Source: Marinobacter sp. (GTDB lineage: Bacteria; Pseudomonadota; Gammaproteobacteria; Pseudomonadales; Oleiphilaceae). Taken from it: a DNA stretch of 64,000 bases. Made by a program: the position numbers and the translations under genes. The first letter of the stretch is position 1. Each line of letters begins with the position of its first letter. Where the stretch lies: positions 24,768-88,767 of the forward strand of contig JACIZI010000012.1 of assembly GCA_014359475.1 (NCBI GenBank), in the 5' to 3' direction. The notes beneath the pieces are model-generated. The model was not told the DNA's origin. It did no database searches and saw only the letters and a list, made by a program, of their open reading frames with translations. This document shows, piece by piece, positions 1 through 64,000 of this stretch.

Positions 1-756
1 CAACTCACCGCGCAGGGTTTCGATCACGGTCTGGATGTAGTGTTCACGATCCAGCCGCTTCTCATCCAGCAGGCGGGCAATTTTCTTGTAGGCAGAGGTG
101 TGCAGGTAACGGAAGGACAAATCTTCCAGTTCCCATTTGATATGGCCGATGCCCAGCCGGTGTGCCAGGGGGGCGTAGATGTCGAACACCTCGCCGGCGA
201 CCCGCATGCGCTTATCTTCCGGGGCATTTTTCACCGCACGGATGGCGCAGGTGCGCTCCGCAAGCTTGATCAGCGCCACCCGGACATCGTCAATCATGGT
301 GACCAGCATCTTGCGGACGTTGTCCAGCTGCCCCTGGCTCTGACCCAGCACACTGCCCTTGAGGGGATGGTGAAGTGCAGAGATAGCCGCCATCTGCAGC
401 ACACCGTTGATCAGGTCCGCCACCTCGTCACCGAACTCCTTTCGGATCACCTCGAGGCCGACCCGCTCTTCACGGACGGCGCGATACAGAATCGCGGCCA
501 CCAGGCTGGCCTGATCCAGATGCAGCTCCACCAGCACCTGGGCCATTTCGATACCGGTACGGAAACTGCTGGCACCGGGAGCCCAGAGGCGATCTTCGCG
601 CACCGCCTGCAAATCAATCTCCGCGGCCGTCTCACAAGCACGCCGGAACTGCTCCGGGTTCTCCAGATGAGTCTGGGACTCGATCTGACGCACCCAGCGC
701 TCGATGTCCACCTGGCCATCGCCGTTTACCGCGTAATCTTCCCTTACTTTCACCAT
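1..756 (-). CDS. relA: GTP pyrophosphokinase RelA (N-terminal 252 residues; gene runs off the window)
   Basis: Open frame from an ATG at 756 leftwards to base 1 with no stop, so the catalytic synthetase core and the C-terminal TGS/ACT regions lie outside the window. The N-terminus (MVKVREDYAV) and the segment DIYAPLAHRLGIGHIKWELE are typical of RelA/SpoT proteins. Where the hydrolase domain of SpoT carries its HD dyad, this protein reads LYRAVREERV, so hydrolysis is probably lost, as in RelA of other gammaproteobacteria. RelA makes (p)ppGpp on starved ribosomes. It lies 44 bp downstream of rlmD and is probably cotranscribed with cysM and rlmD. Confidence 0.93.
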   Translation of the reverse strand, partial: MVKVREDYAVNGDGQVDIERWVRQIESQTHLENPEQFRRACETAAEIDLQAVREDRLWAPGASSFRTGIEMAQVLVELHLDQASLVAAILYRAVREERVGLEVIRKEFGDEVADLINGVLQMAAISALHHPLKGSVLGQSQGQLDNVRKMLVTMIDDVRVALIKLAERTCAIRAVKNAPEDKRMRVAGEVFDIYAPLAHRLGIGHIKWELEDLSFRYLHTSAYKKIARLLDEKRLDREHYIQTVIETLRGEL

Positions 757-800
757 GTTACTCTTGTTCTGTTACCGGGCAGAATGCCATACCCGGCAAG

Positions 801-2141
801 TTACTTGCCCACCCTCTCGAACAGAGCCATCGACTCCACATGGGTGGTGTGAGGGAACATATCCATGACACCGGCCTGCACCAGCCGGTATCCATTGCTG
901 GTCAGCACACCCGCATCCCGGGCCAGGGTGGCCGGGTTGCAGGATACATACACAATCTTCCGTGCCCCGAAAGCCGTGAGGTACTCACATACCTCCCTCG
1001 CACCGGAACGGGGCGGATCAATCAGGATCCGGTCAAAGCCCTCGGCCGCCCAGGGCTCCGCTGTAAAGTCACCCTGCAAGTTGGCACCATGGAAGCGGAC
1101 ATTCTCAAGCCGGTTCAGTTCCGCATTTTCCCGGCCACGAACCACCATGGAATCATCACCTTCCACGCCAACGACTGCCCCGGCCCGCCGTGCCAGCGGC
1201 AGGGTAAAGTTCCCCAGCCCGCAGAACAGGTCCAGCACCCGGTCCCCGGGCCCGACATCCAGCCACTCCAGCGCCTGGTCAATCATCCGGCGGTTGATAT
1301 CCGCATTCACCTGGGTGAAATCCATCGGATGAAACTGCATCTTCAGGTCGTGGCCATTCAGCCGGTAGCCAAGCCGCTCGGGGCCGTCCGGTTCCGGCCA
1401 GATGCGATGCACCGTGTCCGGCCCCTTGGGCTGCAGATAGATATGCAAGTCATGGGCCTGACCAAAGGCAATCAACGCATCCCGGTCCTGGTCACTGAGC
1501 GAATCCATATTGCGGAACACCATGGCCGCCTCGTCATCCCCGCAGGCCACTTCCACCTGGGGAATACGCTGGAAGGCTTCCAGACTGAAAAGCAATTCCC
1601 GCAAGGGCGTGATCTTCTCGCCAATGCGTGGGTCCAGCACCGCGCAGCGGTCAATATCCGTCAGGAAGCTGTTGCGTTTTTCCCGGAAGCCCACCAGTAC
1701 GCTGTCCCGGGCCTTGACGAACCGCACGCCCAGCCGGGCCTTGCGGCGATAGGCCAGACCTTCAGAACGCATCGGCTCGACCCACCGCTGCGGTTCGATG
1801 CCCCCGAAATGGGCAAACTGTTCTTTGAGAGTGGCTTCCTTGAAGCGGATCTGGGCATCGGGCCCCATGTGCTGCAGGCTGCAGCCGCCACACAGGTCCG
1901 CATATTCACAGGGGGGGCTGACCCGCTCAGGGGATGCTTCAAGCACCTCGACCGTACGCAGTTCGTCAAATTTGCTGCGGGACGACAGCATCCTGGCCAT
2001 CACCGATTCGCCTGGCAGAGCCCCGTCCACAAAACGGGCCTTGCCGTCTTCCCGGGCGATGCCGCGCCCATCATGACTCAGGGTTTCAATCCGGCAATGC
2101 ACCGGTTCGGTGGGCAGGGACTTCCTGCGACGTCTGCTCAT
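801..2141 (-). CDS. rlmD: 23S rRNA (uracil-1939-C5)-methyltransferase
   Basis: 446 aa, the usual length for RlmD (RumA). An N-terminal TRAM-like domain (about 15-75) is followed by iron-sulfur ligands C78, C84, C87 and C166. A SAM-binding motif [18 protein letters not shown] lies near 302-319 and the catalytic nucleophile is C401 in [13 protein letters not shown]. The enzyme methylates U1939 of 23S rRNA using SAM. ATG start at 2141; the upstream ribosome site is weak (AAGAG). It sits between cysM (51 bp upstream) and relA (44 bp downstream) on the same strand, the common Pseudomonas-type order. Confidence 0.96.
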
Positions 2142-2192
2142 ACTGTCTGTCTCTTGTTGCTCACATTACTCACATGGCGCAGGAGTGGGCCG

Positions 2193-3086
2193 TTACCCGG
2201 CCCGGAATACGCCGGTGGAAAGGTACCGGTCGCCGCGGTCACAGATAATGGCCACAATCACCGCATTTTCAACCTGCTTGCTCAGGCGCAGGGCGGCTGC
2301 GATTGCGCCGCCGGAGGATACACCACAAAAGATGCCCTCCTCCCGGGCCAGGGCTTGCATCGTCTGTTCGGCTTCCTGCTGGCCGACATCCAGCACCTCG
2401 TCCACCCGGGACGCATCAAAAATCTTCGGCAGGTAGGGCTCCGGCCAGCGACGGATGCCGGGAATCGCCGCTCCCTCGCTGGGCTGAAGTCCGATAATCT
2501 GAATATCCGGATTGCGTTCCTTCAGGTACCGGGAAACACCCATGATGGTACCGGTGGTGCCCATGGAACTGACAAAATGGGTTACCCGGCCGCCGGTCTG
2601 CTGCCAGATTTCCGGTCCGGTGGTGCGGTAATGGGCCAGCGGATTATCCGGGTTGGCAAACTGGTCCAGCACCCTGCCCTCGCCCCGTGCCTGCATATCC
2701 AGAGCCAGATCCCGGGCATACTCCATACCCTGCTCTTTGGTCACCGTAACCAGCTCGGCTCCGTAGGCCGCCATGGAGGCCCGGCGCTCCTCGCTCATAT
2801 TCTCTGGCATAATCAGCACCATGCGATAACCCTTGATCGCTGCCGCCATGGCCAGTGCAATACCGGTATTGCCGCTGGTAGCCTCGATCAGTGTATCGCC
2901 GGGTTGAATTTCGCCGCGCTTTTCCGCTTCCTGAATCATGCTGATCGCGGGCCGGTCTTTTACAGAACCGGCCGGGTTATCACCCTCCAGCTTGGCCAGA
3001 ATGGTATTACTGGTGTCCCCGGGCAGCCGTTGCAGCCTGACCAGTGGTGTCTGCCCGACATAGTCCTCGATGGTTGGAAATCTCAT
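2193..3086 (-). CDS. cysM: Cysteine synthase B (O-acetylserine sulfhydrylase B)
   Basis: 297 aa from the ATG at 3086, which has AGAAGG 8 nt upstream; a longer frame to 3236 has no family similarity. PLP-dependent fold type II enzyme: K43 in PAGSVKDRPA is the PLP lysine. The KDRPA context and the PSEGAAIPGIRRWPEPYLP segment point to CysM rather than CysK. It makes cysteine from O-acetylserine and sulfide or thiosulfate. It is divergent from barA across 283 bp and is the first gene of a likely cysM-rlmD-relA unit. Confidence 0.95.
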   Translation of the reverse strand: MRFPTIEDYVGQTPLVRLQRLPGDTSNTILAKLEGDNPAGSVKDRPAISMIQEAEKRGEIQPGDTLIEATSGNTGIALAMAAAIKGYRMVLIMPENMSEERRASMAAYGAELVTVTKEQGMEYARDLALDMQARGEGRVLDQFANPDNPLAHYRTTGPEIWQQTGGRVTHFVSSMGTTGTIMGVSRYLKERNPDIQIIGLQPSEGAAIPGIRRWPEPYLPKIFDASRVDEVLDVGQQEAEQTMQALAREEGIFCGVSSGGAIAAALRLSKQVENAVIVAIICDRGDRYLSTGVFRAG

Positions 3087-3369
3087 GCTCGGAACCTTCT
3101 CTCTCTGACCCTTGTATTCAGCCCCTTTCACGGGCCTGCAGGCAGTCGCAGTGACTGCCCCGCGGCAGCCATTGCCGACGACCTGTGTGGTACACTTCGG
3201 GACCGCATCATACGCTGATTCAGCGCGGTCGCCCAATAAGGGTTCTCGCTAAAACCATGACAACCGGCTATAACCGGCGGAAAATCACGGCACAGGTTGC
3301 CGTTTTTGTTTATTGTGACAGGGAAGATAACCGGTAGCCGCTACCGGACAGGCCAGACAGGAACACGAT

Positions 3370-6243
3370 ATGCGACGTTGGGGCATCCGCAAGAAGGTTT
3401 TGGTGGTTACGCTGGTTCCCACGCTGCTGACTACTCTGATGCTGGGCCTGTTCTTCACCTCCAGCTGGGTCATGAACATCGAAAGCCTGCTGCAGGACCG
3501 GGGTGACTCTCTTTCCCGACAACTGGCGGCCGGTGCGGAATATGGTTTGTTTACCGGCAACCGCAGCCTGCTGGCGAGCCTGTCCAGTGCCTTACTGGAA
3601 GAGCAGGATGTACGCGCCATCAGTTTTTATGATGCGGATCGCAAGCGCCTGCTGCACACCGGGCCCGGCCATTCCGAACAGGGACCCACAGAACTGCTCG
3701 ACCCGCAAAGGCCACGCCGTGTGTCCGCACACAGCAGCACCCTGTTCGTCACGCCGGTGTTTCTCCAGGACCTGATGGTCGAGAACCTGATGATGCCGGA
3801 TAACCGCCCGGACGCGGGCGATGCTGAGCGGCCGATCGGCTGGGTAGCGGTGGAGATGTCCCACACCCGCACGGAAAAAGAGACCTACAAGGCTTTATTC
3901 ATCTCCCTGCTACTGATTCTGGGGGGTGTCATTTTGAGCCTTCTGATTGCCCTGCACCTTAGCCGTTCCTTCACGGATCCGGTCTTCCAGCTCAATAAGG
4001 CGGTGGCGAAGCTGAAGGAAGGCAAGCTGGATACACGGGTCTATACCGGGGCCGGACCCGAGTTCGAACAACTGGAATCGGGCCTCAATCAGATGGCCGC
4101 CGCCCTGAGCCAGGCCCAGGCAGAAATGCAGCAGAACATCGACCAGGCCACTGAAGATCTGCGGGAAACCCTGGAAACCATCGAGATCCAGAACATCGAG
4201 CTGGACTTCGCCCGCAAGGAAGCCCTGGAAGCCAGCCGGGTCAAGTCGGAATTCCTGGCCAACATGTCCCACGAAATCCGCACGCCCCTGAACGGCATCA
4301 TCGGCTTTACCGAACTGCTGCTGAAAAGCCCTTTGCCCCGCCAACAGCGGGATCATTTGACCACTATCCGGAAATCCTCGGAAATCCTGCTGACCATCAT
4401 TAACGACATTCTGGATTTCTCCAAGATCGAGGCGGGCAAACTGCTACTGGATCGGGTGCCCTTCCAGTTGCGCGATATTGTCGAAGAAGTGATGGTCATG
4501 CTCGCACCTGCCGCCCATGAAAAGAACCTGGACCTGGTGCCCCTGGTCTACCAGGACGTGCCGGACAATCTGATGGGGGATCCGCTGCGGGTCAAACAGA
4601 TCATTACCAACCTGGTTAACAATGCCATCAAGTTTACCCAGACCGGCGAGGTCGTGCTGCGCGCCAGCCTGGATGAGGAAGATGAAAAAGAGAACAGGGT
4701 CACCTTGCGCCTGAGCGTCACGGACTCCGGCGTGGGGCTTTCCCGTGCCCAGCAGCAGTCGCTGTTCAACGCCTTCAGCCAGGCCGATGCGTCGACCGCC
4801 CGTCAGTACGGTGGCACCGGTCTGGGCCTGGCGATTTCCAAGCGACTGGTGGAAGAAATGGGCGGCAGAATCGGCCTTGAAAGCGAGCTGGGTAAAGGCT
4901 CCACCTTCTGGTTTACCCTTACGGCGGATCTGGCCGCCGGCCGGGAGAGTGGTCCGCCGCGGGATGCCCTGAAGGGAGAACGGGTGGTGTACCTGGAACA
5001 GCAACCCACATCCGGGCTGGCTGTCACTCACATGCTCAGTGAATGGGGCATGACGGTGGATGCCGCCTCATCACCAGCCACCCTGCAGGAGCGGGTGGAG
5101 GATGCCCAGCGCAGTCAGAACGGATATGCACTGGCAATCATCGGCATCAACCGGCACATGCTCAATTCCAGCCAGTACTGCAACCTGGTGCGCTCCCTGG
5201 AGCTGGAGCGCGACTGCCGTACCCTGCTGCTGACACCCACCCTGGAGAACCAGGGCACCCTGTTATCAGGGCTGGTCAGTGGCCATCTGACCAAGCCGGT
5301 TGGCCGGGAGTCCCTGTACAACGAATTGCTATTGCTGGTACACGGCATCCATTCCCCTGATGAGCCGGTCGAACGGCGGGCACAGGAGATGGACCTGCCC
5401 ATGCCCGGCAAAGCCCCCAGAGTTCTCGCGGTGGATGATAACGAAGCCAACCTGAAACTGGTGCTGACCCTGCTGGAAGACTGCCAGGTGCCGGCAGAAG
5501 GGGCGACAAGCGGCTTCGAAGCCATCAGCAAAGCCCGCAAAAATCAGTTTGATCTGGTATTCATGGACCTGCAGATGCCCGGTATGGACGGAGTGGAGGC
5601 GGTACGCCGCCTCCGCAGTATGGACACCGGTGCCCGCAAGATGCCGATTATTGCCCTGACGGCCCATGCACTCGCAGAGGAACAGGACCGGTTGGTCGAG
5701 CAGGGTTTCAACGGTTATCTGGCCAAACCCCTGAGCAACAGCCAGCTGGAAGATATCCTGCAAGAGTACACCGGTTACCAGTGCCCGCGGAAACCCGGCG
5801 ACCGGCTGCAGGACCTGCCGGAAATACGGGACACCCGTCGCCCCCTGCGCCCGTCAACGCGCAACAAGCGGCTGGATTGTGTGAGTGTGGAGGAAGGTAT
5901 CCGGCTGGCAGCCGGCAAGGCGGACCTCGCAGAAGAGCTGTTCAGCATTCTGGTCGAGCAGCTTTATACCGATCTGCCCCGGATCAAGTCTCTCTGGGAG
6001 CAGGAAGATGCCGACGAACTGCTGGAATGCGTACATAAGCTTCATGGAGCAACCCGCTACTGCGGTGTCCCGGAGTTGCGGGAAGCCGCCAACCAACTGG
6101 AAACGGCGCTCAAGAATAAGGCCGCCAACACCGGTTACCTGAAAGACCAGCTGATTGCGGCTATAGAACGACTCCGGACCTGGAGTGACGAGACCGACTG
6201 GCAGAACCTGTTCCGCAACCAGCAGCAGACCGCCACTTCCTGA
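3370..6243 (+). CDS. barA: Hybrid sensor histidine kinase GacS/BarA
   Basis: 957 aa tripartite kinase: TM1 about 10-32, periplasmic region, TM2 about 174-197, HAMP about 198-250, HisKA with H301 ([10 protein letters not shown]), HATPase N-box [10 protein letters not shown] near 414-423 and [10 protein letters not shown] near 481-490. A pseudo-receiver at about 535-655 lacks the phospho-Asp context. The true receiver has VDD at 688-690 and D733 ([11 protein letters not shown]). The C-terminal Hpt carries H889 in [12 protein letters not shown]. In this family phosphate passes H-D-H to GacA/UvrY, which activates the Csr small RNAs. Divergent from cysM, as in Pseudomonas; the response regulator is not in the window. 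Confidence 0.95.
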
Positions 6244-6276
6244 ACGGGGTTCAGGGGCAGGTTCAGGAGCAGGCAG

Positions 6277-7023
6277 TCAGGAGCCGGAAGCATCCCGGGC
6301 CCGATCGAGAATATCGCGCATGTCCCGCACAGCCTGCCTCAGCCCGGTGAATACCGCCCGGGCAATGATGGCATGACCGATATTCAGTTCATTGATGCCC
6401 GGCAGTGCCGCCACGGCCTCGGTGTTGTGATAGTGCAAGCCGTGCCCTGCATTCACCTTCAGCTCCTTGCGCCGGGCGTAGTCCACTGCACTGGCCAGCT
6501 TGGCAAGGGTGGCCGATACCTGCTCCGGGCTTTTGGCCTCGGCGTACTCACCGGTGTGCAATTCAATCACCGGTGCCCCGCATCGCACGGCCGCGTCTAT
6601 CTGCGCCGTGTCGGGGTCAATAAACAGAGAGACCTCTGCACCGATTCTGGCCAGCCGGTCACAGGCTGAGGCAATCCGCGCTTCCTGCCCTTCCACATCG
6701 AGACCACCTTCGGTGGTCAGCTCCTCACGTTTTTCCGGTACCAGACAGACACATTCCGGCCGCACCTGCTCTGCGAACTCCAGCATGGCATCCGTAACGG
6801 CCATTTCCAGGTTCATTCGGGTGTTGAGGGTCTGGCGCAGCAGAAGCACATCGCGGTCCTGGATATGCCGCCGGTCTTCCCGGGGGTGGAGGGTAATGCC
6901 ATCCGCCCCCGCTTCCTCCGCCAGCATGGCTGCCTGAACAGGGTCCGGATAACGGGTGCCACGTGCCTGGCGCAGGGTGGCCACATGGTCAATATTCACT
7001 CCCAGCAGTACTCGGTTACTCAT
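6277..7023 (-). CDS. pdxJ: Pyridoxine 5'-phosphate synthase
   Basis: 248 aa, full length. N-terminus [19 protein letters not shown] is the family signature, followed by [13 protein letters not shown] (phosphate/substrate loop) and HTGEYAEA. PdxJ condenses 1-deoxy-D-xylulose 5-phosphate with 3-amino-2-oxopropyl phosphate to give pyridoxine phosphate, in the cytoplasm. Its ATG lies inside the end of recO (8-bp overlap), so it is translationally coupled as the last gene of the lepA-to-pdxJ operon. It converges with barA 33 bp away. Confidence 0.97.
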
Positions 7024-7735
7024 TGCGCTTTCTCCCTTTATTCCGGAACAGATCCCGGCTTTTCAGCGGCCGCCCCTGTAACAGAAAATCCACCAATGTT
7101 CTCATCACCCGCTTGGCAGTACGGCGGGCTTCCGGCGCTTCCAGATCGCCGGCTTCCAGCGCCAGCAGCGCTTCACCCGGCAGACCACAGACACCCTGCC
7201 CGGTCGGCACCGCCACTATGCCCTGCTGAGGATCATAGCAATAGTGCTGGTGCGGCTGCACCCTGGCCCCCTGATCCGTCCGTCCCCAACTGAAACCGTA
7301 GCCGAGGCTATCGCACAGCGCCCCTTCGAAACGACGCAGTACCGGCTCGATATCCTGCTGCAACGACAGGCATTCCAGTGCCTCGATATAGGCCGCAAAA
7401 AGTTCCGGGTGGGGATCACCCTGGGGCAGCAGCAATTGCAGCAATTCGTTCAGATAAAACCCGCTATAGAGCCCGTGGCCGCCGGCGATCACTGGTCCCC
7501 TGCGGCTTTCTGCCTGAATCAGGGTTTTCAGATCACTGCGCCCGGACCAGTCCAGCAGCAACGGCTGGAAGGGCTGCAGCAGGGCTTTCAAGGGGCTTTT
7601 CGGGCCGGTTGCACCGCGCGCCACCAGGGAGATGCGGCCGTGACTGAGGCTGAACACATCCACCAGCAGGCTGGTTTCCCGGTAGGGGCGGCGGTGTATG
7701 ACGTAGGCAGGCTCCTGCCGGCTACCGGCACTCAT
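7016..7735 (-). CDS. recO: DNA repair protein RecO
   Basis: 239 aa. The N-terminal OB fold starts with [20 protein letters not shown], followed by [25 protein letters not shown], both characteristic of RecO. RecO helps load RecA onto SSB-coated single-strand DNA in the RecFOR pathway. The C-terminal domain shows no obvious zinc-finger cysteine set, as in other gammaproteobacterial RecO. It begins 10 bp after era and overlaps pdxJ by 8 bp in the conserved rnc-era-recO-pdxJ order. Confidence 0.95.
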
Positions 7736-7745
7736 GCGGACAACC

Positions 7746-8666
7746 TCAGAGGTCGTTCATTCCAAGACTCTTCAGAGCTCTGTCGCTATCCGCCCAGCCC
7801 CGCCGGACCTTGACCCAGAGGCGCAGCATCACCTTCTGGTCAAGCATCCGCTCAATGTCGAGGCGGGCTTCCTGGCCGATACGTCGGATCCGCTCACCCC
7901 GGTCACCAATCAGTATCTTCTTCTGGCCTTCCCTTTCCACCAGAATCAATGCGGAAATATGCACGATCCTCGGCTCGGTGCGGAATTCTTCGATCTCGAC
8001 GGCCGTGGAATAGGGCAATTCGTCGCCCAGTTGCCGGGTGATCTTTTCCCGGACAATCTCGGATACCAGGAACCGCTGGCTGCGATCAGTGATCTGGTCA
8101 TCCGGGTAAAAGTGGATACTCTGGGGCAAGAACCGGCTGACGGCTGTCTCCAACGGCTCCAGGTTGATTTCCTTGAGAGCCGAGAGGGGGATAATCTCCG
8201 CAAATTCCCGCCTGGCAGACAACATTTCCAGATGAGGCAGCAGCAAGTCCTTGTTTTCCAGCCGGTCAACCTTGTTGACCGCCAGTATTACCGGGCACCT
8301 GACCCCGGAAAGCTTGTTCAGCACCATTTCGTCGGATTCGGTCCAGTGGGTCTGGTCTACCACGAACACCACCACATCCACCCCGGAAAGAGCGGAACTG
8401 GCGGCGCGATTCATGTAGCGGTTCAACGCCCTTGGCTCATCCTCATGCATTCCGGGGGTATCCACGTACACCGCCTGGACCGGCCCCTCTGTCTTGATCC
8501 CCAGCACCTGATGGCGGGTAGTCTGGGGCTTGCGGGAGGTAATACTCAGCTTCTGGCCCAGAATATGGTTCAGCAGGGTGGACTTGCCCACATTGGGCCG
8601 CCCCACAATGGCCACAAATCCACAGCGACTGTCTGGATTCTCCGGGCGGGTAAAGTCTTCAGTCAT
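7746..8666 (-). CDS. era: Ribosome-assembly GTPase Era
   Basis: 306 aa from the ATG at 8666, which overlaps the rnc stop as ATGA; the longer frame to 8780 lies inside rnc. G1 loop GRPNVGKST (22-30), G3 [10 protein letters not shown]4 NKVD, then a C-terminal KH domain with [20 protein letters not shown]. Era binds the 3' end of 16S rRNA and acts in 30S assembly. Part of the rnc-era-recO-pdxJ unit. Confidence 0.97.
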
Positions 8667-9352
8667 GGCGTTTCCACTCCCAGTTCGCGAAGGGCGTTGC
8701 GGGCGGCTTCCTGTTCCGCCACCCGGCGGCTTGAGCCGGTTCCCGTGGTTTTCCGGTCCAGGGAGTTGAGTTCGCAGCACACATGAAAGATTTGCTGATG
8801 AGCCTCACCGTCCACGGAAACCACCTTATAGCTGGGCAAGGGGTATTGTCGTGACTGCAGATACTCCTGCAGCCGGGTCTTGGGATCTTTCTGGGTGTCC
8901 TGCAGATCCAGTCGGGCGAGACGTTCCCGGAACCAGCAAAGCACCCGTTCCCTGCAGGTATAGAAATCGCTGTCCAGATATATGGCTCCGATAATCGATT
9001 CCACCGCATCCGCCAGAATGGACTCACGCCGGTATCCGCCGCTTTTAAGTTCGCCGGAGCCAAGTCGCAGGTAGTCCCCCAATCCGAACTCACGCCCAAT
9101 CTCGGCCAGGGTAACGCCCTTCACCATCCGCGCCCGCAAACGGCTCAACTGCCCCTCCCTGGCCTTCTCGAAATTCAGGTACAGGTGTTCGGCAATCACC
9201 ATGTTCACAATGGAATCGCCCAGAAATTCCAGACGTTCATTGTTGCTGTTACCAAAGCTCCTGTGGGTCAGCGCCAGATTGAGCAACTCCGGGTCACGGA
9301 AGTCATAGCCTATCTGCCGCTGCAATCTGTCCAGATCCGGGGTGGAAATCAC
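8663..9352 (-). CDS. rnc: Ribonuclease III
   Basis: 229 aa. The RNase III signature [20 protein letters not shown] carries the catalytic acidic residues; a C-terminal double-stranded RNA-binding domain (about 155-228) ends with [20 protein letters not shown]. It cleaves double-stranded RNA in rRNA and mRNA processing, and rnc often autoregulates. The start is GTG at 9352, overlapping the stop of the DUF4845 gene as GTGA, so the two are probably translationally coupled. It overlaps era by 4 bp. Confidence 0.96.
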
Positions 9353-9732
9353 TCGCCTCTCATCTCATATTCATGTCGGAATTCAATCACCGCATCCACA
9401 TTGAAGAACAGATCGGTGCGCACTTCATACTCCACGGTTATCAACGCCACATCGCCGCGCTTTTCCATGGTTACGTAGGAGGCATCAAAATTATCCACGT
9501 TATTGACCTGCAGCTGTTTCTTTACCCAGTTGCGCAGCTGCACCGGGGTCATTGCAACAGGATTTTCGTTTTCATCCAGCCGCTCCATCAACTTCTGCAC
9601 GGTCAGGTCATCGATGTAGGCGGGTGCCAGGCGCCCCACGAGCATCAGCAGACCACCAAAAAACAACACCATGACCAGCATGACGAATGTGGATGCCCCG
9701 GTCTGTCGATGCACAAAACGCTTGTTATTCAT
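9349..9732 (-). CDS. DUF4845 membrane protein, lepB-rnc intergenic type
   Basis: 127 aa. A basic N-terminus ([14 protein letters not shown]) and one hydrophobic segment at about 14-34 ([19 protein letters not shown]) are followed by a roughly 90-residue soluble domain ending in [15 protein letters not shown]. This matches the DUF4845 family, which in many gammaproteobacteria lies between signal peptidase I and RNase III. It is probably a single-pass inner-membrane protein; no biochemical role is known to me. 26 bp downstream of lepB and overlapping rnc by 4 bp. Confidence 0.85.
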
Positions 9733-9758
9733 CTTGCTGGTCTCCGAAAAGGTTCACG

Positions 9759-10541
9759 TCACTCAATCAGGCCCACACGATCAAACGATGGCAGGCTGGT
9801 CAGGGATTCCCAGTGCATCCAGATGGCAAACGCCTTACCGACAACCATGCTATCCGGAACCATACCCCAGAACCGGCTGTCATTGCTGTTATCGCGATTG
9901 TCGCCCATCACAAAGTAATGCCCTTCCGGAACCTGCCATACTCCCTCGCCCCTGCCGCTGGAGGGGCTGGTACCTACAAAAATACGGTGTTCGGTACCCA
10001 TCAGATACTCGACCCGCAGATTGACCGGCGGAATGCGGGCAATCGATTCTGTCGGAATCTTCTCGCCATTAATGAACAGTTGCCGGTCCTGGTAACGTAT
10101 CCGGTCACCGGGCAAGCCGATCACGCGCTTGATGTAATTGGTGGCACCATCGACAGGATAGCGGAAAACCATCACATCACCCCGTTGCGGGTCTCCGACA
10201 TCCAGTATCTTGGTGCCGGCGACTGGCAAACGCAGGCCATAAGCGTACTTGTTCACCAGAATAAAGTCGCCTACCTCGAGGGTAGGCAACATGGAGCCGG
10301 AGGGTATCTGGAAAGGCTCCACCAGGAATGAGCGCAGCACCAGCACCACGGCAAGCACCGGAAAAAACGAGCGACTCAAATCGACCAGATAGGGTTCGGG
10401 CGCTGCGTCCTCATCGGATCTGCCTGCCGCTGCCGGCGTATTCGCCTTCCGGCGCTTGCGCAAAAACAACAAGTCCGCCAGCCAGATAGCACCGGTCGTC
10501 AGGGTCAGTACAACCAGTACCAGGGGAAAATCGATATCCAT
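9759..10541 (-). CDS. lepB: Signal peptidase I (LepB)
   Basis: 260 aa. TM1 about 4-26, a charged cytoplasmic loop, TM2 about 58-74, then the periplasmic catalytic domain. Catalytic serine S83 lies in IPSGSMLPTL and the general-base lysine K138 in NYIKRVIGLPGD; box E reads YFVMGDNRDNSNDSR. It removes signal peptides from exported proteins. Slightly shorter than the E. coli enzyme (324 aa) but similar to Pseudomonas LepB. 34 bp downstream of lepA. Confidence 0.97.
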   Translation of the reverse strand: MDIDFPLVLVVLTLTTGAIWLADLLFLRKRRKANTPAAAGRSDEDAAPEPYLVDLSRSFFPVLAVVLVLRSFLVEPFQIPSGSMLPTLEVGDFILVNKYAYGLRLPVAGTKILDVGDPQRGDVMVFRYPVDGATNYIKRVIGLPGDRIRYQDRQLFINGEKIPTESIARIPPVNLRVEYLMGTEHRIFVGTSPSSGRGEGVWQVPEGHYFVMGDNRDNSNDSRFWGMVPDSMVVGKAFAIWMHWESLTSLPSFDRVGLIE

Positions 10542-10575
10542 TCAGGTGCCTTTTTGTCTTTGTCTGGTTCTTTGT

Positions 10576-12378
10576 CTAACTGTCTGCTTTCAGTACCGCA
10601 AGGAAGGCTTCCTGAGGCACCTCTACATTGCCCAGCTGCTTCATTCGCTTCTTGCCTTCTTTCTGCTTCTGCAGCAATTTCTTCTTGCGACTCACGTCAC
10701 CACCATAGCACTTGGCGGTTACATTCTTGCGCAGCGCCTTGACCGTCACCCGGGCCACAACCTGGTTACCGATTGCCGCCTGGATGGCAATATCAAACAT
10801 CTGCCGGGGGATCAGTTCCTTCATCTTGTCCAGCACCGCACGCCCCCGGTAATGCGCCTGATCCCGGTGTACGATCAACGCCAGGGCATCCACCCGGTCA
10901 CCGTTGATCAGCACGTCCAGGCGCACCAGATTGGCTGCCTGGAAGCGAACAAACTGGTAATCCAGGGAGGCAAAGCCCCGACTGGCCGACTTCACCCGGT
11001 CAAAGAAGTCCATCACCACTTCCGCCATGGGCAGCTCGTAGGTCAACTGCACCTGGGTTGCCATGAAGTGCATATTCTTCTGGACGCCGCGCTTTTCCTC
11101 GCACAGGGCAATCACATTTCCAAGATGCTCCTGGGGTACCAGAATATTCGCTTCTACGATGGGTTCGCGCATTTCCTCAATAGACCCCACGTCCGGGAGT
11201 CTCGAGGGATTAGCCACTTCCCTGATTTCGCCTTTGCTGGTAACGACCTGATAGATGACCGTCGGTGCGGTGGTGATCAGGTCGAGATCATACTCCCGTT
11301 CCAGCCGTTCCTGGATGATCTCCATGTGCAGCATGCCCAGGAAGCCACAGCGGAACCCGAAGCCCAGGGCATCGGAGCTCTCCGGTTCAAAGAACAGGGA
11401 GGCATCGTTGAGGGTCAGCTTTTCCAGGGCATCCCGGAAATCGTTATAGTCGTCGGCACTGACCGGGAACAGGCCCGCGTATACCTGTGGTTTGACCTTC
11501 TTGAAACCCGGCAGCATCGGGGTTTCCCCGGAAAATTTCTGATGCACGATGGTGTCGCCCACCGGAGCACCGTGAATATCCTTGATGCCGGCTACCATGA
11601 AACCCACCTCGCCGGCTTCCAGAATGCCGGTTTCCTTACGCTTGGGTGTAAAGATACCCACGCTGTCAGCATTCCACGCCTTGCCGGTGGATTTGATGAC
11701 AATCTTGTCACCTTTTTTCAGGGTGCCTTCGGTTACCCGTACCAGCGATACCACCCCGAGGTAGTTATCGAACCAGGAGTCGATAATCAGCGCCTGCAGC
11801 GGCGCACTGCGGTCGCCCACCGGCGGCGGGATGCGCTGAATCAGGTCCTCCAGTACATCTTCCACCCCCTGACCGCTCTTGGCACTGCAGCGCACCGCAT
11901 TGGTGGCCTCGATGCCGATGATGTCCTCGATTTCCTGCGACACCCGATCCGGCTCTGCCTGGGGCAGGTCCATCTTGTTGAGTACCGGAACCACCTCCAG
12001 ACCCTGCTCGATGGCGGTATAGCAGTTCGCCACGGACTGGGCTTCAACCCCCTGCCCGGCATCCACCACCAGCAGGGCACCTTCACAGGCATACAGGGAG
12101 CGGGAGACTTCGTAGGAAAAGTCCACATGCCCGGGGGTATCGATAAAGTTCAGCTTGTATTCGTTGCCATCCCGTGACTGATAGTTAAGGGTGACGCTCT
12201 GGGCCTTGATGGTAATGCCCCGTTCCCGCTCCAGGTCCATGGAATCAAGGACCTGTTCGGCCATCTCCCGCTCGGTCAGCCCCCCACAAACCTGAATGAA
12301 ACGATCCGCCAGAGTGGATTTACCGTGGTCGATATGGGCGATAATCGAAAAGTTACGAATTCGGCTCAGTTCAGTCAC
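10576..12378 (-). CDS. lepA: Elongation factor 4 (LepA) GTPase
   Basis: 600 aa from a GTG at 12378. That start gives [20 protein letters not shown], which aligns with the normal [15 protein letters not shown] start; the frame stays open to an ATG at 12435, which would add 19 unsupported residues. G1 [10 protein letters not shown]3 DTPGHVDF and G4 NKMDLP are present. The C-terminal LepA domain is complete ([20 protein letters not shown]). It is a translation factor that acts on ribosomes under stress and in assembly. First gene of the lepA-lepB-DUF4845-rnc-era-recO-pdxJ operon. Confidence 0.96.
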
Positions 12379-12481
12379 AGACAAGGAATACCCGCATAAA
12401 ACAAAGGATTGGTGCCGGTCGGGCAAAGTCGCCAACCGGCAAAGGCGTGATTTTAACGGTTAGTGCCCGCCATTACTACGA

Positions 12482-15208
12482 TCAGGAAATCAGCGGCCGC
12501 TCATACTGACGAACCAGGAAGCCAATCAGAGCGTCTTCGTCCAGCGGATAGCTGAACAGGTTACCCTGACACTGGGTGCAGCCCACGGATTTCAGGAACT
12601 CCAGCTGGTGCGGCGTTTCCACCCCTTCCGCCACAACATTCAGGTGCAGCTTGTGAGCCAGCGCCACCACCGCCGAGGCCACATCCGTCGCGCTGACGTT
12701 GTAGGGAATGTCACGGATAAACCGATGATCGATTTTGATCACATCCAGCGGCAGCTCCTGCAGTGACACCAACGAGCAGGAAGCGCTGCCGAAATCATCC
12801 AGAATGAGCCGGATGCCCAGATCACTCAGGGAGACGAGCAGCTCCCGCAGCAGCCGGGTGTCCTCATTCAACAGATTGGCCGGCAGCTCCAGCTCCAGGC
12901 GCTCCGGTGACACGCCGGTTTCAGTAATCACACTGCGGACCATATCGAGGAAGCCATTGTCCAGCATCTGCCTTACTGAAAGATTGACCGCCACCTTGAG
13001 AAACTCGAAACCGGCACGCTCAAGTGCCTGAATCTGGATACACGCCTGGCGCAGGGCCATCTCGCCGAGCTGGACAATCAGCCCGGTATCTTCCGCCAGC
13101 TGGATAAACTGCTGAGCAGAGACCAGCCCCTTCTCCGGGTGATGCCAGCGCAGGAAGGCCTCGACACCCACCACCCGGTTGCGTACCAGATCCACCTTGG
13201 GCTGGTAATGCAGCACAAACCGGTCCGCTTGCAGGGCAGCGGCCAGCTCTTCCTGCTGGAGCAGTCGCCGCGTGGCCTTGATATTCATGGCCGGGGTGAA
13301 GAACTGGTAGTTATTCCGCCCCAGCTCCTTGGCCCGGTACATGGCGAGATCTGCATATTTCATCAGGGTGCCCGGGTCAGTGCTGTCGGACGGGATCATG
13401 GTTATCCCGATACTGACGGTCACCCCTACCTCGTGGTCGTTGAGCCGGATTCGCTGGCACAACCGACTGAGAATGATCTCCGCCACCTTGCCGGCATCCT
13501 CCGGGCAGCCAATCTGCGGTAACAGCACAACAAACTCATCCCCCCCGAGGCGGGCTACGGAATCCGTCTGCCGGATGCAGCCGCTCAACCAGCGGGCCAC
13601 CTGGCAGAGCAGCTCATCGCCGGCATCGTGCCCGAGGGTGTCGTTGATTCTCTTGAAGCCATCAAGGTCCAGGAACATCAGAGCGGCAGCATCACCGGTG
13701 CGGCGACTGCTACTGACGACATTCACCAGGCGGTCCCGGAACAGCTGACGATTGGGCAGGCCGGTCAGAGGATCATAGAATGCCAGACGGTGAAGCTCAC
13801 TCTGGGCGGCTTTGAGCTGGGTAAAGTCCCGCAGACTGAGCACAATACCATCAACCCCGGGCACACCGAGCATGGCGGTAAAACAGCCTTCCATATCCCG
13901 CCAGTCGCCGGCGGCATCCCGGACCCGGACGTGCAGCGGCTCAAGTTCATCGGCATCCCCGCCCAGGGCTGCCTCGAAGGCGCTCTTCATGGCATCCCGG
14001 TCTTGGGGATGAACCAGCTCGATAATTGCCATCCCGCGCAGGGAATCCGGATCAAAGCCGAGAATCTGATAGCTGGACGGGCTGGCATACAGGGGTTTGC
14101 CCTGACGATCCAGCACCAGCGTGACGTTGGCAGCCCCCTCGGTAATCGCGCGATAATGACCGGCGCTCATCTCGGCCAACATGCGCGAGCGCAGCAGCAC
14201 CAGTATAAAGGCAAACAGCAGCAGGCTGATCACGATGCCCGAACCCAGTACGATGGGCGGGCGGGGATCTGCTGCGAGATAATCAAACGCCGGCGTGGAA
14301 CGGGTGGTCAGCAGCCACTCCCGTCCACCATGCTCAATCGTCTGGTCCAGCTCAAAACTGAAATCGTTGTCCAGCGACCCCAGGTTGGAGCCGTACATCA
14401 GGGTGTTGCGGGACTCGATACCATTATCGTAAATCCGCACCTCAAGAAACGGCGAGATCAGTCCCACGATACCGTCAATCAGGTTATTCATGCGGAAGGC
14501 GCTGAAGACAAATCCAGCGAGCATCATGCGGCGCTCATTGCGGCTTTCCGGCACCTCGCCACCCTGATATACCGGGTAATACATCAGGAAACTGGCCTGA
14601 TCCTCCGCTACTTCTTCCTGAATCAGCACAACCTTGCCGGTGACCGTGGGGGTGGCCCGGTCCCGGGCCCGCTCCATGGCTTCCCGGTGCACCGGATCAC
14701 TGAAGGCATCATAACCCAGTGCCCGGCGGTTTCGCTCGGTGCCAGGCTCGAGGTACACCATCGGGTAGTAATCCGGACCTGTACCCAGAGGGGTCACCAG
14801 ATAATCCATCACGCCCTCTTTGCGAACACTGGCAATATGCTCCGCCATCTGCCGCACACCCACACGTTTCACATACCCGAGGCCCTGAATTCCGGGGTAA
14901 TAACGTTCGATGTGCACCTTGTCGATATAGGTGTGCCATTCGTCGCGACTGACCTGGCCCGCCACCGAAAACAACCCTGCACTGCCGGCCAGTACCTGTT
15001 CATAATTCAGCAGACGCTCTTCAATCGCGGTCTTCAATTGCAGGGACTGGGTACGGAACCGGGCCTCGGTTCGGTCTTCCACCAGACGGATGGAAAGCTG
15101 CCAGAACACGACAGTAATGACCAGTGCGACAAGCAGCACCAACCAGGCAACCCACGCATTGCGGGGCTTGATCAGTTGCCGGAGGGAAATGCCCTTTTTG
15201 TTCAGCAT
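12482..15208 (-). CDS. Membrane CHASE-PAS-GGDEF-EAL protein with degenerate EAL domain
   Basis: 908 aa. TM1 about 18-40, a periplasmic CHASE domain about 60-300, TM2 about 318-340, PAS about 350-465, GGDEF about 475-635, EAL about 650-900. The cyclase motif GGDEF (555-559) is intact, with an inhibitory RxxD site (546-549) five residues before it. In the EAL domain the signature is EAF (683-685). The normally conserved TE of the LEITES-type motif reads PA at 776-777, so a metal-binding glutamate is missing, while DDFG (804-807), IKID and AEGVE remain. Diguanylate cyclase activity is likely and phosphodiesterase activity doubtful. Sensed ligand unknown. Alone between lepA and mucD. Confidence 0.9.
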   Translation of the reverse strand: MLNKKGISLRQLIKPRNAWVAWLVLLVALVITVVFWQLSIRLVEDRTEARFRTQSLQLKTAIEERLLNYEQVLAGSAGLFSVAGQVSRDEWHTYIDKVHIERYYPGIQGLGYVKRVGVRQMAEHIASVRKEGVMDYLVTPLGTGPDYYPMVYLEPGTERNRRALGYDAFSDPVHREAMERARDRATPTVTGKVVLIQEEVAEDQASFLMYYPVYQGGEVPESRNERRMMLAGFVFSAFRMNNLIDGIVGLISPFLEVRIYDNGIESRNTLMYGSNLGSLDNDFSFELDQTIEHGGREWLLTTRSTPAFDYLAADPRPPIVLGSGIVISLLLFAFILVLLRSRMLAEMSAGHYRAITEGAANVTLVLDRQGKPLYASPSSYQILGFDPDSLRGMAIIELVHPQDRDAMKSAFEAALGGDADELEPLHVRVRDAAGDWRDMEGCFTAMLGVPGVDGIVLSLRDFTQLKAAQSELHRLAFYDPLTGLPNRQLFRDRLVNVVSSSRRTGDAAALMFLDLDGFKRINDTLGHDAGDELLCQVARWLSGCIRQTDSVARLGGDEFVVLLPQIGCPEDAGKVAEIILSRLCQRIRLNDHEVGVTVSIGITMIPSDSTDPGTLMKYADLAMYRAKELGRNNYQFFTPAMNIKATRRLLQQEELAAALQADRFVLHYQPKVDLVRNRVVGVEAFLRWHHPEKGLVSAQQFIQLAEDTGLIVQLGEMALRQACIQIQALERAGFEFLKVAVNLSVRQMLDNGFLDMVRSVITETGVSPERLELELPANLLNEDTRLLRELLVSLSDLGIRLILDDFGSASCSLVSLQELPLDVIKIDHRFIRDIPYNVSATDVASAVVALAHKLHLNVVAEGVETPHQLEFLKSVGCTQCQGNLFSYPLDEDALIGFLVRQYERPLIS

Positions 15209-15261
15209 GGGAGGGATGTCCGTTCCTTGGAAAAGTAGCCTTAACGAACCCGCACTATAGC

Positions 15262-15306
15262 AAAAACCCCGTTGCCTGTCCCTTGCAGAGCTGGCAACGG
15301 GGTTAT
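15262..15306 (-). terminator. Rho-independent terminator of mucD
   Basis: Perfect 12-bp inverted repeat (AACCCCGTTGCC at 15265-15276 with GGCAACGGGGTT at 15293-15304). Read on the minus strand the stem is followed by a T run, 24 bp after the mucD stop. It would end the algU-to-mucD transcript. Confidence 0.85.
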
Positions 15307-15329
15307 CCGTAAAGCTGACGCGGGCAACC

Positions 15330-16796
15330 TTAGCCGGCGGGTTTCATCACCAGATAGGTGGCACGTCCCTGGCGCACTACCCGTACTGAAACCGGCCGGT
15401 CATCCGGCATGGACTGCACAACTTTACGGAAATCATCCACACTTCTCACCGGCTTGCGGTTCAGCTCGGTGATAATGTCCCTGGGGCGAATACCGGCATT
15501 GAGCGCGGGGCCCGGCGCCACATTTGCAACCACCACGCCACCGGATACGCCCATGGATGCCGCGGCCTCAGCCGGCAACGGTTCTACGGTCAGCCCCAAA
15601 GGCGCTGAAGATGGCTCGGCGCTGCTGCTGGCAGGCTGTTGTGATGCCGCCTGATCGTCCGGCAGACGCCCGATTTCCACATCCAGGGACATTCGCTCCC
15701 CACCCCGTAGCACCGTCAGTTCGGCCACCGCACCAACCGCTGTGCGACCCACCATGGGGGGAAGGTCCGACGACCGGCTTAACTCCTCACCCTCGTACTC
15801 AAGGACGATATCACCGGCTTTCAGACCCGCTTTAGCCGCAGGAGAGCCGTCCATCACCTCGGCTATCAGCGCACCTCTGGGACGGCTGAGACCGAAGGAT
15901 TCCGCAAGATCCCTGTTGACCTCCTGGATCAGCACACCGAGCCAGCCACGGGCCACGGTGCCTTTGTCCCGGATCTGCCGGAACACATTCATCGCATCAT
16001 CAATGGGAATGGCAAACGAAACCCCCATGAACCCGCCGGAGCGGGTATAGATCTGGGAGTTGATGCCCACAACCTCACCGTCGAGATTAAACAGAGGGCC
16101 GCCGGAGTTACCGGGATTGATAGCCACATCCGTCTGAATGAACGGCACATAGTTCTCAGAAGGCAGGGAACGGCCGAGAGCACTTACAATGCCCGCAGTA
16201 ACCGTGTAATCGAAACCGAAAGGTGAGCCGATCGCCAACACCCACTCACCAACTTTCAGGTCACTGGATTTGCCTATGCGTACCACGGGCAGATCCTCGC
16301 CGTTACTGATCTTCAGCACGGCCATATCAGAGCGGGGATCCGTTCCCACCAGCGTGGCGGGCAGCTCACGGCGATCGTTGAGCCGCACCATAATTTCATC
16401 CGCCCCTTCAACCACATGGTTGTTGGTCAACACATAACCGTCTTTGGAGACTATAAAGCCGGAGCCCATGGAACGGCGTGGCTCCTGGCGACCATAACCA
16501 CCCCCGAACGGCGACCGGGGCCCCCGGAAAAAGTCCTGCAGAAAATCCGGTAACTGCTCGAACTGCCGCTCATCAAAAGGCATTCCCTGAAACGGGTTAG
16601 CACTGCCCTTGGCCGTGACGGTGGTGCTGATATTCACCACTGCAGCGGTGTTATCTTCAACCAGTTCCGTAAAGTCTGGCAGGCCACGGGCCATTGCGGC
16701 CTGATTCCAGGCCAGCAACGACAGGAAAGCAATCAACAGGCCCGCCGCATGGAACGTAAAGCGACCACCCGATGTCAGCTTGTGGGTCTCAGGCAT
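15330..16796 (-). CDS. mucD: Periplasmic serine protease MucD/DegP family
   Basis: 488 aa from the ATG at 16796, with GAGGGAG 9 nt upstream. Signal peptide about 1-36 (hydrophobic GLLIAFLSLLAW, cleavage near AAMA-RG). Catalytic triad H127 (LTNNHVVEG), D157 (PRSDMAVL) and S231 (NPGNSGGPL). Two PDZ domains at about 285-380 and 400-485. It degrades misfolded envelope proteins and, in Pseudomonas, keeps the AlgU response low. Last gene of the algU cluster, 62 bp after rseC, ahead of a strong terminator. Confidence 0.95.
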   Translation of the reverse strand: MPETHKLTSGGRFTFHAAGLLIAFLSLLAWNQAAMARGLPDFTELVEDNTAAVVNISTTVTAKGSANPFQGMPFDERQFEQLPDFLQDFFRGPRSPFGGGYGRQEPRRSMGSGFIVSKDGYVLTNNHVVEGADEIMVRLNDRRELPATLVGTDPRSDMAVLKISNGEDLPVVRIGKSSDLKVGEWVLAIGSPFGFDYTVTAGIVSALGRSLPSENYVPFIQTDVAINPGNSGGPLFNLDGEVVGINSQIYTRSGGFMGVSFAIPIDDAMNVFRQIRDKGTVARGWLGVLIQEVNRDLAESFGLSRPRGALIAEVMDGSPAAKAGLKAGDIVLEYEGEELSRSSDLPPMVGRTAVGAVAELTVLRGGERMSLDVEIGRLPDDQAASQQPASSSAEPSSAPLGLTVEPLPAEAAASMGVSGGVVVANVAPGPALNAGIRPRDIITELNRKPVRSVDDFRKVVQSMPDDRPVSVRVVRQGRATYLVMKPAG

Positions 16797-16858
16797 GGAT
16801 AACAACTCCCTCAAAATGATGTAGCGTGGATTTAAATGTAAGGACAGCGCCAGCAAAA

Positions 16859-17320
16859 TCAACTCAACAGATCAGTGTTTGTGGTAACGGAAGAATCCCG
16901 GATGGCCGTCATACGAGGCTCCCAGCTGTCAGCCTGCCCCCTCATGATGCGCCGCACCAGCCCGAACCCCCCCGCCAGGCCGACCGTCGCCCCGGCCAGC
17001 GCAGGCAGATCACCATCCGCTGACAGCCAGCGGCCCGCCACGGCCCCCAGCACCAACAACAGAAGCGGCAACGCATAAACCAGTACCGAGGCCCCCAGCA
17101 GGGCGCTCTCCGCAATGGCGAGTGTCACCTGATCGCCAACCCTTGCACCCAGGGTATTGTCTACCAGAATCTGGTTTGCCTTGCCCTGACTCATGGTCGC
17201 CAGCGCCTTCTGCCCACAACCGTGGCGGGCAGAGCAGCTCTGGCAGGCACTCTGGCGAATGGTCATCACCCAGACCTTGCCACCGGATTCTGCCACCACC
17301 TGGCCGGTTTCGGTAATCAC
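16859..17320 (-). CDS. rseC: SoxR-reducing/RseC (MucC) family membrane protein
   Basis: 153 aa. A cysteine cluster C26, C29 and C35 (SACQSCSARHGCGQ) precedes two hydrophobic segments (about 75-95 and 103-122), the RseC/MucC layout. It is an integral inner-membrane regulator in sigma-E operons and is related to the Rsx SoxR-reducing system. The start is GTG at 17320, overlapping the mucB stop as GTGA, so the two are coupled. Its exact molecular role is unclear. Confidence 0.88.
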   Translation of the reverse strand: MITETGQVVAESGGKVWVMTIRQSACQSCSARHGCGQKALATMSQGKANQILVDNTLGARVGDQVTLAIAESALLGASVLVYALPLLLLVLGAVAGRWLSADGDLPALAGATVGLAGGFGLVRRIMRGQADSWEPRMTAIRDSSVTTNTDLLS

Positions 17321-18348
17321 GGAGCCTCCCGGTTCAATGCAAAGGTGTCATTGATGGTCACAGATTCGGCAACCTTCCTGGCGGTCACCGGGGGCACTTC
17401 GCCTACCACGGTGACCCTCACCGGGCCGGACGGGGAATCAACCTCCCGCATGTAGATGGTCGTGGCTCCCAGCCTGGTCATACCGGTTGGCATGGCCAGG
17501 TCCCCGGCAGCCTCGACAAACACCGAGAAAGCCGCCAGCCCGTCCGAGAAAGCCAGCACCTGGCCGCGCCCGGACCCCGGTGCCGCCGCCGGCATGAACC
17601 CCTCTGGCTGCCAGGCCAGCTGCCAACCCACCGCCTTCTCTCCGACGGGCGACGCTTGCGGTTTCTCCAGCGTCCGCTCTATCAGGTTTTTTTCACTCTT
17701 CACCCGGAAAGCGCTGTCCGGAAGATCATCCCGAATCTCCAGGCTCGTGAACTGGAAATGCTCAAGCACTTCCCCCTGGGGGTTTCGTACCTGACCTTTC
17801 ACAAGCAGGCCGGAGCCTTTCTCCAGCCACAGTCGGTGACTGTAACGAAAGCGGTCCCGCGCATTCAGTGCCAGAGTGACAGCCTCGTAACCTGCCACCC
17901 GGTCCTCCCCCAGCACTTCGGGGCCATACCATTGACTAACCGGCATAAACTGGTTCGAAAAGGCTTCGGCGAAGGGTCCCGATGGAATCACCTGATCCAG
18001 CTTCAGACGACCATGGGCAGGCAAAACACACACCACCTGCATGCCCCGGCGAACAATTTCGCCACTGGCACCATCCTGCTGAACCAATCGTTCCTCGACC
18101 ATGCCATCCCGGTACCGGTGAGCAATCTGCATAGAGCTGACCCGGTCCCCCCGGGCATACACGAACACGCCCCGGTAAGACGTCATATTCATCGCCGGCC
18201 CCAGCTTTTCCAGCCAGTATTCCGCAGAACGATTTCCGGCCAGCACCGAACCACTCAGCAACACCAGCACAGCCGCCATGAGAGTTTTACCTGCCCTGGC
18301 AAGGCGTGCTCCTGAGGAGGGCTGCAGTGACGTATCGCCAGATACCAT
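17317..18348 (-). CDS. mucB: Sigma-E regulatory lipid-sensing protein MucB/RseB
   Basis: 343 aa. The signal peptide lies in about 20-38 (LMAAVLVLLSGSVLAG). The RseB N-terminal domain starts at AEYWLEKLGPAMNMTSYRGV and the C-terminal domain runs through GWQLAWQPEGFMPAA. Family role: it binds the periplasmic part of MucA and protects it from proteolysis until lipid or LPS signals release it. 18 bp after mucA, overlapping rseC by 4 bp. Confidence 0.93.
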   Translation of the reverse strand: MVSGDTSLQPSSGARLARAGKTLMAAVLVLLSGSVLAGNRSAEYWLEKLGPAMNMTSYRGVFVYARGDRVSSMQIAHRYRDGMVEERLVQQDGASGEIVRRGMQVVCVLPAHGRLKLDQVIPSGPFAEAFSNQFMPVSQWYGPEVLGEDRVAGYEAVTLALNARDRFRYSHRLWLEKGSGLLVKGQVRNPQGEVLEHFQFTSLEIRDDLPDSAFRVKSEKNLIERTLEKPQASPVGEKAVGWQLAWQPEGFMPAAAPGSGRGQVLAFSDGLAAFSVFVEAAGDLAMPTGMTRLGATTIYMREVDSPSGPVRVTVVGEVPPVTARKVAESVTINDTFALNREAP

Positions 18349-18366
18349 TCCGTAATCCTTCGCTGT

Positions 18367-18921
18367 TTAACGGTAAGAGGGTTCCGCTACGCTGACCGCA
18401 CGGGCATATCCGAGGGAACCGCGCCCTGCTGCCACACTGTTGTGCTGGGCATGGCGCAACAGGTAACGACTGACCTGCTCCATCTGGGCTTCATCCAGTC
18501 CCTGAATGGCTAACTCCGGCATTGCCTGGGCCCCGTCATCCGGCAGTGCCTCAACGGGGAGGGTCGTACTCCTGGCTGCCAGCTCAGCGGAGCCCTCATC
18601 CACACCGCTACCCACACCGAAGCCTATCAGCAACGCCAATGCTATCGAAGCCACCGCGGGCCAGCGCCAGCGCCGGGGCGCTTGTTCCGCTACTGACCCG
18701 GCCGACAGCTCACCGTCCAGCGTCCGGCGTACCCGGTTGCTGATATCCGCCGGATAACCGCTGACGTGACCCTCATGCATCAGGTTCCTGACCTGCTGCC
18801 AGCGCTGCCACTGGTCCCGGAACTCATCCTGGTCCGGATGGGACAGCAGGCGACGCACCGACAGTTCGTCCGCCTCGTCATCCATCATGGCCGATAGTGT
18901 TTCTCTGAGTCGATCATCCAT
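18367..18921 (-). CDS. mucA: Anti-sigma factor MucA/RseA
   Basis: 184 aa. The cytoplasmic N-terminal anti-sigma domain starts MDDRLRETLSAMMDDEADEL and has a DQWQRWQQVRNLM core. One TM helix at about 86-106 (WPAVASIALALLIGFGVG), then a periplasmic tail of about 75 residues. It sequesters AlgU at the inner membrane and is destroyed by regulated proteolysis. ATG at 18921, 16 bp after algU. Confidence 0.93.
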   Translation of the reverse strand: MDDRLRETLSAMMDDEADELSVRRLLSHPDQDEFRDQWQRWQQVRNLMHEGHVSGYPADISNRVRRTLDGELSAGSVAEQAPRRWRWPAVASIALALLIGFGVGSGVDEGSAELAARSTTLPVEALPDDGAQAMPELAIQGLDEAQMEQVSRYLLRHAQHNSVAAGRGSLGYARAVSVAEPSYR

Positions 18922-18937
18922 CGGATGCTAACCTCAC

Positions 18938-19558
18938 TTACGCCGGGGAATCGTTTAATAAAGGACCCAGGTGACGGTCAACGGCATCCCTGGCCCGGAA
19001 TATCCGCGAGCGGACAGTGCCGATGGGGCACTCCAGGATCCTGGCAATATCTTCATAACTCAGCCCGTCGTATTCCCGTAGCAGAAACGCCGAGCGCAGA
19101 TCTTCCGGTAATTCGTCAATGGCCCGCCCCAGCGCCTGGCGCAACTGGTCTCGCTGCAGCATACGCTCCGGAGAGGCACCGTCACGCAGACGCGAGCCGT
19201 CTTCATAGTTTTCCGCCTCATAGACATCGGCACTGCCCTGGGGCCGGCGGCCACGGGCTTCCAGGAAATTCTTGGCGGTGTTGACGGCTATCCGGTACAG
19301 CCAGGTGTAAAAGGCACTGTCTCCCCGAAAGCGCTCAATGGCCTTGAATGCTTTGACAAAGGTTTCCTGGGTAAGATCCATCACTTCCTGGGGGTCGTAG
19401 ACGTAACGACTGATAATAGAAGCTACCCGGGACTGGTATTTAATCACCAGCAGATCAAAAGCCGGCCGGTCTCCATGACGCACCTTGCGTACCAGCTGCA
19501 GATCGGTCTGGCTGTCGCGCGCTTCTTCCGGGGGCGTGTTGTGTTTGTCCGGGCTCAT
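18938..19558 (-). CDS. algU: RNA polymerase sigma factor AlgU/RpoE (ECF)
   Basis: 206 aa if started at the ATG at 19558; an in-frame ATG at 19630 would add 24 Pro/Thr-rich residues, and neither has a strong ribosome site. Region 2 (DLTQETFVKAFKAIERFRGD, FYTWLYRIAVNTAKNFLE) and region 4 (LPEDLRSAFLLREYDGLSYE) are complete. It directs the envelope-stress regulon. First gene of algU-mucA-mucB-rseC-mucD, divergent from nadB, as in Pseudomonas. Confidence 0.95.
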   Translation of the reverse strand: MSPDKHNTPPEEARDSQTDLQLVRKVRHGDRPAFDLLVIKYQSRVASIISRYVYDPQEVMDLTQETFVKAFKAIERFRGDSAFYTWLYRIAVNTAKNFLEARGRRPQGSADVYEAENYEDGSRLRDGASPERMLQRDQLRQALGRAIDELPEDLRSAFLLREYDGLSYEDIARILECPIGTVRSRIFRARDAVDRHLGPLLNDSPA

Positions 19559-19694
19559 GGACGAATAACCGGGCCTTGTCGTTGTTCGGGCTGGCGGATG
19601 GGCAGCTCCGCTGGTCACGGGAAGTGTCATGCTGTTATTGTCCGGCTCAGGGTCGATTCAGGTGCCCGGTCACAGGCACCCCCGATACTGGCAA

Positions 19695-19721
19695 ATAGAC
19701 AGCGGTCGCAAAGTTTAGTTC
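19695..19721 (-). promoter_or_regulatory. Putative sigma-E/AlgU autoregulatory promoter
   Basis: On the minus strand GAACTA (19721-19716) is followed after 16 nt by TCTAT (19699-19695). This is close to the sigma-E consensus of GAACTT, 16-17 nt, then TCTGA. It lies upstream of algU, where autoregulated sigma-E promoters are normally found. Found by eye only. Confidence 0.5.
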
Positions 19722-19758
19722 AATACACGTCCACATTATGGCCCGTGACCGATACCCG

Positions 19759-21369
19759 ATGCCACAGTCTTACCAATACGATGTCCTCATTATCGGCAGC
19801 GGCGCTGCCGGCCTGAGTGTCGCGCTTAACCTCCCGGAACACCTCAGAGTCTGCGTGATCAGCAAAGCCGATATCACCAGCGGGGCCACCCTCTGGGCCC
19901 AGGGCGGCATTGCCGCGGTTCTGGACGACGATGACAGCACCGAGGCGCACATCCGCGACACGCTCGATGCCGGTGCGGGCCTTTGCCATGAGGATGCCGT
20001 GCGCTTCACCGTGGAGAATGGCCGGAAAAGCATCAACTGGCTGATCGAATCCGGGGTGGATTTCACCAAGGATGAGCACGAGAAGGCCCGCTATCATCTG
20101 ACCCGCGAAGGTGGCCACAGCCATCGACGCATCATCCATGCGGCGGATGCCACCGGCCACGCGGTATCCACCAGCCTGACCAGCCAGGCGGCACAGAAAG
20201 ACAACATCGACCTGCTTTCCAACCGGGTTGCAGTAGACCTGATCACCAACAGCAAGCTGGCACTGCCCGGTAACCGCTGCGTCGGCGCCTACATCCTCAA
20301 CCTGGAAGATAACCATGTTGAGCTGTTTCGTGCCCGTTTCACGGTGATTGCCACCGGCGGTGCCAGCAAGGCCTATCGTTACACCACCAATCCCGATGGC
20401 GCATCCGGGGACGGCATCGCCATGGCCTGGCGGGCAGGCTGCCGCGTAGCCAATATGGAATTCAACCAGTTCCACCCCACCTGCCTGTATCACCCCCATG
20501 CCAAGTCGTTTCTGATCACCGAAGCGGTACGTGGCGAGGGGGGGCTACTGAAACTGCCGGACGGCAGTCGTTTCATGGACCGGTTTGATTCCCGGGGCGA
20601 ACTGGCGCCACGGGATATCGTGGCCCGTGCAATCGACCATGAGATGAAACGACTGGGTGCGGACCACCTGTATCTGGATATCAGCCACAAGCCCGCAGAT
20701 TTTGTCCGTCACCACTTCCCGACCATCTACGAGAAGTGCCTGGCCTTCGGCATCGACATCACTCGGGACCCCATTCCGGTGGTACCTGCCGCCCACTACA
20801 CCTGCGGCGGCATCATGACCGACAACCGGGCCCGCACCGACATCAACCAGCTTTATGCGGTAGGCGAAGCTGCTTTCACCGGTCTGCACGGCGCCAACCG
20901 CATGGCCAGCAATTCCCTGCTGGAGTGCCTGGTGTACGGCCGCGCTGCAGCTGCGGATATTGCCCGCCGGGAATCCGACATTCTGGCGCCGCCGAGCGCC
21001 CCGGACTGGGACGAAAGCAAGGTACGGGACTCCGACGAGGATGTGGTGATTTCCCACAACTGGGATGAACTGCGTCACTTCATGTGGGATTATGTGGGCA
21101 TTGTCAGAACCACCAAACGCCTGCAACGCGCCAAGCACCGGGTCGATCTGCTGTCCCGTGAGATCAGCGAATTCTACAGCAACTACCGGGTGTCCAATGA
21201 TCTGCTGGAGCTGCGCAACCTGGTGACGGTGGCCGACCTGATCATCTGTTCCGCATTGCAACGCAGGGAAAGCCGCGGTTTACACTACACCCTGGACTTC
21301 CCAGGAGTGCTTCACGAAACAGAAGATACGGTACTCTACCCGGTGAACTACCGGACACCGTCCTCGTAA
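19759..21369 (+). CDS. nadB: L-aspartate oxidase
   Basis: 536 aa from the ATG at 19759 ([20 protein letters not shown]), chosen by similarity to Pseudomonas NadB; an in-frame ATG at 19738 would add 7 residues. FAD-binding GSGAAGLS motif near the N-terminus, active-site EFNQFHPT and HTCGG-type ([10 protein letters not shown]) segments, and [14 protein letters not shown]. It oxidises aspartate to iminoaspartate, the first step of de novo NAD synthesis. Divergent from algU and followed 35 bp on by sdhE. Confidence 0.96.
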
Positions 21370-21404
21370 CAGCCGGGCAAACACGTCCCTAACAGAGAAC
21401 ACAC

Positions 21405-21659
21405 ATGTCAGATAACGCCGAGTTCAACCGATTGTTCTGGCACAGCCGCCGCGGCATGCTGGAGCTGGACGTGCTGCTGGTACCCTTCCTGAAGGAGGCC
21501 TACCCGGGCCTGCCCGATGAAGACAAGCAGTGCTACCAAAAGCTACTGACCTGCGAAGATACCGATATGTTCGAGTGGTTCATGCAACGCAGCAAGCCGG
21601 AGGACCCGGACCTGCGGCGCATTGTCGAAATTATTCTCGCCCGTGTACAGCCGGATTGA
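21405..21659 (+). CDS. sdhE: FAD assembly factor SdhE (CptB family)
   Basis: 84 aa. Contains the conserved RRGMLELD motif (RGxxE) required for flavinylation of succinate dehydrogenase in this family, and [19 protein letters not shown] at the C-terminus. Start ATG at 21405, 35 bp after nadB. Its position next to a flavoenzyme gene and a YgfX-like gene is conserved in gammaproteobacteria. Confidence 0.93.
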
Positions 21660-22113
21660 GGTTCCGGTCCGCCCACACCCGGTGCTGGCCCTGACCGCCA
21701 ACCTGCCCTGGCTTCTGCTGGCCCTGTTCTGCCTGTTCGCGGCGGCCCGCCAGCCGCTATTCTGGTACAGTGCCGGGCTGGTCGCACTGATCATCGGAAC
21801 CTGGCGGACAGTGCAAGCCCTCCGCTCCGGCGCACACTCGATAACCAGCCTGATCGTTGACCAGAACCAGCTGCGGCTCTGTTATCCGGACGGCCGGACC
21901 CAAACCGCCAGGGTGGCACCGGAAACTCGCCTGGGCGGTCGGCTCAGCATCTTGAAACTGGTGCCCGATGCCCCCACCTCTGGCCCCGTACCTGTGATAT
22001 TGTCTACGTTGCCAGGCATGAGTAATACCGATGCCCGCGCTTTTCGTCGCCTGCGGGTCTGGCTCAGGCTTGGCGGCGCTCACAACGGAGACAGTTCGCA
22101 ACAGCCTTTTTGA
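21622..22113 (+). CDS. YgfX-like inner-membrane protein
   Basis: 163 aa from an ATG at 21622 that overlaps sdhE by 38 bp; a GTG at 21643 is a possible later start. Two hydrophobic segments at about 23-42 and 44-62 ([18 protein letters not shown] and [16 protein letters not shown]) are followed by a soluble domain, the YgfX/CptA layout. In E. coli the homologue is encoded with sdhE (ygfYX) and has been reported as a toxin affecting cell division; whether that holds here is unknown. The sequence is poorly conserved, so the call rests on topology and position. Confidence 0.7.
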
Positions 22114-22145
22114 GTCATTCGTCCGACCTCGCGCCAGGAGCCGTC

Positions 22146-23120
22146 ATGACAGAACACGCCAGAGCTTCGTCCCAGCTCCCCCATCCGGCCGCCGTCATCC
22201 TGACCGACCGGAAGCTGGTGCGCATCACCGGCCCCGGCACCGACAAATTCCTGCATGGGCAATTCTCCCAGAGCCTGGAAGCGGTGACCTCTGCCCATTC
22301 TCTGCGCGCCGCCGCCTGCACCCCTAAAGGCCGGGCCTACTGCCTCACGCGCCTGGTGCGGGACGGAGAAGATATTCTGCTGGATTTGCCGGTCGAGCTG
22401 GCAGAGGAAATCCACACCCGGCTGCAAAAATACCTGATGCTGTTCCGCGGCACCAGAATGGAAATCCCCGAGGAAGGTCACATCACCGGACTGCTTGGCA
22501 AGGAAGCGGCGCTGGCGATATCCCCGGATGCGGAACAACTGACAGACGACGGAGCCACCCTGGCGCTACCCGGCGGCCATCTGTTGCGTACCACGGATAC
22601 CGCAGAGGGGCTCCCCCGCTACGAATACTGGCGGCCCGACGGAGAAACTTCGCTACCGGCCCAGCTGCCTGCCGCCACACTTGCCGACTGGCACTGGTCG
22701 GAGATTGCCGCCGGGGTACCCTCCCTGAACCCCGCCAGCAACCAGCAATACGTCCCCCAGATGCTCAACTGGCAGCACCTGAACGGCATCCACTTCAAAA
22801 AAGGCTGTTACACCGGCCAGGAAGTTATCGCCCGCATGCACTTCCTGGGGCAACTGAAAAAAAGCCTGTTCCGCTTGCAGTCAGACACTGCGACGGAGGG
22901 TGCCGCAGAACCCGGGTCGCCGGTGATGGCCGGGGGCCGGGAAGCCGGGCGGGTGGTCAACTGCATCACTCTTGATAACGGCGGGGTAGCCATGCTGGCA
23001 GTGCTGCGACACGCAAACCAGGGAGACCCCCTGACCCTTGCCGATGGCACGCCGGTTTCCATTCAGCCCCTGCCTTACCGGGTTCCGGAGCGGGAGGATA
23101 CGCCTGCCCGGGATACATAA
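22146..23120 (+). CDS. ygfZ: Folate-binding protein YgfZ (Fe-S cluster repair)
   Basis: 324 aa from the ATG at 22146 with AGGAG six nt upstream; an in-frame TTG at 22110 is less likely. The family signature KKGCYTGQEVIARMHFLGQ (about 230-248) contains the conserved Cys. GcvT-like fold that binds tetrahydrofolate and helps maintain iron-sulfur enzymes. It follows the YgfX-like gene closely (33 bp). Confidence 0.93.
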   Translation: MTEHARASSQLPHPAAVILTDRKLVRITGPGTDKFLHGQFSQSLEAVTSAHSLRAAACTPKGRAYCLTRLVRDGEDILLDLPVELAEEIHTRLQKYLMLFRGTRMEIPEEGHITGLLGKEAALAISPDAEQLTDDGATLALPGGHLLRTTDTAEGLPRYEYWRPDGETSLPAQLPAATLADWHWSEIAAGVPSLNPASNQQYVPQMLNWQHLNGIHFKKGCYTGQEVIARMHFLGQLKKSLFRLQSDTATEGAAEPGSPVMAGGREAGRVVNCITLDNGGVAMLAVLRHANQGDPLTLADGTPVSIQPLPYRVPEREDTPARDT

Positions 23121-23122
23121 GT

Positions 23123-23209
23123 TGACAGGAATATTCCTGAGAATTTGCTATAACTAAGGAGCCTCTGATTAACTCCCCGGAGGCGATTCGAAGTCAATCA
23201 GAGGCTCCC
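23123..23209 (+). promoter_or_regulatory. Intergenic promoter-like element and 13-bp inverted repeat upstream of the HDOD gene
   Basis: TTGACA at 23123-23128 and TATAAC near 23150 give promoter-like elements, though 21 bp apart (long). They are followed by a hairpin: GGAGCCTCTGATT (from 23159) pairs with AATCAGAGGCTCC (ending 23209), with a 25-nt loop. There is no T run, so it is probably not a terminator. The left arm AAGGAGCCTCTGAT recurs upstream of the DUF1631 gene. Confidence 0.5.
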
Positions 23210-23277
23210 CAAGCCATTAATCAGGATCATTTTTCGCTCCGCCCTGCCCGGAGCAGAACCACAGGTACAGAGTGACC

Positions 23278-24111
23278 ATGTCGAACATTGTTGAAACCAT
23301 CAAGAGCGATCTGACCGAAGCCATCGAAAACGACAAGCTGGTACTGCCCACCCTTCCCGAGGTGGCGTTACAGGTAAGGGACATTGCCGAGTCGGAAGAG
23401 TCCGCAATTCTGGATCTGGTCAGGGTCATCAGCAACGATACGGCGCTCTCTGCCCGCATTATACGTGTCTGCAACAGCCCCCTGTTCCGGGGATCCCGGG
23501 CCATCGAAAACCTCAACATGGCGGTATCCCGGCTGGGCATGAACTACACCAGTAACCTCGCCATGGGTCTGGCGATGGAGCAAATGTTCCAGGCCACATC
23601 CGATATGATCGACAAACGGCTGCGCGCCACCTGGCAAACCAGCACCGAGGTGGCAGGCGTAGCCCATGTTCTGGCCCAGCAATACACCCGGCTGAAACCG
23701 GACCAGGCCACCCTGGCCGGTCTGGTGCATCTGATCGGTGTGCTGCCAATCCTGCGCTATGTCGAAGACCGGGATGTCCAGATCAGCAGTATCATGCTGG
23801 ACAATGTGATAGAGGAACTGCACCCGCGCATTGGCAGCCTGATCCTGGAAAAATGGGACTTCCCCCGGGAACTGCTGAATGTGCCGTTGGAATACGCCCG
23901 CTTTGACCGAAAGATACCGGAAGCGGACTACGCGGACCTGGTAATGATAGCCAACCTGCAACTGGTGGCCGGCACTGACCACCCCTGGAACGAGATCGAC
24001 AAGAGCACGGTGTCGGCATTCGGGCGGCTGGGGCTGGACCCGGAGGTGGACCTCAATGAGGAAGAAGACCTCAATGCGCAGATGGAAGCGGCCATGGCGC
24101 TGCTGAAATAG
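23278..24111 (+). CDS. HDOD domain protein
   Basis: 277 aa from the ATG at 23278. HDOD domain at about 18-215 (VLPTLPEVALQVRDIAES, then ISNDTALSARIIRVCNSPLF and AVSRLGMNYTSNLAMGLAME). It lacks the catalytic HD dyad, as expected for HDOD proteins, which act in signalling rather than hydrolysis. An acidic tail (DLNEEEDLNAQMEAAMALLK) ends the protein. Stand-alone gene, convergent with ung. The specific partner is unknown. Confidence 0.85.
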   Translation: MSNIVETIKSDLTEAIENDKLVLPTLPEVALQVRDIAESEESAILDLVRVISNDTALSARIIRVCNSPLFRGSRAIENLNMAVSRLGMNYTSNLAMGLAMEQMFQATSDMIDKRLRATWQTSTEVAGVAHVLAQQYTRLKPDQATLAGLVHLIGVLPILRYVEDRDVQISSIMLDNVIEELHPRIGSLILEKWDFPRELLNVPLEYARFDRKIPEADYADLVMIANLQLVAGTDHPWNEIDKSTVSAFGRLGLDPEVDLNEEEDLNAQMEAAMALLK

Positions 24112-24168
24112 TAACGACCACTTTAACCGGGTTTTATGGGAACCTGACCGTCTTCCGACCAGAATCTC

Positions 24169-24903
24169 TCAGTTCTTTTTATAGCTGGCGATCAGGCTGG
24201 CCTTGTCAGGCAGTCGCCAATCCACCGTCGGCCGACCTTGCTGCTCTAACCACTCATTCGCCCTGGAAAAATGCCGGCAACCGAAGAAGCCGCGGTAGGC
24301 ACTCAGGGGGGACGGGTGCGGGCCTTCCAGCACCAGGTGGCGGTTGCGGTCGATGATGCGGCCTTTTTTGCGGGCGTAGCTGCCCCAGAGCAGGAACACG
24401 ACACCCTCGCGATGCTGGTTGATGGTTTCGATCACCCGATCGGTGAAGGTTTCCCAGCCCTTGTTCTGGTGAGCTCCGGCATTACCCTGCTCAACGGTCA
24501 GTACACTGTTGAGCAGCAGCACACCCTGCTCTGCCCAGGGCTGCAGACAACCATGGTCCGGCGGCCTTATGCCCAGATCGGTTTCGATTTCCCTGAAGAT
24601 ATTCACCAGCGACGGGGGCGGCGGCACGTCCGGCCTGACGGAGAAACACAGGCCGTGGGCCTGGCCGGGGCCGTGGTAGGGATCCTGCCCCAGGATCACC
24701 ACACTCACTTTATCCAGCGGCGTGCTGTTCAGGGCGTTAAAACACAGGTGGCTGGGCGGAAACAACACCTTGCCGGCCTGTTCCTCAGCAGCCAGGAATT
24801 CCGCCAGCGCCAACATGTATGACTGACGGAACTCGTCCGCCAGCCACTGATCCCAACCGCAGCCGGGCTGCAGTTGCTGAGCCAGTGCCTCGGCCGGATG
24901 CAT
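24169..24903 (-). CDS. ung: Uracil-DNA glycosylase, family 1
   Basis: 244 aa. Catalytic water-activating D74 lies in [10 protein letters not shown]; the uracil pocket [10 protein letters not shown] and the DNA-intercalation loop [13 protein letters not shown] (H196) are intact. It excises uracil from DNA in base-excision repair. ATG at 24903, only 4 bp after the lysS stop, so it is cotranscribed with prfB-lysS. Confidence 0.97.
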
Positions 24904-24907
24904 CGGC

Positions 24908-26443
24908 TTATTCGTCTTCCGGCTTCTGTTCGGCCTTGTGCTCCGGGCGCATGGCCGGGAACAGGATCACGTCTCGAATCGACGGCGAATCGGTCAGCAG
25001 CATGGCCAGGCGATCAATACCGATACCCTCACCGGCAGTCGGTGGCAGGCCGTATTCCAGTGCCATCACGTAGTCGTCATCGTAGAACATGGCTTCGTCA
25101 TCGCCGGCATCTTTCTCCGCCACCTGGGCCCGGAAGCGCTCGGCCTGGTCCTCGGCATCGTTCAGCTCCGAGAAGCCATTGGCGATTTCACGGCCACCCA
25201 CGAAGAACTCGAAGCGCTCGGTCACAAACGGATCACTGTCCTTGCAACGAGCCAGGGGCGATACTTCTTTGGGATACTCGGTGATAAAGGTCGGCTGCAT
25301 CAGACGGTGCTCGGCCGTTGCCTCGAAGATCTCGACCTGTACCTTGCCCAGGCCCCAGCTGTCTTTAACCTGAATACCCAGAGCCTTCGCCAGCTCCCGG
25401 GCCCGACCGTCCTCTGCCAGCTGCTCGCGGGTAATGTCCGGGTTGTAGCGCAGGATGGCATCTACCACGGTCAGGCGCTCGAACGGCTTACCGAAATCGT
25501 ATTCGATGGTCTCTTCGGTACCGTTCTTCAGCACCCGGGTGTTGGTCACGGTGGTGCTGCCCAGCACTTTCTGTGTGATGGTCCGTAACATGTCTTCCGT
25601 GAGATCCATCAGGTCGTTGTAATCCGCATAGGCCTGGTAGAACTCCACCATGGTGAACTCCGGGTTGTGGCGGGTGGATAACCCTTCGTTCCGGAAGTTG
25701 CGGTTGATCTCGAAGACCCTTTCAAAGCCGCCCACCACCAGACGCTTGAGGAACAGCTCCGGGGCAATACGCAGGTACATGTCGATATCCAGCGCATTGT
25801 GATGGGTCACAAACGGGCGGGCCGTGGCACCACCCGGGATCACCTGCAACATGGGGGTCTCCACCTCCATGAAGTCCCGCTCGGTGAAATACTGGCGCAT
25901 GACATTGATAATCTTCGAGCGCGCGTAGAAGACACGCCGACTGTCCTCGTTCACCATCAGGTCCACATAGCGATGACGGTAACGGGCCTCGGTATCGGTC
26001 AGCCCCTTGTGCTTCTCCGGCAGCGGGCGCAGTGACTTGGTGAGCAGCAGATACTCATCCATGGTCACATACAGATCGCCCTTGCCGGATTTGGACAGGA
26101 TGCCCCGCACGCCGACGATATCCCCCAGATCCCAGTGCTTGGTGTCCTTCTGGACATCTTTGGAGGCATAGATCTGGATACGGCCGGTCATGTCCTGAAC
26201 CACCTTGAATGCCTTGCGGTCGAGCATCATGCGGCCGGCAATCGCCACCCGGATGCCCATGGACGCCAGCTCTTCCTTCGTTTTATCACCATATTTTTCC
26301 TGCAGTTCTGCAGCGGTGGCATCCCGGCGGAAGTCGTTCGGGAACGGATTGCCCTGTTCGCGCAACGCAGCCAGTTTGGCGCGGCGCTCGGCAATCAGCT
26401 TGTTATCCTCTTGCGGTGCGGCATTCTGGGTGTGTTCAGTCAT
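24908..26443 (-). CDS. lysS: Lysyl-tRNA synthetase (class II)
   Basis: 511 aa, standard length. N-terminal OB anticodon-binding domain ([20 protein letters not shown]), class II motif 2 [20 protein letters not shown] and motif 3 [20 protein letters not shown]. It charges tRNA-Lys with lysine. 52 bp downstream of prfB, the usual prfB-lysS pairing. Confidence 0.97.
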
Positions 26444-26484
26444 CTTGGCTCACTAGAGAAATCGGAATGGTCCGGTTTGATCTG

Positions 26485-26508
26485 GATGGCGCTGATTACA
26501 GCGCCATC
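26485..26508. other. Hairpin at the prfB stop codon
   Basis: GATGGCGCTG (26485-26494) and CAGCGCCATC (26499-26508) form a perfect 10-bp stem with the 4-nt loop ATTA. It overlaps the prfB stop at 26496-26498. No T run follows on either strand, so it is more likely an mRNA-stability or partial-attenuation element between prfB and lysS than a full terminator. Confidence 0.5.
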
Positions 26509-27591
26509 TTCAGACTGGCTTCAATAAACTTGTCGATGTCACCGTCCAACACCGTCTGGGTGTTGCTGGTTTCCACCTTGGTACGCAGGTCCTTGATGCG
26601 GCTGTCGTCCAGCACGTAGGAACGGATCTGGCTGCCCCAGCCGATGTCAGCCTTGGCATCCTCGGCCTTCTGCTTTTCGGCGTTACGCTCCTGCATCTCG
26701 CGCTCGAACAGCTTGGCCTTGAGCTGCTTCATGGCCTGATCCTTGTTCTGGTGCTGGCTCCGGCCAGCCTGACAGGCCACCACAATGCCCGTGGGATTGT
26801 GGGTCAGTCGCACCGCGGATTCGGTCCGGTTTACGTGCTGACCACCGGCCCCGGAGGCGCGGTATACGTCCACCCTCAGATCCGCAGGATTGATCTCGAT
26901 TTCAAAGCTGTCGTCCACTTCCGGGGATACAAACACGGAACAGAAAGAAGTGTGGCGACGGTTGCCGGAATCAAACGGGGATTTACGCACCAGCCGGTGG
27001 ACACCGGTTTCCGTCCGCAGCCAGCCGTAAGCGTAGTCGCCCTGGACGTGGACAGTGGCACTCTTGATGCCGGCCACTTCCCCTTCCTGCAATTCGACTA
27101 TCTCGGCCTTGAAACCACGCCGCTCGGCCCAGCGCAGATACATGCGCAGCAGCATGTTGGCCCAGTCCTGGGCCTCGGTGCCGCCGGAGCCGGCCTGAAT
27201 GTCCAGGTAGGCATTATTGGCATCCATCTCGCCGGAAAACATACGGCGGAATTCCAGCTTTTCCAGATCCTTGTCCAGCTGCGCCAGGTCCGCCTCAATT
27301 TCCGCTACGGTGCCCTCATCCTCTTCATCGGCGGCGATTTCCAGCAGGCCCTCGGCATCATCCAGGCCGCTGGCCAGATTATCCAGAGTGCGGACAATCA
27401 GATCCAGATCCGCCCGTTCCTTACCCAGTGCCTGAGCGCGGTCCGGATCTTCCCAGACTTTGGGGTCTTCCAGTTCCCGCTCTACCTCGACCAATCGCTC
27501 ACTGCGCAGGTCGTAGTCAAAGATACCCCCTGAGCGCGTCACTGCGCTCACGAAGCTCTTTGATCTTCGTAACGATGGGATTGATTTCCAT
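26496..27591 (-). CDS. prfB: Peptide chain release factor 2, programmed +1 frameshift
   Basis: The zero frame starts at the ATG at 27591 ([18 protein letters not shown]...) and hits an in-frame TGA at 27519-27517 after 24 codons. The +1 frame continues from GAC with [13 protein letters not shown] for another 340 residues, giving 364 aa, the usual RF2 length (E. coli 365). The stop-codon-recognition tripeptide SPF lies in [10 protein letters not shown] and the peptidyl-hydrolysis GGQ in [14 protein letters not shown]2 terminates at UGA and UAA, so the frameshift autoregulates its own level. Cotranscribed with lysS. Confidence 0.96.
27517..27531 (-). promoter_or_regulatory. prfB: prfB programmed frameshift site
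   Basis: On the minus strand an internal Shine-Dalgarno-like AGGGGG (27531-27526) is followed by TAT, then the slippery CTT (27522-27520), the in-frame stop TGA (27519-27517) and C. This is the classical RF2 recoding arrangement with a short SD-to-slip spacing. Confidence 0.95.
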
Positions 27592-27710
27592 AAAATCTAA
27601 GTCTCGCGTTGGAAAATGATGCGCTGAAAACAGGGCCGGAATTCTACCGGAAATTGGCGGGTAATTCAGTAGCCAGGATATCGCGGTAACGTCATTTTAG
27701 CCGCGGCCAA

Positions 27711-29444
27711 TCAACCCAGCGGCTCCAGGTAATCCACCAGCAACTGCAGGTTGGTCCGGCCCCGGAAGGTGTTGGCATCCGGTTTGTACACCAGCCGTGC
27801 GCCGGTGCGGGTGTAGTCGGGCACTTCCGGTCCGGTGTTGAAGGCAATGCCATCAATCAGCTGACCGCCACCGGACGGCTGCACGGTGAGCTTGAGGTGG
27901 TTCTCACCAACAATGCGCTGATTGATCACCTGGAAGTCACCGTCGAACAGGGGCTCCGGAAAATGCTGTCCCCAGGGCCCCGCCTTGCGCAGTAAAAAGG
28001 CTGTATCAAGGCTCAGCTCAGCCAGCGCGAGGGGACCATCGGTCGTGATGGCGGCTTCCAGATCGGAGGCATCCAGTGCCTGGCGCACCACAAAATCAAA
28101 GGCCTCGGAGAATCGCTGCAGATCTTCCCGGGCGATGGTCATGCCGGCAGCCATGGCATGACCACCAAACTTCTTTAGCAGTCCTGGTGAACGGGTAGCC
28201 ACATCCGCCAGAGCATCACGGATATGCAGACCGGGGATAGAGCGGGCGGAGCCTTTCAGGTGCTGGCCGTCTTCGTCCGGGGCGAAGGCAATGGTGGGGC
28301 GGTGCGTCTGCTCCCGGATACGGGCCGCCAGAATCCCGATCACACCCTGATGCCAGTCTTCGTCGAACAATGCCAACCCCCAGGGCAGCCCTTCCACATC
28401 CAGCGACATGGACGCCAGCAGATCCTGTGCCTGGGTTTTCATTTCCCGCTCGATGCTGCGGCGTTCCCGGTTGAAATTATCCAGTTCCCGGGCCAGTCGC
28501 AGCGCTTCATCCCGGTTGTCTGCCAGCAGGCAGGCGATGCCGATGCTCATATCATCCAGACGGCCAGCGGCATTGAGTCGCGGCCCGACCACAAAGCCGA
28601 GATCCGTGGCGCTGATTTCCCGATGATCCCTGCCGGCTACTTCCAGCAACGCAAGTATTCCCGGGCGTGCCTGCCCCTGGCGGATGCGACGCAGGCCCTG
28701 CTCAACAAAGATCCGATTGTTATGATCCAGCGGCACCACATCCGCCACAGTGCCCAGGGCGACCAGATCCAGCAGGGTGCCCAGATTGGGCTCCGGCACC
28801 GGCAGCCGCCCCTGCTCCCGCAGGTGTTTACGCAAGGCTGTCAGCACGTAGAAGATCACCCCGACGCCGGCGGCATTCTTGCTCAGGAACGGGCAGCCCG
28901 GCTGATTGGGATTAACAATGGCCTCTGCCTCCGGCAGAGTCTCCCCCGCCAGATGGTGGTCGGTGATGATCGTTCTGACTCCGAGCTCCCGGGCGGCCCG
29001 CACCCCTTCATGGGCGGAGATGCCGTTGTCCACGGTAATCAGCAGATCCGGCAGCTCACCCTCTTCCTGCAGCCGGTGAATAATGCCCGGCGTGAGGCCG
29101 TAGCCATCCGCAAAGCGGCTCGGCACCCGGAAGTCGACGGATTGCAGGCCGAGCATACCCAGCCCCAGTACCGCGACAGACGTGCTGGTGGCGCCATCGG
29201 CATCAAAATCCCCCAGCACCATGACCGTCTGCTGATCCCGGATCACCTGCGCCAGCAATTCCACGGCCCGGTCTATGCCGTGCAGGGAAAGGGGCGATGC
29301 GAGGTGTTTCAGGGTATAGCTGAGTTGCTCGTCCGAGGTCACCCCACGGGCGGCATACAGACGACGTAACAAAGGCGGAAGTCCCTGCCCCCAGCCGGAC
29401 ACCTCAGGCTGGGGGCGGCGCAGAATCTTCTTGCGCTCAGGCAT
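27711..29444 (-). CDS. recJ: Single-stranded-DNA-specific exonuclease RecJ
   Basis: 577 aa. DHH phosphoesterase motifs: VLGDFDADGATST (motif I), TVDNGIS (motif II), ITDHHLAGE (motif III, DHH), and the DHHA1 region with KKFGGHAMAAGMTI. It is a 5'-3' exonuclease in RecFOR recombination and mismatch repair. ATG at 29444; its first 8 bp overlap the end of thrC, suggesting coupling. Confidence 0.96.
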   Translation of the reverse strand: MPERKKILRRPQPEVSGWGQGLPPLLRRLYAARGVTSDEQLSYTLKHLASPLSLHGIDRAVELLAQVIRDQQTVMVLGDFDADGATSTSVAVLGLGMLGLQSVDFRVPSRFADGYGLTPGIIHRLQEEGELPDLLITVDNGISAHEGVRAARELGVRTIITDHHLAGETLPEAEAIVNPNQPGCPFLSKNAAGVGVIFYVLTALRKHLREQGRLPVPEPNLGTLLDLVALGTVADVVPLDHNNRIFVEQGLRRIRQGQARPGILALLEVAGRDHREISATDLGFVVGPRLNAAGRLDDMSIGIACLLADNRDEALRLARELDNFNRERRSIEREMKTQAQDLLASMSLDVEGLPWGLALFDEDWHQGVIGILAARIREQTHRPTIAFAPDEDGQHLKGSARSIPGLHIRDALADVATRSPGLLKKFGGHAMAAGMTIAREDLQRFSEAFDFVVRQALDASDLEAAITTDGPLALAELSLDTAFLLRKAGPWGQHFPEPLFDGDFQVINQRIVGENHLKLTVQPSGGGQLIDGIAFNTGPEVPDYTRTGARLVYKPDANTFRGRTNLQLLVDYLEPLG

Positions 29445-30837
29445 ATTTCCAGTGTTTGCTCATGAAGTCCTGGACAGAGGGAAGGTCATTGTCAAGCACC
29501 GTATAGCGTTCCTTACGGTCGAACAGGTCCGCCATGTGGTGCGGCAACGACGGTTTCACATCCAGACCGGCTTTGGCCACCGCATCCGGGAACTTGGCCG
29601 GGTGTGCTGTGCCCAGGGTAATCATCGGAATGCTCTTGTCACGGCGGCAGTTCCGGGCTGCTCTCACGCCAATGGCCGTGTGGGGATCCAGCAGATACTC
29701 GTTCCGCTCGTACACATCCCGGATGGTCTCGCAGGTCACCTCGTCATTCACCGCATCGCTGTCAAACAGCTTGCGGGCGTGCCGCCAGCGATAATCCTCA
29801 ATGCTCACCGGCCCCTTGGCGGCATTTTCCAGCAACTGTTTCACCGCTGCACCATCCCGCCCGTGCAGGTCGAACAACAGGCGCTCGAAGTTGCTGGACA
29901 CCATGATATCCATGCTGGGCGACAGGGTGTGCTCAAGCTGGTGCTGCTCGTACTTGTTGCCACTCATGAAGCGGTGCAGGATGTCATTGCGGTTGGTCGC
30001 AATCACCAACTGGGAAATGGGCAGACCCATTTTCTGCGCCAGGTAACCGGCAAAGATATCTCCGAAATTGCCAGTGGGCACCGAGAACGCCATACTGCGA
30101 TCCGGCCCACCCAGTGCCAGGGACGCATGAAAGTAGTAGACAATCTGGGCCATGATCCGCGCCCAGTTAATGGAATTGACCGCCGCCAGCTGGGTCTTGC
30201 CCCCCAGGAAGGACTGCTCCCCGAAGCTTTCCTTGACCATCTTCTGGCAATCGTCGAAGTTGCCGCGGATGGCCAGGTTATGAATATTGTCACCGGCCAC
30301 GGTGGTCATCTGCCGACGCTGTACTTCCGAGACCCGTTCGTGGGGATGCAGAATGAAGATATCCACGTGCTTGCAGCGACGGCAGCCCTCGATCGCCGCC
30401 GAACCGGTATCACCGGAGGTCGCTCCCATGATCACCACATGCTGGTTGCGCTTCTCCAGCACATAATCAAGCAGACGACCCAACAGCTGCAGAGCAAAAT
30501 CCTTGAACGCCAGGGTCGGTCCGCGAAACAGCTCCATCACCCACTCGTTGGTATCCAGCTGCACCAGAGGCGCTACCGCCTGGTGAGCGAAAACCTTGTA
30601 GGTGTCCTCCAGCATGCGCCGGAAGTCGTCCGCCGGAATGGCGTCATCCACAAACGGGTGCATGACCCTGAAGGCCAGCTCACTGTAGGAAAGGCCGCGC
30701 CAGCTGCGAATCTCTTCCAGACTGAAATGAGGCAGGGATTCCGGCACGTACAGACCGCCGTCTGTGGCCAGCCCGGTCAGCAGAACATCCTCGAATCCAA
30801 GCGCGGGGGCATCACCCCGGGTACTGATGTATCTCAC
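29437..30837 (-). CDS. thrC: Threonine synthase
   Basis: 466 aa from a GTG at 30837 (MRYISTRGDAPALGFEDVLL). PLP lysine K112 in TLAFKDFALQLLG; GATSGDTGSAAIEG binds the PLP phosphate. It converts O-phosphohomoserine to threonine. It follows hom by 11 bp and overlaps recJ by 8 bp, the common Pseudomonas hom-thrC order; thrB is not adjacent. Confidence 0.96.
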   Translation of the reverse strand: MRYISTRGDAPALGFEDVLLTGLATDGGLYVPESLPHFSLEEIRSWRGLSYSELAFRVMHPFVDDAIPADDFRRMLEDTYKVFAHQAVAPLVQLDTNEWVMELFRGPTLAFKDFALQLLGRLLDYVLEKRNQHVVIMGATSGDTGSAAIEGCRRCKHVDIFILHPHERVSEVQRRQMTTVAGDNIHNLAIRGNFDDCQKMVKESFGEQSFLGGKTQLAAVNSINWARIMAQIVYYFHASLALGGPDRSMAFSVPTGNFGDIFAGYLAQKMGLPISQLVIATNRNDILHRFMSGNKYEQHQLEHTLSPSMDIMVSSNFERLLFDLHGRDGAAVKQLLENAAKGPVSIEDYRWRHARKLFDSDAVNDEVTCETIRDVYERNEYLLDPHTAIGVRAARNCRRDKSIPMITLGTAHPAKFPDAVAKAGLDVKPSLPHHMADLFDRKERYTVLDNDLPSVQDFMSKHWKYA

Positions 30838-30848
30838 GTGCTTACCTG

Positions 30849-32150
30849 TCAGTTAAAGTTTTCGGCGCGGATGCGGGTAACCTGGCCTTCAATGTCAGCC
30901 AGCGCTTCCAGCTCCTCAATGGCGCGGTTCATCTGCCGCTCCTGGACCGTATGGGTGAGGATGATCACCGGAATGCGTCCGTCCTTGAGCTCTGACTCTT
31001 TCTGCATAATCGATTCGATGTTGATGCCGTGCTCGCTCAGCACCGAAGAAATCTTGGCCAGTACGCCAGGGCGGTCCAGCGCCTGAATACGCAGGTAATA
31101 GGCCGACTGGATATCTTCCATATCCAGCACCGGCAGGTTCTCCATGGCGGACGGATAGAAGCCGAGATAAGGCACACGCTGGGAACTGTTGGCCGCCACA
31201 CTGCGGGCCACATCCACAATATCCGCGATCACCGCAGACGCGGTCGCCTCATCACCAGCACCGGGGCCGTAATACATGGTCTGCCCCACCGCGTCACCAT
31301 CCACAAGTACGGCATTGAGCACCCCGTCCACCTGGGCGATCAGGTGACTGCGCGGCACCAGGGTCGGATGCACACGTAACTCAATGCCCTCGTCCCGGCG
31401 GCGCGCAATACCCAGATGCTTGATGCGATAGCCCAGCAGTTCCGCATGGGCAATATCGTAAGGTGTGATGCGGGAAATACCTTCGGTGTAGGCTCGCTCG
31501 AACTGCAGCGGCACACCGAAACCGGCGGCTGCCAGGATGGTCAGCTTGTGGGCTGCATCCACCCCTTCCACATCAAAGGTGGGATCCGCTTCGGCGTAAC
31601 CCAGGTCCTGGGCTTCTTTCAGAACCTCGGAAAATTCACGGCCGGCGCGCATTTCGGTCAGGATATAGTTGCCGGTGCCGTTGATGATGCCGGCAATCCA
31701 GTCAATACGGTTGGCAGCCATGCCTTCGCGAACGGATTTGATGACCGGGATGCCGCCTGCAACACCGGCCTCGTAGGCAACGATCACACCGGCCTTCTCT
31801 GCGGCCTCGAAAATCTCGTTACCGTGCACGGCGATCAGCGCCTTGTTGGCGGTAACCACATGTTTGCCTTTCCTGATAGCCGACATGACCAGCTCACGGG
31901 CTGCATCGTAACCGCCGATCAACTCGATCACGACATCCACGGAGTCGTCATTGACCACATCGAAAACATCGCTGGTAAACGGAATGCCGCCCAGATCAAT
32001 GTCATCCCGTTGCCGGCGGGAGGCAACACGAACAATGCGAATGTTGCAGCCGGCACGCCCCGCAATCAGTTTCGCATTGCGGGTCAGTACGTTGAAGGTT
32101 CCGCCACCGACGGTTCCCAGTCCGCAGATTCCGACATTCACGTCTTTCAA
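30849..32150 (-). CDS. hom: Homoserine dehydrogenase
   Basis: 433 aa, starting at a TTG at 32150 with AGAGGT six nt upstream. That start yields MKDVNVGICGLGTVGGGTFN, matching the family; the longer frame to 32294 is unsupported. NAD(P)-binding GLGTVGGG, catalytic region NGTGNYILTEM and a C-terminal ACT domain (about 350-425; ALDRPGVLAKISSVLSEHGI) for threonine feedback. It reduces aspartate semialdehyde to homoserine. Upstream of thrC. Confidence 0.95.
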   Translation of the reverse strand: MKDVNVGICGLGTVGGGTFNVLTRNAKLIAGRAGCNIRIVRVASRRQRDDIDLGGIPFTSDVFDVVNDDSVDVVIELIGGYDAARELVMSAIRKGKHVVTANKALIAVHGNEIFEAAEKAGVIVAYEAGVAGGIPVIKSVREGMAANRIDWIAGIINGTGNYILTEMRAGREFSEVLKEAQDLGYAEADPTFDVEGVDAAHKLTILAAAGFGVPLQFERAYTEGISRITPYDIAHAELLGYRIKHLGIARRRDEGIELRVHPTLVPRSHLIAQVDGVLNAVLVDGDAVGQTMYYGPGAGDEATASAVIADIVDVARSVAANSSQRVPYLGFYPSAMENLPVLDMEDIQSAYYLRIQALDRPGVLAKISSVLSEHGINIESIMQKESELKDGRIPVIILTHTVQERQMNRAIEELEALADIEGQVTRIRAENFN

Positions 32151-32250
32151 GCTGTCACCTCTGTTCCCGATGGGTTGCAATAAGGGCGCTAGTATACCGG
32201 TTAAAGCGCGCCCGAATAAGCCCTGAGCCCCCTTTACCCTGCGGCAGGGT

Positions 32251-33063
32251 TCACAACAGGCCGAGGCTCTTCGCGAGCGTTTCGGCAGGGACAAAACCGG
32301 GAATCATCCGGCCGTTCTCAAGAACAATGGCCGGGGTGCCCCGCACACCCACCTGCTGGCCCAGCTGCATCTGTTCCAGTACCGGGTTGTCACACGCCTT
32401 TTGCGGCACCTTCTGGCCAGCCTTTGCCCTGTTCATGGCCGCCTGCGGGTCAACATTGCACCAGACAGACTCATACTTGGAGAAGGACCCGGTGTCGGGA
32501 CCACTGCGCGGGAAGCCATAATAATTCACCGTAATACCCAACTCGTTAATGCGCGGCACCTGCTCATGGAATTTACGGCAATAGGGGCAGTCAATATCGG
32601 TAAACACGGCGATCTCGGCCTTCTGCTTGCCCTTCGCCGGATAGCTGATCACTCCCTGGTCACCAAAGGATGCCATGGTGTCTGCCCGCACTTCGTTCTG
32701 TGCTGCTTCGGTCACGTTGACCACCGTCCCCGGGCGGGAGCGCAGCACAGAGCCGAATATCAGGTGCTCACCGTCCTCGCTGACATAGAAAATCTGCCCG
32801 CCGGAGGTGCGCACTTCGTAAAGCCCCGGCACAGTGGATTTTCTTATCTTCTCAACATCAGCCAGCATCTCCCGCAGGCTGAGGGTCAGCCGGGGATCCT
32901 GCCCCGGACTGTCAGCGGCATCCTGATCCGCCGACGCAGCCAGCCTTTCGCGTATCTTGCTGACCAGTTCCCGCCCTTCATCGGCGGTTGCAGCAACAGG
33001 CAGGGCCGCAAAGCACAGCAGACAAACCCCGGCCAGCGCCTTGATTACGGAGAATCTGAACAT
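32251..33063 (-). CDS. dsbC: Thiol:disulfide interchange protein DsbC
   Basis: 270 aa from the ATG at 33063 (AGGA 9 nt upstream); an upstream GTG at 33069 adds two residues. Signal peptide about 1-27 (ALAGVCLLCFAALPVAATA). An N-terminal dimerisation domain precedes the thioredoxin domain with active site C159-P-Y-C162 (DIDCPYCRKFHEQV) and a second Cys pair in VWCNVDP and KACDNP. A periplasmic disulfide isomerase kept reduced by DsbD. It lies between xerD and hom, as in Pseudomonas. Confidence 0.95.
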   Translation of the reverse strand: MFRFSVIKALAGVCLLCFAALPVAATADEGRELVSKIRERLAASADQDAADSPGQDPRLTLSLREMLADVEKIRKSTVPGLYEVRTSGGQIFYVSEDGEHLIFGSVLRSRPGTVVNVTEAAQNEVRADTMASFGDQGVISYPAKGKQKAEIAVFTDIDCPYCRKFHEQVPRINELGITVNYYGFPRSGPDTGSFSKYESVWCNVDPQAAMNRAKAGQKVPQKACDNPVLEQMQLGQQVGVRGTPAIVLENGRMIPGFVPAETLAKSLGLL

Positions 33064-33191
33064 AAACACTTTCCTGATAGTAGTGGATCAACCGGCAAGG
33101 AAGATCAGCCGGCCCCGGATTCTGGTTGCGACAGAGATTAAACCAAAAGGTTCATCCTAAACAGGCCGGCGGCACAACAAAAGGAACCCGC

Positions 33192-34127
33192 TCACCCTCT
33201 CGGGTGATGAGCCTGGTGAAGTGAGTGAAGGCGCTGGCGGGCCACATGGGTGTATATCTGCGTCGTGGACAGATCGGAATGGCCCAGCAGCATCTGCACC
33301 ACCCGAAGGTCCGCGCCGTGATTGAGCAGATGGGTCGCAAAGGCGTGCCTCAGGGTATGTGGCGAAAGGTGCTTGCGAATACCGGCACGGGTCGCATATT
33401 CCTTTATCCGGTACCAGAAAGCCTGACGGGTCATGGCGCTCCCTCGATTACCCGGGAACAGATCGTCACTCGCCTTGCCCCGGAGCAGCTCAGGGCGGGA
33501 TCCCCGCATGTAATCCAGCAACCAGTCAGTGGCCTCCTCGCCCAGGGGCACCAGGCGCTCCTTGTCGCCCTTGCCGGTGATGCGCACCACCCCCTGGCGC
33601 AGATTCACCTGATCCACCCGCAACCCGACCAGTTCCGATACCCGCAAGCCGCAGCCGTACAATACTTCCAGCATGGCCCGGTCCCGGTGCTCAATAGGCT
33701 TTTCCGGATCCGGCTCCGCCAACAGGCGATCCACTTCCTGCTCGGACAGCGCATCCGGCAGACGGGCAGGCTGGCGGGGGCTGTCGATGCGGAGCGTCGG
33801 ATCCTCTGCGATCACACTCTCCCGCAACAGATAGCGGTAAAAACGGCGCAGGCCACTGAGCCGGCGACTCGCGGTTGAGGGTTGCGAGCCCTCCGCAAGG
33901 CCCGCTGACACCCAGCCGAGCAACTCCGAACGCCCCGCGGAAACCAGCCCCGGACTGCCGGGCTGAGTCTCCAGCCAGTGGGAAAAACGTTCCAGATCTG
34001 CCCGGTAGGCCTGGCGGGTTTTCTCCCCCAGACCGTCCTCCAGCCAGATAGCATCGACAAACCGGGCGATAGCCGCCTCATCATCCGGCCGCACAGGCTT
34101 ACGGGTAAAACGACGATCCTCTGCCAT
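33192..34127 (-). CDS. xerD: Site-specific tyrosine recombinase XerD
   Basis: 311 aa. Catalytic set intact: R162 (GCGLRVSEL), K186 (TGKGDKER), H257 and R260 (SPHTLRHAFATHLL), H283 (LLGHSDLSTTQ) and nucleophile Y292 (IYTHVAR). N-terminal SAM-like core-binding domain at about 14-105. With XerC it resolves chromosome dimers at dif, under FtsK control. Upstream of dsbC on the minus strand. A housekeeping gene, not a mobile integrase: no attachment site or cargo is nearby. Confidence 0.95.
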   Translation of the reverse strand: MAEDRRFTRKPVRPDDEAAIARFVDAIWLEDGLGEKTRQAYRADLERFSHWLETQPGSPGLVSAGRSELLGWVSAGLAEGSQPSTASRRLSGLRRFYRYLLRESVIAEDPTLRIDSPRQPARLPDALSEQEVDRLLAEPDPEKPIEHRDRAMLEVLYGCGLRVSELVGLRVDQVNLRQGVVRITGKGDKERLVPLGEEATDWLLDYMRGSRPELLRGKASDDLFPGNRGSAMTRQAFWYRIKEYATRAGIRKHLSPHTLRHAFATHLLNHGADLRVVQMLLGHSDLSTTQIYTHVARQRLHSLHQAHHPRG

Positions 34128-34184
34128 GGACGGGCACCGCTCCTGTCAACAACTCCGCAAACCATAACAGATCCCCGGACGCAG

Positions 34185-34209
34185 AAAAGGCAGCCGTTGG
34201 CTGCCTTTT
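34185..34209. terminator. Bidirectional-looking terminator after rplS
   Basis: Perfect 11-bp stem AAAAGGCAGCC / GGCTGCCTTTT with loop GTT, A-rich on one side and T-rich on the other. It lies 33 bp past the rplS stop and would end the rpsP-rimM-trmD-rplS transcript on the minus strand, just before xerD. Confidence 0.85.
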
Positions 34210-34242
34210 CCGACCCTCACCTGATGGTTGTGTGACGACCGA

Positions 34243-34599
34243 TCAGTTGAGCTTTTCCTTGATCCGTGCCGCCTTACCAGACAGTTCACGCAGATAGTAC
34301 AGCTTGGCCTGCCGTACGTCGCCACGACGCTTCACGCTGATGCTGTCGATCAGACGGGAGTGAGTCTGGAAAGTACGCTCAACGCCCACACCGTAAGACA
34401 CCTTGCGAACGGTAAAGGAAGAGTTAATACCACGGTTACGCTTGCCGATCACAACGCCTTCGAACGCCTGCAGACGCTCACGGTTGCCTTCGGTAACACG
34501 CACCTGAACGATCACGGTGTCGCCCGGGGCGAACGCCGGTATGTCCTGCTTCAACTGCTCTGATTCAATCTGACTGATGATGTCATTCTTGCCGCTCAT
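34243..34599 (-). CDS. rplS: 50S ribosomal protein L19
   Basis: 118 aa from the ATG at 34599, preceded by AGGAG at 8 nt; the longer frame to 34659 runs back into trmD. KKx-rich L19 core: [60 protein letters not shown]. It is located at the 30S-50S interface. Last gene of the operon, ahead of a strong terminator. Confidence 0.97.
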
Positions 34600-34624
34600 C
34601 GTAATACTCCTGCTACCCAATCTT

Positions 34625-35383
34625 TCAATGCCCTGACGATTCAGAGGCACCCGGTTCACTCAAAATTTCTTCCAGCAGCGCACGTTCCTCGTCCGTAAAC
34701 ACCCGCTTTTGCAGCAGGTCCGGGCGTCGCTCCAGGGTTCGCCTCAGCGACTCCCTGAGTCGCCAACGCCTGATCTGGTCATGATGCCCGCCCAGCAAAA
34801 CTTCCGGTACACCCTGACCTTCATACACTTCCGGCCGTGTGTAATGGGGGCAATCCAGCAGCCCGTCGGCAAAAGAATCCTGCTCCGCTGACTGGGCATG
34901 CCCCAGGGCCCCCGGTAGCAACCGGGTGACCGCATCCATCACTGCCATGGCGGCCAGCTCGCCCCCCGACAGCACAAAATCCCCCAGCGATACCTCCCTG
35001 TCTACTTCGGCCTCAATCAGGCGCTCATCAACACCTTCATAACGACCAGCCACCAGTATCAGTGAAGATTCTCCCGCCAGCGACTCCACTACTGACTGGT
35101 CCAGCCTTTCTCCCTGGGGCGAGAGATACACAACACAGGGTTTACCCGGTGCCGCCTCCCGGGCCGCATGAATAGCGTCTCGCAACGGCTGTATCTTCAT
35201 CAGCATGCCGGGACCACCGCCGTAGGGGCGATCATCCACTGTACGGTGCCGGTCATGAGTGTATTCCCGGGGATTCCAGCTACAAAACGTCAGCAGCCCC
35301 TCACGTACAGCCCTGCCGGTAACTCCGTAATCGGTCACCGCACCAAACATCTCCGGAAACAGACTGACTGCGCCAATCCACAC
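34625..35383 (-). CDS. trmD: tRNA (guanine-37-N1)-methyltransferase
   Basis: 252 aa from a GTG at 35383 ([12 protein letters not shown]), 2 bp after the rimM stop, with GGAG in the rimM end as ribosome site. SPOUT knot motifs [23 protein letters not shown] and [32 protein letters not shown]. It methylates G37 next to the anticodon to prevent frameshifting. In the conserved rpsP-rimM-trmD-rplS operon. Confidence 0.97.
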
Positions 35384-35385
35384 CG

Positions 35386-35913
35386 TCAGAACTCCGGATC
35401 CCAGTCTACGGTCAACCGCCCCGAGCCCAGGTCCACTTCCCTGACAACCTGATCCGGCAACCAGGGAATCAGTCGCTCTCGCTGGTCTATCGACCCGGCA
35501 TCGGGTCGGACCACAAGCACATCATTGGCCCCGGTTTCCATCAGGTGGTGAACATACCCATACGGTTCACCGTCGACCGTTTCAACCGCGAGACCTTCGA
35601 GCTGATGCCAGTAGTATTCGCCTTCCGGCAAGTCCGGCAACGCTTCCGTGGGAACCAGAATATCCGCACCACTGTAGGTACGGGCCTGCTCCCTGTCATC
35701 AATGCCTTTCAGCCTGACCACAATCCCCTGCCCCTGGCGGCGACCGTCGACCAGCTTCATCGGCATTCGCTTACCGTCCAGAACCAGAGTCCAGTCACGG
35801 TAGTCGAGAATGCCTTCCCGGGGATCCGTATAGGAGTAGACCTTGAGCCACCCCTTGACCCCGAATACCGAGGTAATGCGGCCAACCACAGTTTCCTGCG
35901 AACGCTGTGTCAT
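35386..35913 (-). CDS. rimM: Ribosome maturation factor RimM
   Basis: 175 aa. N-terminal [20 protein letters not shown] and C-terminal PRC-barrel with [19 protein letters not shown] and [15 protein letters not shown]. It binds S19 and assists 30S head maturation. 24 bp after rpsP and 2 bp before trmD. Confidence 0.96.
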
Positions 35914-35937
35914 GCCGTCACCCCGGTTGCAACCTGA

Positions 35938-36180
35938 TTACTCAGCGGAGCCTTTCAGCAGCTGCGCAACACGCTCACTGGCCTGCGCGCCCTGGCCCAG
36001 CCAGTACTCAACACGATCACGGTCGATGCGCAGGCGCTCTTCCTGGCCACGGGCAATCGGGTTGAAGAAGCCAACACGCTCGATGAAACGGCCATCACGC
36101 GATTTACGGCTGTCAGTGACTGTCAGATGGTAGAACGGGCGCTTCTTTGAGCCACCACGAGCCAAACGGATAGTTACCAT
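35938..36180 (-). CDS. rpsP: 30S ribosomal protein S16
   Basis: 80 aa. [20 protein letters not shown] and [12 protein letters not shown] are the S16 signatures. First gene of the rpsP-rimM-trmD-rplS operon, with a strong hairpin 40 bp upstream in the leader. Confidence 0.97.
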
Positions 36181-36220
36181 TTAACCAATATCCTGTTCTG
36201 TTGTACGAACTTTGTAAGAT

Positions 36221-36248
36221 TCATGCCGGCCTGAGGCGGCTGGCATGA
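36221..36248 (-). promoter_or_regulatory. Leader hairpin upstream of rpsP
   Basis: TCATGCC (36221-36227) pairs with GGCATGA (36242-36248). The stem extends inward by a G-U and three G-C pairs to 11 bp with a 6-nt loop. It lies 40-68 nt upstream of the rpsP start with no T run on either strand. Position suggests a structured 5' leader, possibly for regulation of the operon; function unproven. Confidence 0.45.
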
Positions 36249-36343
36249 AGCCCTATACTCGAAAGGGGCGCCATTCTATGCTAAAAAACCGCCAATGAAA
36301 ACAGGGAAAGCCTTTTCTTACAGGGTTTTTCCCGCAGGGGTTT

Positions 36344-37732
36344 CTACATACGCCCAAAAGGCGGCTTACCACCGCCTCCACCGCCCGGTGGCATCATGCC
36401 ACCCATGCCGCGCATCATATTGGCCATGCCGCCTTTCTTGCCAAACTTTTTCATCATCTTCTGCATCTGCTTGTGCTGCTTGAGCAGGCGATTCACATCC
36501 TGAATCCGGGTTCCGGACCCCGCCGCGATGCGGCGCTTGCGGGAGTTGTTGATGGTATCCGGAAAGCGGCGCTCTTTGGGTGTCATGGAGCAGATCATCG
36601 CTTCCATCTGTCCCATGGACTTGTCATTCACCTGTTGCTGGGCCATCTGGGCCATCTGCCCCATACCCGGCAGCTTGTCGAGCAGGCCGCCAATGCCGCC
36701 CATATTCTTCATCTGCTGAAGCTGGTCGCGGAAGTCCTCCAGGTCAAACGACTTACCCTTCTTGATCTTGCTGGTGAGCTTACGGGCCTTCTTCTGGTCA
36801 ATCTTGCGCTCGGCTTCCTCTATAAGGGAGAGCACGTCACCCATACCCAGGATGCGGGAAGCAATCCGGTCCGGATGGAAAGGCTCCAGGGCGTCGGTCT
36901 TCTCACCCACACCCAGAAACTTGATCGGCTTGCCGGTAATATGACGCACCGACAGCGCCGCACCGCCACGAGCGTCACCGTCCGTCTTGGTAAGCACCAC
37001 ACCGGTCAATGGCAGCGCATCATTGAAGGCCCGGGCAGTGTTGGCGGCATCCTGACCGGTCATGGCATCAACGGTGAACAGGGTTTCTATCGGATTGACC
37101 GCCTTATGGAGGCGACCGATCTCACCCATCATCTGCTCATCCACGTGCAGGCGGCCGGCCGTATCCAGAATCACCACATCCAGATGCTTGCGCCGGGCGG
37201 CCTCAATTGCGCCCAGAGCGATATCCACAGGGTCCTGATCCGTGGTACTGGGGAAGAATTCCACACCCACTTCACCGGCCAGAGTTTCCAGTTGCCGGAT
37301 AGCGGCCGGGCGGTATATATCCGCACTGACCACCATGACACTTTTCTTGTGGCGCTCTTTCAGCAGCCGGGCGAGCTTGGCCACTGTGGTGGTCTTACCC
37401 GCACCCTGGAGACCTGCCATCATGATCACAGCCGGCGGCTGCGTAGCCAGATTGAGAGACTCGTTGCCCTCGCCCATGACCCGCTCCAGCTCTTGCTGGA
37501 CCACCTTCACAAACACCTGCCCCGGCGTCAGACTGCGCTGCACCTCCTGGCCGACAGCGCGCTGGCGCACACCTTCGATAAAGTCTTTTACCACCGGCAG
37601 GGCAACATCCGCTTCAAGCAGCGCCATGCGCACCTCGCGCAGCGTGTCCTTGATATTGTCGTCGGTCAGCCGCGCCTGACCGGAAATCTTGCGTAAACTT
37701 CCGGAGAGTCGGTCTTGCAGGTTCTCAAACAT
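36344..37732 (-). CDS. ffh: Signal recognition particle protein Ffh
   Basis: 462 aa from the ATG at 37732 (MFENLQDRLSGSLRKISGQA). GTPase motifs GLQGAGKTTT, DTAGRLHVDE, TKTDGDARGG and GVGEKTDALEPF; the Met- and Gly-rich M domain at the C-terminus ends GKPPFGRM. With 4.5S RNA it binds signal sequences for co-translational membrane targeting. Divergent from ypjD across 172 bp; rpsP follows downstream. Confidence 0.97.
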   Translation of the reverse strand: MFENLQDRLSGSLRKISGQARLTDDNIKDTLREVRMALLEADVALPVVKDFIEGVRQRAVGQEVQRSLTPGQVFVKVVQQELERVMGEGNESLNLATQPPAVIMMAGLQGAGKTTTVAKLARLLKERHKKSVMVVSADIYRPAAIRQLETLAGEVGVEFFPSTTDQDPVDIALGAIEAARRKHLDVVILDTAGRLHVDEQMMGEIGRLHKAVNPIETLFTVDAMTGQDAANTARAFNDALPLTGVVLTKTDGDARGGAALSVRHITGKPIKFLGVGEKTDALEPFHPDRIASRILGMGDVLSLIEEAERKIDQKKARKLTSKIKKGKSFDLEDFRDQLQQMKNMGGIGGLLDKLPGMGQMAQMAQQQVNDKSMGQMEAMICSMTPKERRFPDTINNSRKRRIAAGSGTRIQDVNRLLKQHKQMQKMMKKFGKKGGMANMMRGMGGMMPPGGGGGGKPPFGRM

Positions 37733-37904
37733 GTCTTTCTTCCGTTCCCGGATAAAATTGAGTACGTGAAACAGGGGAACCGGTTGATTCCGGTTGCACA
37801 ATCGCGACATTATAACCAGACTATCGCCCTGAAACGACCAGTCCGGTCAAATCGGCACCATATGCGCCGCTTTTTCTGCCCGACACAGGTAATCGAAGGA
37901 ACCC

Positions 37905-38717
37905 ATGGGAACGCTGATTCTCGCTGTCATAGCCCTGCTTCTTTACAGCATCGGCACAGCGCTGCAAGCGCTGAATTTCCGGGGACGTATCGGGGCCACC
38001 GTGACAGGCACCACCGTCATCGGCATGCTGGCGCTGACCGCCCATGGGCTACTGATTTTCCGCACCGGACATGTCAGCGGCGGTTTCGATTTCGGCTTTT
38101 TCCAGAGCTCATTGATTATTTCCTGGCTGATTGTCTTTCTGCTACTGGGACTGAACCTTCGCAACCCGGTGCAGATACTCTTTCTTTTTATCTATCCGCT
38201 GGCAGGGCTGACGGTGGTTGCCTCCCTGATCACCCAGGCTCCCGGCCCGGTCGTTTCCGGAGAGAGTTATGGTACGCTCTCCCACATCGCGCTATCGATC
38301 ACCGCTTACAGCCTGCTGACCCTGGCCGCAGTGCAGGCAATCCTGTTTCACTTCCAGAACCGCCAGCTCAAACACAACTACAACAGCCTGCTGATCCGCA
38401 ACCTGCCGCCACTGCAAACCATGGAGTCACTGCTGTTTGAGCTGGTCTGGGCCGGCGTGGTGCTGCTCACTCTGGCCATCATCACCGGAGCGGTGTTTGT
38501 GGAAGACCTGTTTGCCCAGCACCTGGCCCACAAGACTGTATTCTCGCTACTCTCACTGGGTGTATTCATCGCCCTGCTGGTCGGCCGCCATACCCGCGGC
38601 TGGCGCGGTGCCACGGCCAGCCGCTGGACGCTGGCCGGCTGCCTGCTACTGATGCTGGCGTTCTACGGCAGCAAATTCGTCCTGGAGCTGGTCTTCAGCT
38701 ACAGCAACCGGGGCTGA
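37905..38717 (+). CDS. YpjD/CcsA-like inner-membrane cytochrome c assembly-domain protein
   Basis: 270 aa with about eight hydrophobic segments spread over the whole length (for example 2-20, 37-52, 69-86, 92-108, 127-147, 181-200, 211-228, 243-262). This fits the CytC_asm (CcsA/CcmC-like) family member found next to ffh in many gammaproteobacteria (E. coli YpjD). Conserved histidines occur in LTAHGLL, LSHIALS and HKTVFS, which could bind haem. No direct evidence for a role in cytochrome maturation. Divergent from ffh. Confidence 0.82.
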   Translation: MGTLILAVIALLLYSIGTALQALNFRGRIGATVTGTTVIGMLALTAHGLLIFRTGHVSGGFDFGFFQSSLIISWLIVFLLLGLNLRNPVQILFLFIYPLAGLTVVASLITQAPGPVVSGESYGTLSHIALSITAYSLLTLAAVQAILFHFQNRQLKHNYNSLLIRNLPPLQTMESLLFELVWAGVVLLTLAIITGAVFVEDLFAQHLAHKTVFSLLSLGVFIALLVGRHTRGWRGATASRWTLAGCLLLMLAFYGSKFVLELVFSYSNRG

Positions 38718-38788
38718 CAGACCAACCGCTTGACAGACCCCGGTCGGCTCACTATGTTCCGGTTTGACCGTGATAAAAGGATCCTTTC

Positions 38789-40075
38789 TTGAACGAGACA
38801 TCGCTTACCGCGCTGTTCATTCTTCTGGTCGGCCTCATTCTACTCTCCGGCTTCTTCTCCAGCTCCGAAACCGGCATGATGTCACTGAACCGTTATCGCC
38901 TGAAGCACATGGCAAAAACGGGTCACAAGGGCGCGCGCCGGGCCCACAACCTGCTCAAACGTACCGACCAGCTGATCGGCGTTATTCTGATCGGCAACAA
39001 CTTCGTAAACATCTTCGCCTCGTCCATCGCCACGGTGATCGCGATCCGGCTCTGGGGCGATGCCGGAATTGCCATCGCCACCCTGCTACTAACCCTGGTG
39101 ATTCTGATTTTTGCCGAGGTCACACCGAAAACCCTGGCGGCACTGTTCCCGGAAAAAATCGCCTTTCCGGCCAGCTATGTGCTTGGGCCACTGCTGAAAA
39201 TCCTCTATCCGGCGGTATGGGCGGTCAACCTGTTCACCAGCCTGATACTCTGGGTTATCCGGGTATCCCCGAAAGACGCGGCTTCTGATCACCTGAGCCG
39301 GGAGGAGCTGAGAACACTGGTCAACGAAGCCGGTGCCCTGATCCCCTCCAAACACAAGGACATGCTGGTCAGCATCCTCGACCTGGAGAAGGTCACCGTG
39401 AACGATATCATGGTCCCCCGCAACGAAGTGGTGGGAATCGACCTGGACGACGACATTGATACCATCCTGCGTCAGCTGCGTAGCAGCCAACACACGCGAC
39501 TACCGGTGTTCAAGGGTGACATAAACAACATCCGGGGCGTGCTGCATCTGCGCAACAGCTCCAAACTGCTGCAACAGACTGAGGTTAACAAGGCGATGCT
39601 GATGCAGCTCGTCCGGGAACCATACTTCGTGCCGGAAAGCACCCCCCTGAACACCCAGCTGATCAACTTCCAGAAGGCCAAACGCCGCTTTGGCATCGTG
39701 GTTGACGAGTACGGCGATGTACTGGGCATTGCAACCCTGGAAGACATACTGGAAGAGATTGTCGGGGAGTTCACCACCGACTATGCTGCCACCAGCCCCG
39801 ATATCATCCCTCAGGACGACGGCACCTACATCATTGACGGCTCGACAGCGGTGCGCACCATCAACAAGACCCTGAACTGGAAACTGCCCACCGATGGCCC
39901 CAAAACCCTCAACGGACTGATTACCGAAACCCTGGAAAACATTCCGGAAACCAACGTCTGCCTGAAAGTAGCCAACCTTCGTGTAGAAGTACTCCAGATC
40001 AAGGACAACGTGGTTAAAGCCGCGATTGTACACCCACCCAGGCGGAAAGAACGGAAGCGACGGCCGGAAGCGTAA
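38789..40075 (+). CDS. corB: CNNM/CorB (HlyC/CorC) family transporter
   Basis: 428 aa from a TTG at 38789 with AAGGA 8 nt upstream. The N-terminal DUF21/CNNM membrane domain (about 5-185) has FFSSSETGMMSLNRYRLKHM and NNFVNIFASSIATVIA. Two CBS domains (about 205-325, starting VNDIMVPRNEVVGID; VVDEYGDVLGIATLEDILEE) are followed by a CorC_HlyC transporter-associated domain (about 340-420). The family is linked to magnesium and cobalt efflux or resistance. It follows ypjD by 71 bp; start choice depends on the non-ATG codon. Confidence 0.88.
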   Translation: MNETSLTALFILLVGLILLSGFFSSSETGMMSLNRYRLKHMAKTGHKGARRAHNLLKRTDQLIGVILIGNNFVNIFASSIATVIAIRLWGDAGIAIATLLLTLVILIFAEVTPKTLAALFPEKIAFPASYVLGPLLKILYPAVWAVNLFTSLILWVIRVSPKDAASDHLSREELRTLVNEAGALIPSKHKDMLVSILDLEKVTVNDIMVPRNEVVGIDLDDDIDTILRQLRSSQHTRLPVFKGDINNIRGVLHLRNSSKLLQQTEVNKAMLMQLVREPYFVPESTPLNTQLINFQKAKRRFGIVVDEYGDVLGIATLEDILEEIVGEFTTDYAATSPDIIPQDDGTYIIDGSTAVRTINKTLNWKLPTDGPKTLNGLITETLENIPETNVCLKVANLRVEVLQIKDNVVKAAIVHPPRRKERKRRPEA

Positions 40076-40197
40076 AAACACCAGGTCACAAGAGCCACGA
40101 CGCGGCTGCCCTTGTAATTTTTTGTAAAAGAACGAAAGGGTGAGTGCGAGCACCTGTTACTGTGTGTAGAATCGGGACGAGAAAGGTTCTAAAAACC

Positions 40198-40211
40198 AAG
40201 GAGCCTCTGAT
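40198..40211 (+). repeat. Second copy of the AAGGAGCCTCTGAT motif
   Basis: The 14-nt sequence AAGGAGCCTCTGAT recurs here, 65 nt upstream of the DUF1631 start. It follows a TAGAAT -10-like element near 40168, much as the first copy follows TATAAC upstream of the HDOD gene. Only the left arm is present; the hairpin partner seen at 23197-23209 is absent. Confidence 0.4.
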
Positions 40212-40276
40212 CAATGAAAAGCAGAACTTGCAGGCTCGGTCATGTATCCGGTTGAGGCGTAAACAGGAGTCAGGCC

Positions 40277-42526
40277 ATGAACAAGCAATCCGGCATACAT
40301 TATCTCCGACAGCATCAGGCGGGCACAGGCAAGGAAACCGGCAGCACCGCTGCGGTCCCCGGGGAAGCAGCCCGGATCCGGGACACCGTGGTGGCCGGGC
40401 TTGGAGATCTTCTTCAAGGCGCGTTCGACGCAGTCGATGACTCGCTGTTCGAGCTGGCCAACAATGCCCGCAGTAACAACGAACAGAACCGTTACTTCGA
40501 GGCAATGCGGGAAATCCGCATCAAACGCAAAGGCGTGGAACGACATTTCCAGGGCGCCGTCAGCCAGCTGTTCGCCAATCCACCACACAGCAACCAGAAG
40601 CCGGATTCGGAATCTTTCGCGACCCGGACATCTGCCGACCCCCTGACGCTGGTACAGAATGACGACCTGGAAGAGCAGGTCGCCCTCAACGCCATGATTT
40701 CCAAGGCCAAGGCTCACTTCCAGGGGCCCCTGATCCAGTTACAGGCCAGGTTCAGCCAGGTCTATCCGGGAGCCGGCGAGGAATCACCGGTCAACCCGAT
40801 GGCGCCGGAACACCTGTGCAGTGCCTTTGTTGAAGCCATTCAGGCCCTGGACATCCAGATCCGCGAACGCCTCATCCTGCTAAAGCAGTTCGACCGTTAC
40901 GTGGTTTCCAATCTCGGCATGCTGCTTGATGAAGCTAACAGAATTCTGGTGCAGGCCGGCATTATTCCCAACTTCCGCTACCACGGGAAGTCACGCACCG
41001 GGCACAGCAAAGCGGCCAGCAAACAGGGCCAGACCGCCACCGGAGATCAGCAAGCCGGCCAACAGACCGGAACCGAAAGCACCGCTGCCGGCGACCATGC
41101 ACTGCTCGAGCAGGTTCACCAGATGCTGGCAATGCAAAGGACCGACGCCGGCCTGCCGCCCCGCTCTGCCAACCAGAACCTGCATCTCATAGGGGGCGCA
41201 GAGCTGGCGAGTCTGCTCAGCCAACTACCCCAGACACCAACGAGTGACCAAACGGGCCATGGCAATCTGAGCGAAGGCAGCCCGGAGGTCATCGACCTGC
41301 GCGCAGTGGTTGAACAACTGCTCAACCAGCACCCACCGGAAAATGGCAAAAAACCGGCCCTGAACGAAATGGACGAGGACCTGATCAACCTCGTATCCAT
41401 GCTGTTCGAATTCATCCTGGACGATTACAACCTCTCGGCACCGGTTCAGGTGCTGATCAGCCGGCTGCAGATACCGATCCTCAAGGTGGTCATCCGCGAC
41501 CGCAGCTTCTTCAGCAACGCCAGCCATCCGGCCCGGCGGCTGCTGAACTCCCTCGCCAAGGCCGGCATTGGCTGGAGCGATGCGGACGAAAAAACCCGTG
41601 ACCGGCTCTACGAGCAGATCCACGCCACGGTTGCGCGCATTCTGAACGAGTTCGACAACGACATCTCCCTGTTCGAAACGCTTTGCGGGGAGTTCGACCA
41701 GTTTCTGGCCCGGGAAAACCGCAAGTCCTCACTGGTGGAGCAGCGCACCCGTGAATCCGAGCGGGGCCGCATCAAGTCCCAGTTGGCCCAGGAAGCCGTT
41801 GATCGCATCCTTCAGGAGAAACTGGCCAGGCACAAACTGCCGGAATCAGTACGCAACATCCTGATCAATGGCTGGAGCCGGGTCATGTTCCTGTCCTACT
41901 TGCGCAACGATGTGGAGCAGCGCTGGAACCAGAGTGTAAGGGTGGTAGACGATCTGATCTGGTGCCTGCACCCGCGCTTCGACGACGAAGAACGGGACCA
42001 GTGGGTGAAAGTTGTTCCCAACCTTTTGAAAATCCTGCGGGCGGGCCTGGAAGAAGTTTCCTACAATTCCTCCCGGCTGGACGAGATGATGTCCGACCTG
42101 AAGCACGAACTGACCCGGTCTTTCCGCGCCAACGCACAGGCTGAGGCCTGCGAGGAGCCTGAGCCGGCCAGCGAACCGGAGCTGACCACAGCTGGAAGTT
42201 ACAAGACAGCCGTGGAACGCCAGCAGGAGCTTGAGGATGCAGCGATCTCAGAGTATGTGTCACAAATCGACAGCATCGAAGTCGGCCACTGGGTAGAGTT
42301 CAACCTGGTTAACGGCACCCGGTTCCGCTGCAAACTTTCCGCGGTCATCGAAGAGGCGGACTGCTTTGTATTCGTGAACCGGATGGGCCTCAAGGTGATC
42401 GAGAAAACCCGCATCGAGCTGGCGCACGAAATGCGTCGGGGCCGCCTGACGGTATTGGACCAGGGAGCCCTGATCGACCGTGCCATGGATGCGGTGGTTG
42501 GCAGCTTGCGACGCAAGGCCGGATAA
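40277..42526 (+). CDS. DUF1631 protein
   Basis: 749 aa, mostly alpha-helical and charged. The DUF1631 core is recognisable from RDTVVAGLGDLLQGAFDAVD through LISRLQIPILKVVIRDRSFF, HPARRLLNSLAKAGIGW and LVEQRTRESERGRIKSQLAQ. The C-terminal roughly 90 residues (VGHWVEFNLVNGTRFRCKLS) resemble a small beta-barrel, PilZ-like by eye; this is an inference. In Pseudomonas, DUF1631 proteins have been linked to c-di-GMP-dependent signalling (I recall this without a citation). Stand-alone transcription unit. Confidence 0.8.
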   Translation: MNKQSGIHYLRQHQAGTGKETGSTAAVPGEAARIRDTVVAGLGDLLQGAFDAVDDSLFELANNARSNNEQNRYFEAMREIRIKRKGVERHFQGAVSQLFANPPHSNQKPDSESFATRTSADPLTLVQNDDLEEQVALNAMISKAKAHFQGPLIQLQARFSQVYPGAGEESPVNPMAPEHLCSAFVEAIQALDIQIRERLILLKQFDRYVVSNLGMLLDEANRILVQAGIIPNFRYHGKSRTGHSKAASKQGQTATGDQQAGQQTGTESTAAGDHALLEQVHQMLAMQRTDAGLPPRSANQNLHLIGGAELASLLSQLPQTPTSDQTGHGNLSEGSPEVIDLRAVVEQLLNQHPPENGKKPALNEMDEDLINLVSMLFEFILDDYNLSAPVQVLISRLQIPILKVVIRDRSFFSNASHPARRLLNSLAKAGIGWSDADEKTRDRLYEQIHATVARILNEFDNDISLFETLCGEFDQFLARENRKSSLVEQRTRESERGRIKSQLAQEAVDRILQEKLARHKLPESVRNILINGWSRVMFLSYLRNDVEQRWNQSVRVVDDLIWCLHPRFDDEERDQWVKVVPNLLKILRAGLEEVSYNSSRLDEMMSDLKHELTRSFRANAQAEACEEPEPASEPELTTAGSYKTAVERQQELEDAAISEYVSQIDSIEVGHWVEFNLVNGTRFRCKLSAVIEEADCFVFVNRMGLKVIEKTRIELAHEMRRGRLTVLDQGALIDRAMDAVVGSLRRKAG

Positions 42527-42658
42527 GAATGAACCCCGGGTGACACCGGGGGGGGCAGCCCTCACCCGGAACCAGCCCGCAACAACGGCGGGAGCGTTAC
42601 CGGGGCAACCTGAAGTTTTCCCGGTACGCCTGTGAAGCAGGCAAAAAACGCTCAGAGA

Positions 42659-42985
42659 TCAGGCTTCTGCCTGCTTGGCTGCCTCCTTCACCGCTTTTTC
42701 AAGCTCGCCATTCTCGGACATTTCCATAATGATATCGCAGCCGCCAACCAGCTCACCATTGATGTAAAGCTGCGGATAGGTAGGCCAGCTGGAGTAAAGC
42801 TTCAAAGCTTCCCTCAGCTCCTGGTTGTCCAGAATATTCACAAACGCAAAACGCTCACCACAAGACATCAGCGCCTGGACTGTGCGGGCTGAAAAACCGC
42901 ACTGGGGAGCCTGAGGTGTACCTTTCATGTACAGCAGGATGGGGTTTTCCTCGAGCTGACTCTTGATCGTTTCATTAATATCCAT
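42659..42985 (-). CDS. grxD: Monothiol glutaredoxin Grx4 family
   Basis: 108 aa from the ATG at 42985 with GAGGT about 8 nt upstream. Active site CGFS in PQCGFSARTVQAL; the WPTYPQLYINGELVGGCDII motif binds glutathione. It carries [2Fe-2S] clusters and transfers them with BolA-type partners. Single gene; 132 bp of non-coding sequence with a GC-rich hairpin separates it from the DUF1631 gene. Confidence 0.96.
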   Translation of the reverse strand: MDINETIKSQLEENPILLYMKGTPQAPQCGFSARTVQALMSCGERFAFVNILDNQELREALKLYSSWPTYPQLYINGELVGGCDIIMEMSENGELEKAVKEAAKQAEA

Positions 42986-43106
42986 CAACAGATACCTCAA
43001 ATCAGTAAATAGCCGTTACCTGACGGTTGTTGTCAGATATTGTACACGGGAGCCGCCAGACGCACCAAACCGTAATCCGTAACATTGTCATCCCTGCCCT
43101 GAGTCG

Positions 43107-43274
43107 TTAGCAGCCTGTCGGACTTAAGCAATCGTCGCGAGCAAGGTGAGAAAGCGAGCGCAGATTTTCCGGATTTTGAGGCGCATAGTGGTTCTATGCA
43201 ACGAAAAAGCCGGGAAATATGAGCCGTTTTCCCACCGGCGCAGCAGATTAGCCTTAAGTCCGACAGGCTGCTAA
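43107..43274. mobile_element. MITE-like 168-bp inverted-repeat element
   Basis: Perfect 22-bp terminal inverted repeats (TTAGCAGCCTGTCGGACTTAAG at 43107-43128 read in two parts: TTAGCAGCCTG then TCGGACTTAAG; its complement at 43253-43274). The interior is itself symmetrical: GCATAG (43183-43188) and CTATGC (43194-43199) around a 5-nt loop, flanked by TTTCCGG and CCGGGAAA. No coding capacity. The ends allow a TA target duplication (each end carries TA), which would fit an IS630/mariner-type mobiliser, but this is a guess. It lies between grxD and argF, 52 bp before argF. Confidence 0.7.
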
Positions 43275-43326
43275 ACTTTGTTCCCTGTCCCCGCAGGCAG
43301 AACCCACCCGCTCCTCGTTTACTGTA

Positions 43327-44253
43327 ATGGCCCATAAAATGGCAGCAAGACATTTTCTGACCCTCAATGACCTGTCCGGCGATGAGCTGGAACACCTGCT
43401 GGACCACGCATCCGGCCTGCGGCAGTCCTGGCAGCGCGGCGAAACCCGGGACACCCTGAAAAACCGGGTGCTGGCGATGATTTTCGAGAAATCGTCCACC
43501 CGTACACGAGTATCCTTTGAGGCAGGCATGGCTCAACTGGGCGGATCCGCCCTGTTTCTTTCCTCACGGGACACTCAGCTGGGCCGGGGCGAGCCCATTG
43601 AGGACTCCGCCATTGTCATCTCCAGCATGGTCGACGCGGTGATGATCCGCACCTTTGCCCATAAGACGGTGGAAACCTTTGCTGCCGCGTCCTCAAAGCC
43701 GGTCATCAACGCACTGACTGATGATTTTCATCCCTGTCAGTTGCTGGCTGACATGCAGACCTGGCGCGAACACCGGGGCAGCATCCGGGGCGCAACGGTG
43801 ACCTGGATCGGCGACGGCAACAACATGTGCAACTCCTACATCAATGCCGCCAGCCAGTTCGGTTTTAACCTGCGGATTGCCTGTCCCGAGGGCTATGAGC
43901 CCCCGTCGGAACTGACAGAGCGGCACAAGACTCTGGTAGAGATTGTGCGCGACCCGGTGGAAGCCGCAAAAGGTGCCAACCTGCTGGTCACCGATGTATG
44001 GGCCTCCATGGGGCAGGAAGATGAGCAGAATGCACGCATAAAAGCCTTCCGGAATTACCAGATTAACCCCTCGCTGATGCAGGTGGCTGACCGGGATGCC
44101 CTGTTCATGCACTGCCTGCCCGCTCACCGGGGCGAAGAGGTTTCCGAAGACATGCTGGAGCACCCCGCCTCAGTGGTCTGGCAGGAGGCCGAGAACCGCC
44201 TGCACGCACAAAAGGCGCTGCTGGAATTTCTCATCACCGGGCAACTGGACTGA
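43327..44253 (+). CDS. argF: Ornithine carbamoyltransferase
   Basis: 308 aa from the ATG at 43327; an ATG at 43339 ([12 protein letters not shown]) better matches Pseudomonas ArgF starts, and neither has a clear ribosome site. Carbamoyl-phosphate motif [21 protein letters not shown], the ornithine-side [13 protein letters not shown] and [10 protein letters not shown]. It makes citrulline in arginine synthesis. Preceded by the MITE-like element and followed 6 bp later by an ABC ATPase. Confidence 0.96.
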
Positions 44254-44259
44254 ACCCGT

Positions 44260-45351
44260 ATGTCACCACTTGCCCGCCAGAGCCGGGAATGGCTACTGGA
44301 AGTCATCAACCTGTCCTGTGGCTATGGCGGACCCGCCGTGGTCAGGGATGTGAATTTTTCCCTGGCTCATGGAGACATCGGCTGCCTGCTGGGACCCAGC
44401 GGCTGTGGCAAAAGCACCATTCTGAGGGCCCTGGCCGGCTTTATCGGTGTCAGCGTTGGTGAAATCCTGCTGGAGGGCAGCCCGATCAGCCTGCCCGGCA
44501 AGACCCTCCAGCCGGAAAAGCGCAGGATCGGCATGGTATTCCAGGACTATGCGCTGTTCCCCCACCTGACCGTCGCAGACAACGTCGGTTTCGGTCTTCG
44601 CAAACAAAACCGTCGTAAGCGCCGTGAAAAGGTGACAGAGCTGCTCGACCTGGTGCACCTGAGCGATCTCGGCGACCAGTACCCGCACCAACTGTCCGGA
44701 GGCCAGCAACAGCGAGTCGCCCTGGCCCGGGCACTGGCGCCGGAGCCCACGCTTATCCTACTGGACGAGCCCTTTTCCAATCTCGACAGCGACCTGCGCC
44801 GCCGCCTCAGCCTGGATGTGCGGAACATACTCAAAACCCTGGGCATCAGCGCCATCCTGGTCACCCATGACCAGCAGGAGGCCTTTGCCATGTGCGATCA
44901 AGTGGCGGTTCTGCGGGCCGGCGAAGTACAGCAGTGGGATGTACCCTACAACCTGTACCACGAACCTGCCAATCGGTTTGTTGCGGGCTTCGTCGGACAG
45001 GGTGGGTTTATTCCCGGCAAGGCACTCCACCCTGACTGCATAGAGTCAGAACTCGGGGTGATACGGGGCAACCGCGCCTATCCCTGGCAGCCCGGGACTT
45101 TGCTGGATGTGCTGATCCGCCCGGACGACATCGTCTATGACGAGGCGTCCCCGCTGCGACCCAAAGTGGTGGAAAAAACCTTCGCCGGCACGTCCACGCT
45201 GTACCGGTTCCGACTCTCCGAGAACACCGAGTTTGAGGCGCTGTTCCGAAGCCACCTGGATTTTCATATCGGCGAAGCGGTGCCGGTCAGGGTGGAGGCC
45301 GATCACCTGATCGCCTTCGAGCGGCCCGGTTCACACTATTGCATCAAGTGA
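44260..45351 (+). CDS. ABC transporter ATP-binding protein, FbpC/PotA-like, with TOBE domain
   Basis: 363 aa. Walker [10 protein letters not shown] (about 46-54), Q-loop [12 protein letters not shown], signature [17 protein letters not shown], Walker [11 protein letters not shown], switch [12 protein letters not shown]-terminal TOBE-like domain (about 285-358) contains [14 protein letters not shown]. This is the layout of ferric-iron (FbpC) or polyamine importer ATPases. No permease or binding protein lies nearby, so the substrate cannot be named and the ATPase probably serves components encoded elsewhere. It starts 6 bp after argF; its end overlaps the convergent kinase gene by 21 bp. Confidence 0.85.
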
Positions 45352-46902
45352 CTTTTTACGGGGCCATACCAGGCTGAACTTCGCACCACCGAGCGCCTCA
45401 CTGCGACCGACAAAGGCCTGGCCGCCATGCCAGTACAGTATCCGGCGCACGATGGACAACCCGAGACCATAACCACCGGAAGTGCGGGTCCGACTGTCAT
45501 CCAGCCGGGCAAAGGCGGTAAATACCTTTTCCCAGTCTTCCTCGGGAATTCCCGGGCCATCGTCTTCCACATCCACCCGGCAATTATCCTCATCGATATG
45601 GCACACCACTCTCACATGGCTATGGGCGTAACGACCCGCATTGCCCACCAGGTTCTGGATAGCCCGGTGAATGTAACGCGGCTCGATATCCGAGAGGCTC
45701 CAGTATTCGGTTTCCTCACCGATCAACGCCTCGATGACCAGATCCTGGCGGACACGCTGCTGCTCTCCCACCACCTGGCGCACGATGTCGGTAACAGAGG
45801 TTTCCGTCAATGAAAATACCGGGCCACCCTGTTCGAGACGGGCATACGTCAGAATCTCGTCAATCAGTTCGTCCAGTTCCTGGATGTCGCCGTCAATACC
45901 ATCCAGCTGCCTCTGCAGCGTATCCTGATCCTCACAGCCCTCCAGCATCTGCACCCCGAAGCGAATCCGGGCCACCGGCGTGCGCAACTCATGGGATACG
46001 GCATGAATCATTTCCTGCTGCACCCCGACCAGCCTCTGGATGTGTTCAGCCATGCTGTTGAAAGAGCCCGCCAGCCGGGACACCAGAGTGCTGTCACCGG
46101 CCTCTACCCGGGCACCCAGCTCGCCGCGGGCAATCCGTACCGCCACCGACTCCACCGAGCGCAAGCTGTGATCCACCTCTCTCATCGCCAGGAACAAAGC
46201 CAGAGCCAGCACACTGCCAGATACCAGCACCATAAGGAAAACCACCGGCAGGCTCCAGACACTGAACGGCGGCGGCATCTGCAGGTTCACCAGCTTGCCA
46301 TCAGACAAACGCAATACAACATTAGCCTGGCCACTCGCCTTGCGGTAAAGGGCAAGCCGGCCATCAGCGACCCGCCCAAGCACCTCCTCCGGCGGAAGCT
46401 GGGACTGATCCTCTATGGGCTCAACCCACAATTCCAACCGTGCCGACAACTGCTCCATTGCCTCAAGACGGGTCTCCGGGTTCATGCCGTCAAGGTGCCA
46501 CCAGACGATCAGCGCAACGGCTTCGGAAACGTCCCGGTAGGTATCCCTGACGCTCAGGCTGAGCACTTCACCGCGCTGATCGAGCACCAGAAGCCGACGA
46601 CCATCACTGCCGGGCAGGGCAACCACCTGTCCGTACTCCAGCCGTTCGCGAACAAGCCGTGGCAGATCTGATTGCTCCAGCGCAAAACGGCGAAAATCGT
46701 AGAGTGAATCAAGCCAATGGTAATAGCTGGCCGGTTCCGGAATCTCCGCCAGCCAGCGCATCAGGGGTTCGGGGTAACGCTCCTGCCAGGCCTTTTCGCG
46801 CACCGAATTAAGCCCCCAGAAGAGCGTCAGACAAAGCATCAGCACAAGCAGAGTCAGGCCAGCCAGGCGGGCATAAAGCTTGAGGAAAAACTTGGGGGGC
46901 AT
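45331..46902 (-). CDS. Sensor histidine kinase, RstB-like
   Basis: 523 aa from the ATG at 46902; an in-frame TTG at 46923 is the alternative. TM1 about 10-30, a periplasmic domain about 31-214, TM2 about 215-238, HAMP about 238-292, HisKA with H304 (VSHELRTPVARI), HATPase with NLVGNAGRYA, VEDDGPGIPEED and GGYGLGLSIVRR. Overall similar to RstB. The signal is unknown. It follows its response regulator by 58 bp and converges on the ABC ATPase gene. Confidence 0.88.
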   Translation of the reverse strand: MPPKFFLKLYARLAGLTLLVLMLCLTLFWGLNSVREKAWQERYPEPLMRWLAEIPEPASYYHWLDSLYDFRRFALEQSDLPRLVRERLEYGQVVALPGSDGRRLLVLDQRGEVLSLSVRDTYRDVSEAVALIVWWHLDGMNPETRLEAMEQLSARLELWVEPIEDQSQLPPEEVLGRVADGRLALYRKASGQANVVLRLSDGKLVNLQMPPPFSVWSLPVVFLMVLVSGSVLALALFLAMREVDHSLRSVESVAVRIARGELGARVEAGDSTLVSRLAGSFNSMAEHIQRLVGVQQEMIHAVSHELRTPVARIRFGVQMLEGCEDQDTLQRQLDGIDGDIQELDELIDEILTYARLEQGGPVFSLTETSVTDIVRQVVGEQQRVRQDLVIEALIGEETEYWSLSDIEPRYIHRAIQNLVGNAGRYAHSHVRVVCHIDEDNCRVDVEDDGPGIPEEDWEKVFTAFARLDDSRTRTSGGYGLGLSIVRRILYWHGGQAFVGRSEALGGAKFSLVWPRKKSLDAIV

Positions 46903-46960
46903 GGCATCAAACCTGGCCAGCAACGCCAGCGGAGGTTCGCCGGCGCCAGAGAGTGGAGTG

Positions 46961-47698
46961 TCAGGCTTCCTTCACAAACAGGTAGCCCTTGCTGCGAACC
47001 GTCTTGATTCGCCGCGGATGAACCGGGTCATCGCCAATTTTCGGCCGGATCCTGGACACCCGCACATCAATCGAACGATCCTGGCCATCGTACTCGATGC
47101 CTCGCAGTGCGGTGAAGATCTCTTCCCGGCTAAGCACCCGGCCAGCATTGCTGGCAAGAAGCCACAACAGGTCGAATTCGGCACTGGTCAGATCAATGCT
47201 GCCATCATTCAGCCAGGCCTCGCGCATGGAGCGATCCACCACCAGGTCATTGAACTGCAGGCGCACCGGCTCTTCGCCAGCGCCTTCGTCCTTGCCATTC
47301 TGGCCATTCTCTCCCACCCGGCGCAACAGGGCGCGGATACGGGCGAGCAGCACTCTGGGCTTGACTGGTTTGCCAATGTAGTCGTCCGCACCCATTTCCA
47401 GGCCCAGCACCTGGTCAAGATCGTCGGTACGGGCCGTCAGCATGATCACCGGGCCCTGGTAGAAAGGCCGGATACGACGACAGATGGAAAGGCCATCTTC
47501 ACCGGGCAACATCAAATCCAGCACCACCAGATCCGGATTCTCGGCCTTGATCCGGTCGACAGCCCGGCCACCGTGTGTTTCCAGGCTGACAACCAGCCCG
47601 TTGCTTTCAAGGTACTCACGGGTCAGCTCTGCCAGCCGCTCGTCATCCTCTACGATCAGAATTCGCCAACTCTCGTTTGTCTGTTCCACGACGTCCAT
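46961..47698 (-). CDS. OmpR-family response regulator, RstA-like
   Basis: 245 aa. Receiver domain with acidic pair EDD (17-19 region), phospho-acceptor D61 (LVVLDLMLPGEDG) and the conserved Lys in YIGKPVKP. A linker rich in Gly, Asn and Glu (about 130-145) leads to a winged-helix DNA-binding domain (LTSAEFDLLWLLASNAGRVL, VSRIRPKIGDD). First gene of the two-gene system, divergent from olsB across 295 bp. That 295-bp stretch holds no gene I can see. Confidence 0.9.
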   Translation of the reverse strand: MDVVEQTNESWRILIVEDDERLAELTREYLESNGLVVSLETHGGRAVDRIKAENPDLVVLDLMLPGEDGLSICRRIRPFYQGPVIMLTARTDDLDQVLGLEMGADDYIGKPVKPRVLLARIRALLRRVGENGQNGKDEGAGEEPVRLQFNDLVVDRSMREAWLNDGSIDLTSAEFDLLWLLASNAGRVLSREEIFTALRGIEYDGQDRSIDVRVSRIRPKIGDDPVHPRRIKTVRSKGYLFVKEA

Positions 47699-47993
47699 CT
47701 CTGCTTGTGTTTTCCGGTTGTTATTCTATCCAGACCCGACTGCTTACCCGGCATCCGGGATTTTCAGAAAGCCCGCAGACTCTGCACAGACAATACCGTT
47801 AACTGCCTGTATCAGCAATTATACATGCTATTCAGAAATATACATTGATAAGCCCTGCCGTTACACCCCGTGACATTTCCCACGTCTACCGCATAACAGA
47901 GCTCTGTGTAACCAACCCTTCACCTGGTGGTCACCGGTCTGCAACAGGCCATTCATAGGATGGTCGTGGTACAGACACAAAGAGACCGGAATT

Positions 47994-48761
47994 ATGATCG
48001 CACAACCGCTTCAGAAGCAACGTAGCCCGCGGCAGCTGATTTCCCGCATTGCCAGCAGCCCGGAACAGATAGAGCAGGCTCAGAGGCTGCGCTTCCGGGT
48101 TTTCTCGGAGGAGTACGGAGCAGATCTGGGGGCTGAGGCCAACGGCAGGGACCAGGATGCGTTCGATCCCTGGTGCGATCACATGCTGGTGATTGACGAG
48201 GCCAGCGGTGAGCTGGCCGCCACAACCCGGATACTGCACCAGCGGCAGGCGGCACAGGCCGGAGGCTTCTATTCCGAAGGCGAATTTGATCTGGCCAATC
48301 TGCACCAGCTACCCGGCAATGTGGCAGAACTGGGGCGCACCTGCGTGCACCCGGACTACCGGAATGGCGCCACCCTGGCACTGCTCTGGGCCGAACTGGC
48401 CCGCTATCTGGTCACGCAGCAGGTGGACTACCTGATCGGTTGCGCCAGCATCAGCATGGCGGACGGCGGCCACAAGGCCTGGCGCATTGCCCGGCAACTG
48501 CAGCAAAAGCATCTCTGTGAAGAGAGCTGCCGGGTCACCCCGTTGCGCGCCCTGCCCCACCTGGCCAACCTGCCGGAAGACGCGTCCGCCACAGTCACCG
48601 TGCCGCCGCTGATTCGTACCTACATGCGCCTGGGAGCCAAAGTCTGCGGCGAGCCCTGTTGGGACCCGGATTTCCGCTGCGCCGATTTGCTGGTATTGCT
48701 CGAAGTCAGCGACCTCTCGGCCCGCTATAGCCGGCATTTTCTGAATCGGGGTGGACAATGA
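47994..48761 (+). CDS. olsB: L-ornithine N-alpha-acyltransferase (OlsB-like)
   Basis: 255 aa GNAT-fold protein. QRLRFRVFSEEYGADLG, the acidic DQDAFDPWCDHMLVID, ELGRTCVHPDYRNGATLALL and the IGCASISMAD segment match the OlsB family, which transfers a 3-hydroxyacyl chain from ACP to ornithine to form lyso-ornithine lipid. It overlaps the next gene, an acyltransferase of the expected OlsA type, by 4 bp (ATGA), which strongly supports the assignment. Ornithine lipids replace phospholipids in many bacteria when phosphate is scarce. Confidence 0.87.
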   Translation: MIAQPLQKQRSPRQLISRIASSPEQIEQAQRLRFRVFSEEYGADLGAEANGRDQDAFDPWCDHMLVIDEASGELAATTRILHQRQAAQAGGFYSEGEFDLANLHQLPGNVAELGRTCVHPDYRNGATLALLWAELARYLVTQQVDYLIGCASISMADGGHKAWRIARQLQQKHLCEESCRVTPLRALPHLANLPEDASATVTVPPLIRTYMRLGAKVCGEPCWDPDFRCADLLVLLEVSDLSARYSRHFLNRGGQ

Positions 48762-49555
48762 GCTGGTTCAGACTGCTGGCAAGACTGGTCAGTTTCATCA
48801 CCTGCCTGCTTTTGACTGCTGCCGTTGCCGGATTACTGATTCTTGTTGAAACGGTCTCCCGGCGCAGTATCTCGCGACCGCCCTGGGCAAGGGCCTGTTT
48901 TCATATGGCAGCACGCTGCAGCGGCTTTCGCATGAGCCAGCGCGGCGATATTGCCCGGGGACCCGTGCTGTTTGTCAGCAACCACATTTCCTGGTCCGAC
49001 ATTCCGGTGCTGGGCGGCATGGCACCGCTGCGCTTCCTGTCCAAGCAGGAAGTCAGGCGCTGGCCCCTGATCGGCTGGCTGGCCGCTCAGGCGGGTACCC
49101 TGTTTATCCGGCGGGGCGGGGGCACAGCAAACAAAGCGCGTGAAGAAATCGCCAACAGTCTGAAGCGGGGGGAATCCGTGCTGGTCTTTCCGGAGGGCAC
49201 CACCAGTGCCGGTATCGGTGTGCTGCCTTTTCACGGCAAACTGCTGAAGGCGGCCGTCGATGCCGGGGTACCCATCCAGCCAATCAGCATAGGCTATTTA
49301 AGGGATGGCCGGCCTGACCCGGTCGCTCCGTTCATCGGGGACGATGAATTCCAGAGCCACCTGGTGCGTATGCTGAAACGTCCGGCCACCCGGGTAGAAG
49401 TGTATTTCCATCCAGCCGTTACTCCCGGACAGGACGAATCCCTGGCCAGCCTGGCGGAACGCCTGCGGGACGTGGTAGCAAGGGGCCTGAAGGACATACA
49501 GTCCCCGGATACCCGCGCAGAAGGGGCACTGACGCGGGGCCCGGAATTCAGCTGA
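48758..49555 (+). CDS. olsA: 1-acyl-sn-glycerol-3-phosphate/lyso-ornithine lipid acyltransferase (OlsA/PlsC family)
   Basis: 265 aa. N-terminal hydrophobic segment about 12-31, then PlsC motifs: motif I NHISWSD (HX4D), motif II near LFIRRGGG, motif III VFPEGTTSAG. Translationally coupled to olsB by a 4-bp overlap, so it probably adds the second acyl chain to lyso-ornithine lipid. A general PlsC role cannot be excluded. Ends 9 bp before the convergent FKBP gene. Confidence 0.87.
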   Translation: MSWFRLLARLVSFITCLLLTAAVAGLLILVETVSRRSISRPPWARACFHMAARCSGFRMSQRGDIARGPVLFVSNHISWSDIPVLGGMAPLRFLSKQEVRRWPLIGWLAAQAGTLFIRRGGGTANKAREEIANSLKRGESVLVFPEGTTSAGIGVLPFHGKLLKAAVDAGVPIQPISIGYLRDGRPDPVAPFIGDDEFQSHLVRMLKRPATRVEVYFHPAVTPGQDESLASLAERLRDVVARGLKDIQSPDTRAEGALTRGPEFS

Positions 49556-49564
49556 GCCGGATGC

Positions 49565-50023
49565 TCAGCTGAGGGGATAGCCCCGCTTGACCTCCTCCAC
49601 GGTAGCTTCCCGCTTGCCGACAATTTCCAGGTCGAAGTAGAGGGTGAACCCCGCAAGCGGGTGGTTGGCATCCACCTTCACCAGATTGCCATCGATAGAA
49701 ACCACCTGTACCACCTGGGCCTCATCGCCGGTGTTGGTCTGAAATTTCATACCGGTTTGCAGGTTATCCACTCCTTCAAACAGGGAGCGGGGAACCGTGC
49801 GCACCAGCTCCTCCCGGTGCTCTCCGTAGGCCAGCTCCGGGGGGATGGTCACTTCCAGGCAGTCACCCACGCTGCGGTCCTTCACCGCACGCTGGATTCC
49901 CTCGATAATTTCCGGGCTGCCCTCCAGAAAATGCAGTGGCTCGCTGCCCTCGGAGGTGTCAACAAGCTCGCCCAGCTTGTTTTTCAGAACATAATGAACA
50001 GTGAAGACAAAAGGGTTGGACAT
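49565..50023 (-). CDS. FKBP-type peptidyl-prolyl isomerase, SlyD-like
   Basis: 152 aa. N-terminal FKBP half, IF (chaperone flap) domain with IPPELAYGEHREEL, and the C-terminal half VDANHPLAGFTLYFDLEIVG, which is the SlyD/FkpB arrangement. It lacks the long His/Cys-rich nickel-binding tail of E. coli SlyD. Cytoplasmic, no signal peptide. 5 bp downstream of the acetyl-CoA hydrolase gene, so probably cotranscribed. Confidence 0.9.
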   Translation of the reverse strand: MSNPFVFTVHYVLKNKLGELVDTSEGSEPLHFLEGSPEIIEGIQRAVKDRSVGDCLEVTIPPELAYGEHREELVRTVPRSLFEGVDNLQTGMKFQTNTGDEAQVVQVVSIDGNLVKVDANHPLAGFTLYFDLEIVGKREATVEEVKRGYPLS

Positions 50024-50028
50024 CAGCT

Positions 50029-52242
50029 TTACGCTTTCCCGTCAGAATCAGGTGCATTTATCTCGCGCAGACCATGGATCACCAGCTTGCGATCCATGCG
50101 CTCCCGCAGCCCCCGGGCAGAGTTCAGACCCATTCGCTCCAGATAGGAACGGTAGGTCGCAGCCTGTTCCGGAGTCCGCAAGGCGCGCCAGAGGGTGGCG
50201 AGTTTACCACGACGGGTGGATGTTGCAGCCTTCAGCGCCTTCAGGGCCCTGCCGAGTACCAACTCCTCATTGGTAAAATCACATCCGAACGGAAATGCGG
50301 GGAATGCCTGCCCCATTCCCGGCAGCGATACAGCCCCGCGCACCGATTCCGGCGTATTGCCTTGCCACTCATCGGGGAGGCGGAAGGACGGATCCACCTT
50401 GCCAGCCTTCTGCGCCTGTTTAAGCAGTTCCTCCTGAAAGCGGGAATCAGCAATCCGGATCAGCCTTAGATAAACCTGTTCATCCGGCTGGCCCCGCAAG
50501 TCGGCAATGCCATACTCGGTAATAACAATATCCCGCAGGTGACGGGGAATGGTGCAGTGGCCATAGCTGAACACGATATTGGAAGCCATCGCGCCACCAG
50601 ACTGGCGGGTTGCCCGCAGACACAGGATCGAGCGGGCCCCGGGCAGCTCATGGGCCATGGCCACAAAATTGTACTGGCCACCCACACCACTGACGACCCG
50701 GCCATCTTCCAGTCCATCAGACACTGCCGCGCCACTGAGGGTGTGCATCATTGCCGAGTTGACAAACCTGCTGTGTACCCGCTGGGCGACCTTGAGGCGC
50801 TGCCCGCCGTAAGCATGGTCATACAGGTGATTGATGAAATTCACGCTGGTCATACATATCTTGCGCTGCTCGTCATCGGTCAGCTCACGAAGCCGCTGGT
50901 AAAAATTTTCGGGACCCAGGTAGAAGCCACCGTGCATAACCACGCCGCCACTGAGCTTCTCACCAAGCCCTCTCGACTGCAGCGCCTGACGGGTTTCCTC
51001 ATTATCAAGGTCCGGCTCCACGGAATAATCCCCCAGCATCAGGCGGCCACCCCGCAGATACACATCTTCCCGCAGTATGCCGAACCGGCTCAGCCAGCGC
51101 AGGTCCCTGGCCCGCAACGGCGAGCTGATCAGCCCTTCGTCCCTCAGTACATCGAGGGTCTGCAAGGAGACCCCGGGGCCAATACGGCCACGGTTGACCA
51201 ATTCCTGCAATGGCGCATGGTCGAACACTTCCCGCTTCAGCACGCCGGCATCCAGCAGGTGCAGGAAACCGTCCACCATCATCTCACTGCAGCCGTAAAG
51301 TCCCTGCTCGAACGGGCCGGTTCCACCTTCCCTTGCCGCCACCGGGAACCGTTGCGCAATGTTGAGATGATCGTGCACACGCCGCCAGACGGCATTGTTC
51401 CGATGACGAAGAACCGTGCTGTGAACCAGCGCAGCACCCAGCGAACCAATGCCCACCTGCAGGGTGCCCCCGTCGCGCAGCAGGCTGCTGGCGTAGAAAC
51501 CAATCAGATGATCTTCCGGGCTGACATTCATCTGGGGCGCAGAGAACAACGGATAGTCCGTATCCGGCTGATGCAGCAGGAAGTCAAAGGTGTCTTCCGG
51601 CACCGCCGCATGATTGGCCAGGTACGGCAGATGGTGATTGGTCTCCCCGACAACAACCACCGGTTCGGCCCTGTCACGGCCCTGCTCGCGCAGCATGGGG
51701 ATCAAGTCGAGGGTCAGGTCCGGATTGCAGCTCAGGCTGACCTTGCCCTGCTCACTTCCCTCGCCCCCGGGAGCCGGGGCCACCATCTGGGCAACCACAT
51801 TGACTCCCAGGGAAAGCAGATCCCGCACCGCGTGGGTATAGTTGGTGCAGATATAGTTACGCTGCTGGCCGGTATGATGCAGATAACTGCCGGCCTTAAA
51901 GAAAAACTCCGAAACGCTGACATTTTCCGGCAGTGTATGGCTTGCTACATCACGGGCGTAGGCAAGTTCCGGAATTCGCCCGTACAACCGTTCGGCAAAG
52001 GGCCCCATAAAGCGCTTTTCAAGCGATGACGAACCACCCGGGGCGAGCAGCGACAAGGCTGTCACAATATGCAGGCGGATGGACTTGTCTTCGCAGGCCC
52101 GCTGATAAAGGGCATTCACAAACCGATTCGGCTTCCCCAGCCCCAGGGGCAGCCCCAGTGTAATCTCAGGGCCAACACTGGCAATTACCTGATCCACCAG
52201 TTCCTTCGCATCCGACTGATAGCGCGATGGTTTTTCTGTCAT
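50029..52242 (-). CDS. Acetyl-CoA hydrolase/transferase family protein
   Basis: 737 aa, longer than typical 500-640 aa members. The N-terminal CoA-transferase-like domain (about 10-230) is followed by the AcetylCoA_hyd_C domain (about 370-560) with VGGQYNFVAMAHELPGARSI, SNIVFSYGHCTIPRHLRDIV and ITEYGIADLRGQPDEQVYLR. The C-terminal roughly 150 residues are charged and family-specific. Enzymes of this family move or hydrolyse CoA from acetyl- or other short acyl-CoA; the true substrate is not clear. ATG at 52242, leading a two-gene unit with the SlyD-like gene. Confidence 0.85.
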   Translation of the reverse strand: MTEKPSRYQSDAKELVDQVIASVGPEITLGLPLGLGKPNRFVNALYQRACEDKSIRLHIVTALSLLAPGGSSSLEKRFMGPFAERLYGRIPELAYARDVASHTLPENVSVSEFFFKAGSYLHHTGQQRNYICTNYTHAVRDLLSLGVNVVAQMVAPAPGGEGSEQGKVSLSCNPDLTLDLIPMLREQGRDRAEPVVVVGETNHHLPYLANHAAVPEDTFDFLLHQPDTDYPLFSAPQMNVSPEDHLIGFYASSLLRDGGTLQVGIGSLGAALVHSTVLRHRNNAVWRRVHDHLNIAQRFPVAAREGGTGPFEQGLYGCSEMMVDGFLHLLDAGVLKREVFDHAPLQELVNRGRIGPGVSLQTLDVLRDEGLISSPLRARDLRWLSRFGILREDVYLRGGRLMLGDYSVEPDLDNEETRQALQSRGLGEKLSGGVVMHGGFYLGPENFYQRLRELTDDEQRKICMTSVNFINHLYDHAYGGQRLKVAQRVHSRFVNSAMMHTLSGAAVSDGLEDGRVVSGVGGQYNFVAMAHELPGARSILCLRATRQSGGAMASNIVFSYGHCTIPRHLRDIVITEYGIADLRGQPDEQVYLRLIRIADSRFQEELLKQAQKAGKVDPSFRLPDEWQGNTPESVRGAVSLPGMGQAFPAFPFGCDFTNEELVLGRALKALKAATSTRRGKLATLWRALRTPEQAATYRSYLERMGLNSARGLRERMDRKLVIHGLREINAPDSDGKA

Positions 52243-52353
52243 GCACCTCTCCTTGATCGGTTTTGGACCGTATCCGGAGATAGTTACACGTCAGACCATC
52301 ACAGACAATGCTCCCGGTCAGTTTGTGATATGCCGGAGCGGGGGGGGACAGGG

Positions 52354-52683
52354 TCAGAAGTTCCACCTCAAATTGAGGCAGGCACCACCGCCTTCCAGCA
52401 GTGCCACACCATGGTCTGCGTAGGCAGGATCGGAACCATAGTGCTTGCCCTCATAGCGTTTCCTCATGAACCCCAGGGTAAGCAGGCGGGATCCGATAGC
52501 GGTCAGGGCTTCCCCGGGCTGGTCACTGTCATACTCTCCGGAGATCTGTTGCTCCGGCAGTTCGTAGACATCCTCGGCCCGAACGGTTTGTTCCGGCTCC
52601 CCGTAGAGATCCGCCGCTTCCGCACGGACCACGAAGGCCAGCAGATTGAGTGCAAGAAGTACCAAAAACAGCCGAATAATCAT
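52354..52683 (-). CDS. Small secreted hypothetical protein
   Basis: 109 aa from the ATG at 52683. Signal peptide about 1-23 (MIIRLFLVLLALNLLAFVVR, then AEA-AD). The mature part is acidic (YGEPEQTVRAEDVYELPEQQ) and ends with GGGACLNLRWNF. I do not recognise the family. One Cys near the end. It lies alone upstream of the acetyl-CoA hydrolase gene, 111 bp away, on the same strand. Weak ribosome site. Confidence 0.6.
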   Translation of the reverse strand: MIIRLFLVLLALNLLAFVVRAEAADLYGEPEQTVRAEDVYELPEQQISGEYDSDQPGEALTAIGSRLLTLGFMRKRYEGKHYGSDPAYADHGVALLEGGGACLNLRWNF

Positions 52684-52869
52684 TTTTCTACTGCTCGCTG
52701 AACAGGGTGCGAATTTTAGTGACGACCACAACCAAAGTCTAATAGATCACGCCACAAATTATGTGAATCAAGACACAAAGAGACCAGTTTTTCGTCGTTC
52801 AAATGCAACCGAAGTGTCAAATTTCTGTTCAGACTTTTTCAGACTGTAACCAGTCGACCCGTAAAGAAA

Positions 52870-52914
52870 TTGTCACACCCCTGTCCCGCAACTGTCACGA
52901 CACTACGGCATAGT
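52870..52914 (+). promoter_or_regulatory. Pho box (three direct repeats) and -10 upstream of the glycosyltransferase operon
   Basis: Three 7-mers spaced exactly 11 bp apart: TTGTCAC (52870-52876), CTGTCCC (52881-52887), CTGTCAC (52892-52898), each resembling the PhoB half-site CTGTCAT and separated by 4 nt. A -10-like CATAGT (52909-52914) follows 10 bp after the last repeat, the usual PhoB promoter geometry with the box in place of a -35. The predicted transcript would start about 30 nt before the GTG at 52948. Confidence 0.75.
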
Positions 52915-52947
52915 GAATCCATGAACGCCGAGCATCAGGAACCCAAC

Positions 52948-54153
52948 GTGAGCCAGACACTCCGGACTGCGAAAAGCGGTGATCATATTGCCGTGGTTTC
53001 CGAGACTTTTTATCCGGAGATCAACGGTGTGACCAATACCCTGCGCCACCTGTGCAACGGACTGGCAGCCAGAGGCTACCGCGTATCGGTGGTGCGACCC
53101 CGCCAGAAAAACGAAACCGGCACGGAGCTGCAAAATATCAGCCACCAGACCATCGTGACCGGCCTGCCCTTACCGGGATACGCCGACCTCCGCTTTGGAA
53201 TGACCAGCAGTCAGCGCCTCCGGCGCCTCTGGCAGGCCGACCGGCCGGACCACCTCTACGTCGCTACCCAGGGGCCACTCGGGGTTGCCGCCGTTACCGC
53301 AGCCCGCCGACTGGGCATTCCGGTGGTGTCCGGCTTTCACACCAATTTTCACAGTTACTGCCATTACTACGGCGCAGGTTTTCTTGAAAAACTCCTTTGC
53401 CGTTACGGTCGCTGGTTCCACAACCGGACGGGTACCACACTGGCACCAACGCCAACCATCGCCAACGAAGTGCGGGCACTGGGCATCCACCCTGTCAAGG
53501 TATGGGGGCGCGGGGTTGACTGCGGTCAGTTTGCTCCCCACAAGCGCAGCAATGCCCTGCGAGCGGACTGGGGGCTGACATCCACCAACCGCGCGGTAAT
53601 CTATGTGGGGCGGCTGGCGGCAGAAAAGAATCTGAACCTGGCCATCAGCTGCTTCGAGCGGATTCGCACCCTGCATCCGGGGAGCCGCTTCATTCTGGTC
53701 GGTAGCGGGCCGATGGAAAAACGCATCCGCGAAAAACACCCGGACTACATATTGTGCGGCAATCTGCGGGGGGAGACCCTGGCCAGCCATTACGCCAGCG
53801 GTGACATCTTCCTGTTCCCGAGCAAAACCGACACCTTCGGCAATGTCGTCACCGAGGCCATGGCCAGCGGGCTGGCCGTGGTGGCATTCAATGCCGGCGC
53901 CGCCAGTGAGCATATTCTCCATGGCGAGAGCGGAATGGTTGCACCACTGGATAACGATGAAGCCTTTATCGACCACGCATTGACCCTCGCCGACCAGCCC
54001 ACCACCATCAGCCGCCTGGGCGCCAAGGCCCGCATGGAGGCACTGGCACTGGACTGGGATAGCCGGGTCAGCGAATTCGAGACCATTATCAGTAACCTCA
54101 GACAGGAGGCCATCTGTCATGGAAACCGCAAGCAAGGCATCACGACTCTTTGA
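52948..54153 (+). CDS. GT4 glycosyltransferase, probable lipid glycosyltransferase
   Basis: 401 aa from a GTG at 52948 with AGGA 7 nt upstream; an ATG at 52921 would sit almost at the predicted transcription start. N-terminal VVSETFYPEINGVTNTLRHL is characteristic of the GT4 group that includes SqdX/Agt-like and MgtA/PimB-like lipid glycosyltransferases. The C-terminal nucleotide-sugar domain has YVGRLAAEKNLNLAI, ILVGSGPMEKRI and FPSKTDTFGNVVTEAMASG. Likely a cytoplasmic-face enzyme that glycosylates diacylglycerol; sugar and acceptor are inferences from the neighbouring PAP2 gene and the Pho box. Confidence 0.8.
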   Translation: MSQTLRTAKSGDHIAVVSETFYPEINGVTNTLRHLCNGLAARGYRVSVVRPRQKNETGTELQNISHQTIVTGLPLPGYADLRFGMTSSQRLRRLWQADRPDHLYVATQGPLGVAAVTAARRLGIPVVSGFHTNFHSYCHYYGAGFLEKLLCRYGRWFHNRTGTTLAPTPTIANEVRALGIHPVKVWGRGVDCGQFAPHKRSNALRADWGLTSTNRAVIYVGRLAAEKNLNLAISCFERIRTLHPGSRFILVGSGPMEKRIREKHPDYILCGNLRGETLASHYASGDIFLFPSKTDTFGNVVTEAMASGLAVVAFNAGAASEHILHGESGMVAPLDNDEAFIDHALTLADQPTTISRLGAKARMEALALDWDSRVSEFETIISNLRQEAICHGNRKQGITTL

Positions 54154-54679
54154 TCTCGTGGATCAGAAAGAATTCGCTTTTTGCCAGGCGATCAACCGCA
54201 GCCTGAGGTTTCGGCCGGTACTGGGGTACTTCCAACTGGTCAGCAAACTGGGAGACGGCTGGATCTGGTATGCGCTGATCCTTTCCCTGCCCTGGTTTCT
54301 GCCCGCCCAGGGCCCGGGGCTGGCGATACTGATGGCGCTGACCGGGCTCTGCTGCACCGCCATCTATAAAGGCCTCAAGCGACATCTGGTGCGGGAGAGG
54401 CCTTTCATTTCCTTCCCCTCAATCAACTGCGGCACGCCCCCGCTGGACCGCTACAGCTTTCCCTCCGGTCACACCCTGCATGCCGTGTGCTTCACCGTGA
54501 TGCTGAGCGCGGTTTCACCCGCCCTGGCCCTGTACCTGACGCCTTTCACCCTCAGCGTTGCAGCCTCAAGGGTGATCCTGGGCCTGCATTACCCGACCGA
54601 CGTACTGGCAGGCGCCCTTATCGGAGGCTTGATCGGCGGGGCTTCCATTTACTGGTTCGCCGGGGCATTGGCGATGTAA
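54119..54679 (+). CDS. PAP2-family membrane phosphatase
   Basis: 186 aa with about five membrane segments. All three lipid-phosphatase motifs are present: KRHLVRERP (KX6RP), PSGH in YSFPSGHTLHAV, and SRVILGLHYPTD (SRX5HX3D). ATG at 54119 with AGGAGG 9 nt upstream; it overlaps the glycosyltransferase end by 35 bp, so the two are coupled. It probably dephosphorylates phosphatidic acid to diacylglycerol, the acceptor for the glycosyltransferase, though undecaprenyl-pyrophosphatase activity is an alternative. Confidence 0.88.
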   Translation: METASKASRLFDLVDQKEFAFCQAINRSLRFRPVLGYFQLVSKLGDGWIWYALILSLPWFLPAQGPGLAILMALTGLCCTAIYKGLKRHLVRERPFISFPSINCGTPPLDRYSFPSGHTLHAVCFTVMLSAVSPALALYLTPFTLSVAASRVILGLHYPTDVLAGALIGGLIGGASIYWFAGALAM

Positions 54680-54702
54680 GCCAGCCCCACCCGGGCCGGC
54701 TT

Positions 54703-55773
54703 TCAGTCAAACAGCCGCAACTGGGTCACCGGGGCGCTGTCGTTGCGGAAGCGCACGCCCAAACCAAGCAACCGCACCGGTCGATCCTCACGGGTAATGA
54801 GTTCATCCAGCAGGGGAAGAAAGTCCTCCGGTTCGGGCAGGTTTCTCTGGTCGCGCATGCGCTCCAGAGTATGGGTGGAAAAATCGCTGTAGCGGATCTT
54901 GATGAACAGTTTGTGGATGGGTTTGTCCGCCTGCTTGCGCTTCAGCCGGCGTTCCAGATCCGCCACCAGTGACGGCAACACGCTCACACAGGCATTCTTG
55001 CCCGGCAGATCCCGCGAGAAAGTACGCTCCACACTGACCGACTTGGCAATCCGGGAGACCACCACGGGGCGCTCATCGATACCCCGGGCCATATCGTACA
55101 GGCGCGCGCCATGTTTGCCGAAACGCTCCACCAGTTGGGCCAGCGTCAGCTTCTGCAGGTCAGCACAGTGACTGACACCCAGATCCGCCAGCTTTGCTGC
55201 AGTCACTCTGCCCACTCCGAACAACTTGTTCACCGGCAATTGCCGGACGAAAGCATCGACATCGCCGGGGCGAATCACAAACAGGCCGTCCGGCTTTTCC
55301 CAATCGCTGGCAATTTTTGCAAGGAATTTATTGGGGGCAACACCGGCGGACACGGTAATCCCTACCTGATCCCTGATTTTCCGGCGCAGGAAACGGGCCA
55401 TCAAAGTGGCGCTGCCCCGGTGCTCCGTTACTTCGGAAACATCCAGAAAGGCCTCATCCAGTGACAGGGGCTCCACCAGGTCCGTCAGCTCCCGCAGAAT
55501 GCCCATCACCTCACGGGACGCCATCCGATAGCGGTTCATATCCGGAGGCACCATCACCAGCCCGGGGCAAAGCCGGCGCGCCTCACTGACAGGCATCGCC
55601 GAGTGCACCCCGAATGCCCGGGCCTGGTAGTTACAGGTGGCCACCACGCCACGACCACCCTGGCCACCAATCGCCAAAGGCAGGTTCCGCAGGGCCGGAT
55701 CGTCCCGCATTTCCACCGCCGCGTAGAAGCAGTCACAATCCACATGGATGATCTTGCGTTGCAAGCTGGTCAC
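54703..55773 (-). CDS. dinB: DNA polymerase IV (DinB)
   Basis: 356 aa from a GTG at 55773. Y-family catalytic motifs [15 protein letters not shown] and [11 protein letters not shown], helix-hairpin-helix [16 protein letters not shown], and a C-terminal little-finger domain. It ends TQLRLFD, a likely beta-clamp-binding motif. It carries out translesion synthesis. A perfect LexA box sits 15-30 bp upstream of the start, so it is SOS-inducible. Confidence 0.96.
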
Positions 55774-55787
55774 CGTCGCCAGAGTAT

Positions 55788-55803
55788 CTGTATATACATA
55801 CAG
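55788..55803 (-). promoter_or_regulatory. LexA (SOS) box upstream of dinB
   Basis: CTGTATATACATACAG, a CTG-N10-CAG palindrome with the AT-alternating core of the gammaproteobacterial consensus. It lies 15 bp upstream of the dinB GTG and 61 bp upstream of the divergent HopJ-family gene, which it might also affect. Confidence 0.93.
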
Positions 55804-55863
55804 CCTTGTATCTTACGGCAACATGCCGAGAATGTCAGGAACTTCAACCGTCGGAAACACCCA

Positions 55864-56253
55864 ATGAACATACCCGAAGCCGTCCGGATCCACCTGGCCT
55901 CTGTCAGCGCGGGCCACGCCGATTTCAGCGATACCCTGGGCCTGATCGACCGTTACTTTGATTACCAGCCCACCGCCTTCAGCAACGGCCCGCTGCGCAA
56001 TGCCCCGGGGGAGAATGCCGGCTCCTGCAGGGTATTTGCCCTGGGGCAGTACTGCAATCTGGGTGAAGCGGATACCCTCGCCCTGTTCGCGGAACATTAC
56101 CAGCAGGTACTGGACGAGCCGGCGGGCACCAGTCATGGTAACATTCGCCAGTTCATCAGCACCGGCTGGTCCGGGATTCGCTTTGAAGGCCCGAGCCTGA
56201 GACCGCGTCCGGAAGATCACCAGAACAACGCCACGGAAGAGTCCCATTCATGA
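55864..56253 (+). CDS. HopJ type III effector family protein
   Basis: 129 aa from the ATG at 55864. DTLGLIDRYFDYQPTAFSNG, NAPGENAGSCRVFALGQYCN and HGNIRQFISTGWSGIRFEG fit the HopJ family. Despite the name, the family is widespread in free-living gammaproteobacteria without type III secretion, so a housekeeping role is likely but unknown. Its stop overlaps the minC start (ATGA), so the two genes are coupled; divergent from dinB. Confidence 0.85.
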   Translation: MNIPEAVRIHLASVSAGHADFSDTLGLIDRYFDYQPTAFSNGPLRNAPGENAGSCRVFALGQYCNLGEADTLALFAEHYQQVLDEPAGTSHGNIRQFISTGWSGIRFEGPSLRPRPEDHQNNATEESHS

Positions 56254-57011
56254 CCGATACCGCCACGCCAGGGGTAAAAGACTGTTTCAGTTTTCGCAGC
56301 ACCAACCTGTCCATGACAGCATTGGAGCTTTACTACTTCGACGAGCAGGCGTTTGAAGAACTGCTACGCCGCACTATCAGCCAGGCACCCGGGTTTTTCC
56401 GGGACATTCCGCTGATCATCAGCCTGGAAAAATACCAGGGACTGGACAGCGAACTGGACTTCTTCCGGATTATCGGCACCTGCCGCCGGCACCAGATCCA
56501 TGTTATCGGTGTGCGCGGTGGCAATGACGACCAGCGCCGCCTGGCCCGGGGCGCGGCCCTGGCATTGTTGCCGGGTTCCGCCCACAATGACCGCCCGGTG
56601 GACAACGGTGCCAGCGAAGAAACTGCCGCTGCTGCCAGCAATGAGCCAGCTCCCCAGACTGCGTCAGGGGAAGCCCGGCCGGCCCGCGTTATCAGCCAGC
56701 CGGTGCGTTCCGGTCAGCAGGTGTACGCACCTGAGGGAGATTTAATCATTCTGGCCCCGGTACAGGCTGGTGCCGAGGTACTGGCAGCAGGTAACATCCA
56801 CGTATACGGACCCTTGCGCGGCCGGGCCCTGGCCGGAATTCACGGTGCGGAATCGGCACGGGTCTTCTGCCAGTCCCTGGAAGCGGAGCTTGTGTCCATA
56901 GCAGGGCACTATAAAATCTCCGAAGATCTTCAGGACCACGGCTGGAAAACCCCGGTGCAGATTCGTCTGCAGGGCGATGTACTGACGGTTTCGCCCCTGA
57001 ACAAACACTAA
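56250..57011 (+). CDS. minC: Septum site-determining protein MinC
   Basis: 253 aa. N-terminal FtsZ-inhibiting domain (about 10-110; LELYYFDEQAFEELLRRTIS) and C-terminal beta-helix MinD/FtsZ-binding domain (about 145-250; RSGQQVYAPEGDLIILAPVQ, GNIHVYGPLRGRALAGIHG) joined by an Ala/Glu-rich linker (about 112-145). It blocks division at poles. ATG overlaps the HopJ-family stop. Confidence 0.95.
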   Translation: MTDTATPGVKDCFSFRSTNLSMTALELYYFDEQAFEELLRRTISQAPGFFRDIPLIISLEKYQGLDSELDFFRIIGTCRRHQIHVIGVRGGNDDQRRLARGAALALLPGSAHNDRPVDNGASEETAAAASNEPAPQTASGEARPARVISQPVRSGQQVYAPEGDLIILAPVQAGAEVLAAGNIHVYGPLRGRALAGIHGAESARVFCQSLEAELVSIAGHYKISEDLQDHGWKTPVQIRLQGDVLTVSPLNKH

Positions 57012-57062
57012 AGGCCGGCCCGGCCGGAAACGACAAATCCACCGCAAAACAGGAATGCAACC

Positions 57063-57875
57063 TTGGCTAGAATCATCGTCGTTACCTCAGGAAAAGGTGG
57101 CGTAGGCAAGACCACAACCAGCGCATCTATCAGCACCGGTCTGGCAAAACGGGGCCACAAGACAGTGGTCATTGATTTCGACGTGGGCCTGCGGAACCTG
57201 GATCTGATCATGAACTGCGAACGCCGGGTGGTGTATGACTTTGTCAATGTCATCCAGGGCGAAGCCACACTGAACCAGGCACTGATCCGCGACAAACGGG
57301 TCAATACCCTGTACATCCTGCCCGCATCACAAACCCGGGAAAAAGAAGCCTTAACCCCGGAAGGCGTCGAGAGGGTCATCAACGAACTGTCGAAGACCTT
57401 CGAGTACATCGTATGCGACTCCCCCGCCGGCATCGAGCACGGGGCCATGATGGCGCTTTACCACGCCGACGAAGCAATAGTGGTGACCAACCCGGAAGTA
57501 TCCTCGGTCAGGGACTCGGACCGCATCCTCGGCATTCTGCAGAGCAAGTCAAAACGGGCTGAACTGGGCCAGGACCCTGTCAGGGAACACCTGCTGCTGA
57601 CCCGCTATAACCCGGATCGCGTCGAGCGTGGTGAAATGCTCTCCGTGGCCGACGTAGAAGAGATTCTGGCCATCCCGCTGCTGGGCGTGATTCCGGAATC
57701 CCAGATCGTGCTGAACGCCTCCAACCAGGGTTTGCCGGTCATTCTTGAGAGTGAAAGTGATGCCGGCCAGGCCTACGACGATGCCGTGGCCCGTCTGCTG
57801 GGCGAGGAGCGGGAACACCGGTTCCTGACCGCCCCGAAGAAAGGCATCTTTTCACGGATGTTCAAGGGGGGCTGA
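57063..57875 (+). CDS. minD: Septum site-determining ATPase MinD
   Basis: 270 aa from a TTG at 57063 ([20 protein letters not shown]). Deviant Walker A with signature lysine K11 and K16; [14 protein letters not shown]; the C-terminal amphipathic membrane helix [12 protein letters not shown] is present. It recruits MinC to the membrane and oscillates with MinE. 51 bp after minC, 2 bp before minE. Confidence 0.97.
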
Positions 57876-57877
57876 TC

Positions 57878-58132
57878 ATGAAGTTTCTGGATTACTTTAA
57901 AAGCAAGAAATCCGGCACCGCGAGTGTTGCCAAGGAGCGTCTGCAAATCATCGTTGCCCATCAGCGCGGTGAGCGGGAACAGCCAGACTATCTGCCGCAG
58001 ATGCAGCAGGAAATCCTGCAGGTGATCCGCAAGTACGTACAGATCAGCGACGACATGGTTCAGGTGGAAGTGGACCGCAGCGACAACTGCTCGATACTGG
58101 AGCTGAACGTCACCCTTCCGGAACACCAGTAA
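57878..58132 (+). CDS. minE: Cell division topological specificity factor MinE
   Basis: 84 aa. N-terminal membrane-targeting and anti-MinCD segment [20 protein letters not shown] followed by [20 protein letters not shown] and the dimerisation domain. It stimulates MinD ATPase and drives pole-to-pole oscillation. 2 bp after minD. Confidence 0.97.
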
Positions 58133-58178
58133 CCGGGCCCTTGCCAATGTACTCTGCATAAAGCACAAGGACGTATCT

Positions 58179-58295
58179 ATGCACCGCAACCGACAAACCA
58201 TGCAACAGTCCCGCATCCGCTCACTGCTGGCCCGGCAGCGGCATCGACTGTGTCTCTCCACGCAAAGGGGTGACGATGACGCCGCTGCAAGCTAA
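58179..58295 (+). CDS. Possible 38-residue basic peptide
   Basis: ATG at 58179 with a good ribosome site (AAGGA, 7-nt spacing) opens a 38-codon frame: an Arg/Gln-rich stretch (MHRNRQTMQQSRIRSLLARQ) ending in an acidic GDDDAAAS tail. No family recognised. It lies between minE and the CBS gene on the same strand, where the spacing is otherwise unexplained. Could be a chance frame. Confidence 0.35.
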   Translation: MHRNRQTMQQSRIRSLLARQRHRLCLSTQRGDDDAAAS

Positions 58296-58331
58296 GCTTG
58301 TGACAGATACCCACGAAACAGGAACCGGCCA

Positions 58332-58826
58332 ATGACCGTTCTCGCCCACGAGATCATGACCCCTACCATCAAGGCCGTTCCCCAGTCCTGGACTATGGAA
58401 CGGCTGGCCCGCTTTCTTACCGACAACGAAATCACCGGCAGCCCGGTGGTGGATGAAAGTGGCGAAATCATCGGCATCGTGACCCTCAAGGACATCGCCG
58501 AATTCCACTGGAATGCCGCCCGGCCGCAGAACGGCCAGCAGCTGTCCCCGGAAGAAGAGCAGGAGGCAAGGCGCATTCGCATGGCCATGTTCGAGGGTAT
58601 GGAGAAGGTGCCCGTGGAAGTCCGGGACATCATGACACCCATGGTGTTTTCCGTAGACGAACAGACACCGGTGCAGGAACTGGCAGACATCATGATGCGA
58701 GAGCACTTGCACCGGATATTTGTCACCCGGGACAAAAAGATCACCGGCATCATCACCACCTACGATATGCTTAAGTTAATATCAGACCAGGAACTGATGA
58801 AACGCTGCGCGGCAGACCGGGCCTGA
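58332..58826 (+). CDS. Tandem CBS-domain protein
   Basis: 164 aa made of two CBS domains: about 5-58 (HEIMTPTIKAVPQSWTMERL, GIVTLKDIAEF) and about 97-155 (VRDIMTPMVFSVDEQTPVQE, GIITTYDMLKLI), with a charged linker (about 65-95). CBS pairs bind adenine nucleotides and regulate partners; no effector domain is fused. ATG at 58332 after GGAA. Between the min operon and phoH. Confidence 0.88.
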   Translation: MTVLAHEIMTPTIKAVPQSWTMERLARFLTDNEITGSPVVDESGEIIGIVTLKDIAEFHWNAARPQNGQQLSPEEEQEARRIRMAMFEGMEKVPVEVRDIMTPMVFSVDEQTPVQELADIMMREHLHRIFVTRDKKITGIITTYDMLKLISDQELMKRCAADRA

Positions 58827-58891
58827 CACACCCCGGGCCCGCCCGCCTGCAGGCCTACAAAAAGACGCCGTCCGGAGAGGTATCGCGCCCT

Positions 58892-60277
58892 ATGCCAAGA
58901 GCCAAGCAAGCTCGCAAGAAGATGTACGTCCTCGACACCAACGTCCTGATTCACGACCCCAACGCCCTCCTGAATTTCGAAGAACACGAAGTCATCATTC
59001 CGATGACAGTCCTTGAAGAACTCGACAGTCTCAAATCCGGCAAGCAGACCGTTGCCGCCGACTGCCGGCAGGCCATCCGCAATATCGACAAGCTGCTGGG
59101 GGATGCCAGTCCCAAGGACATCGAAAAAGGCGTGCCGATTTCCCGCGGCGAGAAAGCGGAACCACTGGGCAAGTTCTCCATTCTGATGAGTACCGAGCAT
59201 TCATCAAGGCACGCCCTGCCCGAGCACCTGAACGACAACAAAATCATCAATACCCTGGCAGCCCTGCAGGAACGCAACAAATCCCGGGACATCATTCTGG
59301 TCAGCAAGGACATCAACATGCGGCTCAAGGCCCGCGGATTTGGTGTGGAAGCCCAGGACTACCACAACGACATGCTGCTGGACGACATCAACCTGCTGCC
59401 CCAGGGCTACAAGGAGTTTCCGGGCTCCTTCTGGGACCAGATCGCCAAGGTAGAGACGGTTCAGCGGGAAGGCATCACCGAGCACATCCTCAAACGGGAA
59501 GGTGATCTGGCCAAACTGAATATCAACGAGTTTGTGCTGGACCAGCAAGGTTTTATCGGCAAGGTATCGGATATCAGCAATGACCAGCTGGTGATCCAGG
59601 ACCTGCATCAGCACGATCTCATGAACCGGGAGGTCTGGGGCCTGCTGCCCCGGGACATCTACCAGGCCATGGCCATGAACCTGCTGCTGGACCCGGAAGT
59701 GCACCTGGTTAACCTGACCGGCTCCGCGGGTTCAGGCAAAACCATTCTGGCGCTCGCCGCCTGTATCGAGCTGACGGTGGCCAGCAAGGAATACAAACGG
59801 ATCATCGCCACCCGCAGCACCCAGGGACTGGATGAAGATATCGGCTTTCTGCCCGGTACCGAGGCGGAGAAGATGGAGCCCTGGCTGGGGGCCATAGTGG
59901 ACAACCTCGAGGCGCTCCACGAAGACGACGAGAACATGACCGCCAGCGTGGATTACATCCTCAGCAAGGTACCCATCCACTTCAAGTCCATGAACTACAT
60001 TCGCGGGCGCAGCTTCCAGCACAGCCTGATCATCATCGACGAGTCCCAAAACCTGACCCCGCACCAGATCAAAACCATCATCACCCGCGCCGGCAACGGC
60101 TCCAAGGTAATCTGCCTGGGTAACCTGGCACAGATCGACACCCCTTACCTCAGCTCTCTGAGCTCAGGGCTGACTTACATGACGGAGAGATTCAAGGGCT
60201 TCCGGCATGGCGGTCACATTCACCTGCAGGGGGTACCACGGTCGGTGCTGGCGGAGTTTGCAGAGGCGAACCTGTAA
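58892..60277 (+). CDS. PIN-PhoH fusion protein (PhoH2-type RNA helicase/RNase)
   Basis: 461 aa. N-terminal PIN nuclease domain (about 11-145) with acidic residues D15 (VLDTNVLIHDP), E42/E43, and D140 region (VSKDINMRLKARG). C-terminal PhoH ATPase with Walker A GSAGSGKT (277-284) and Walker B LIIIDESQN. The PIN-PhoH architecture is that of PhoH2 proteins, reported as RNA helicases and ribonucleases. Despite the name, no Pho box is evident upstream. Ends before a strong terminator. Confidence 0.92.
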   Translation: MPRAKQARKKMYVLDTNVLIHDPNALLNFEEHEVIIPMTVLEELDSLKSGKQTVAADCRQAIRNIDKLLGDASPKDIEKGVPISRGEKAEPLGKFSILMSTEHSSRHALPEHLNDNKIINTLAALQERNKSRDIILVSKDINMRLKARGFGVEAQDYHNDMLLDDINLLPQGYKEFPGSFWDQIAKVETVQREGITEHILKREGDLAKLNINEFVLDQQGFIGKVSDISNDQLVIQDLHQHDLMNREVWGLLPRDIYQAMAMNLLLDPEVHLVNLTGSAGSGKTILALAACIELTVASKEYKRIIATRSTQGLDEDIGFLPGTEAEKMEPWLGAIVDNLEALHEDDENMTASVDYILSKVPIHFKSMNYIRGRSFQHSLIIIDESQNLTPHQIKTIITRAGNGSKVICLGNLAQIDTPYLSSLSSGLTYMTERFKGFRHGGHIHLQGVPRSVLAEFAEANL

Positions 60278-60300
60278 CGTCGGCCGGAAACAACAGAACA

Positions 60301-60331
60301 AAAAACCGCGTTGCCATGCCGCGGTTTTTTT
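60301..60331 (+). terminator. Rho-independent terminator after phoH
   Basis: AAAAACCGCG (60301-60310) pairs perfectly with CGCGGTTTTT (60320-60329) around a 9-nt loop and runs into T residues. It lies 24 bp after the phoH stop. The 220 bp beyond it, up to the PAAR gene end, hold no gene I can support. Confidence 0.9.
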
Positions 60332-60549
60332 GTTCCAGCAGCCTGCAGTAACCTGACGCTGGTTATGCCACATCAAACGGATCTCAGCGGCGTACATGGC
60401 GAATCGCCCGCACAGAAGCTCATCATAGCCTGCATCCTGAGCACCAAAGCGCATATCCGCGCCGTTTTCGACCGAACCCCCACCCGGAGCAGCTGTCGCC
60501 CCGCTGCCACTCTGCGAGCTCGTCTCACTGCCAGATGTCTCTGATGGCG

Positions 60550-60945
60550 TTAACCCCGGTCAGCGGATTCAACCTGCTTTGCAGCGGCTGATTCCTGAGC
60601 CTCAGGCGGCCTACCCGGCAATGGAGTTGAACCGGAAAACGGTGCAGCCACCGGACTGTCACCAATAATCACACTGCCGCTGCCCACCGTCACGCCGCCA
60701 CAGGCCACATCACCACCCGTGATTGCAGCCGGCATACCATTAATCATGACCGTGGAAGAGCCAGAAGCAATAACACGCGGATGCGGCGGATGGGAGGGTT
60801 TTGAATGCATCGCAAGCCGGTCACCCACCCTGGCCACGGGCTTGCCGTCTACCAGAACATTTGGCGAACCGGTGATGACTGGCGTGGGGGGATAGCCGTC
60901 GTGATCCATGCCCGGATCACCCAGCAGAACTATGGGTTTGCTCAT
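60550..60945 (-). CDS. PAAR domain protein (type VI secretion spike tip)
   Basis: 131 aa from the ATG at 60945 with AAGGAG 8 nt upstream; a longer frame to 61056 lacks support. PAAR core about 1-95: PIVLLGDPGMDHDGYPPTPV, GKPVARVGDRLAMH, HPPHPRVIASGSSTVMINGM, AITGGDVACGGVTVGSGSVI. The last 35 residues are Pro/Ala/Ser/Glu-rich. PAAR proteins cap the VgrG spike of T6SS and can carry effectors. No VgrG, T6SS or effector gene is nearby, so this is an orphan accessory gene. Start of the accessory region. Confidence 0.88.
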   Translation of the reverse strand: MSKPIVLLGDPGMDHDGYPPTPVITGSPNVLVDGKPVARVGDRLAMHSKPSHPPHPRVIASGSSTVMINGMPAAITGGDVACGGVTVGSGSVIIGDSPVAAPFSGSTPLPGRPPEAQESAAAKQVESADRG

Positions 60946-61147
60946 TCCGTGAACTCCTTCTTCCGTGATTAACGTAATCTCAAATACAGCTCTCACCAGC
61001 CCTCGATAGCATATACTGGTCTTTCGCACAGTGAAATGTCGTGGGTCACATAACAATTGCTCTTATTATTTTGATAAGGCAGCCTCGCCCCGCATGTGGA
61101 GGGAGGATGAAGCGTACAGCTCCCGGTGGCTGGCATTAAACGCCAGA

Positions 61148-61384
61148 TCATGCAGGCCCCGGGCGGCGGTACGAAACAACTGCCGAACCGTTATGCCGGC
61201 TCACGAGACTGTCCGCCAGGGTCAAAACCCACGAAGCAACATCCTCCCGTAAGTAATATGCACCGCAAGCATCACAAATATCTGCTGGTACATTTTTCAG
61301 TGAGACTGTTTTGCCGTTCCTGTGCAAAGTGACAGTCGTCGAATCAGGGTGTACTTCACCCAAACGACAGTTGGTGCATTTCAT
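61148..61384 (-). CDS. YgiT/MqsA-type zinc-finger antitoxin, orphan
   Basis: 78 aa from the ATG at 61384, with GGAGG 9 nt upstream; an ATG three codons earlier (61393) has the ribosome site touching it. Zinc ligands C3, C6, C37 and C40 (MKCTNC and ICDACGAYYL) and the VTLHRNGKTVSLKNVPADI strand pattern match YgiT-type zinc-finger proteins, usually the antitoxin of DUF4258 or MqsR toxins. It lacks the C-terminal HTH of MqsA. No toxin gene is present on either side. Its 5' end is 46 bp from the end of the CRISPR array, on the array's inferred transcription strand. Confidence 0.82.
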   Translation of the reverse strand: MKCTNCRLGEVHPDSTTVTLHRNGKTVSLKNVPADICDACGAYYLREDVASWVLTLADSLVSRHNGSAVVSYRRPGPA

Positions 61385-61429
61385 CCGGTACATCCTCCTC
61401 TCGACCCTGGCTTATCATCGTATAGTACC

Positions 61430-61457
61430 AATACACACGGGTGCATGTGGGGAAGAC
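61430..61457 (-). repeat. Degenerate terminal (trailer) CRISPR repeat
   Basis: The 15 nt GCATGTGGGGAAGAC match the repeat exactly; the other 13 nt (AATACACACGGGT) are diverged. In the minus orientation the 3' half is lost, as is usual for the oldest, leader-distal repeat. The diverged half and the next 40 bp would also hold the antitoxin promoter, if it has its own (TACTAT near 61420). Confidence 0.8.
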
Positions 61458-63870
61458 ACTGCCTGTCTTGCTGATAGCTATGATAAAGCGGAAACACCCC
61501 CACGCATGTGGGGAAGACGGGTCAATCCCAGCCGCCTCACATTCTTCTTTAGAAACACCCCCACGCATGTGGGGAAGACGCCAGGGTGTCTGTCTGGTCG
61601 AACACGGTCGAGGAAACACCCCCACGCATGTGGGGAAGACGCGTCCTGGCTGCCGTAGTCCCTGGGCGGGTTGGAAACACCCCCACGCATGTGGGGAAGA
61701 CTCCCGTCGACATGGACGAAGACGACAAAAAAGGGGAAACACCCCCACGCATGTGGGGAAGACGCCGACCGTATGGCATGATGGATGCGTCTGTGAGAAA
61801 CACCCCCACGCATGTGGGGAAGACCACACCACATGGGACAGAACGATGCCGGCACGGGAAACACCCCCACGCATGTGGGGAAGACGCACGTGGCCACGAC
61901 GTGTGGACATGCGACCTGGAAACACCCCCACGCATGTGGGGAAGACCTCGCTGAGGACACGTTCGGTGTCAACTTCGGAGAAACACCCCCACGCATGTGG
62001 GGAAGACGTCTTTGTGGTAACCGCAAACTCCGCGCTAGTGGAAACACCCCCACGCATGTGGGGAAGACTAGACAATCCGGTTCCAGGGATCCCAGGCAGC
62101 GGAAACACCCCCACGCATGTGGGGAAGACGTGATGGAAATGGCGTCAAGCGTGAAGGTGTTAGAAACACCCCCACGCATGTGGGGAAGACAGACGCCACA
62201 TATGCGCAGAGGTCACTTCAGAGGAAACACCCCCACGCATGTGGGGAAGACGAAGATGAGGGCATACAGCTTTACAATGACGTAGAAACACCCCCACGCA
62301 TGTGGGGAAGACTCCTGACAACATCAACAGGCTGTCCATCCGATGGAAACACCCCCACGCATGTGGGGAAGACTTCGTGCTGTCGATCATGTCAGACACG
62401 ATGTCAGAAACACCCCCACGCATGTGGGGAAGACAGCTTGCGCGGAGATTCGCCGGCTCCCGCCCTGGAAACACCCCCACGCATGTGGGGAAGACAAGCC
62501 GCAAACCGCCAATAACGACATCATCTGGGAAACACCCCCACGCATGTGGGGAAGACGTCGATCTGCTCTGCGAATTCCCGGCGCAGGAAGAAACACCCCC
62601 ACGCATGTGGGGAAGACTCCACCAGGGCTTCAAGCACGTTGGTGCCCTTGGAAACACCCCCACGCATGTGGGGAAGACTTCCCAAGCACCTTGCGCAGCG
62701 TTTCTTCGTAGGAAACACCCCCACGCATGTGGGGAAGACCGGAGCTGGCATCAGCTGCTTCGTGGGACCGTGGAAACACCCCCACGCATGTGGGGAAGAC
62801 GCATCAGCATCGAATATGGCCAGCGTCCGGCCAGAAACACCCCCACGCATGTGGGGAAGACTGAGTGCGGCTATCTCGCGTTTTTGGTGGCCGAGAAACA
62901 CCCCCACGCATGTGGGGAAGACTATTCCGCACCTTTGGTAACTGCGTTGTACGTGGAAACACCCCCACGCATGTGGGGAAGACTGCCAGTGTGCACAGGA
63001 TCGGCGAAGCGGGTGAGAAACACCCCCACGCATGTGGGGAAGACCCTCCTGAAGCCGTGGGACGATCCGACACCGCAGAAACACCCCCACGCATGTGGGG
63101 AAGACGAGCCCCTGCTCGCAGCGGTGGCGGCTCCATGGGAAACACCCCCACGCATGTGGGGAAGACACCACGCACCCGCACCCGGGCACCGGTCACAAGG
63201 AAACACCCCCACGCATGTGGGGAAGACGCTGCGCACCAATCCGCGGCGGGTGGTGCCCTGGAAACACCCCCACGCATGTGGGGAAGACAGATAGCGATCA
63301 CCGCCCTTAATCGGCGGCATAGAAACACCCCCACGCATGTGGGGAAGACCAGCTTGCCCAGAGACACGCCAGGTTTGCGCTGGAAACACCCCCACGCATG
63401 TGGGGAAGACTTGGCCCATAGCCTCAACAAACGCATCACAGTAGAAACACCCCCACGCATGTGGGGAAGACTTATACGCTGTCTGCGATACCACGGCCCT
63501 GGTGGAAACACCCCCACGCATGTGGGGAAGACCTCAACACAGATCAAAAAGGGCTCGCACTACTGGAAACACCCCCACGCATGTGGGGAAGACCGCTTCG
63601 TACCCTTCACGGTCGCACACGATATAGAAACACCCCCACGCATGTGGGGAAGACTCACGCTGACGCTTGTCAGGTCATGTGCCTGCGGAAACACCCCCAC
63701 GCATGTGGGGAAGACATAATAATCAGAACGTGAGCCACCTAAGCCATGGAAACACCCCCACGCATGTGGGGAAGACCCGGCCATGGTGTGCCTCCAGTTA
63801 TCAGGATCGGAAACACCCCCACGCATGTGGGGAAGACTGACACACAATCCATCTCTGGTGGATCGGTTGA

Positions 63871-63898
63871 GAAACACCCCCATTTGCCGGGAAGCTAA
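63871..63898 (-). repeat. Broken leader-proximal CRISPR repeat
   Basis: The first 12 nt on the plus strand (GAAACACCCCCA) match the repeat, still one exact 61-bp period from its neighbour; the remaining 16 nt do not match. In the inferred orientation this is the newest repeat, which should be perfect in an active array. The breakpoint is near 63883. Confidence 0.75.
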
Positions 63899-64000
63899 CC
63901 TTAACGCCAACCTTGGTCTCCATGCCCATCGCATTCAGCATAACTGCCGTAATCCTCATCAACGAATTCCCCGACCTGGAGGCCGACCGCCTGACCGCAA
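63883..64000 (+). pseudogene. Fragment resembling the interior of a UbiA/MenA-type prenyltransferase
   Basis: The frame beginning at the broken repeat is open to the window edge; a stop (TGA) ends the same frame at 63868-63870. It reads KLTLTPTLVSMPIAFSITAV followed by ILINEFPDLEADRLTA. The INEFPDLEAD segment matches the second Asp-rich motif (NExxDxxxD) of UbiA-superfamily enzymes, normally deep inside a roughly 300-aa protein, so about 200 N-terminal residues are missing. It looks 5'-truncated by the join to the array. The ATG at 63922 could not give a normal protein. The downstream part is outside the window, so the fragment call is provisional. Confidence 0.45.

What the first reader, a model, noticed from the sequence alone, without database searches (positions are those of the whole stretch)
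61430..63898. Every spacer ends in a purine: a PAM-derived 29th repeat base that sets array polarity
Reading all 40 spacers on the plus strand, the base just before each repeat is G (25) or A (15), never C or T. The base just after each repeat is unbiased. A one-sided mark like this is expected when the first base of each acquired spacer comes from the PAM, as the final G of the E. coli type I-E repeat does. It implies minus-strand transcription, a 29-nt repeat, 32-nt spacers, an 8-nt handle after the 6-bp hairpin, and a PAM whose last base is C or T rather than the G of AAG.
Basis: partly seen in the sequence, partly recalled or inferred. Interest (0 to 1): 0.72.

Follow-up and report, generated by a model that had tools for sequence, protein, structure and literature searches.

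The report
CRISPR spacers starting with PAM's last base
A Marinobacter bacterium's CRISPR memory stores, with nearly every captured piece of virus DNA, one extra base of the recognition mark that lay beside it in the virus; the same was already shown in the cholera bacterium, and here it looks like the rule for a widespread branch of this CRISPR type.

Summary
In the window array (minus strand; 28-nt repeat, 39 exact copies), 40 of 40 spacers begin with a pyrimidine (25 C, 15 T), about 2e-13 by chance. The genome, a Marinobacter, carries a complete type I-E cas operon on another contig, with a second array that fixes the polarity.

Ten Marinobacter spacers have good protospacers; in six the best match has AA before the marked base, and in eight of nine decidable cases the marked base equals base 29 of that spacer's own repeat junction. 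One is a rare G exception whose exact protospacer has AAG. So base 29 comes from the protospacer.

It is not new in kind: Bourgeois et al. 2020 (PMC7677007) reported the 5' pyrimidine, its protospacer origin and PAM 5'-RTT (= AAY) for Vibrio cholerae I-E, same repeat family. Added here: 174 of 180 Marinobacter spacers and 978 of 999 spacers at 29 other loci obey the rule, whereas three other Marinobacter genomes with an E. coli-like I-E have G in 65 of 67. A weak bias at the next base is a possible new detail. The array's right edge is probably a chimeric contig end.

The parts
61430..63898 (-). CRISPR array, type I-E repeat family GTCTTCCCCACNNNCGTGGGGGTGTTTC; transcription inferred on the minus strand
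   Evidence: 39 exact repeats at 61-nt spacing, one at 62; same repeat next to the genome's I-E cas operon on contig C9
61491..63837 (-). 39 exact 28-nt repeats (first 63810-63837, last 61491-61518 in transcription order)
61430..61457 (-). degenerate terminal (trailer-end) repeat, 3' half lost
   Evidence: the arrays of G093, G049 and G070 also end in degenerate repeats
63871..63882 (-). last 12 nt of a repeat (TGGGGGTGTTTC) where the contig breaks off into unrelated sequence
63870..63870 (-). base 29 (T) of the spacer next to the broken repeat; the other 39 base-29 positions are the plus-strand base just before each exact repeat, e.g. 63809, 63748 ... 61490
63289..63321 (-). spacer a09 (T), matches the portal gene of Marinobacter phage AS1 and relatives; flank AA with C or T
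62618..62650 (-). spacer a20 (C), protospacer 31 of 32, flank AAC
62557..62589 (-). spacer a21 (T), protospacer 30 of 32 with ATT; other copies AAT, AGT
62496..62528 (-). spacer a22 (C), protospacers 29 of 32 with AGC
62435..62467 (-). spacer a23 (C), exact protospacer with AAC in G075 and in an IMG/VR contig
63883..64000 (.). 118-bp contig-end stretch, weakly UbiA-like; 63886-64000 has no match in 123 other Marinobacter genomes: probable chimeric contig end

Best explanation
[quoted passage not shown] Cas1-Cas2 captures 33-bp pieces beside an AAY motif (5'-RTT on the other strand), cuts inside the motif and keeps its last base as the first base of the new spacer; only 28 bp of the repeat are copied. 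That base is therefore C or T in nearly every spacer, marks the leader-to-trailer direction (minus strand here), and becomes the last base of the 8-nt crRNA handle. Shown here: the bias, the polarity, the mostly AAY flanks and the base-by-base match. Inferred from E. coli and V. cholerae work: the cutting step, the handle and interference.
For: 40 of 40 pyrimidines. Complete I-E operon and an adjacent array with the identical repeat. Ten Marinobacter spacers have protospacers with at least 27 of 32 matches outside base 29: the two bases before base 29 are AA in the best match of six (for b3 two of its three equally good copies), AG in two, AT in one, AC in one. Base 29 agrees in eight, disagrees in one, and for a09 equally good copies carry C (three) or T (one). 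The G-exception spacer of G093 has an exact protospacer with AAG. 174 of 180 Marinobacter and 978 of 999 other spacers have Y. Contrast: E. coli-like I-E arrays in three other Marinobacter genomes have G in 65 of 67. V. cholerae with the same repeat family: PAM RTT tested by conjugation (PMC7677007).
Against: Spacer G049_37 disagrees at base 29 and has an ACA flank; a22 and G093_17 have AG, a21's best copy AT; for a09 more of the best copies carry C than the spacer's T. Most protospacers are inexact (only a23 and G093_29 are exact), so drift is assumed. The b3 matches counted lie in or look like chromosomal dusA. Outside Marinobacter, in DNA fetched mainly for Marinobacter targets, only two spacers (both Pseudomonas thermotolerans) reached the same quality: one AAC and agreeing, one GAG and disagreeing. 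No acquisition, crRNA or interference was measured in Marinobacter.
Confidence: 0.94

Rival explanations
1. Base 29 is an ordinary but variable repeat base, duplicated with the repeat, and C/T reflects drift between two repeat variants.
For: Only two letters dominate; in E. coli the equivalent G was first read as part of the repeat (PMC10011333 passage).
Against: C and T alternate along arrays whose other 28 bases hardly vary; base 29 follows each spacer's own protospacer in 8 of 9 decidable cases, including a G.
Confidence: 0.02
2. The pyrimidine is selected afterwards, because only pyrimidine-initial crRNAs are processed or used, and does not record the PAM used at capture.
For: In V. cholerae the 5' base alters interference strength (PMC7677007).
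Against: In V. cholerae a 5' C targeted less well than T, and in two cases less well than A, yet C is common in arrays; the base tracks the protospacer flank. Selection on interference may still add to the bias.
Confidence: 0.04

Closest known systems
Vibrio cholerae O395-type I-E system (Bourgeois, Lazinski and Camilli 2020, PMC7677007; read: abstract, results, discussion)
   Same: Repeat GTCTTCCCCACGCAGGTGGGGGTGTTTC fits the same consensus but for one loop base; 33-nt spacers; conserved 5' pyrimidine; protospacer purine captured; PAM RTT = AAY.
   Different: Other host; there interference was tested. Here only sequence evidence, and the rule is followed over many genera.
Escherichia coli K-12 I-E (review PMC10011333, passages seen)
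   Same: Last repeat base comes from the PAM; 28 + 1 + 32 geometry; same Cas set.
   Different: PAM AAG, so the base is G; cas6e lies after cas5 there (passage), but between cas11 and cas7 here.
Klebsiella I-E arrays (PMC8847753, one table passage seen)
   Same: Lists GTCTTCCCCACATGCGTGGGGGTGTTTC, identical to the window repeat, as a terminal repeat.
   Different: The word PAM does not occur in the text searched; Vink 2021 gives AAN for a Klebsiella cluster.
PAM-repeat catalogue of Vink et al. 2021 (PMC8482600, passages seen)
   Same: Matches between PAM -1 and repeat end noted for I-E; lists AAC, AAT, AAN, AAG and other PAMs.
   Different: The match is tied there to AAG; an AAY group with a variable base 29 is not described in the passages seen.
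AAY motifs of Gardnerella and Lactobacillus casei I-E (table in PMC4246573, passages seen)
   Same: Computational AAY PAM in I-E.
   Different: Actinobacteria and Firmicutes; the repeat end is not discussed in the passages seen.

Membership tests
CRISPR-Cas type I-E | cas8e, cas11e, cas7e, cas5e, cas6e, cas3, cas1e, cas2e | tested here: met
   The best PADLOC match of each of the eight proteins is an I-E model; genes on contig C9, not in the window
CRISPR-Cas type I-E | 28/29-nt hairpin repeat at 61-nt spacing | tested here: met
V. cholerae-type (AAY) subgroup of I-E | repeat GTCTTCCCCACNNN-GTGGGGGTGTTTC and 5' pyrimidine | tested here: met
   V. cholerae repeat as printed
V. cholerae-type (AAY) subgroup of I-E | base 29 equals the protospacer's flanking base | tested here: met
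   8 of 9 decidable spacers agree, one tie
V. cholerae-type (AAY) subgroup of I-E | AA before the pyrimidine in the target | tested here: inconclusive
   AA in the best match of 6 of 10 spacers; A as first PAM base in 10 of 10; both exact protospacers have AA
V. cholerae-type (AAY) subgroup of I-E | interference depends on the AAY motif | not testable with these tools
   needs a plasmid or phage assay
E. coli-type (AAG) I-E | G at position 29 | tested here: not met
   1 G in this genome's 47 spacers; contrast 65 of 67 in the arrays of G062, G071, G042
crRNA with 8-nt 5' handle | Cas6e cut after the hairpin | not tested
   Cas6e gene and hairpin present; no small-RNA data

The most novel reading that the evidence does not exclude
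Type I-E contains two lineages that keep different last PAM bases (G after AA, or C/T after AA). Both occur in one genus, in different genomes. In the AAY lineage capture also leans on a fourth base (AAY followed by A, more weakly G), and spacers outside the rule record the odd PAM that was used, so base 29 of arrays is a readable log of the PAM of each capture.
Probability: 0.5. Interest if true: 0.45.

Novelty: new member of a known kind. Interest (0 to 1): 0.3.

Why it matters
It gives a free strand and boundary mark for arrays of a large I-E branch, lets the last PAM base be read from arrays alone, and shows without experiment that the final base comes from the target rather than the repeat. 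It also warns against assuming AAG for proteobacterial I-E systems. The core result was already published for V. cholerae, which limits the surprise.

Tried and rejected
Phage and plasmid searches with whole arrays: the window array gave one strong phage hit (Marinobacter phage AS1); plasmid hits had low identity over large parts of the array, mostly without annotated genes, and were taken for other CRISPR arrays with similar repeats without checking each; the C9, G049, G070 and Shewanella arrays gave no usable phage hit; the G093 array gave P2-like portal genes and a Vibrio phage group, of which three records were fetched. Protospacer candidates with 24-26 of 32 matches (among them a17, a19, a24, a26 and weak copies of a20 and a21) were left out of the counts. 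Spacer b8 was dropped as contig-end foreign sequence, and G049 'spacer' 62 because no repeat follows it; both were in the first count of 182 and are absent from the 180. In the automatic array listing one L254 array came out in the wrong register (purines at 'base 29') and L245 gave a second, unrelated 3-spacer repeat; one search recounted with the repeat-family pattern. Cas1 and Cas8e were compared with solved structures to look for PAM-reading residues, but the two literature searches for those residues, whose names I recalled, found no paper, so no residue claim is made. Five proteins left of the array had no match near the arrays of 13 relatives, so it stays open whether the window array and the C9 array are one array split by an assembly gap. 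A literature search for Marinobacter, type I-E, CRISPR and PAM gave one unrelated paper.

Full report
What is there. The window's last 2.5 kb hold a CRISPR array on the minus strand with repeat GTCTTCCCCACATGCGTGGGGGTGTTTC: 39 exact copies, degenerate or broken at both ends. All 40 spacers begin with a pyrimidine (C 25, T 15), the finding's G 25 and A 15 on the plus strand. With the array's own composition the chance is about 2e-13. The other side of the repeat is unbiased.

Whose it is. The genome (G000, 85 contigs) is given as of one genus with G049 and G093, whose contigs have the lengths of contigs of Marinobacter sp. SS21 and M. zhejiangensis. The cas genes are not in the window: contig C9 carries a WYL regulator, cas3, cas8e, cas11, cas6e, cas7, cas5, cas1 and cas2; the best PADLOC match of each cas protein is an I-E model. 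Then follow 47 bp and an array with the same repeat. This array reads away from cas2, which fixes the polarity: repeats end ...GTTTC followed by the marked base. In the window that is the minus strand. The trailer-end repeat at the left is degenerate, as in three relatives.

Is the base from the PAM? I searched 124 genomes of the genus (own included) with the arrays of G000 (two), G049, G093 and G070, the phage collection, and fetched IMG/VR contigs related to targeted genes, then compared the spacers with the fetched DNA. The genome search scores only a few candidates per genome (in one search two of about fifteen), so it can miss matches. Ten Marinobacter spacers have at least one match of 27 or more of 32 bases outside base 29. 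Best matches, as the two bases before, then base 29 of protospacer/spacer: a20 AA-C/C, a21 AT-T/T (AA-T and AG-T in other copies), a22 AG-C/C, a23 AA-C/C (exact), b3 AA-T/T (two copies; a third equally good copy AG-T), G093_17 AG-T/T, G093_28 AA-C/C, G093_29 AA-G/G (exact), a09 AA with C in three and T in one of the equally good copies (spacer T), G049_37 AC-A/C. Base 29 thus agrees in eight of nine decidable spacers; AA stands before it in six of ten; the first PAM base is A in ten of ten. The most telling case is G093_29, one of the rare spacers starting with G: its exact protospacer has AAG. More distant copies of that portal gene (25-30 of 32) carry various flanks, many CG-C.

How general. 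In four Marinobacter genomes 174 of 180 spacers start with a pyrimidine (C 93, T 81, G 4, A 2). A Cas1 search of species genomes gave 43 loci; two are the Marinobacter above, 12 showed no array in the fetched DNA with my detector, and 29 had arrays: 978 of 999 spacers start with a pyrimidine. The record titles name Gammaproteobacteria, a Neisseriaceae bacterium, Aquaspirillum, Insolitispirillum and Desulfobacterota-type MAGs. These loci were chosen by Cas1 similarity and counted with the repeat-family pattern, so they describe this branch, not all of I-E. As a contrast, three other genomes of the genus (G062, G071, G042) carry a distant I-E system (Cas1 33-35% identical); there base 29 is G in 65 of 67 spacers. 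Their PAM was not tested here; AAG is assumed from the repeat type.

A further detail. Over 1,167 distinct spacers of this branch the next base is also biased, weakly: A 349, G 326, C 239, T 219 among the 33-nt spacers. An excess of A and, less, of G remains against the composition after AAC and AAT inside spacers (p=2e-8 and 6e-5); against the plain composition after T only A is in excess. In the window A is 19 of 39, but the C9 array (1 of 8) and G093 (8 of 34) show no A excess. Positions 31 and 57 also deviate in the pooled set (p=5e-4 and 2e-7), so part of this may be composition. I did not search the literature for this point.

What is known. Bourgeois et al. 2020 (PMC7677007; abstract, results and discussion read) found 99.7% of 303 matched V. 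cholerae spacers to start with a pyrimidine, the complementary purine in the protospacer, and PAM 5'-RTT, tested by conjugation; the repeat is of the same family. In E. coli the last repeat base comes from the AAG PAM (PMC10011333 passages). AAY had been noted in silico for Gardnerella and L. casei (PMC4246573 passages), and Klebsiella arrays include the identical repeat (PMC8847753 passage). A search for AAY, 'type I-E' and 'protospacer adjacent motif' together found no paper, one for AAY, CRISPR and PAM six (two opened in passages), and none for Marinobacter I-E PAMs was relevant; the library lacks most subscription journals.

Caveats. The array's right edge is probably not a biological end: after 12 nt of a repeat the contig runs into 118 bp of unrelated, weakly UbiA-like sequence; contig C9 ends likewise in weakly aconitase-like sequence (E 0.05 and 0.08, below the Pfam cut-offs). 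Neither has a match at E 1e-5 in the other 123 genomes or elsewhere in this one. Both look like chimeric contig ends at an assembly gap, so the two arrays may be one. Handle length, transcription and interference are inferred. The statement '29-nt repeat, 32-nt spacer' is better written 28 + 33.

Verdict. Observation confirmed, interpretation supported, already established for a close relative of the system; new, as far as searched, are the host, the breadth of the rule, the within-genus contrast and the weak preference at the next base.

Noticed in passing
window 63883-64000; L032 14369-14494: Both contig ends that cut the arrays run into unrelated sequence (weak UbiA and aconitase matches) without a match in the other 123 genomes of the genus: probable chimeric contig ends.
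   Followed up: partly
L032 14064-14096 (spacer b3 of the C9 array); L071 21612; L267 2421: Spacer b3 matches the start of a dusA-like gene in several Marinobacter genomes and a similar stretch upstream of the integrase gene of phage AS1 (25 of 32), so it may aim at a phage attachment site; the host's own copy keeps an AAT flank but differs at 9 of 33 bases. The name dusA is recalled, no family search was run.
   Followed up: partly
L074 8562-10542: In G070 cas1 is split by an IS1595-family transposase gene, so that array is probably frozen; it still shows 38 of 38 pyrimidines.
   Followed up: partly
L080 8484-8511 (G004): A single perfect repeat of this family, followed by C, stands alone within the 20 kb fetched, in a genome where no relative of this Cas7 was found: a possible relic.
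   Followed up: partly
window 61148-61393 and 60550-61056, minus strand: Beside the array's trailer end lie a small ORF with a sub-threshold MqsA-antitoxin match and a PAAR-motif protein gene.
   Followed up: no
repeats of L219-L260: Between species the repeats differ mainly at the loop bases 12-14; in L222, L254 and L255 one stem pair changes on both sides (C-G to T-A), keeping the hairpin.
   Followed up: no
L108 (G062) 1500 and 2299: Spacers of two Marinobacter species (G049_37, G093_28) match neighbouring genes in G062, a genome that itself carries the other, G-type I-E system.
   Followed up: no
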